A stretch of DNA of 25,111 nucleotides from a virus. Below are positions 1 to 25,111 of this stretch, one piece after another. The notes under the pieces are model-generated. The model saw only the letters and a list, made by a program, of their open reading frames with translations. It did not search any database and was not told the origin of the DNA. The DNA is taken from positions 1-25,111 of IMG/VR virus record IMGVR_UViG_3300032235_000334; one strand, given 5' to 3'. The translations under genes and the position numbers were made by a program. Numbering within the stretch: the first letter of the stretch is position 1; each line of letters starts with the position of its first letter.

Positions 1-101
1 AAGAGAACTCTCTCTTGTCTATGTTTATAATATAAATAAAACTTTAATCACAGGCAACTAGAATTTGACGTATTTTGGTTTGTTGGTGGCTTTTAAATCT
101 T

Positions 102-1838
102 CTAAAAATTACCAGCTAATACATCTTTTTTACTTGCCCAGTAATCTACTATTAGTATACCAATTTCTTTTGCTTTTAGGTACTTAGAGGAACTCGTATC
201 TCCAGCAGAAATTAAAGCATAACAATCTTTAGTTACTGAACTTGCTACAGTAAATCCTTGTTTTTCTAGGATTTCAGTAATTTGTGTTCTAGTCATATCT
301 AGTTTACCTGTTACACAAACTTTTTTACTTTGTTTTAGTACAGCAGTTACTTGAACGTTTTGTTCAAGTTGAAGTGGGAGCTGCTCTACCCACTCTTTAT
401 TGTCTTCTAACCACTCTATGATAGATGTGATTGTAGAAGGACCAATTCCTCTAATATCTTTATACTGAACTTCTTCAAGATGCTCAAATTTAGGAATAGC
501 TGTTACAATTAGCTTTGCTACAGATTTGCCTACTCCTGGAATACCAAGAGCAGCTAGCACTAACTCATAAGGCTTAGTTTTAGCTCGCTCAATCTCACTC
601 TCAATTTTAGAGCCATTAGCACCTAGAACTGACCAATCATTATCTTCAAAAAGCTCTGACGGGTGTGAGAACCCCATTTTTTCAATGTTAGCAGGTCCTA
701 GACCTTTGATTTCCAGAGTTTTGATAAAGTATTCTAACGCCTTAACATTATTAGTCTGAGACTTATCTTTTACTAGAAGTCTTGGGCCGTCTCTGTAAGT
801 AGCTGTATTTACAGCTTTTTCGGCGTGTAGTTTATTAATCTTAATACCGTGTGCAGAGTGTTCTACTACGCGAAGAAACTTTGGAATTACTCCGCCTGCG
901 CGCTCAATCTCAATAGTATCACCAATACCTAGATTATGTTCTTCGATAATCCCAATATTATGTAGTGTTACTCTAGAAATTACTGCATCATCAATAGTAA
1001 CTGGCGTAATTACGCCAGTAGGATTTACAGTACCTGTTCTACCTACAGCCCACTCTACGTTTTGTAGAGTAGTAGTAACAGTATTAACTCCTCTAGGTTT
1101 TAGAGCTACTGCAAATTTAGGATATTTTGAAGTATAACCAAGCTGAACAGATCTTTTGTAATCATTGAGTCTATAAACTACACCATCTGTAGGATATTTA
1201 TCAATGTTTTTATCTAGTACAGTAGTAAAACCCATATTTTGCAGAACTGCCATACGTGTAGTATAATTCATACTAACGCCTAGCATATCATGTGCGATAA
1301 ATTTAATATTCCTAGACTTGAACTCTTCTAAGGCTTTTAGCCCTAGTGCGCCGCTTACGTAATTACGGAAGTTTTCAACTGTATTATCTGTTACGCATTC
1401 ACCATTGATTACTACTAGTTGGTAGTCTGTAGTAATAGTTTTAGTAATATTAGAAATACCAGTAGCAAGATGTGCTACGTTATCTCCATACTCACCATTA
1501 CCTCTAGTTAGTGCTAAAACTAGTCTTCCACGCTTATATACAAGTGTAAGATTAGCTCCGTCAATCTTAGGAGTTTTTACGTCAAAGAAATCATCAACTT
1601 CTTCAATGTCATAAACTTTACGAAGAGAATATAGCTTATAAGGATGTTCTACTTTACCTGCTACTCCTCCTACTTTTACAGTAGGAGAGTCATAAGCTAC
1701 CCATCCTTGAGCTTTTTCTACAGCTTCAAGGTCGTCATATAGTTTATCAAACTCTGCATCTGAAATCTCAGGTGCAGAGTTATCGTAGTACAGTGTGCAG
1801 TGATGCTTGACTAGATTTTTCAGTTCTTCGTAATTCAT
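102..1838 (-). CDS. ligA: NAD-dependent DNA ligase (LigA-type), without zinc-finger cysteines
   Basis: Seals nicks in duplex DNA using NAD+, probably in phage replication or repair. The 578-residue protein has a short Ia-like start (ISDAEFDKLYDDL, 25-37), the adenylation motif KIDG with nucleophile Lys91, TRGNGEYGDNV (111-121), an OB-fold part with VGRTGTVNPTG and RAGGVIPK, helix-hairpin-helix repeats (KGLGPANI, GIPGVGKS, RGIGPSTI), and a C-terminal BRCT domain (about 504-578). Bacterial LigA is usually about 670 residues. Here the region between the OB fold and the first HhH contains no cysteine, so the usual Cys4 zinc finger is absent. The start at 1838 is the only one that keeps the Ia motif; a weak GGTAA precedes it. 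It is the last leftward gene in the window. The assignment is very secure. Confidence 0.96.
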   Translation of the reverse strand: MNYEELKNLVKHHCTLYYDNSAPEISDAEFDKLYDDLEAVEKAQGWVAYDSPTVKVGGVAGKVEHPYKLYSLRKVYDIEEVDDFFDVKTPKIDGANLTLVYKRGRLVLALTRGNGEYGDNVAHLATGISNITKTITTDYQLVVINGECVTDNTVENFRNYVSGALGLKALEEFKSRNIKFIAHDMLGVSMNYTTRMAVLQNMGFTTVLDKNIDKYPTDGVVYRLNDYKRSVQLGYTSKYPKFAVALKPRGVNTVTTTLQNVEWAVGRTGTVNPTGVITPVTIDDAVISRVTLHNIGIIEEHNLGIGDTIEIERAGGVIPKFLRVVEHSAHGIKINKLHAEKAVNTATYRDGPRLLVKDKSQTNNVKALEYFIKTLEIKGLGPANIEKMGFSHPSELFEDNDWSVLGANGSKIESEIERAKTKPYELVLAALGIPGVGKSVAKLIVTAIPKFEHLEEVQYKDIRGIGPSTITSIIEWLEDNKEWVEQLPLQLEQNVQVTAVLKQSKKVCVTGKLDMTRTQITEILEKQGFTVASSVTKDCYALISAGDTSSSKYLKAKEIGILIVDYWASKKDVLAGNF

Positions 1839-1867
1839 TGCGTTTACCAGTTATTAACTATATTCAT

Positions 1868-1895
1868 ATTATATAGTTTTTGGGCGTATAGCAAA
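1868..1895 (-). promoter_or_regulatory. Putative sigma70-like promoter of ligA
   Basis: On the minus strand TTTGCT (1895-1890) lies 16 bases before a perfect TATAAT (1873-1868), about 30 bases before the ligA start, in the only gap between ligA and the gene upstream. It matches the host-type promoter pattern seen elsewhere in the window. The -35 is weak. Confidence 0.45.
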
Positions 1896-1909
1896 TATAA
1901 AACAACTTA

Positions 1910-2491
1910 TTAATCGTATGTTGGCAGATACTTTTTAAATAATATACCTGATAACCAGTGTACTGCATTATGCAACTCTTCTAGTGTTCCATTATTATCA
2001 ATAGTATAATCTGCCATCCATTGTTCTAAAGTCATACTTGTTTTGGATTCTAAAGGTAAATGGTCTGACCTGTCTACCCATAACACAAAATCATAAATAT
2101 GCGCGTTTTTTAAAGCATGAAACTCTTTTTTATTACGCAGCCCACAATATACACCGTGTGCTGCTGCTATTTCTCTACCTAGCCTAGAAGGATCGGGAAC
2201 GTTATAAGCGCAAATTTCATCAAACCACTCACTACGATGATTGTGACGATCTTCATAACACTCTTCTTCTGTTTTGTATCCGTATTTATCTTTTAGTTTA
2301 TCAAATAAAAACTTTTTTGAACAAAACCTACTGCTACTTTCAAAGTCAAACCCATAATGGTCTCTTAATATTTCGCATACAGTATCTTTTCCGTGTCTAG
2401 CATGACCTATAACTAGTAGCTTAGGTCTATGCCATCTATCTAAGTTTTTATAAAAATCGTTTATATCATTATGATAATACGTCTGTTTCAT
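1910..2491 (-). CDS. P-loop deoxynucleoside monophosphate kinase-like protein
   Basis: Probable small P-loop kinase, likely a deoxynucleoside monophosphate kinase like T4 gp1, feeding the dNTP pool. A Walker A motif GHARHGKDT spans residues 29-37 (G34, K35, D36), close to the GKDT form of phage dNMP kinases. A later VLWVDRS strand and arginine-rich middle fit a nucleotide-kinase fold, but no substrate-specific residue can be read. The ATG at 2491 is preferred. An in-frame TTG two codons upstream is possible, and both starts overlap the preceding gene. It lies between a small HTH-like gene and ligA, so a DNA-metabolism role is consistent. The fold is fairly sure, the substrate is inferred. Confidence 0.7.
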   Translation of the reverse strand: MKQTYYHNDINDFYKNLDRWHRPKLLVIGHARHGKDTVCEILRDHYGFDFESSSRFCSKKFLFDKLKDKYGYKTEEECYEDRHNHRSEWFDEICAYNVPDPSRLGREIAAAHGVYCGLRNKKEFHALKNAHIYDFVLWVDRSDHLPLESKTSMTLEQWMADYTIDNNGTLEELHNAVHWLSGILFKKYLPTYD

Positions 2492-2798
2492 ACCCAATTC
2501 TTACTTTTAAGGCTTCTACTAGTTTAACTAGATTTTCTTTTTTATTTAAGTTTGTTCCGTCTATTTCAATGTCTAGCATATTTTCTAAATCACGTAACAT
2601 AGTTTTAACTGTTTGTGTCTTATTATCTTCTTCAGCTTGTGGTTTTTCGTAAACTTTAAGCTGCACTAGTTTACTAATCACACTTCTATAGCCTTTAGAA
2701 AAATGTGTAGCTAGTTCGTGTACGTCTTTAACTTCTTCTTTGGTGTATAACCTAATCAATTCTTCTTCTTGATCGTTACTCCACGTCTTTATACTCAT
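2469..2798 (-). CDS. Small HTH/SANT-like protein, function unknown
   Basis: A 109-residue protein. Its first 50 residues (WSNDQEEELIRLY, then VHELATHFSKGYRSVISKLVQLKVY) have the tryptophan start, three-helix spacing and final recognition-like helix of Myb/SANT or HTH domains, suggesting DNA binding. The rest is charged and helical (about 60-105). GGAG sits five bases before the ATG at 2798, a clear ribosome-binding site. It overlaps the dNMP-kinase-like gene by 23 bases and follows another small gene by two bases, so it is probably co-transcribed. A transcription regulator or a nuclease accessory are both possible. The fold is inferred from pattern only. Confidence 0.6.
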   Translation of the reverse strand: MSIKTWSNDQEEELIRLYTKEEVKDVHELATHFSKGYRSVISKLVQLKVYEKPQAEEDNKTQTVKTMLRDLENMLDIEIDGTNLNKKENLVKLVEALKVRIGYETDVLS

Positions 2799-2800
2799 TA

Positions 2801-3070
2801 TTACTCCAGTTCCAATTCTAGCTGAGTAGAATATATATAATTCTGTGCTACTACAGCTTCTGCTTCAAGCAGTAGAGGTATTAATGATCCTACCTCATCT
2901 GCTTGAAACGAAAATCCAGTTTTTGTTGGATACCACTGCCCAGTATCCCCATCCATAGCGTACTCTCTTATGTGTAAGTACAGTATGTCTCGAAATTCAT
3001 TTATAGTAACTTTTACTGCATTTCCGTTATTCTTATGAAACGCAGTACCAAAGTCATAACTAGAACTCAT
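2801..3070 (-). CDS. Small conserved-looking phage protein, unknown
   Basis: An 89-residue acidic protein with alternating beta-like stretches (VKVTINEFRDILYLHIREY; TGQWYPTKTGFSFQADEV) and a C-terminal helix ending in a run of Glu and Leu. No signal peptide, membrane segment or known catalytic motif is visible. The pattern of a strand-rich front and the phrase PTKTGFSFQADEV is reminiscent of small ssDNA-binding PC4-type proteins (transcriptional coactivator p15), where a similar 'KKG..L' strand occurs, but this is a weak resemblance. It starts directly after the glycosyltransferase at 3071 and reads into the HTH-like gene. It is a gene because of the tight packing and codon use. Confidence 0.6.
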   Translation of the reverse strand: MSSSYDFGTAFHKNNGNAVKVTINEFRDILYLHIREYAMDGDTGQWYPTKTGFSFQADEVGSLIPLLLEAEAVVAQNYIYSTQLELELE

Positions 3071-4237
3071 TTACAAGTATCTTTGTGGTCTAGACTGTCT
3101 ATTTGCTACTTCAGTTAGGGCATTAACATAGTAGTTAGATACAGACTCCCACGTATTTAACTTATCATTATTTTTTGTTTTACTCAGTATAGCTTCTTTA
3201 TCGTGAGAATGATATACAATACTCATAGCTTTTTTGAGGTGTTCTACTGAAGGTTCGTTAGCAAAAGTATGAGTACTCATAAGAGTTGCAGCATCTCCTG
3301 GTTTCAATGCAAATATAGAAGGATCTTGAATATTGATCGCTTGTTTACGAACTGGTAGTTTTATGCCTGTGTCATCTGGTATAAAATCATCTGTTGGTCC
3401 ATTGCCTGACACTATAGGAAAACATCCACAAGCAATAGCTTCTTGAACATGCATACCAAAACCTTCTGCTCTATATGGATGCACGACGACTTTACTAGCT
3501 TTGTATATAGCAGCCATATCTTTTTCACTTAAATTCTGGTCTAGATATACTAGCTCAGCACATTGTGTTTTGTACTGCATCTTAACAATTTCATTAAGTA
3601 TATTGCTATCACCATAGATGGCAGGACTATCCTTAATAATTAATCTAGCATTGTCTGCTTTAGCAAATATATTTGACCAAGCATTAAGTAGTATATCTAA
3701 ACCTTTTCTCCATTGAGCGTTGCCTACATACACAAAGTTAAATTTTGTTTTATCAATACCAAACTTAGACACATCTACTTCAGCTTCTTCGGTATTAAAC
3801 ACGTCTTGATTATAGCCATTAGGTACTACAAATGAGTTATCTGGATTAAGCCCGCCCATTTCAAATACTTGTTTGCAAAAGTTACTAGGCACTATCAAAG
3901 CATCTGCAAACTGTTCAAACTTATATTGCCACTCAAAAGGAGCTTTTGTGTATTCCCAGGGTTGGATAAATACGACCTTAGTTGCAGAGTTTACTGGCCA
4001 TTTCCATACTGGTGGGTAGCTGTGTCTTACTTGTATATCTGCTTCAGTTTGTTCTAATGCTTCTAACTCTTTTAGTATTTTTACCTGAGACTTGTCGACA
4101 TTATGCGCAGGATCATAAGAGTCCAATGCTATTAGTTTTACTTTAATATTTTTTTTGTATAGTTCTAATACAATATTACGATTTACAATACTTAAAGAGT
4201 GATTATCGTAAAATTTTCCTAAAAATTCTAATTTCAT
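3071..4237 (-). CDS. Glycosyltransferase, GT-B fold (GT4-like)
   Basis: Transfers a sugar from a nucleotide-sugar donor to an acceptor, retaining mechanism expected for GT4. In 388 residues the C-terminal donor-binding half is clear: the strand FVYVGNAQWRKGLDILL (168-184), then an EX7E motif at E258 and E266 inside AEGFGMHVQEAIACG, followed by PIVSGNGPTDDF. The N-terminal half carries VVFIQPWEYTK and the VPSNFCKQVF / VVPNGYN segments typical of GT4 enzymes. The start overlaps the stop of the upstream gene as TAATG, so the two are translationally coupled. It is the last gene of the 9121-3071 sugar block. The donor and acceptor cannot be read from sequence. Confidence 0.9.
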   Translation of the reverse strand: MKLEFLGKFYDNHSLSIVNRNIVLELYKKNIKVKLIALDSYDPAHNVDKSQVKILKELEALEQTEADIQVRHSYPPVWKWPVNSATKVVFIQPWEYTKAPFEWQYKFEQFADALIVPSNFCKQVFEMGGLNPDNSFVVPNGYNQDVFNTEEAEVDVSKFGIDKTKFNFVYVGNAQWRKGLDILLNAWSNIFAKADNARLIIKDSPAIYGDSNILNEIVKMQYKTQCAELVYLDQNLSEKDMAAIYKASKVVVHPYRAEGFGMHVQEAIACGCFPIVSGNGPTDDFIPDDTGIKLPVRKQAINIQDPSIFALKPGDAATLMSTHTFANEPSVEHLKKAMSIVYHSHDKEAILSKTKNNDKLNTWESVSNYYVNALTEVANRQSRPQRYL

Positions 4238-5067
4238 TAGTATACTTGTCCTAGTCCTTGTAGATAGAAATTTTCTACGTCTGCTAGATTAATAGCATGT
4301 AGCTTAGGCCATTGAATTGCTCCTAGCCCTGATGTTTTGAAGTTTCTCATAGTATGATAATTATCTAGCGTTACTTGGTTCCAGATATTGTAAAACGGAT
4401 CTGTCTTAGCTAGATCAGAATGTCCAATATTATTGATTTTCTTATGTAGATCGTCCTTGTTTCTACAAATACTCCAATGCAACATAATTGCTGGTGACAT
4501 TATTCTATTAGCTCCTTGAGCACTAATATTTGTCCATCGTGCGTATGTAAAAGTATTATTTACATGCGTCATAAAAGCCTGGTTCTCTTTAAGGAACGGA
4601 GAATTATCTTCATTAACTATGACTAGCAACGTATCATCAATTAGTTTATAAGGTAATGCCCAATTAAAACAAATATCCCTAGTCTTAACGTAAGGTTCTA
4701 CTATAGGACAAAAGTCGTAAAAGAATTGCTTAGCATTTAAAAGCATTTCGTCAGCATCAATACTAACAATACACTCATTAGTACAGTTATTTTTTAGGAA
4801 ATTTCTTTCATAATTGTCATTTTCGATAGCTACAGAAGATTTATGAAAATCATCTTCAATAATAGAGATTTTATTATCACCGTCAATCTTACCTAACTCG
4901 GACCATAACTTAGACTCATTAAATGAGAATTTATTGCCACTCCAAGAGATTCTATCTTTATCTAAGCCTAATACTATCTCGTCTACATAGTCATAGTATT
5001 TTTCAATGCTCTTAGGTAGGTAGTCTGCATCATAACTAATTAAGCTAATTACGCTTTTTTTAATCAT
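4237..5067 (-). CDS. Glycosyltransferase-like protein, GT-A fold (GT2-like)
   Basis: A 276-residue protein with the layout of a GT-A glycosyltransferase: an N-terminal strand (VISLISYDADYL), an aspartate-rich middle, and the metal-binding D-A-D motif at 104-106 (VSIDADEML). A later ANRIMSPAIMLHW stretch fits the acceptor side with its histidine. The usual N-terminal GGSxD-type nucleotide pocket is not obvious, so it may belong to a divergent family that acts on unusual donors. It is two bases downstream of the methyltransferase stop and coupled by TAATG to the GT-B gene, so it should be made with them. Confidence 0.72.
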   Translation of the reverse strand: MIKKSVISLISYDADYLPKSIEKYYDYVDEIVLGLDKDRISWSGNKFSFNESKLWSELGKIDGDNKISIIEDDFHKSSVAIENDNYERNFLKNNCTNECIVSIDADEMLLNAKQFFYDFCPIVEPYVKTRDICFNWALPYKLIDDTLLVIVNEDNSPFLKENQAFMTHVNNTFTYARWTNISAQGANRIMSPAIMLHWSICRNKDDLHKKINNIGHSDLAKTDPFYNIWNQVTLDNYHTMRNFKTSGLGAIQWPKLHAINLADVENFYLQGLGQVY

Positions 5068-5069
5068 TA

Positions 5070-5792
5070 TTACTTACTTTCTGTTGCTTTTGTTAGGTTG
5101 CGCTTAATTCCTACTATTAGTATGCCAGAAAAATACTGAGTAGCATCACTTAAACCGCTAGAAATTCTCTGTTTTTTCCACTGAATATCAAATAGTGTTT
5201 TATACTTTTCTAAAGCTTTTTGTAAATCAGTAGCATTTTGCTCATTAGAGTAATTGCTAAAAATTAATACAGATTCTGTTTTCATAGCCGGGATTACTTT
5301 TGTAAAAAATACATCATAATCTGCGGTTTTAGCTGGCGAAATATCAAAGAAGCACAGATCAAACTTACCTTGCTTAGACCAATCTACATCTTGAAAGTTA
5401 TTTTCAATAATTGTTAGATTATTTACATTGATACCCATGTCTGGATCGCTGTATCGGGCTATATTAGAATGCAACTGACTCTTAATATTTTCCCAAATTG
5501 TTCCTTCAGCAGCTACTTTTTTAGGTTCGCGCTCATCGTATTTATAGTTATCTACTCCTACTACTTTAAGTGTAGGATTACCGTATAATGCACTGATAAT
5601 CGTAGCGCCTTTATACACTCCTAGTTCTAAATAATTAGTATTCTCTTTAGAGCATAGATTGTTAATTAAAGAACGAAGTCTAGCGGAGCTTAAACCAAAT
5701 ATCTCTCGCTCTCTTTCGCTGATTTTTGATAATCCATTATCAGCTAGTTCTAAAGCGGCTTCTATAAACGCTTCTGTTAGTTTTGTAGTCAT
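5070..5792 (-). CDS. Class I SAM-dependent methyltransferase
   Basis: A Rossmann-fold methyltransferase of 240 residues. Motif I is NYLELGVYKGATI (53-65), followed by an acidic end of strand two (KVVGVDNY) and a post-motif DLCFFDISPA. The family resembles Methyltransf_24-type enzymes used on sugars and natural products. N-terminal residues 1-50 are helical. AAGGA lies eight bases before the ATG and the start overlaps the upstream stop as ATGA. Inside a run of glycosyltransferases, O-methylation of a sugar is the natural guess. DNA or protein methylation is less likely because no NPPY/DPPY motif is present. Confidence 0.82.
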   Translation of the reverse strand: MTTKLTEAFIEAALELADNGLSKISEREREIFGLSSARLRSLINNLCSKENTNYLELGVYKGATIISALYGNPTLKVVGVDNYKYDEREPKKVAAEGTIWENIKSQLHSNIARYSDPDMGINVNNLTIIENNFQDVDWSKQGKFDLCFFDISPAKTADYDVFFTKVIPAMKTESVLIFSNYSNEQNATDLQKALEKYKTLFDIQWKKQRISSGLSDATQYFSGILIVGIKRNLTKATESK

Positions 5793-6028
5793 TTAAAAAT
5801 CCTTTTAATTATGTGTTTACCTATAATAATATCAATCCACCCAATCAAAGCATAAAGTACAGCGCAAAGTAATATTACTAAACCAAGTGCGATTATAGCA
5901 ATAAATATAATGACTGTAAGAAATATGACTAATAGGCTAAATATAGGCTTTGGGTAATCTGCTTCTTCGTTAGCAGCATTATTTATTAATTGCTGCAACC
6001 GTTCTTTAGTAATATACAGTTTACTCAT
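5789..6028 (-). CDS. Small membrane protein
   Basis: A 79-residue protein with a short charged N-terminus (KERLQQLINNAANEEAD), one very long or two closely spaced hydrophobic segments (about 28-70, IFSLLVIFLTVIIFIAIIAL and VILLCAVLYALIGWIDIII), and a basic tail. It may anchor the sugar enzymes at the inner membrane, or act on lipid-linked sugars, or be a holin-like peptide. None of these can be decided here. The ATG at 6028 is used: it overlaps the upstream glycosyltransferase stop by eight bases. An in-frame TTG two codons upstream is the only alternative. Confidence 0.65.
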   Translation of the reverse strand: MSKLYITKERLQQLINNAANEEADYPKPIFSLLVIFLTVIIFIAIIALGLVILLCAVLYALIGWIDIIIGKHIIKRIFK

Positions 6029-6764
6029 TATCAATTATTTTGTCCAGAGTTTTATATAAGTCAGTGTTTGACCATTTATTTTTTAGCTTAATCAGATTTC
6101 GCAATTCCATCTGAAGCTTATTTGGGTTCTGAGCTTTTATTAACTTGTTGTCTCTGGATTCGTGATGAAATAGTCTAACAGGTATTTGATAAATTCTTTC
6201 ACCTTTTTGTCTAGCTGTTAAGCAGAAATCTACGTCTCTATTATATGTCCACTCGTATTCTGGTGAGAATCCACCGACAGCATTAATAAAAGTTCTTCTT
6301 ATATAACAACCACCAAAAGTTGTCCAAGCTACTTCTCTAACATTATTATACTGACCAACGTCTGTTTCTAAGTCCTGCTTAAACTTAGCACCGTTTTCTA
6401 GTATAAGTCCACTACCAAAGTGATCTGGTTGTTCGTTTACAAACCTACCACCAGCAGATTGAATATAATAATTATTTTCACCGTCTTTTGCAGGATAAAG
6501 CAGTAAACATCCAAACATACCCGCTTCTGGGTACTTATCGACGTAAGTTAAAACTTCTTCGAGCCATCCATCTTTGTACTCAGTCATGTCAGCGTGCAGA
6601 ATAAAAATATCTTCGTCTGGAAATTTATTCCACATACGTTCAAACATTAAGTCTGAGCCAATACCAGCTATATCACACTCGTAATATATATCATATTCCC
6701 AAAACATTTGTTTATGTTTTTGGATTTCTATCTCGTTAACATATGGGGTAATTATTTTTACCAT
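6021..6764 (-). CDS. Glycosyltransferase family 2-like protein
   Basis: A GT-A glycosyltransferase of 247 residues. The metal-site region is FILHADM (54-60, D59), followed by the GT2 signature GGCYIRRTFINAVGGF (151-166), an acidic DVDF (177-180) and RLFHHES (197-203). These are in the order seen in GT2 enzymes such as rhamnosyl- and galactosyltransferases. The protein is short at the N-terminus, lacking the usual full nucleotide-binding strand set, as often in phage versions. It overlaps the small membrane protein by eight bases and lies five bases after the epimerase gene, so all are one transcription unit. Confidence 0.85.
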   Translation of the reverse strand: MVKIITPYVNEIEIQKHKQMFWEYDIYYECDIAGIGSDLMFERMWNKFPDEDIFILHADMTEYKDGWLEEVLTYVDKYPEAGMFGCLLLYPAKDGENNYYIQSAGGRFVNEQPDHFGSGLILENGAKFKQDLETDVGQYNNVREVAWTTFGGCYIRRTFINAVGGFSPEYEWTYNRDVDFCLTARQKGERIYQIPVRLFHHESRDNKLIKAQNPNKLQMELRNLIKLKNKWSNTDLYKTLDKIIDNE

Positions 6765-6769
6765 TATAC

Positions 6770-7807
6770 TTACTTATTAAATAGTTTATCTGTCCACGTT
6801 TTAGGAGTAGACTCGTTTATAATTTCTAAATTCAAGTGGTAGTTAAAGTCTCTACGCGCACTATTTTTAATCCACAATACAGTATCTCTAACTGTATCTT
6901 CTGTACTGTTATTAGTAACATATTCTAGTAACTGTCTAGCCTTTTCTGTACTAACCCAAGCATTTTGAACCTCTCTCGGTCTTCCAGGCAAATGGATTAT
7001 ATCTGGTTGAGTATTAAAATACTTAGACACTACCGAAGCTAATTCTTTTATAGATATTTCAGAACCATCATCTGGTCCTATATTAAATACGCTTGTATTT
7101 TCTATATCATTGTGTTTATTTACTAGCGTTACGTAAGCTCTAACACAGTCATCTACGTGTGAGAAACTACGTTGCTGATCGCCGTCACCGTATATATAAA
7201 TTGGTTTTTCGTGCAGTATTCTATTTGCAAAAATACTCATTACATTTCTGAATGGGTCTGAGTAGCATTGATGCGGTCCGCACACATTATGAGGGATTAC
7301 ATGAAATACTTTTAATCCATGAATTTCACTAAGCAGATTAAGTTGTTGTTCTGCGTGTAGCTTAGCCATGCCATAAGGATCAATAGGATTCGGTACTGTG
7401 TCTTCTTTAAATGGCGCAGCAGCATTTCCGTATCTAGCCATTGAACTGGTATTTATAAATAACTTAGCTCCAGCAGCTATAGCAGCACTTGCTACAGAAA
7501 TAGTACCTGCATAAATGTTTTCTACGATTGTTTTAGGAGAAAAAACGCTCAATCCTTCATGTGCTAGCGCTGCACAATGAATAACTATATCTGGATTGTA
7601 GTTATCAAATACTTCTTTAAGAGCTTTATTATCAAGTATATCTACTTTAAAATAATAGAAGTTAGAATTACCGCTTGGCATGTTACTTTCGTACCCGCCA
7701 ATTAAGTTATCTATTCCAATTACTTTATAGCCCATAGATAGAAATTTATTAACTAAGTGACTACCTATAAGTCCAGCACTACCAGTAATTAATATTGTAT
7801 CAAACAT
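6770..7807 (-). CDS. NAD-dependent sugar epimerase/dehydratase (extended SDR)
   Basis: Acts on a nucleotide sugar: UDP-glucose 4-epimerase-like, or a related dehydratase. In 345 residues the Rossmann motif TGSAGLIGS is at 8-16, an acidic end of strand two at VIGIDNL, Ser at 121-122 (INTSSMARYGN), and the catalytic YxxxK as YGMAK (145-149). A RSFSHVDDCVRAY segment further on matches the substrate-binding part of GalE/WbpP-like enzymes, and GRPREV fits the C-terminal region. The length is normal for the family. The start overlaps the stop of the upstream gene by eight bases. Which epimer is made cannot be read. Confidence 0.92.
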   Translation of the reverse strand: MFDTILITGSAGLIGSHLVNKFLSMGYKVIGIDNLIGGYESNMPSGNSNFYYFKVDILDNKALKEVFDNYNPDIVIHCAALAHEGLSVFSPKTIVENIYAGTISVASAAIAAGAKLFINTSSMARYGNAAAPFKEDTVPNPIDPYGMAKLHAEQQLNLLSEIHGLKVFHVIPHNVCGPHQCYSDPFRNVMSIFANRILHEKPIYIYGDGDQQRSFSHVDDCVRAYVTLVNKHNDIENTSVFNIGPDDGSEISIKELASVVSKYFNTQPDIIHLPGRPREVQNAWVSTEKARQLLEYVTNNSTEDTVRDTVLWIKNSARRDFNYHLNLEIINESTPKTWTDKLFNK

Positions 7808-8507
7808 CTTGATTGTTCCATATATCGGACCAAGAAACTAAAGGTGTAATATGGAACTCAGTCATGTGACTAGACAACCCAGGTAACGGGCTTACGCATG
7901 GATCTTTAGTAAAAATATTTAAAAATACTTGATCGTTACTAGTAGGCGCAGCTTGTTTTAGCTCAGTCATATATTTTGACCATGTAGATCCTTTAGCTAA
8001 TATAGTCATAGTTGAGCTATTAACTGTACGCCAATGTCTATCATAACCTAGTATAACCATACAAGGTTCTGGATTTAAATTATATCTATCTGGATAGTCA
8101 TAACTAACTGCAAAATGATTCCAGTTACCTAATGTGTTTTTAATAACAGATAAAGCATTATCTACATGTAGATAATCATCTTCTAATATATAGTGTAACT
8201 CATTTGGATATTTTGCACACTGTTCTTCTAGCACATTAATTAGCGTTACTGTGTGTAAGTGATAATCCCAAGAGTGTGGTTCTACAGCTACGAAGTTTAG
8301 ATTACTTGTATTAGCTGTGTCTATTAGCCAATCTAAAGTATTTTCACTGACAGAGTCGTGAATTATAAATATAATATCTTCTTTTGTTACACTTGCTTGA
8401 AGTGATTTCCAGCAACGACGTATCATGTCCGTCTTGCTTATTTGTTGAAATCGTACAACATTTGATATTGTTTGCTGCTTTTCGCAAACTCTGAAATAAA
8501 TGATCAT
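7800..8507 (-). CDS. Glycosyltransferase-like protein with EDD motif
   Basis: A 235-residue protein whose core reads as a GT-A fold: KEDIIFIIHDSVS near the N-terminus, then LHYILEDDYLHVDNAL in the middle, where EDD is the likely metal/nucleotide-binding motif. SSTMTILAKGSTW and TSNDQVFLNIF resemble the GT-A acceptor region with a catalytic-type Asp. No family can be named with certainty. It overlaps the acyltransferase by four bases (ATGA) and the epimerase by eight, so it belongs to the same operon. Best call is a phage glycosyltransferase. A non-catalytic relative is possible. Confidence 0.62.
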   Translation of the reverse strand: MIIYFRVCEKQQTISNVVRFQQISKTDMIRRCWKSLQASVTKEDIIFIIHDSVSENTLDWLIDTANTSNLNFVAVEPHSWDYHLHTVTLINVLEEQCAKYPNELHYILEDDYLHVDNALSVIKNTLGNWNHFAVSYDYPDRYNLNPEPCMVILGYDRHWRTVNSSTMTILAKGSTWSKYMTELKQAAPTSNDQVFLNIFTKDPCVSPLPGLSSHMTEFHITPLVSWSDIWNNQDV

Positions 8508-9121
8508 GGTTTATTATATACTACGCCAGATTGAAAAAACTGTCTATCAGTTAAGTTATCAAATAAGCACTCACCAGCGCTTATAGTATTATCATTACCT
8601 ATAGTTAGTTTTGGAGTTATTGTACAGTGTGTGCCTAAAAAATTATGACTACCTATACTACAGCTACCCATAATACCAGCATAAGGACTTACTATATTAT
8701 TATCTTGTACTACACAATCGTGACTAACAGTAGAATACACATTAAAACAATTAAAATCTCCAACTTCTGCATTTGCATTAGTCATACTAAAAGAGCAGAA
8801 GATATTACCAATACCTAATACAGACATTTTAGATATATGTGCATCGTCAGCACAAAAAGTAGGAAAGTATCTAGAACTAAGAGGATAGTGCTGTTTAAAA
8901 TGCTCTATGAATGTTTTCCTCCATTGTTTGCTACGAGTGCCAACAATAAAAGAAGAATCTGATGGATATTCAAACTCATAAGAACCGTCACTACCAATAA
9001 CAAAAGGTTTATCACCATTCAGGATGATAAACCCACCAAAGTTATTCTTATGATTTCTAATGAAAATTTGTTCAAATATTTCTCTAGCAAATCCGCTATT
9101 ACCTAAAATGTATGTTTTCAT
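8504..9121 (-). CDS. PglD/NeuD-like sugar O- or N-acyltransferase
   Basis: A 205-residue acetyltransferase-type protein. The N-terminal residues MKTYILGNSGFAREI resemble the sugar-binding Rossmann-like domain of PglD. From about residue 100 there is a left-handed beta-helix with imperfect hexapeptide turns (GIGNIF, EVGDFN, SIGSHN, TIGNDN). SHDC contains the histidine that serves as general base in PglD-type enzymes. The expected product is an acylated (usually acetylated) amino sugar. The glycosylation block starts here, 62 bases after the terminator hairpin at 9146-9174. Confidence 0.82.
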   Translation of the reverse strand: MKTYILGNSGFAREIFEQIFIRNHKNNFGGFIILNGDKPFVIGSDGSYEFEYPSDSSFIVGTRSKQWRKTFIEHFKQHYPLSSRYFPTFCADDAHISKMSVLGIGNIFCSFSMTNANAEVGDFNCFNVYSTVSHDCVVQDNNIVSPYAGIMGSCSIGSHNFLGTHCTITPKLTIGNDNTISAGECLFDNLTDRQFFQSGVVYNKP

Positions 9122-9140
9122 TACTTATTTAACTTTTTAA

Positions 9141-9174
9141 AATAGAAAAGGGCTGTGCATAAACAGCACAGCCC
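9141..9174 (-). terminator. Intrinsic terminator after the secreted protein gene
   Basis: A perfect nine-base stem: GGGCTGTGC at 9150-9158 and its complement at 9166-9174, with a seven-base loop. On the minus strand the stem is followed by TTTTCTATTTT, so it should end leftward transcripts leaving the gene at 9184-9537. It separates that gene from the sugar block. Confidence 0.9.
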
Positions 9175-9183
9175 TCTTTAGTA

Positions 9184-9537
9184 TCAGAATGATACTTCTG
9201 CAGTTACAACTAATTCGCTGTAATCTAGATTGTCATCAAGCTGAATCTCAGCATTGAAGTTGAGGTACTGTACCTGAGCAGGAGCATAATTAACTCCTAG
9301 ATCAATACCTTCAAAATGTACATCTTCTAGATCCACAGCAGTAAAAGCATATAGCTTTACTTCGTCGTTAACTTGATAGTTAAGTTCACCTTCGTAAACT
9401 GCAACTGTATCTTCTGCTTCTACGTAATAATCAAGTGTTACTGTGCTATCAAAAGCCCAGCCGTTACCTAGTTCTACAGCTAGAGCTGGTGAAGCTAGAG
9501 CTACGAGTGCGGCAGTGGTTAATAGAATTTTTTTCAT
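9184..9537 (-). CDS. Secreted small beta-rich outer-membrane-type protein
   Basis: A 117-residue protein with a textbook signal peptide: MKK, a hydrophobic core LLTTAALVALA, and cleavage after SPALA (residue 20). The mature part is short alternating beta strands (WAFDSTVTLDYYVEA, VKLYAFTAVDLEDV, LDYSELVVTAEVSF) and ends in phenylalanine, as outer-membrane barrels do to be recognised by BAM. It is too short for a full eight-strand barrel, so it may be a half-barrel, a multimer or a periplasmic beta protein. The start at 9537 has AAGGATAT seven bases upstream. A longer in-frame start adds ten residues before the signal peptide and is less likely. Superinfection exclusion or envelope change is a guess. 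Confidence 0.85.
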   Translation of the reverse strand: MKKILLTTAALVALASPALAVELGNGWAFDSTVTLDYYVEAEDTVAVYEGELNYQVNDEVKLYAFTAVDLEDVHFEGIDLGVNYAPAQVQYLNFNAEIQLDDNLDYSELVVTAEVSF

Positions 9538-9553
9538 TTGGATATCCTTATGT

Positions 9554-9799
9554 TTATTTTTTATCATTTACAAAAGAGTATAAAGCACTAGCACGAGCTA
9601 TTACCTCAGCTTCTGTATATGTTTTAGGCGCAGTTACAGTATTTAGATAGTTAAGAACTTCAGATACTGGAACTTCAGCAGACTTTAACAGTTCTGCTTT
9701 TTGTTCTTCAACTTTTTCAGAAGAACGTCGTTCGGCTTCAAGCATTTCTTGAGCCATCTTTAAAACGTCTAATCTAATTTCAAAAGGCGTTTTATTCAT
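9554..9799 (-). CDS. Small helical phage protein
   Basis: An 81-residue charged, alpha-helical protein: EIRLDVLKMAQEMLEAERR then a coiled-coil-like KVEEQKAELLKSA, and a second domain around VSEVLNYLNTVTAPKTYTEAEVIARASALYSFV. No catalytic motif. The start overlaps the VWA gene stop by eight bases (ATGAATAA). Proteins of this make-up are common in marine T4-like phages, but the function is not known to me. Confidence 0.65.
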   Translation of the reverse strand: MNKTPFEIRLDVLKMAQEMLEAERRSSEKVEEQKAELLKSAEVPVSEVLNYLNTVTAPKTYTEAEVIARASALYSFVNDKK

Positions 9800-10631
9800 T
9801 GTCTTTGCCTACAGCTGCTGCACGCTCGCCCTTAGTAAAGGTAGATGCTGCATAAGCCATAGACGTTGGAGTACCAGATGCATAAGCACCTTTTAGTGAG
9901 TTAGTCATACGACTTGCAGCACGCATAGTTGCGTCTGTATTTTTTGTGTCAAACTGAATTGTGTTGCTTACACTAAAACCTAGAGCATGTCCTGCTTGGA
10001 AGGCATCAATGTTAGCTCCTAGGAATAGGAATCCCCAGTTTTTACCTTCAGCTTTTTCTACCATTGCTTTGATAGATGTATTATCAAATGTACGAGAAGC
10101 GTTTTCTTCGCCGTCAGTCAGCACATTAATAATTACTGATTCGCGTTCAGCTTTTTTCTTTTCAGAAAGAAGATTGTTTACCTTCATTAAAACTCCGCCC
10201 ATAGCATCTAGCAGGTTTGTGTTACCTGAAGGATTATATGTTACGTGAGTTAGTGGTTCTACGGTTTGCACGTCCTGACGGTCGAATACACACTTAACAT
10301 CATATCCGTTAAATTTGTACAGCGATACTACAGTGGAGATACCGTTAGTGTTTGCGTCTGCTTTTTGAGACGCTAGATATTCGTTAAAGCCAGAGATAGT
10401 AATGTCTCGGCATGATTGCATGGATGAAGAGTCATCTAGCAGAAAAACTACATGAGATAGTTTTGGGTTTTTACCAGCGCGCTTAGGTTTAAAAGCTGCG
10501 GCTAAATCTACAGTTTGTGTAGTTATATAAGTATGTGGCCGTGTGTAAAAGCCGTGTAGCGACTGAGTACCGGATTGAATTCCTGATCCGCCTACTACGG
10601 ATTGTACTTGTGATGTAATACGTCTTGTCAT
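9792..10631 (-). CDS. VWA-domain protein with MIDAS motif
   Basis: A 279-residue protein with a von Willebrand factor A fold. The metal-ion-dependent adhesion site DDSSS is at 66-70 (HVVFLLDDSSSM), followed by a helix with ISGFNEYLASQ, and a later VLTDGEENAS matching the third MIDAS loop. Residues 1-50 are low in structure (GGSGIQSGTQ) and the tail carries Ala/Thr/Ser repeats. VWA proteins in phages are found in metabolic and capsid-associated contexts, where they bind partners through a metal. The start at 10631 (MTRRITS) has AAAGGAA just upstream. A longer in-frame ATG at 10688 lies inside the tmRNA and is rejected. Confidence 0.88.
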   Translation of the reverse strand: MTRRITSQVQSVVGGSGIQSGTQSLHGFYTRPHTYITTQTVDLAAAFKPKRAGKNPKLSHVVFLLDDSSSMQSCRDITISGFNEYLASQKADANTNGISTVVSLYKFNGYDVKCVFDRQDVQTVEPLTHVTYNPSGNTNLLDAMGGVLMKVNNLLSEKKKAERESVIINVLTDGEENASRTFDNTSIKAMVEKAEGKNWGFLFLGANIDAFQAGHALGFSVSNTIQFDTKNTDATMRAASRMTNSLKGAYASGTPTSMAYAASTFTKGERAAAVGKDNE

Positions 10632-10658
10632 ATATATTCCTTTGTGATGTGATGTGTA

Positions 10659-10688
10659 ATGGCCCGTTCTGTTTCCCGGTGGAGCCAT
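10659..10688 (-). other. Hairpin after the tmRNA tag frame
   Basis: Seven-base stem between 10659-10665 and 10682-10688 (one G-T pair), 12 bases after the tag stop codon. It fits a stable 3' end or P5-like helix of the coding RNA and keeps the region from being the start of the VWA gene. Confidence 0.6.
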
Positions 10689-10700
10689 ACCGATAGTAAA

Positions 10701-10745
10701 TCAAGCTGCTAGAGCTAGAGATACTGGAGCAAAGTTATCGTTTGC
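10701..10745 (-). other. tmRNA tag reading frame
   Basis: Resume codon GCA at 10745-10743, then 14 codons ending TGA at 10703-10701, reading ANDNFAPVSLALAA. The ANDNF start matches alphaproteobacterial tags such as the Caulobacter one, and the LALAA end is a ClpXP/ClpAP degron. An A-rich stretch (ACAACAAACAAAC) precedes the resume codon, as expected. Confidence 0.92.
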
Positions 10746-10832
10746 GTTTGTTTGTTGTCTTGCGGTTATCAGTCGCTTGCTCACTGGCCCCTGGTTTCCT
10801 CATGCTCAACATGTCGATCCTATTTCGAGCCC

Positions 10833-10981
10833 ATCAAAGATACACTGTTATCCTTCTATCGCCGACCACGAGCACCGCAGCATTACCTGTAAAGTCGTGA
10901 CACGTCTAACCAGCGAAAGTGTTTGTAACAGCCATTCCGCACAACCAGTAAACCCGTTGTAGGTCTGAGCCAGTGTATCTA
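10833..10981 (-). other. tmRNA intervening segment removed during processing
   Basis: Between the acceptor CCA and the coding-piece 5' end lie 149 bases. Their flanks are complementary: 10838-10847 with 10971-10980, a perfect ten-base stem that would stack under the acceptor stem and bring both cut sites together. The inner 123 bases are GC-richer than the genome and have no evident reading frame. No known motif is recognised in them. Confidence 0.8.
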
Positions 10982-11034
10982 TGGTGGACCCGCTGGGTAC
11001 CGCCCCCAGGTCCATGTTGCATCCGATTTACGTA
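10982..11034 (-). other. tmRNA acceptor piece
   Basis: Contains the P2 3' strand (11013-11022), a T arm with five-base stem (11005-11009 with 10993-10997) and a seven-base loop GGCGGUA, then the 3' acceptor strand and CCA at 10984-10982. The loop is unlike the standard TTC loop but matches what I recall of alphaproteobacterial tmRNAs. The 5' end is a guess. Confidence 0.85.
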
Positions 11035-11041
11035 ATCAGAG

Positions 11042-11335
11042 CTATTTTATAATTAGTTGATCTAGATGAACATATCCAGTAACTTTAATGTTTTCATCTG
11101 AAACACAAGTAAGCCAGACATGATTGCCTGTGTCATCTTCTACTGATGCATGATCAATTACAAATGTATGTCCGCGATAAGCATCATAATACGGAGCATA
11201 AGGTTCAAGAAAAACCTTATCGTGAAAATGATATTGCGTTTTAGCAATCATATTAATAGCTGCGCGTAACATAGTAAAATCTATATCATCAGTTTCTATA
11301 AGCACATATTGCTCAGTTAAGGTAGTTTTGTTCAA
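11042..11335 (-). CDS. Small unknown protein, TTG start
   Basis: A 97-residue protein without recognised domain. The C-terminal half is strand-rich (YRGHTFVIDHASVE, HVWLTCVSDENIKVTGYVHLDQLII), which may be an SH3-like or OB-like barrel. The start is TTG at 11335. AAGGA lies eight bases before it, which supports this start over the next in-frame ATG 20 codons later. It overlaps the upstream gene by 23 bases. The tmRNA acceptor piece begins within a few bases of its stop, so transcription of this gene should run into the tmRNA. Confidence 0.6.
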   Translation of the reverse strand: MNKTTLTEQYVLIETDDIDFTMLRAAINMIAKTQYHFHDKVFLEPYAPYYDAYRGHTFVIDHASVEDDTGNHVWLTCVSDENIKVTGYVHLDQLIIK

Positions 11336-11561
11336 CAGTTAGTTCCTTTACCGGACCTTCAACTGTTTTCCAATTAAATACCCTAAAGTTATCTTCTTCT
11401 AAGTCCCAGACTAGCTCCATGCCTTCTGGATAGCTTTTATCTGAGCCTGTGCCAATAATCTTTTGTTCTAGAAAAGAATCTGGCAATTCTGCAATTTTAG
11501 CGAACAGCATGTTACGAATTTCGCCATTGCGCTTTTTAAAAGAACCTTTGTATGCTTTCAT
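11313..11561 (-). CDS. SH3-barrel-like small phage protein
   Basis: An 82-residue protein that I match by pattern to phage small proteins described as SH3 beta-barrel folds: GSFKKRNGEIRNMLFAKIAELP then MELVWDLEEDNFRVFNWKTVEG. In such proteins a strand 'R.MxF' and the end 'LVWDLExxxFRVFNW' are the repeated features. The role is unknown. The ATG at 11561 is chosen over the one at 11573 because GGAG lies six bases before it. The promoter at 11583-11611 is directly upstream. Confidence 0.68.
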   Translation of the reverse strand: MKAYKGSFKKRNGEIRNMLFAKIAELPDSFLEQKIIGTGSDKSYPEGMELVWDLEEDNFRVFNWKTVEGPVKELTVEQNYLN

Positions 11562-11582
11562 TAGTTTCTCCATTGATAATTA

Positions 11583-11611
11583 ATATTACCAACAGATTAA
11601 CCATTAAGCAA
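11583..11611 (-). promoter_or_regulatory. Putative sigma70-like promoter before the SH3-like gene and tmRNA
   Basis: On the minus strand TTGCTT (11611-11606) is 17 bases from TAATAT (11588-11583). The -35 overlaps the end of the bS21 gene. It would drive the two small genes, the tmRNA and the VWA gene. Confidence 0.5.
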
Positions 11612-11876
11612 CAGTTTTATTCTTTTGCGCGGCCTGTCGCTTTTTACGATTTTGTTTGATAGCGTTTTGCTCTGCTCGCACGCGATTGATTTCGATCTTT
11701 TCGCGTTTTTTAATCCAACGACGTTTGCCAGCTCGTTCTGCGAGTCTGCGACGTTCACCATCGGAGATAAAATGCTGGCGTTCTCTTAATTCTTTGGTTT
11801 CACCTTCGTCATGAAGTTTCTTTTTAAGAATACGAAGAGCACGGCCAATATCATTGTTTTTTACAAATATTTTCAT
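11604..11876 (-). CDS. rpsU: Ribosomal protein bS21
   Basis: Small-subunit protein bS21, which sits by the anti-Shine-Dalgarno region and helps initiation. The 90-residue product has the family layout: VKNNDIGRALRILKKKL at the N-terminus, then EGETKELRERQHF and a long, very basic helix (GERRRLAERAGKRRWIKKR) ending in a lysine-rich tail. It is slightly longer than the roughly 70-residue host protein. bS21 is among the ribosomal proteins most often carried by phages, including marine pelagiphages. A good promoter is at 11904-11932. The next genes on the strand lead to the tmRNA. Confidence 0.92.
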   Translation of the reverse strand: MKIFVKNNDIGRALRILKKKLHDEGETKELRERQHFISDGERRRLAERAGKRRWIKKREKIEINRVRAEQNAIKQNRKKRQAAQKNKTVA

Positions 11877-11903
11877 TTACAGTCTTTTTTAAATTGTTAC
11901 CTT

Positions 11904-11932
11904 ATAATAAGCTTATACCACATCATTGTCTA
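11904..11932 (-). promoter_or_regulatory. Putative sigma70-like promoter of bS21
   Basis: On the minus strand TAGACA (11932-11927) is 17 bases from TATTAT (11909-11904), giving a leader of about 20-25 bases to the bS21 start. Confidence 0.6.
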
Positions 11933-12032
11933 CAAAAAAATTACTTTAAAAATGCATACGCACAAAGTTTTTTAAGTAGATAGTTTAATGCTGCTTATAA
12001 GCTATATTTTTTATATATCTAAAATGCGAATA

Positions 12033-12057
12033 GCAACAACTTTTGAATCGTTGTTGC
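12033..12057 (-). terminator. Possible weak terminator after the thioredoxin-like gene
   Basis: Eight-base stem, GCAACAAC at 12033-12040 with its complement at 12050-12057, nine-base loop. The stretch after it on the minus strand (TATTCGCATTTT) is a poor U-tract. The hairpin may therefore stabilise a 3' end, and leaves bS21 to its own promoter. The rest of this gap (11933-12086) holds no gene, only palindromic AT-rich sequence such as GCTTATAAGC at 11993-12002. Confidence 0.45.
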
Positions 12058-12086
12058 CAATGCTTAATTTTTATGCTATTAATTTA

Positions 12087-12356
12087 TTACCCAATATTCT
12101 TAGCTATCCAGTCAATAAGTTCTGGTGTATTAACTTTAGCTTGAAGAACTGTCATACGAACACCATTTTTAAGAATAAAAAACGCAGGTACTCTACCAGG
12201 ATAACGTGCATAACGCTCCATAATAGGATCAGTTTCATTTACATGCTGCGTTTCTACCTCAGGAAATGAAATAGCAATTGCATCAAGCTGACTTTGTACA
12301 TACTGTATCATATTAGGATCATTAGAATCGCTAACTGCAACTATGCTTTTACTCAT
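12087..12356 (-). CDS. Thioredoxin-like fold protein without CxxC
   Basis: An 89-residue protein resembling the second half of thioredoxin: VPAFFILKNGVRMTVLQAKV matches the cis-proline strand (VPxxxxFKNG) and the following turn, with a C-terminal helix (ELIDWIAKNIG). The N-terminal strand IVAVSDSNDPNM replaces the redox loop, and the protein contains no cysteine, so it cannot be a dithiol oxidoreductase. A binding or scaffold role is more likely. The start at 12356 overlaps the upstream gene stop by eight bases. Confidence 0.7.
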   Translation of the reverse strand: MSKSIVAVSDSNDPNMIQYVQSQLDAIAISFPEVETQHVNETDPIMERYARYPGRVPAFFILKNGVRMTVLQAKVNTPELIDWIAKNIG

Positions 12357-12540
12357 TTATTTCTCGCTGGCGTTCGCTAATAGATTCAACTTGTTGTTGT
12401 AAACTGTGTAACATATCTATAATGCCTGATATACGCTCATCTAAATAGCGTACATCGCCACCTAGATCAGTTGCTAGTTGGTTAATTGATTCTCGAAGCT
12501 CTTTTGCTTCCATTTTTACATATTTTTCAGTTGCATACAT
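12349..12540 (-). CDS. Small coiled-coil protein, probably leaderless
   Basis: A 63-residue protein that is predicted to be one continuous amphipathic helix (MEAKELRESINQLATDLG, ISGIIDMLHSLQQQVESI). No catalytic motif. The ATG at 12540 is exactly the seventh base after a perfect TATAAT -10 element, so its mRNA would have no leader. No ribosome-binding site precedes either this or the next in-frame ATG nine codons later. It is the first gene of the leftward arm. Confidence 0.62.
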   Translation of the reverse strand: MYATEKYVKMEAKELRESINQLATDLGGDVRYLDERISGIIDMLHSLQQQVESISERQREINE

Positions 12541-12546
12541 GTTAAA

Positions 12547-12575
12547 ATTATAATAATATAAATGAATAGTGTCAA
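12547..12575 (-). promoter_or_regulatory. Consensus sigma70 promoter of the leftward arm
   Basis: On the minus strand TTGACA (12575-12570), 17-base spacer, TATAAT (12552-12547): both boxes are perfect. Transcription should start at about 12541-12539, on the ATG of the first leftward gene. The best promoter in the window. Confidence 0.85.
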
Positions 12576-12622
12576 TAAAAATGTTGTTGCGACTATTTCT
12601 GGATAAAATAAAAAGGTAATTA

Positions 12623-12823
12623 ATGAATAAACGTCCAAGACTGAACCAAGCTATTGATGTTCTAAAATCACTAGTGCATATTTCTGAAGATGCTGCTGAA
12701 GCACTTGCAGACTATGAAGAAATGCGTAGACAAGGTATGCACTTTCAAGCAGCTCGTATGGTTGTAGATATTGTAGATCAACACTTTAAAACACTAGATG
12801 AAAAAGGTATTGCTCATGGTTAA
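12623..12823 (+). CDS. Small helical phage protein
   Basis: A 66-residue, helical, acidic protein: RLNQAIDVLKSLVHISEDAAEALADYEEMRR and then FQAARMVVDIVDQHFKTLDEKG. No domain recognised. AAAAGG lies about eight bases before the start at 12623. First gene of the rightward arm. A TAAAAT box (12604-12609) may be the -10 of its promoter, but the -35 is poor. Confidence 0.65.
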   Translation: MNKRPRLNQAIDVLKSLVHISEDAAEALADYEEMRRQGMHFQAARMVVDIVDQHFKTLDEKGIAHG

Positions 12824-13127
12824 ACGTCGCACTCTTCCTGCAAAATATTCAGCAGTAGGTTATGCTGTATGGGATACTCGTCGTACAATTCGAGAAGCTG
12901 AAAATGTGTCTCGCTGGAATCCTTGGCTAGCACACGCTTGGATGGAAGAAGCTAGAAACGAACTGTCTCTAGATCGTCCATTCTTTACTGAGTATGATGC
13001 TGCTGTAGAACGTATTAATGCTCGTTGGAAATTGCTTGAACAGCTGCTGTGGTTTGATTCTACAGAGTTTTGGAAGCTAGACGGTGAAAGCTATCCTCCT
13101 ACATATCTTGAAGCATCTACTGACTAA
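12816..13127 (+). CDS. Small unknown phage protein
   Basis: A 103-residue protein rich in aromatic residues (SRWNPWLAHAWMEEARNEL, RWKLLEQLLWFDSTEFWKLD), helical throughout. The start at 12816 overlaps the preceding stop by eight bases (ATGGTTAA) and AAGG is nearby. An upstream in-frame ATG at 12798 would add six residues and overlap more, with no ribosome-binding site. No known family is recognised. Confidence 0.6.
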   Translation: MVKRRTLPAKYSAVGYAVWDTRRTIREAENVSRWNPWLAHAWMEEARNELSLDRPFFTEYDAAVERINARWKLLEQLLWFDSTEFWKLDGESYPPTYLEASTD

Positions 13128-13139
13128 ATAAAATTATAT

Positions 13140-13168
13140 TTGCCAATTCATCTTTTTTCTGCTAATAT
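13140..13168 (+). promoter_or_regulatory. Putative sigma70-like promoter before the gene at 13180
   Basis: TTGCCA (13140-13145), 17-base spacer, TAATAT (13163-13168). Expected transcription start is only about 5 bases before the ATG, so the mRNA would hardly include the AAGG in front of it. Confidence 0.55.
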
Positions 13169-13179
13169 TAAGGTACAAA

Positions 13180-13557
13180 ATGTTTTTTAAACTAACTAAT
13201 CGCAATGCTTATCGTGACTTTGTTCGTAATGCTCGTCGCATTGCACTATCTACAGACAGCTATCAAATGAAGTTTGAAGCTTATCAAGAGCTGTATAAAC
13301 TTCTCTCTCCTCGTATGCAGGAGAATGAGCGGTCTCTCAACTCACAACCAGCGTTTTCAAAGCGGTGTGAACACTGGAATCAGCGTGACATCAGCTCTAT
13401 TCGCCCTGTGACAAATATGAACAACCCTTGGCTACGCTTCAAACGTGAGTTTGAACATGCACTACATGACGGCGCTTATTGGGGAAGCGATACTATTTCT
13501 CGCTCGCTTGGGTGGTTTTATGCAAATGACCACCGCGATGATTGGATTTGCGATTAA
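13180..13557 (+). CDS. Unknown phage protein, basic-aromatic
   Basis: A 125-residue protein. N-terminal half is helical and basic (RNAYRDFVRNARRIALS, YQMKFEAYQELYKLLSP). The rest has tryptophans and Arg/Asp pairs (NNPWLRFKREFEHALHDGAYW, YANDHRDDWICD). AAGG lies ahead of the start. It ends with TAATG, coupled to the next gene. Function not recognised. Confidence 0.6.
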   Translation: MFFKLTNRNAYRDFVRNARRIALSTDSYQMKFEAYQELYKLLSPRMQENERSLNSQPAFSKRCEHWNQRDISSIRPVTNMNNPWLRFKREFEHALHDGAYWGSDTISRSLGWFYANDHRDDWICD

Positions 13558-13877
13558 TGAAACATAACGATCTAGTGTGGAGAATTCTGTCTGGGATTCC
13601 CGTAGAAGTATTTGACGAAGAAAACCATTCGGTATGGAGCAGTGATCTATGGGAACTTGTCACGCCTCGCCCTTCTGGCGACTACGTTGGACAACGCACC
13701 ATTGGGTCGGCTAATATTGTGTCGGCATACAATCTTTTTTATCTAAAAAGTATTTCTGAAGGCGCAGACAACGGTGACATACTGTTAGACTTTAAAGCTA
13801 CGCTAGAATATCTTGAACAACAAAAACTTATTAGGCGTCGTCCTGATAAGCTTAGAGCAACATTTAAAACGGTATAA
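13557..13877 (+). CDS. Unknown phage protein
   Basis: A 106-residue protein starting MKHNDLVWRIL. The ATG at 13557 shares one base with the stop of the preceding gene; an upstream in-frame ATG 15 bases earlier would add five residues and is less likely. Strand-rich start (VEVFDEENHSVWSSDLWEL) then a helix (ADNGDILLDFKATLEYLEQQKLI). The C-terminus is basic (RRRPDKLRATFKTV). A winged-helix-like end is possible but not convincing. Confidence 0.55.
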   Translation: MKHNDLVWRILSGIPVEVFDEENHSVWSSDLWELVTPRPSGDYVGQRTIGSANIVSAYNLFYLKSISEGADNGDILLDFKATLEYLEQQKLIRRRPDKLRATFKTV

Positions 13878-13878
13878 C

Positions 13879-14115
13879 ATGGAACCAGCACTTAAAGCGG
13901 AAATCCGCAAAGAAATTAACAAAGTAGTAGATCTTATGATTCAAGCAGATTCTATCAGAGAAAGCATTGCTGAACTTAAGAAAGATATTAAAACTCAATA
14001 CGAAATTCCTGTAGCTACAATCACTAAGGTAGCTACAATTATTCGTAAGCAGTCTCTGCAAGACGAAGAAGAAAAGTGGGCTGCCATCCGCGAGTATGTT
14101 GATATCTGCTCATAA
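13879..14115 (+). CDS. Small helical protein, perhaps DsbA-like late transcription factor
   Basis: A 78-residue, helical, charged protein: EIRKEINKVVDLMIQADSIRESIAELKKDIK then TQYEIPVATITKVATIIRKQSLQDEEEKWA. The composition and the order (helix, short linker PVATITKVATIIRK, acidic end) recall the T4 dsDNA-binding protein DsbA and its T4-like relatives. That is a pattern match and not a firm homology. The ATG at 13879 is chosen; a longer in-frame start lies inside the preceding gene. It overlaps the next gene by one base. Confidence 0.5.
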   Translation: MEPALKAEIRKEINKVVDLMIQADSIRESIAELKKDIKTQYEIPVATITKVATIIRKQSLQDEEEKWAAIREYVDICS

Positions 14116-15332
14116 TGGCAATTCTTGGCATTAACGCTATAGCAGATCGTAGCAGCGCCTGTAGCATTTCAGCTACAGGTGCTATTACTGCTGAACTGCT
14201 ATTTGATAGCTCATACCCGCAGTCTACTGTCGAGATGTTACGCAGCAACTATGAGAACTGGGATGCTATTGCTACTGTTCCTCATGCTGCGAACGTAGTT
14301 CGATCACAGTTTAAGCGCAATGTAGAGATTGTAGACTACTGCGATGCAATCGCAATGGCCACGGTAGCTAGTACTGACTGGACTCACTGTGCCGTGCTAT
14401 TAAGTGACGCAGAGCACACTCGTCTTGGGTATTTTGCTGATGGCAGCTTTTATTGGATTCGTACTTTTGATTATCCAAATAGTATAGCGCTATTTAGTAG
14501 TGCTGCTACACGTTTCTTAGGATTTGATGCTGTATCAGGTGAGGACCGCGCTAGAGAAATCTCTAGACGCGGCAATCCTTTTTATGCACCTTGGATTTCG
14601 CGTCATGTTGTGACTCAAGAACCTGGATCATACACACTGTTGCACAATCTAGAGCGTGGTGCTGGTATTGGTTCTTGTGACGCAAATATCGCAGCATCTG
14701 TGCAGTCAGTATTTACTTCTGTACTAGTAAATTTAGCTACATGGTTACGTAAACACGTAGATTCTAATAAACTTGCTATTGTCGGGCGTAGTGCTGCAAA
14801 CTATTTAACTAATACTGCCATTGCAAATGCCTCTGGTTACGACCATATTGCTGCAATTGGTATTAATGGAGCCTCCGCTGCTTCACTAGGAGCTGCGGCA
14901 ATGCTATCCAGACCACTTTTAGAACATTCATATATCGGCATACAAAAAGAGCCACAGCAAAGCGCAGATAAACTAGCTGAATCGCTATTACATGGCGATA
15001 TTGTGACTCACTTTTCTACTAATGAATTTAGTAATAACTCATTTACAAATCGTAACAGATTTACAATACCTTATGAACCCCGTCTTCATGGACTTACAGA
15101 TTCAACTGTGTATGCTATTTGTCAAGATAGAGATTATAACACTTATTTTAGTAGCAAACATTTACCGTATTTTGGTCAGTACTTATCTGCTGTAACTAAT
15201 CGTAAAGCACTCAATTATGATTATGCTAGGGTTATAACAGTTGGTAAAAATAAGAATCCTTTTATTAATAGAGTGCTTGAGATTACTCGTGCTCAAGGCT
15301 ACCCAATACTAGTGAGTACTCCTATAACATGA
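14115..15332 (+). CDS. Carbamoyltransferase-like protein (NodU/TobZ family), divergent
   Basis: A 405-residue protein resembling the NodU/CmcH family of O-carbamoyltransferases, which place a carbamoyl group on sugars. Family-like segments: an N-terminal strand ILGINAIADRSSACSIS, SIALFSSAATRFLGFDAVSGEDRA (123-146, aligning with the 'Slg.lYs..T..LGF...Egk' block), DANIAASVQSVFTSVLVNLATWL and a Gly/Ala-rich GINGASAASLGAAAML. The metal-site histidines normally seen as HxxxH are missing: that place reads EIVDYCDAIAMATVAS (71-86). The last 90 residues (IPYEPRLHG) fit a shortened YrdC-like end. At about 405 residues it is shorter than the usual 550-600. It may be inactive or act differently. Confidence 0.62.
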   Translation: MAILGINAIADRSSACSISATGAITAELLFDSSYPQSTVEMLRSNYENWDAIATVPHAANVVRSQFKRNVEIVDYCDAIAMATVASTDWTHCAVLLSDAEHTRLGYFADGSFYWIRTFDYPNSIALFSSAATRFLGFDAVSGEDRAREISRRGNPFYAPWISRHVVTQEPGSYTLLHNLERGAGIGSCDANIAASVQSVFTSVLVNLATWLRKHVDSNKLAIVGRSAANYLTNTAIANASGYDHIAAIGINGASAASLGAAAMLSRPLLEHSYIGIQKEPQQSADKLAESLLHGDIVTHFSTNEFSNNSFTNRNRFTIPYEPRLHGLTDSTVYAICQDRDYNTYFSSKHLPYFGQYLSAVTNRKALNYDYARVITVGKNKNPFINRVLEITRAQGYPILVSTPIT

Positions 15333-15997
15333 AATTTAACTATACAACAGAACTAGATGTTGATACTCTTCCAACTGGTCGTACGTACCATACGCCTGAC
15401 GGATCTTATCCATCACTCACTACAATTCTTGGTAAAACAGCTAACAATCCGTGGTTAGCAGCTTGGAAAGAGCGTGTTGGCGAAGAAGAAGCTGCACGCG
15501 TATCTAAAGAAGCTACAGATCGTGGTACGCTAATTCACTCTTTTGCAGAACGACACTTTAACGGTGAACGTATTTGGGAAGAGCTTAGAGAACATCCTAC
15601 AGACGTTCGTCAAATGACACGGGACTTAATTAAAGTTGTAGAACCTGGTATTGATGAAATATTTGGACAAGAACAAATATTGTGGAGTAAAAAATATCGT
15701 TATGCTGGTCGTACTGATATGGTAGGTATTTGGAAAGGTCGTCCAGCTATTATCGACTTTAAAACATCTAAAAAGCCAAAACAAGTTACTCAGATTCGAG
15801 ACTATTTTATTCAGTGTTGTGGTTATGCTGTAGCACATAATGAAATGTTTGGTACTGGTATACGTGATATTGTTGTAGCTATAACTATTGATGGTAAAGA
15901 AGCTCAATTATTTGAAAAAACTGCACCACCCTTTTTATACGAATTACAGAATAGAAGAGCAGAGTATGATAAAATTATTTCACACATTCAAGAATAG
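15329..15997 (+). CDS. PD-(D/E)XK exonuclease (RecB/MGME1-like)
   Basis: A 222-residue nuclease of the RecB-type PD-(D/E)XK superfamily. Motifs in order: GTLIH with H70, YAGRTDMVG with D130, AIIDFKTSKK with D143 and K145, and a Q/Y helix (FIQCCGYAVAHN) with Q162. This order (H, D, DxK, Q) matches Cas4-, AddB- and MGME1-like exonucleases. An N-terminal TYHTPDGSYPSLTTILG stretch fits MGME1/phage exonucleases. It overlaps the carbamoyltransferase-like gene by four bases (ATGA). It may process phage DNA ends or recombination intermediates. Confidence 0.85.
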   Translation: MKFNYTTELDVDTLPTGRTYHTPDGSYPSLTTILGKTANNPWLAAWKERVGEEEAARVSKEATDRGTLIHSFAERHFNGERIWEELREHPTDVRQMTRDLIKVVEPGIDEIFGQEQILWSKKYRYAGRTDMVGIWKGRPAIIDFKTSKKPKQVTQIRDYFIQCCGYAVAHNEMFGTGIRDIVVAITIDGKEAQLFEKTAPPFLYELQNRRAEYDKIISHIQE

Positions 15998-16094
15998 ACT
16001 ATTAAAACGTACTCGTTTAAAAATCTTTCAGGAAAGCAGCAACGCTAAGCAACCTGTAGAGCCTCATATTTATCCGTGGCTGTATAATGAATAA
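15966..16094 (+). CDS. Possible small basic peptide gene
   Basis: A 42-codon frame that fills the only gap between two genes: MIKLFHTFKNRLLKRTR..., ending PHIYPWLYNE. AGAAGAG precedes the ATG at 15966 and the end overlaps the next gene by eight bases (ATGAATAA), as other pairs here do. The basic amphipathic start and proline-rich end look peptide-like. It overlaps the exonuclease by 32 bases, so it is uncertain. Confidence 0.42.
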   Translation: MIKLFHTFKNRLLKRTRLKIFQESSNAKQPVEPHIYPWLYNE

Positions 16095-16806
16095 ACAAGT
16101 TGCTGAATTTATTTTTGATGTTGACGGAACATTAACAGATAGCAGACAAAAAATAGATCCTGAGTTTGGTCAGTGGTTTACTGATTTTTGTAGTTTAAAT
16201 AAAACTTATCTAGTTACTGGTAGTGATTATAATAAAACTGTAGAACAGTTAGGAGAACACATATGTTCTTTGCAAAATCGTATATATAACTGTTCTGGTA
16301 ATGAAGTAAGAGAAAATAACACAATAATCAGAAAAACTAGCTGGCAACCAGATAATATTCTTTTAGAGTTTCTTGAGACTAAACTAAAAAATACTACTTT
16401 TAATATAAAAGCTGGTAATCACATAGAGTTAAGAACTGGTTCGCTTAATTATTCTACTGTAGGTAGAAATGCTAATGCAGCAGAGAGAGAAGCTTATAAA
16501 AAATGGGATACACAAGTAAAAGATAGAGAGCTGTTAGTTAAAGAAATTAATTCAATGTTTCACGATATTACAGCTGTTATAGGCGGAGATACTGGTATAG
16601 ATATTTATAAAAAAGGTTCTGATAAAAGTCAGATACTACAAGATTTCTCGTCTACGTCAAATTTGCGATTTTTTGCAGATAAAGCAACTCCAGGAGGAAA
16701 CGACTATCCTTTAGCTATAAAGTTGAATTATGTTTATAATGTAAAGTCTTGGAGAGAAACATGGGAGTTTCTAATCTATCTTCAAGAACTCAAAATAGCT
16801 AATTAA
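16087..16806 (+). CDS. Phosphomannomutase, eukaryotic-type (HAD fold)
   Basis: Converts mannose-6-phosphate to mannose-1-phosphate, the step before GDP-mannose or another activated mannose. The 239-residue product matches the eukaryotic PMM/PMM2 group, not bacterial ManB: FDVDGTLTDSRQKIDPEF (10-27; nucleophile D11 and acid/base D13), VTGSDYNKTVEQLG, IELRTGSLNYSTVGRNA (113-129), GSDK with K180 in the place of the GWDK lysine, and FADKATPGGND (196-206, metal Asp). All catalytic positions I can identify are kept. It overlaps the preceding small frame by eight bases. Bacterial relatives of this type are known but rare. Confidence 0.93.
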   Translation: MNKQVAEFIFDVDGTLTDSRQKIDPEFGQWFTDFCSLNKTYLVTGSDYNKTVEQLGEHICSLQNRIYNCSGNEVRENNTIIRKTSWQPDNILLEFLETKLKNTTFNIKAGNHIELRTGSLNYSTVGRNANAAEREAYKKWDTQVKDRELLVKEINSMFHDITAVIGGDTGIDIYKKGSDKSQILQDFSSTSNLRFFADKATPGGNDYPLAIKLNYVYNVKSWRETWEFLIYLQELKIAN

Positions 16807-16812
16807 CTACGT

Positions 16813-16995
16813 ATGACACGAAGAATCAAAAGAGAGCTGAGAGAATTTTTTGAAAGTCAACCTTTGACAGCACCGGAAAAAGCTTTTATACTTGGTTGTA
16901 TAGCTGCACAAACTAGTTATCCACAGCTTACCTCAAGGCAATGGAAAATTGTGTGTGACATAGAAATGAGATATAAACATGGCAAAAGCGAGTGA
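16813..16995 (+). CDS. Small unknown phage protein
   Basis: A 60-residue, helical, basic protein (MTRRIKRELREFFESQPL, KAFILGCIAAQTSYPQLTSRQWKIVCDIEMRYKHG). The second half is like a small HTH or zinc-free C-terminal zinc-finger-adjacent segment, but no domain is certain. It lies six bases after PMM and overlaps the next gene by 17 bases. No clear ribosome-binding site. Confidence 0.5.
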   Translation: MTRRIKRELREFFESQPLTAPEKAFILGCIAAQTSYPQLTSRQWKIVCDIEMRYKHGKSE

Positions 16996-17338
16996 CGTAA
17001 AGCGCTTACCTAGTGGCGGTATTGAGTATCGTGGTGAGAAGTATCCAGGTTTTAACAAGCCTAAGCGTAATACTTCTGGTTCAAAACATAAAGAAGTTGT
17101 ATTAGCTAAAAAAGGCGATGAAATTAAAGTTGTACGATATGGTCATAAAGATTATGGTCATAACTACAGTGCAGAAGCACGTAAAAATTACCTAGAACGC
17201 AGTGCTGGTATTCGTGATGGTTCTGGAAGCTTAACTAAAGATGATAAATTTAGCGCTAATTATTGGGCGCGTAGAAGACTATGGGCAGGCAGCGGTGGTT
17301 CTGTTGCTAAGCCAAAGCCTGGTGGTCCTAGAAAATAA
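16979..17338 (+). CDS. Small lysine-rich phage protein with SANYWARRRLW motif
   Basis: A 119-residue, very basic protein. GIEYRGEKYPGFNKPKR at the N-terminus, then HKEVVLAKKGDEIKVVRYG and LERSAGIRDGSG, and a conserved-looking DKFSANYWARRRLWAG near the end, followed by a Lys/Pro tail. Proteins of this type occur widely in tailed phages and I know of no assigned role. It may be a virion or DNA-associated protein. It lies between PMM and the dehydrogenase. Similar basic mini-proteins cluster at 20787-21710. Confidence 0.7.
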   Translation: MAKASDVKRLPSGGIEYRGEKYPGFNKPKRNTSGSKHKEVVLAKKGDEIKVVRYGHKDYGHNYSAEARKNYLERSAGIRDGSGSLTKDDKFSANYWARRRLWAGSGGSVAKPKPGGPRK

Positions 17339-17350
17339 ATAAGGTATAAA

Positions 17351-18190
17351 ATGAAACTTTTAATAGTAGGTCACGGCTTTGTAGGAAAAGCAGTTGATTA
17401 CGGTTTTACACATTCAGAAGTAGAAAAAACTATTATTGATCCAAAATATAATAATAGTATTAACGATATAGTTATTAGCAATTATGATGCTACTTTTGTA
17501 TGTGTTCCTACACCTATGAAAGCTGATGGTTCTATAGATTCTACTATATTAGATACTGTTATGGATCAACTAAACAGTCAATACAGACCGCGTACACATA
17601 AAATTATTATAAAATCTACAGTAACTCCTGATATAATTAATAGACATGCGAGTGATGGAGTTGTTTATAATCCTGAGTTTTTAAGAGAAAAAACAGCACT
17701 AGAAGATTTTGTAAATCCAGATTTTCATGTATTTGGTGGTTTGAACTGGGATACTATAGCTGTTGAAGAACTATATCGTAAGTATAGTTCTTGTAAAATA
17801 TGTCCTACTTTTCATGTTAGCTATAAAGAAGCTAGCCTTATTAAATATGCCATTAACTCGTTCTTGTCACTTAAAGTAGTGTTTTTTAACCAACTATTTG
17901 ATGTTGCTCAAGAATCTGGTGCTAGTTTCAATAAAATAATAAAAGCTTTAGATGCAGAACCTAGAATTGGTAACTCGCATATGAGAGTTCCTGGATTTGA
18001 TAGTAAGCGTGGTTTTGGTGGAGCTTGTTTTCCAAAAGACACCGCTGCACTTATTGCTTTTACCAATAAGATGACTTTACTAGAAAAAGCTGTTAGTATT
18101 AATAATGAGTATAGATCACAGTACGAGTTAGATGCAAGAGAGCAAGAACAAAATATATTCTTCTCTACAGATAAGAAAGATAAGCCATAG
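17351..18190 (+). CDS. UDP-glucose/GDP-mannose dehydrogenase family, short form
   Basis: Oxidises C6 of a nucleotide sugar to an acid in normal family members. The 279-residue protein has the NAD Rossmann start IVGHGFVG (5-12), the VCVPTPMKADGSID segment (50-63), VVYNPEFLREKTA (104-116), a catalytic Lys/Asn pair (K165, N169 in LIKYAINSFLSLK), and the nucleophile Cys226 in GFGGACFPKD (221-230). It stops about 50 residues later, without the C-terminal nucleotide-sugar-binding domain that brings normal enzymes to about 400-450 residues. It could be a complete domain swap, a dehydrogenase with small substrate, or need a partner protein. It is twelve bases after the lysine-rich gene. Confidence 0.87.
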   Translation: MKLLIVGHGFVGKAVDYGFTHSEVEKTIIDPKYNNSINDIVISNYDATFVCVPTPMKADGSIDSTILDTVMDQLNSQYRPRTHKIIIKSTVTPDIINRHASDGVVYNPEFLREKTALEDFVNPDFHVFGGLNWDTIAVEELYRKYSSCKICPTFHVSYKEASLIKYAINSFLSLKVVFFNQLFDVAQESGASFNKIIKALDAEPRIGNSHMRVPGFDSKRGFGGACFPKDTAALIAFTNKMTLLEKAVSINNEYRSQYELDAREQEQNIFFSTDKKDKP

Positions 18191-18200
18191 GCTATAGAGC

Positions 18201-18527
18201 ATGATTTTGATAAAAAAGTTTAATTTCAAAGATTACGACTTTAATAAAGATGGCGAAGTTAGCGACGAAGAAAAAGATCGCGCTACGCAATTATTAGAAC
18301 TAGAATTGCGCGAAGAAAAAGCTGATGCACAGAAGCGCATTAGCTGGATTGCTATGGCTAGTATGCTTGGAGTAACAGCTCTGCTACTATCACCAATAAT
18401 TTCTCCTGAAAAAGTTGCAGCATTAGGTGATTTGATTAGTATGTTTTACTTAGCGATGGCTTCTATTATTGGTTTTTACTTCGGTGCTACAGCCTATATG
18501 AGCAAGTCTCCGCCAGTTCAATATTGA
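18201..18527 (+). CDS. EF-hand protein with two membrane segments, holin-like
   Basis: A 108-residue protein. Residues 13-24 are a complete EF-hand loop, DFNKDGEVSDEE, with the calcium ligands at positions 1, 3, 5, 7 and 12. A charged helix follows (ATQLLELELREEKADAQKR), then two hydrophobic segments: IAMASMLGVTALLLSPI (about 50-67) and ISMFYLAMASIIGFYFGATAYM (about 79-100), and a short polar tail. Size and two-TM layout fit class II holins. A calcium-binding N-terminus would be unusual. No endolysin is seen next to it, so the lysis role is a guess. Confidence 0.7.
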   Translation: MILIKKFNFKDYDFNKDGEVSDEEKDRATQLLELELREEKADAQKRISWIAMASMLGVTALLLSPIISPEKVAALGDLISMFYLAMASIIGFYFGATAYMSKSPPVQY

Positions 18528-18552
18528 CACAACGTATTTAATCTGTTATTTT
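18524..18552 (+). promoter_or_regulatory. Putative sigma70 promoter of uvdE
   Basis: TTGACA (18524-18529), 17-base spacer, TATTTT (18547-18552), 22 bases before the uvdE ATG. The -35 contains the stop codon of the EF-hand gene. Confidence 0.65.
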
Positions 18553-18573
18553 AAATAAAATAATGGAGAATTT

Positions 18574-19653
18574 ATGGAATACTATAACTCAACTCAATCA
18601 GACTGGCGCATTTCTCAATGTTGCCAGTTTTTTGATACCAAACTATCTAAACGCTATAACTTTGGTACAACTACTAAAACATATGCGCTAAAAGCTGGCG
18701 GTAAAGAAAAAGTACAATCTAAAGCTATTGAAAACTGTCGAAAGCTGTTAGATATTCTAAGCACTTATTTTCCTACTCAGCCACGTAATTTACGTAGTTT
18801 TCGTATCTCTTCTGAGATATTTCCCTGCTACACTCTTGATTTTACACGTGATTGGTATGCAGAAATTTGGGGTACTATCTCAAATATTCTAGAACGTGCA
18901 GGTGAGCAAGCTAAATTGCATGAAGTACGCCTAAGCGTGCACCCAGGACAGTTTACTGTACTAGGTTCTAACGACGCAGGTGTTGTAGAAAACTCTATTA
19001 AAGACTTAGAATACCACGCACTTTATGGTAAGCTAATGAATATTCCTGCTAAAGAATTTGTAATGAATATTCACCTTCAAGGTCTTTATGGCGGTAAACA
19101 TGAAGATGGCATTAAACGTTTTGCTACTAATTTTCATTATCTATCTGATTATGCACAGCAATGTCTAGCAGTAGAAAACGAAGATAAACCTAACGGATAT
19201 GATATTGCTCACACTATTGAGTTAGCTCAACGCATTCCTACACGTTGTACTCTTGATACTCATCACTATGCATGTCACCGTATGACAGATACTGTAAAAG
19301 TTAAGCTAGGAGAAAAAACAGTAAATCGTAAAGTTCGTGACGTAGAGCATATCACTCACACTTCAGACTATTTCAAAGAAGCTGTAAAAACTTGGAAAGA
19401 TATTCGTCCACTGTTTCACAAATCTCAGTCCTTTCATCCAGATAATCAAGACTATTGGATGAAGCCAAACGCACACAGCGAAATGTTTTGGGATGAAGAA
19501 CTAATGGCTAATCATGTTCCAATGTTAGAGTATGCTGATTTTGACATTGAAGCTAAAAACAAAGAAGTAGCTGTACAAGGTTTTTACTCGTTTATTAAAC
19601 AAGAAGAGCAGTACGCAGGAGAAATTGTAAAAGTAAAAAAGCCGGGTGCATAA
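18574..19653 (+). CDS. uvdE: UV damage endonuclease (UvdE/UVDE family)
   Basis: Cuts the DNA strand 5' to UV photoproducts and other damage, starting alternative excision repair. The 359-residue product matches the TIM-barrel UvdE family: SFRISSEIFPCY, RLSVHPGQFTVLGS (metal His), a central ENSIKDLEYHALYGKLM helix, FVMNIHLQGLYGGK, CLAVENEDK with the metal Glu, and TLDTHHYACH with His ligands, then HVPMLEYADFDIEAKNKEVAV. Length is usual for the family. GGAG is just ahead of the ATG. The stop codon is in the loop of the terminator hairpin. A repair gene fits phages that live in surface water. Confidence 0.93.
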   Translation: MEYYNSTQSDWRISQCCQFFDTKLSKRYNFGTTTKTYALKAGGKEKVQSKAIENCRKLLDILSTYFPTQPRNLRSFRISSEIFPCYTLDFTRDWYAEIWGTISNILERAGEQAKLHEVRLSVHPGQFTVLGSNDAGVVENSIKDLEYHALYGKLMNIPAKEFVMNIHLQGLYGGKHEDGIKRFATNFHYLSDYAQQCLAVENEDKPNGYDIAHTIELAQRIPTRCTLDTHHYACHRMTDTVKVKLGEKTVNRKVRDVEHITHTSDYFKEAVKTWKDIRPLFHKSQSFHPDNQDYWMKPNAHSEMFWDEELMANHVPMLEYADFDIEAKNKEVAVQGFYSFIKQEEQYAGEIVKVKKPGA

Positions 19654-19665
19654 CCCGGCTTTTTT
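19639..19665 (+). terminator. Intrinsic terminator of uvdE, containing its stop codon
   Basis: GCCGGGT at 19641-19647 pairs with ACCCGGC at 19653-19659, extended by AA/TT to nine base pairs, loop of five, followed by a run of T. The uvdE stop TAA (19651-19653) lies in the loop and at the foot of the second strand, so translating ribosomes would disturb the hairpin. Confidence 0.9.
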
Positions 19666-19666
19666 A

Positions 19667-19700
19667 TTGTCACAAAACTGTTACAAAAATATTATATAGT
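19667..19700 (+). promoter_or_regulatory. Pho box and PhoB-type promoter of pstS
   Basis: TTGTCAC (19667-19673), AAAA, CTGTTAC (19678-19684): two seven-base repeats with a four-base AT spacer, 15 of 18 bases matching the E. coli PhoB consensus. Ten bases downstream is TATAGT (19695-19700), the usual -10 distance for PhoB-activated promoters, with no -35 needed. Alternative -10: TATAAC (19700-19705). Confidence 0.8.
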
Positions 19701-19736
19701 ATAACTATAAACCACGTATGGTTAATAGGAGATTAT

Positions 19737-20696
19737 ATGAAAATAGTATACGCTATCGCGCTTATCTGCGCTGCTTCTACTGCACAAGCTAGAGATCAAA
19801 TACAAATTACAGGCTCTTCAACAGTTCTACCTTATGCAACTATTGTTGCTGAATCTTTTGGTGAAAATTTTGACTTTCCGTCACCAGTAGTAGAAGGTGG
19901 TGGTTCTGGAGCAGGTCGTAAAAAACTGTGTGAAGGTGTTGGTGAAAACACTGTTGATATTGCAAATTCTTCCTCAAAAATGAAAGATGAGGAGTGGGCA
20001 AAATGTGAAGAAGCAATTGGAACTATTACCGAAGTTCGCATTGGCTATGACGGTATTGTTTTTGCATCAAATATCGACAAACTAAATATAGACGATCTAA
20101 CACCACTACAGCTATACTCAGCACTACACGAATCTAGCACTGCTAAACTGTGGAGCGAAGTAGATCCTGCACTTCCTCAAACTGAAATTCTTGCTTTTAT
20201 TCCAGGCACGAAGCATGGAACACGTGAAGTATTTGATGTAAAAGTTATGGAAGAGGGATGTAAAGCAGCACTTGGTGTTGAAAAGCTAGATGACGAGCAA
20301 AAGAAAACTTGCCACGCTGTTCGTACTGATGGTCTAGCAGTAGATATTGATGGTGATTATACTGAGACACTTGCTCGTCTTGACGCAAATCCCACAGGTC
20401 TTGGAGTATTCGGATTAAGTTTTTACCAAAACAATACAAATAAACTTGAAGTTGCTACTATTAACGGTGTTGTACCAAGCGTAGAAACAATTGCAAGCGG
20501 AGATTATCCAGTAAGTCGTCCACTATTCTTCTATGTAAAAAATGCTCATATCGGTACTATTCCTGGACTTAAAGAATATATAGAGTTTTTTGTGTCAGAT
20601 GATATGGCCGGTGAAGGTGGAGCACTTGCATCTTATGGACTAGTTCCAGATCCTGAATTAGCAGCTACACAAGAATTAGTAAATGCTATACAATAA
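19737..20696 (+). CDS. pstS: Phosphate-binding protein PstS
   Basis: Periplasmic phosphate-binding protein that feeds the host PstABC transporter. The 319-residue product has a signal peptide (MKIVYAIALICAASTAQA, cleavage about residue 18), the phosphate-site ITGSSTVLPY (24-33), GGGSGAGRKKLCEG, KHGTREVFD with the Ser/Thr-Arg phosphate contacts, and a PBP_like type II fold end with SRPLFFYVKNAH. Cysteine pairs suggest a disulphide. AGGAG is five bases before the ATG. Phage-encoded pstS is known in cyanophages under phosphate starvation. No other pst gene is seen, so it relies on the host transporter. Confidence 0.95.
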   Translation: MKIVYAIALICAASTAQARDQIQITGSSTVLPYATIVAESFGENFDFPSPVVEGGGSGAGRKKLCEGVGENTVDIANSSSKMKDEEWAKCEEAIGTITEVRIGYDGIVFASNIDKLNIDDLTPLQLYSALHESSTAKLWSEVDPALPQTEILAFIPGTKHGTREVFDVKVMEEGCKAALGVEKLDDEQKKTCHAVRTDGLAVDIDGDYTETLARLDANPTGLGVFGLSFYQNNTNKLEVATINGVVPSVETIASGDYPVSRPLFFYVKNAHIGTIPGLKEYIEFFVSDDMAGEGGALASYGLVPDPELAATQELVNAIQ

Positions 20697-20712
20697 AATT
20701 GCAAAATAAAAA

Positions 20713-20740
20713 TTGACGTAATCTGTTAAAGTAGTATAAT
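20713..20740 (+). promoter_or_regulatory. Sigma70-like promoter of the mini-protein cluster
   Basis: TTGACG (20713-20718), 16-base spacer, perfect TATAAT (20735-20740). Transcription should start near 20747, inside the hairpin that terminates pstS. Confidence 0.75.
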
Positions 20741-20773
20741 GAGGGTGTAGTAAATACACCCTCATTTTATTTT
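20741..20773 (+). terminator. Intrinsic terminator after pstS
   Basis: GAGGGTGTA (20741-20749) pairs with TACACCCTC (20755-20763), loop of five, followed by ATTTTATTTT. It abuts the -10 of the next promoter, so one region ends pstS transcription and starts the next unit. Confidence 0.85.
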
Positions 20774-20786
20774 AAGGAGAATACTA

Positions 20787-21008
20787 GTGGTAAAAGAAAC
20801 TAATCCAGGTATGAAAATGTTAAATAAAAAAGAACGTTCCTCTTTAGCCAAACGCGCTGTAGCAGGCAAGGATATTGGTAAAAAAGGTAAAATGTTTGAT
20901 AAGGTAGCTGAAAAAGCTGCTGAAGAATATGGTAGTAAGGAAGCTGGTGAACGTGTAGCTGCGGCAGCAATGTTCAAAGCACGTGCACAGCGTAAACGTA
21001 TGCCATAA
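20787..21008 (+). CDS. Small lysine-rich phage protein, GTG start
   Basis: A 73-residue protein rich in Lys and Ala: SLAKRAVAGKDIGKKGKMF then EKAAEEYGSKEAGERVAAAAMFKARAQRKRMP. Start is GTG at 20787 with AAGGAG seven bases upstream. Similar basic Ala/Lys proteins with a GKKGK segment are common in tailed phages, with no known role. The next gene overlaps its stop by one base (TAATG). Confidence 0.7.
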   Translation: MVKETNPGMKMLNKKERSSLAKRAVAGKDIGKKGKMFDKVAEKAAEEYGSKEAGERVAAAAMFKARAQRKRMP

Positions 21009-21184
21009 TGGCCGAATCTAGAGTTAACGAAGCAGGTGTTTATACCAAGCCTACTCTTCGTAAGCGCATTTTCCAGCAAATAAAAGCTGGATCTAAAGGC
21101 GGTGCTCCAGGTCAATGGAGTGCTAGAAAAGCCCAACTACTTGCTGTTAAGTACAGACAAGCCGGTGGTGGATATAAAAAATGA
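21008..21184 (+). CDS. Small basic phage protein with GGAPGQWSARKAQLL motif
   Basis: A 58-residue product (M-A-E-S-R-V-N-E-A-G-V-Y...). Core KPTLRKRIFQQIKAGSKGG then APGQWSARKAQLLAVKYRQ and a Gly-rich end. The QWSARKAQLL phrase is one I recognise as widespread in phage mini-proteins of unknown role. The ATG shares a base with the previous stop, and the end overlaps the next gene as ATGA. Confidence 0.68.
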   Translation: MAESRVNEAGVYTKPTLRKRIFQQIKAGSKGGAPGQWSARKAQLLAVKYRQAGGGYKK

Positions 21185-21309
21185 AAAAACTTACTACTAC
21201 TGAGAAGTATAAATCTTTAAAAAAGCAAACAGAAGAAGCTGGTATGAAAGTAGTAGAGAAAAATCGAAAGCTACTTGTAATTAGAAAAAAGAAAGCTAAA
21301 AAGCTTTAA
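21181..21309 (+). CDS. Lysine-rich small peptide
   Basis: A 42-residue protein, about one third lysine (MKKLTTTEKYKSLKKQTEEA, then KNRKLLVIRKKKAKKL). Predicted to be a basic helix. Overlaps the upstream gene by four bases. Too short and biased for a family call, but the tandem overlap argues it is expressed. Confidence 0.5.
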   Translation: MKKLTTTEKYKSLKKQTEEAGMKVVEKNRKLLVIRKKKAKKL

Positions 21310-21320
21310 AGGAGTATCAC

Positions 21321-21446
21321 ATGGCTAAAAAACCTATGAAAAAAGAAGATATGTCTAAAGAAAAAGCACCAGGCTTAACTGCTGCTCAAAAGAAACTACC
21401 ACCTGCGCTACAAGCGGCAATGCTTAAAAAAATGAAGAAAAAATAA
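21321..21446 (+). CDS. Lysine-rich small peptide with PGLTAAQKKLPPALQ motif
   Basis: A 41-residue protein: a Lys-rich start (MAKKPMKKEDMSKEK), the phrase APGLTAAQKKLPPALQAAM, and a lysine end. This phrase is common in small phage proteins. AAGGAG lies about nine bases before the ATG. Function unknown. Confidence 0.62.
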   Translation: MAKKPMKKEDMSKEKAPGLTAAQKKLPPALQAAMLKKMKKK

Positions 21447-21458
21447 TAGAGTAGCGTT

Positions 21459-21710
21459 ATGGTGTTAAAAAAATCACAAAAATCTTTAGTAGACTGGACT
21501 AAGCAAGAGTGGCAATACTCAAAAGCCAGTGAATCAGATAAGCCAAGAGCAGAGCGTGGACGCTATCTGCCTAAAAAAGCATGGGATTCTTTAACTCCTG
21601 AAGAAAAAGCAGCTACAAATAGTGCTAAGCGTAAAGGCACTAAAAAAGGCAAACAGTTTGTTAAACAACCTAAGTCCGTAGCTAGCAAAGTAAAGGCGTA
21701 CAGAACATGA
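21459..21710 (+). CDS. DUF5872-like small protein
   Basis: An 83-residue basic protein with the family-like order KKSQKSLVDWTKQEWQYSK, then GRYLPKKAWDSLTPEEKAATNSAKRKG, GKQFVKQPKSVASKV. The tract RYLPxxAWxxLTxxE..AT followed by GKQFVKQP is typical for a family (I believe DUF5872) found in phages and large viruses, role unknown. It overlaps the next gene by four bases. The family name is from memory and not checked. Confidence 0.72.
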   Translation: MVLKKSQKSLVDWTKQEWQYSKASESDKPRAERGRYLPKKAWDSLTPEEKAATNSAKRKGTKKGKQFVKQPKSVASKVKAYRT

Positions 21711-21889
21711 TATTTAATTTTCTTAAGAAACTATTCAGTGCTCCTACTGTGCTAACAGAGAAGCAACTACTTCGCATGGATAAAGATCAATTAGAAACTT
21801 ATGCACGTACACTAGGTTTAGAACTAGATAAACGTCATAATAAAGATAAACTAATAGAACAAATATTAGAAGAGCTAAAGTATCATTAA
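21707..21889 (+). CDS. Small SAP/HeH-like protein
   Basis: A 60-residue protein. After a hydrophobic-basic start (MIFNFLKKLFSAP) it reads LTEKQLLRMDKDQLETYARTLGLELDKRHNKDKLIEQILEEL, the helix-turn-helix pattern of SAP or HeH/LEM-like DNA-binding folds, where 'L..L...GL.ldkr.nKdkLi' is the usual core. DNA or RNA binding is likely. It overlaps the next gene by one base. Confidence 0.7.
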   Translation: MIFNFLKKLFSAPTVLTEKQLLRMDKDQLETYARTLGLELDKRHNKDKLIEQILEELKYH

Positions 21890-22098
21890 TGAGTGTGTTA
21901 AGAGCTAGAAGTTCTTGTCCTAGATGCTCTAGCGAAGAAGAAGTTTGGTACTATAAAGGAAGAATTGAACCTACAAACTCTACAGATTGTAGAAATTGTG
22001 GTTTTTTGTATAATTCTTCCGACTTTATAGTAACTCTATTAGACCTATATCAAAATGTAACAATCTCTGCTTATAGCGTACGAACCACAGTAAGATAA
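21889..22098 (+). CDS. Zinc-ribbon small protein
   Basis: A 69-residue protein with two CxxC pairs, CPRC (about 10-13) and CRNC (about 34-37), spaced like a zinc ribbon: SSCPRCSSEEEVWYYKGRIEPTN. The tail (IVTLLDLYQNVTISAYSVRT) is strand-like. Phage zinc ribbons are often transcription or nucleic-acid accessory proteins. The start shares a base with the stop of the previous gene. Confidence 0.7.
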   Translation: MSVLRARSSCPRCSSEEEVWYYKGRIEPTNSTDCRNCGFLYNSSDFIVTLLDLYQNVTISAYSVRTTVR

Positions 22099-22101
22099 CA
22101 A

Positions 22102-22129
22102 TTGCTTATTGCTATTTATCATGTTAAAT
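22102..22129 (+). promoter_or_regulatory. Possible promoter before the gene at 22163
   Basis: TTGCTT (22102-22107), 16-base spacer, TTAAAT (22124-22129). Weak match in the -10, but the gap is long for this genome. Confidence 0.33.
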
Positions 22130-22162
22130 TTACTTATTGAATTTAATAAAGGTAAAAACAAA

Positions 22163-22429
22163 ATGGCTAAAGGTAAATCTTCTAAAGGTTCTGGTAAGCA
22201 ATCTGCTGGTATTCACTCTAACTTAGATAAAAAAATGGTAAACGCCATTCGTTCTGAGTACCTTATGTCTGCTGACCGTGTGCTTAACCAGCTTCGAGCA
22301 CATAAAAAAGGCCGTCGTGTGATGGTTACTATTGAGAACCCTAATAAAAATGAAACTAATAAGCGTTTCATTAAAGTACCTTCCACTACTCTGTGGAAAG
22401 ACCCTAAACAGCCCGGATTTTCGGCGTAA
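22163..22429 (+). CDS. Small basic phage protein
   Basis: An 88-residue protein starting MAKGKSSKGSGKQSAG, followed by helix VNAIRSEYLMSADRVLNQLRAHKKG and a strand-rich end (RVMVTIENPNKNETNKRFIKVPS). The basic N-terminus and the end look like a nucleic-acid-binding tail. The start at 22163 has AAAGG about 11 bases upstream; a longer in-frame ATG at 22109 lacks a site. A terminator follows at 22434-22461. Confidence 0.68.
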   Translation: MAKGKSSKGSGKQSAGIHSNLDKKMVNAIRSEYLMSADRVLNQLRAHKKGRRVMVTIENPNKNETNKRFIKVPSTTLWKDPKQPGFSA

Positions 22430-22433
22430 TGAG

Positions 22434-22461
22434 AGGCACAGCGTAACTGCTGTGCCTTTTT
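22434..22461 (+). terminator. Intrinsic terminator after 22429
   Basis: AGGCACAGC (22434-22442) pairs with its complement at 22449-22457, loop of six, then TTTT. Closes the mini-protein unit. The next gene starts 15 bases later and has no visible promoter of its own. Confidence 0.87.
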
Positions 22462-22475
22462 AGTATGGAGTATTA

Positions 22476-23414
22476 ATGCCTTGGAAAAACTATAATCCTA
22501 AATTAGCAATGCCTAATCACTATGACAAACTTTCTGACTGGGGTAGAGTCATACCTACTTCTGATGAAGTTGCTTGGGTGACTAATCCTAATCATAATTG
22601 GGTCTACAATAAGCTGCAAATAGCGCTTTCTCAAAACTTACCTGCTGGACCTACAGGTACTGATCCAACTACTTATCCAGTAATAATCAAACCAATAACT
22701 AATTTGCACGGCGGTGGAGTAGGAGCTGTGTTATGTCATAACGAGTTGGAATATAAAAAGTATAAATCACTAGCTGGATACTTTTGGTCTAGCTATTTAT
22801 TCGGAGTTCACTATTCTATAGATTTGATAGTTGTAAATGGCGAAATAGTATTTGACGTAACTTTTATTGGTGAAAAACTACAGCTAGGTTTATTTGACTA
22901 TTGGTTACTAGCACCTACTAATAAGGCTACTCTATACAAGTTACAATTGTGGGTTACTGCTAACTTACCTACATATAGTGGTTGTCTAAATGTAGAAGTA
23001 CTAGATGATTATATAATCGAAGCACACCTACGGATGGGCGACATTGACAGACTAGGAGATATAGGTCTATTAGAATCTATTCATACCTTGTATAATGCTA
23101 ATCGCTGGGTATATACTGATAATATACCTGATGAGTTTTATATAGCAGCTCTTTTTGGGCAGCACAATAAACATTTCAGCATCAATACAACTCTTGCTAA
23201 CTTCTTATTTAGAAATCTAGTATATTTTCAACTAGATCAAAGTGCTATAGAAGAGATGGGTAATCCAGTAAAAGGTCAACGACTTGCTTTGTTTTGTGAT
23301 TACAGCTTAGAAAAAACTATTGAAGCTAGAAATGTAGCTATAGCATTATTCAATCCAGAAATAGATGGTAGTTTTGTACAACCCCTAACAGGTTACACTA
23401 ATTTAAGAATATGA
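22476..23414 (+). CDS. ATP-grasp-like protein
   Basis: A 312-residue protein. The middle resembles an ATP-grasp domain: YPVIIKPITNLHGGGVGAV (67-85; K72 then a Gly-rich flexible loop), then CLNVEVLDDYIIEAHLRMGD (170-189), where the last part has the place of the metal-binding 'ExNPR' strand with N replaced by H. Substrate specificity cannot be read. ATP-grasp enzymes link acids to amines or sugars, so it may modify a sugar, peptide or nucleotide. TATGGAG is seven bases before the ATG. It overlaps the next gene by four bases. Confidence 0.66.
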   Translation: MPWKNYNPKLAMPNHYDKLSDWGRVIPTSDEVAWVTNPNHNWVYNKLQIALSQNLPAGPTGTDPTTYPVIIKPITNLHGGGVGAVLCHNELEYKKYKSLAGYFWSSYLFGVHYSIDLIVVNGEIVFDVTFIGEKLQLGLFDYWLLAPTNKATLYKLQLWVTANLPTYSGCLNVEVLDDYIIEAHLRMGDIDRLGDIGLLESIHTLYNANRWVYTDNIPDEFYIAALFGQHNKHFSINTTLANFLFRNLVYFQLDQSAIEEMGNPVKGQRLALFCDYSLEKTIEARNVAIALFNPEIDGSFVQPLTGYTNLRI

Positions 23415-23692
23415 AAAAACAAATACTACAACAGCATGAAGAGTGGTTAAAGAAAATGGGAGTCAAAGGTCGTTCAGTTAAACGTAGTCCTTATAGTTTG
23501 CCTAATCTTAGAGAAGATTTGCGTCCAATGCCTCCTACTTCTGACTCAGTGGGTAATGGTTTTGCAAAGCGTTCTAACACGTACTCAGGGTCTGACTCAC
23601 TAGTAGTAGGTCAAGCTTATAATAAAGGTAACTACGTCGTACTTTCTAAAGAAGAAGCAGCAGATCCAAGCACTGGAAAACGTAGATGTTAA
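23411..23692 (+). CDS. Small unknown basic protein
   Basis: A 93-residue, low-complexity, basic protein: MKKQILQQHEEWLKKMGVK, then VKRSPYSLPNLREDLRPMPPT, and a Ser/Gly/Asn-rich end with a terminal cysteine. It may be partly disordered. Starts as ATGA on the ATP-grasp stop and overlaps the next gene by seven bases. Function not recognised. Confidence 0.58.
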   Translation: MKKQILQQHEEWLKKMGVKGRSVKRSPYSLPNLREDLRPMPPTSDSVGNGFAKRSNTYSGSDSLVVGQAYNKGNYVVLSKEEAADPSTGKRRC

Positions 23693-24210
23693 CCAATAAA
23701 CAAATTCAGTACAATAATATTGCTTTACGTTTTGCACTTAAACTAGAAGCTTACGTGCAAAAAAATATGTATAGTGATTTTAAACTTGATGTTAAACTAG
23801 ACTGGGCTAGAAATAGAACTAGTTCACGAGGTGGTATCTACAAAAATGGGCCCGGAATTAACATTGCTATGTATCCTACTGCAATGCTATATCATGATCC
23901 TAAGTATGTATATCGTTTTTATGAATATCCTTCTTATGATGCTAACAATATCATTGGTGGGTTTTATGCCAGAGAAACCACTCTAAAAGTAGAAGCAGTT
24001 GTAGCACATGAAGTAGCTCATGCTATTCAGTTTTTTGAGTATAAAAAGTTTTCAACACGTTGTAAGCCGCATGGCCCAAAATTTAAACAACATTATAAAT
24101 TGCTGCGAGAAACATTTATTAACGACCGCTTGCCGGAACAAGCATCATTAAGAGCTGAATACAATGCTTTGCTTAAACCACTAAGTATTACAACCTATAA
24201 AGTTGCGTAA
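23686..24210 (+). CDS. SprT-like zinc metalloprotease
   Basis: A 174-residue protein with an HExxH site, HEVAH at 108-112 (H108, E109, H112), in VVAHEVAHAIQFFEY, and a third-ligand histidine in KPHGPKF (H129), the arrangement of SprT/Spartan proteases that cut DNA-protein crosslinks and other proteins. N-terminal residues 1-60 are a helix with a strand pair and lack the zinc ribbon of larger SprT proteins. It overlaps the small upstream gene by seven bases. No ribosome-binding site is obvious, so translation may be coupled. Confidence 0.82.
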   Translation: MLTNKQIQYNNIALRFALKLEAYVQKNMYSDFKLDVKLDWARNRTSSRGGIYKNGPGINIAMYPTAMLYHDPKYVYRFYEYPSYDANNIIGGFYARETTLKVEAVVAHEVAHAIQFFEYKKFSTRCKPHGPKFKQHYKLLRETFINDRLPEQASLRAEYNALLKPLSITTYKVA

Positions 24211-24258
24211 TAATTAGGTAAAAGCATTGTGTAACGTCTACTGTACTCAAGAAAGTTC

Positions 24259-24287
24259 TTGCTCTATGCTATTTTTGTTGTTATCAT
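24259..24287 (+). promoter_or_regulatory. Putative sigma70-like promoter before 24311
   Basis: TTGCTC (24259-24264), 17-base spacer, TATCAT (24282-24287), about 24 bases before the ATG. The -35 overlaps a palindrome CAAGAA-AG-TTCTTG (24248-24261), a possible operator. Confidence 0.5.
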
Positions 24288-24310
24288 AATTTATACACAT
24301 AGAGGAACAC

Positions 24311-24544
24311 ATGGCACAGTATCTTTTGAGAAAGGGTAAGCATTTCTATGAACTCGCTAAATTCGAAGATTCAGACGCTCCTACTGCGTTATACAGTTTT
24401 ACTAAACGAGGGTGCACTTGCCCCGCTGGTCGCCGTGGTTGCAAACATACTAAGATAATGACCTCATGGAAGGCTCTTGGAGAGCCTGCTGGGTATGTCT
24501 TTGACGACGAGGCTAATCATATTGGTACACTAAATGTACAATAA
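24311..24544 (+). CDS. SWIM-type zinc-finger protein
   Basis: A 77-residue protein with a CxC...CxH zinc motif: CTCPAGRRGCKH (C35, C37, C44, H46), which fits the SWIM zinc finger found in DNA- or protein-binding proteins. The N-terminal LLRKGKHFYELAKF and the C-terminal WKALGEPAGYVF are the usual flanks. AGAGGAA precedes the ATG. It overlaps the next gene by 11 bases. Confidence 0.75.
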   Translation: MAQYLLRKGKHFYELAKFEDSDAPTALYSFTKRGCTCPAGRRGCKHTKIMTSWKALGEPAGYVFDDEANHIGTLNVQ

Positions 24545-25111
24545 TATAGTTATACTGTCTGGAGGCTTTGATCCGGTACACGACGGTCATATAGCTATGT
24601 TTAAAGACGCTTTTAATAATTATGACCACGTAATAGTTGGTCTAAACTCAGATAACTGGTTGTCTCGTAAAAAAGGACAACCTTTTATAAACTTTTCTTC
24701 TAGAAAAGTAATATTAGAGTCAATGCGTTATGTTGATTCAGTATTAAGTTTCGATGATACAGATAACACTGCAATTTCTTTGTTGAAGGATGTGCAAAAT
24801 CTTTATCCTCGTAGTAAACTTACCTTCGGGAACGGTGGGGACCGTTCCTATTCAAACTATCCCGAATTAGAGTATTGTTTAGCCAATAATATTGACCTAG
24901 ATGATACTCTCGGTGGTAGTTACAAGATGAATTCTTCCTCCACGCTGCTAGACAGTTGGAAGAGCGATTCTACTATTCGTGATTGGGGTTTGTGGAAAGT
25001 TCTGCATAAGTATTCACCCAACACAACTAAAATCAAGGAATTAGTAGTAAATCCCAAAGAATCTCTTTCTTGGCAAATGCACCATAAAAGGTCCGAAGTA
25101 TGGTTTGTTCG
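24534..25111 (+). CDS. Nucleotidyltransferase fused to mannose-6-phosphate isomerase cupin (partial)
   Basis: A 192-codon frame open at the window end. Residues 1-140 are a HIGH-type nucleotidyltransferase: ILSGGFDPVHDGHIAMF (7-23; H16 and H19), LNSDNWLSRKKG and the late SSSTLL. This group activates a sugar- or polyol-phosphate to a CDP- or ADP-derivative. From about 148 it becomes RDWGLWKVL, then KIKELVVNPKESLSWQMHHKRSEVW (167-190), the metal-binding start of a type II mannose-6-phosphate isomerase cupin. The ATG at 24534 lies inside the SWIM gene. The product with the PMM at 16087 would link fructose-6-P to mannose-1-P. The rest of the cupin lies outside the window. Confidence 0.85.
   Translation, partial: MYNNIVILSGGFDPVHDGHIAMFKDAFNNYDHVIVGLNSDNWLSRKKGQPFINFSSRKVILESMRYVDSVLSFDDTDNTAISLLKDVQNLYPRSKLTFGNGGDRSYSNYPELEYCLANNIDLDDTLGGSYKMNSSSTLLDSWKSDSTIRDWGLWKVLHKYSPNTTKIKELVVNPKESLSWQMHHKRSEVWFV

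Follow-up and report, generated by a model that had tools for sequence, protein, structure and literature searches.

A predicted permuted tmRNA gene on a phage genome fragment and its exchangeable intervening segment

The tmRNA locus and its neighborhood

The DNA analyzed here (the window) is an IMG/VR record of 25,111 bases, which encodes an NAD-dependent DNA ligase, a UvdE-like endonuclease, a phosphate-binding-type protein, sugar-modifying enzymes, and a VWA-domain protein. On the minus strand, at about positions 11043–10658, lies a complete gene for a predicted permuted (two-piece) tmRNA, which is detected by two Rfam models and by ARAGORN (Table 1). RF04321 (tmRNA_permuted) matches over the full length of the model at positions 11043–10701 of the minus strand (99.1 bits, E 1.8e-18, cut-off 47), and RF01849 (alpha_tmRNA) matches at positions 11082–10658 of the same strand (90.5 bits, E 1.2e-23, cut-off 50); each score exceeds the cut-off of its family. 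The ARAGORN call at 10610–11074 is also of the permuted type (tmRNA*); it places the start of the tag (ARQQTN...) too early, and the true frame begins at a conserved GCA.

Models, ARAGORN, and sequence agree on a permuted order, in which the T arm, the acceptor 3' strand, and CCA precede the intervening segment (IVS), and the acceptor 5' strand and the coding region follow it. P2, as read from the single sequence, joins the two pieces by 9 pairs and a 2-nt bulge, and the tag frame leads from an alanine resume codon to a stop, with ALAA as the proteolytic end of the tag. An earlier note on this DNA had claimed a complete permuted two-piece tmRNA on a phage genome at 10655–11034, which is about right for its extent (the strand, which is minus, had been left out), and the elements that it listed (G3-U, T arm, CCA, P2, a ten-base closing stem, and a 14-residue tag) are all present. 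The search with the alpha_tmRNA covariance model that it had proposed as a check gives the significant RF01849 match, which also bears out the alphaproteobacterial type of the RNA. Judged by its sequence, this phage gene specifies a permuted tmRNA in two pieces, of the type found in Alphaproteobacteria. A one-piece tmRNA of the mycobacteriophage type was rejected because the gene order is permuted, not standard, according to Rfam and ARAGORN, and an RNA reduced to the tRNA-like domain, as in phage DS6A, because the tag coding region is present.

Table 1. Features of the tmRNA locus, in positions of the window
Feature	Positions	Strand	Basis
Whole permuted tmRNA precursor (acceptor piece, IVS, coding piece)	10658–11043	−	RF04321, RF01849, ARAGORN
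5' hairpin of acceptor piece, CUGAUU-ACGUA-AAUCGG	11023–11039	−	Sequence; GUAGUGAUGAUAUUCACUGA at equivalent position in relatives
P2 strand of acceptor piece, AUGCAACAU, AUGC+AACAU	11014–11022	−	Pairs with 10812–10802
T arm, CUGGG GGCGGUA CCCAG	10993–11009	−	Rfam, sequence
Acceptor 3' strand CGGGUCC (10992–10986) and encoded ACCA (10985–10982)	10982–10992	−	7 pairs with 10832–10826, G3-U70 kept
IVS (149 nt), exchangeable cassette, removal predicted	10833–10981	−	Shuffled-level identity to L123 IVS; mature RNA ~100% identical
5' strand of IVS closing stem, AGAUACACUG	10971–10980	−	10 pairs; covariation over 83 distinct viral IVS
3' strand of IVS closing stem, CAGUGUAUCU	10838–10847	−	10 pairs; covariation
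UUGAU bracket that links closing stem and acceptor 5' strand; pairable with ACCA except C74	10833–10837	−	
Acceptor 5' strand GGGCUCG, predicted 5' end of coding piece	10826–10832	−	Rfam, sequence
Conserved D-loop-like segment, AAAUAGGAUCGAC	10813–10825	−	Rfam, relatives
P2 strand of coding piece, AUGUUGAGCAU, AUGUU-GA-GCAU	10802–10812	−	Sequence
Tag frame GCA...UGA, ANDNFAPVSLALAA + stop (14 residues, 10745–10704; stop, 10703–10701)	10701–10745	−	
Putative 3' pseudoknot-like element, CGGUAUGGCUCCACCGGGAAACAGAACGGGCCAU	10659–10692	−	Matches RF01849 end; paired changes by eye in alignment
VWA-domain protein gene, directly downstream, RBS AAAGGA	9792–10631	−	PF00092 5.5e-5; phrog_7371 3e-45

The VWA gene starts ~27 bases past the tmRNA and has its own ribosome-binding site. 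A permuted tmRNA, recognized by motifs, ARAGORN, Rfam, and the combination of acceptor, T arm, and tag, lies upstream of the VWA gene in 26 of 26 relatives, which are those examined with upstream DNA from 29 viral relatives of the VWA protein; because several of these loci are near-identical copies of one virus, they represent fewer than 26 independent cases. The VWA-like gene of Myrna has no annotated tmRNA within 15 kb, so the link between the two genes may be one of synteny only, and a functional pair that extends beyond the lineage of the window was rejected on this result. A T4-like affiliation of the lineage is likely, though not proven, because the sole megablast match of a 195-kb relative (L124) to named phages is a gene for a single-stranded-DNA-binding protein of Synechococcus phages and cyanophages.

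In most relatives of the VWA lineage, TTGACA-17-TATAAATA, or at least TATAAATA, is found just 5' of the tmRNA and could be usable both as a sigma-70 and as a T4-late-like promoter; the loci with TTGACA-17-TATAAATA in this position include L124, L125, L128–L132, L136, and L139. This arrangement is absent upstream of the tmRNA in the window and in its relative L123, and a scan for consensus promoters finds nothing just upstream of the tmRNA in the window, which suggests that the gene may be transcribed there by read-through. At the 5' end of its tmRNA gene, L123 has ~720 extra bases (6773–7493; window position 11045) with a 239-residue frame. Elsewhere in the window, a nearly perfect 15-base inverted repeat (2866–2905) lies within an 89-residue frame at 2801–3070.

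Closing helix, exchange, and content of the intervening segment

The IVS, which extends from CCA to the acceptor 5' strand, has a median length of 86 nt in 104 distinct viral sequences versus 30.5 nt in 106 bacterial ones; many of those in small-genome bacteria have 5–18 nt. Viral IVS have a closing helix, which usually starts 0–1 nt past CCA and ends 4–5 nt before the acceptor strand. When the IVS are located by anchors independent of this helix, 92–94% of the cells of the viral alignment are paired in the exact register, compared with 27–63% when the strands are slid by 1–3 columns. Positions 1–10 are paired in 68–79 of 83 distinct viral IVS (shuffle means, 36–67), each of them above the maximum of 500 shuffles, and all four Watson-Crick pair types occur at several positions. 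A weaker stem of the same kind is present in bacterial IVS (about 65% in register versus about 40% slid). In these alignments, the closing helix is fixed in register and shows sweeping covariation; the claim of the earlier note that the pairings exceed chance is upheld for this stem by compensatory changes, which preserve it in relatives. The last 4 nt are usually UGAU (U at −1 in 79, G at −3 in 75, and U at −4 in 80 of the 83 viral IVS), and this tetranucleotide can pair with ACCA at all positions but C74, in which case the end of the precursor would form a nearly continuous helix.

The sequence enclosed by the closing stem is exchanged among phages. The mature RNAs of the window and L123 are identical (1.00 over 210 compared bases), whereas the identity of their IVS cores (0.45) is close to that of shuffled sequences (0.43); because their flanking genes are 80–91% alike, this difference points to replacement rather than drift. 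The opposite is the case for L123 and L130, where the identity is 0.67 for the mature RNA and 0.88 for the IVS core. IVS of the L123 type occur also in L274, L276, and L277, which have other tags, and thus in four different tmRNAs in all beside that of L123. As the similarities of mature RNA and IVS disagree among loci, the content of the IVS moves independently of the surrounding tmRNA. Going by these comparisons, the IVS is an exchangeable cassette in a phage lineage that keeps the closing stem, a feature that the earlier note had overlooked.

The alignment of L123-type IVS supports five helices with 26 pairs, and 99.2% of its cells are paired. Seven pairs are changed on both sides, with 13 such cells versus 5.4 in shuffles; one of the five helices is invariant and therefore uninformative. 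A cassette of this type outside tmRNA was rejected, as the respective model (R1) gave just weak matches beyond the known members.

Other viruses have small reading frames inside the IVS. The strongest example is a frame of 62 residues, found in L044, L050, L067, and L011, in which the changes between L044 and L011 are distributed 17/7/27 over the three codon positions (of 55 each), suggesting constraint at the protein level; a free-standing homolog (L058:7262–7092) is 68% identical. Relatives of this frame were found at 80 loci, 22 of them inside a tmRNA IVS (L430–L461) with several different tags; the other 58 failed the within-IVS test. All 22 nested copies have the arrangement ACCA-UAAGGACAyUGA-(0–5 nt)-AUG, with AAGGA in the closing stem, and in all of them the UGAU bracket supplies the stop codon, UGA. 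Because AAGGA sits in the closing stem, it may be hidden by the folding of the precursor, and the expression of a small protein gene nested in this manner would be linked to tmRNA processing. Further IVS frames with homologs elsewhere in viral contigs are present in L073 (free in L055:3437–3382), L085/L039 (free in L138:25–88), and L057 (free in L060:248–293). Homologs of the L057 and L044 frames also occur as free genes immediately 5' of the tmRNA, in L277 and L274, respectively.

The IVS of the window has no match in Rfam and none by blastn in phages; an exact 20-mer of it occurs in no viral contig, and a 16-mer occurs in unrelated contexts only. A protein gene was rejected, because the sole candidate, a 55-aa frame from the T-arm region, has no convincing start site, and so was a strongly folded RNA (z 0.55 versus shuffles).

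Relation to other phage and bacterial tmRNAs

Cluster C mycobacteriophages have a tmRNA that is phage-borne like that of the window but consists of one piece in the standard gene order. Phages with ssrA are listed in PMC4131195. Permuted tmRNAs of phages, of which the earlier note could cite none, are already known: phage Melnitz has a two-piece tmRNA (Buchholz 2022, PMC9004378), and 53 of the 133 unique phage tmRNA structures in that study, mostly marine or aquatic, were called two-piece. A permuted ssrA is annotated in roseophage DSS3_MAL1, and ARAGORN and Rfam detect unannotated permuted tmRNAs in MD18 (L003), DSS3P8 (L151), vB_RpoS-V10 (L153), RcXuper (L152), and RcRudolph (L154). A pattern scan of viral contigs yielded at least 119 stretches, and most of those listed hold a full permuted tmRNA. 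In view of these published, annotated, and unannotated cases, the gene in the window belongs to a known kind and is in itself not new. At about 140 viral loci, acceptor, T arm, and tag are intact, and the listed acceptor pairs include G3-U70; because acceptor pairing was part of the rule by which the sampled loci were searched, the conservation of the acceptor is partly built in.

The tmRNAs of the six roseophages resemble that of the window in their permuted order, long IVS, and closing stem but differ in that, in five genomes of ~150 kb, they lie within the tRNA region, and no adjoining VWA gene is annotated or matched. MD18, DSS3P8, RcXuper, and RcRudolph are isolates obtained on laboratory-grown Rhodobacterales (MD18 on Phaeobacter inhibens, DSS3P8 on Ruegeria pomeroyi, RcXuper on Rhodobacter capsulatus), and their tmRNAs have the same architecture as that of the window. 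In RcRudolph, the permuted tmRNA overlaps an annotated hypothetical protein. Shortly 5' of the tmRNA, four roseophages have a GOLLD RNA (RF02032; L002:5394–5857, L003:5237–5704, L151:2211–2644, and L153:2206–2639), and in two of these four, a tRNA-Arg lies inside the GOLLD RNA. Melnitz, Mosig, and related marine phages (PMC9004378) have in common with the window that a permuted tmRNA is carried by tailed phages of aquatic bacteria. That study describes a glutamine riboswitch that accompanies ssrA; the window has no Rfam match to this riboswitch at E values up to 1.

With the permuted tmRNAs of Alphaproteobacteria (RF01849/RF04321; two-piece in Caulobacter), the RNA of the window shares the gene order, the G3-U70 acceptor, the T arm, the encoded CCA, the D-loop-like segment, P2, an ANDN- tag, and the pseudoknot-like 3' end. 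It differs in being phage-borne, in its IVS of 149 nt, in its longer closing stem, and in clustering with viral RNAs only; its acceptor has GGGC, in contrast to GGGG in nearly all sampled bacteria.

When the mature parts of permuted tmRNAs, 108 viral and 107 bacterial, are compared in a tree (~255 columns), one edge separates the viral from the bacterial RNAs (0 misplaced, support 0.999); most of the sequences were chosen by one pattern, the taxa are not exhaustive, and the viral RNAs have on average a lower G+C content. When 20 bacterial RNAs were added, mostly from small alphaproteobacterial genomes (127 bacterial RNAs in total), one of them (L395) falls among the viruses (support 0.851), and the other 126 remain apart. 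L395 is the second, lower-scoring tmRNA copy of its genome and is located in a phage region (L429, around 9,300–10,100), between GroES-like, head, and terminase genes; since genes for the terminase large subunit and the major head protein adjoin it, L395 is phage-borne.

The separation on one edge makes the phage tmRNAs look like a phage lineage and not like a fresh host capture. Taken as a whole, the results turn the observation that phages sometimes carry a tmRNA into a testable picture of a phage-owned lineage, with a removable middle of the precursor in which genes can be housed. In PMC9004378, phage RNAs cluster with host lineages, whereas they form a phage-only group in the larger sample studied here; the disagreement may be due to sampling. 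As they group apart from the bacterial RNAs, phage RNAs say little about the present host. The alphaproteobacterial host proposed in the earlier note is unproven by the type of the RNA, because Melnitz, which has an alpha-type RNA, infects the gammaproteobacterial OM43 clade (PMC9004378).

Proposed function and alternative explanations

Trans-translation by tmRNA frees stuck ribosomes, and because truncated or incomplete mRNAs are expected to abound late in infection, the phage would, on general grounds, benefit from it. The reading to which we assign a probability of about 0.85 is that the phage gene in the window is functional and gives rise to a permuted tmRNA of two pieces. The gene would be transcribed as a single RNA, in which the T-arm/acceptor piece ending in CCA is followed by the IVS and the coding piece, and a single long hairpin would result from the acceptor stem, P2, and the closing stem of this precursor. 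Cuts by tRNA-processing enzymes of the host would fall before GGGCUCG and past CCA, and the IVS would be discarded or released, leaving the two mature pieces paired. The tmRNA would be charged by the AlaRS of the host (G3-U70) and brought to stalled ribosomes by the host SmpB, and the phage tag would direct the broken product to the proteases of the host. In the phage lineage, the IVS would have turned into a slot with exchanged content and a preserved closing stem.

A search of 10 related records, which are not known to be complete, revealed no SmpB gene, and a phage-encoded SmpB was rejected on its absence from these records; given that the window is a 25-kb fragment and the related records may be incomplete, such a gene elsewhere in the phage genome is conceivable. 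The idea of the earlier note that the phage rescues or tags on its own terms is plausible as regards rescue and tagging, but the process would rely on the SmpB of the host.

That tmRNA genes often serve as integration sites and that some prophages carry fragments of them (PMC9004378) would fit the recent capture and passive carriage of a host gene or an attachment-site fragment, as would the alphaproteobacterial type of the RNA. Such a capture is nevertheless very improbable, because the gene is complete, the viral RNAs are apart from the 127 bacterial ones bar one phage-borne copy, the position beside the VWA gene is kept in all 26 relatives, and the mature RNA is preserved but the IVS inside it is not. 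Hardly more credible is a role as a decoy, by which SmpB would be titrated or the trans-translation of the host blocked, in the manner of the tRNA-like-domain-only RNA of mycobacteriophage DS6A. PMC11915505 and PMC4131195 report that DS6A has such a form and that a form of this kind inhibits tmRNA, but the coding piece, the resume codon, the stop codon, and the ALAA end are intact and conserved in the tmRNA considered here.

Concerning the IVS, we see an even chance that it serves as a cargo slot of phage tmRNAs, where structured RNAs or small protein genes (which have their ribosome-binding site in the closing stem and their stop codon in the bracket) would be swapped by recombination, leaving the mature tmRNA untouched, and would be made and released with it; the IVS of the window would be one such cargo. 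Somewhat less probable is that it represents unselected filler, shaped by fast drift and chance recombination, and that the closing stem alone matters, for processing. The IVS of the window, which has no match and folds no better than its shuffles, and the short IVS of bacteria are in line with filler, but the covarying structure of the L123 type, the genes under protein-level constraint, of which 22 of 80 copies are inside an IVS, and the complete dissimilarity of the IVS in the window and L123 despite similar flanking genes, which indicates replacement, argue against it. If the IVS is indeed a cargo slot, the removable middle of a precursor would carry genes, tmRNA loci would provide phages with a compact expression platform, and the IVS, so far ignored, would deserve annotation.

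An exchangeable IVS that is closed by a helix and holds RNA or protein cargo is new as far as the literature search shows; the search found no treatment of permuted tmRNAs together with their intervening segment, and an older account of the closing stem is possible. The nearest precedents, in the accessible part of PMC11915505, are a tRNA-Ala gene in the IVS of one permuted tmRNA and a repetitive element in that of another, which resemble the phage IVS in having extra content but are presented there as single bacterial or nominally archaeal cases, without small protein genes or exchanged RNA modules.

The tags themselves vary in length. Unusually long ones of 30 and 24 residues, such as ANDNASNVYSFVDFGSLKNTYVNEDFALAA, occur in phages (L006, L007, L087; L044, L050, L067), and some alphaproteobacterial tmRNAs (L164, L171, L196, L213, L250, L405, L409, L412) encode long tags in which an ANDN/NDN motif occurs twice in tandem.
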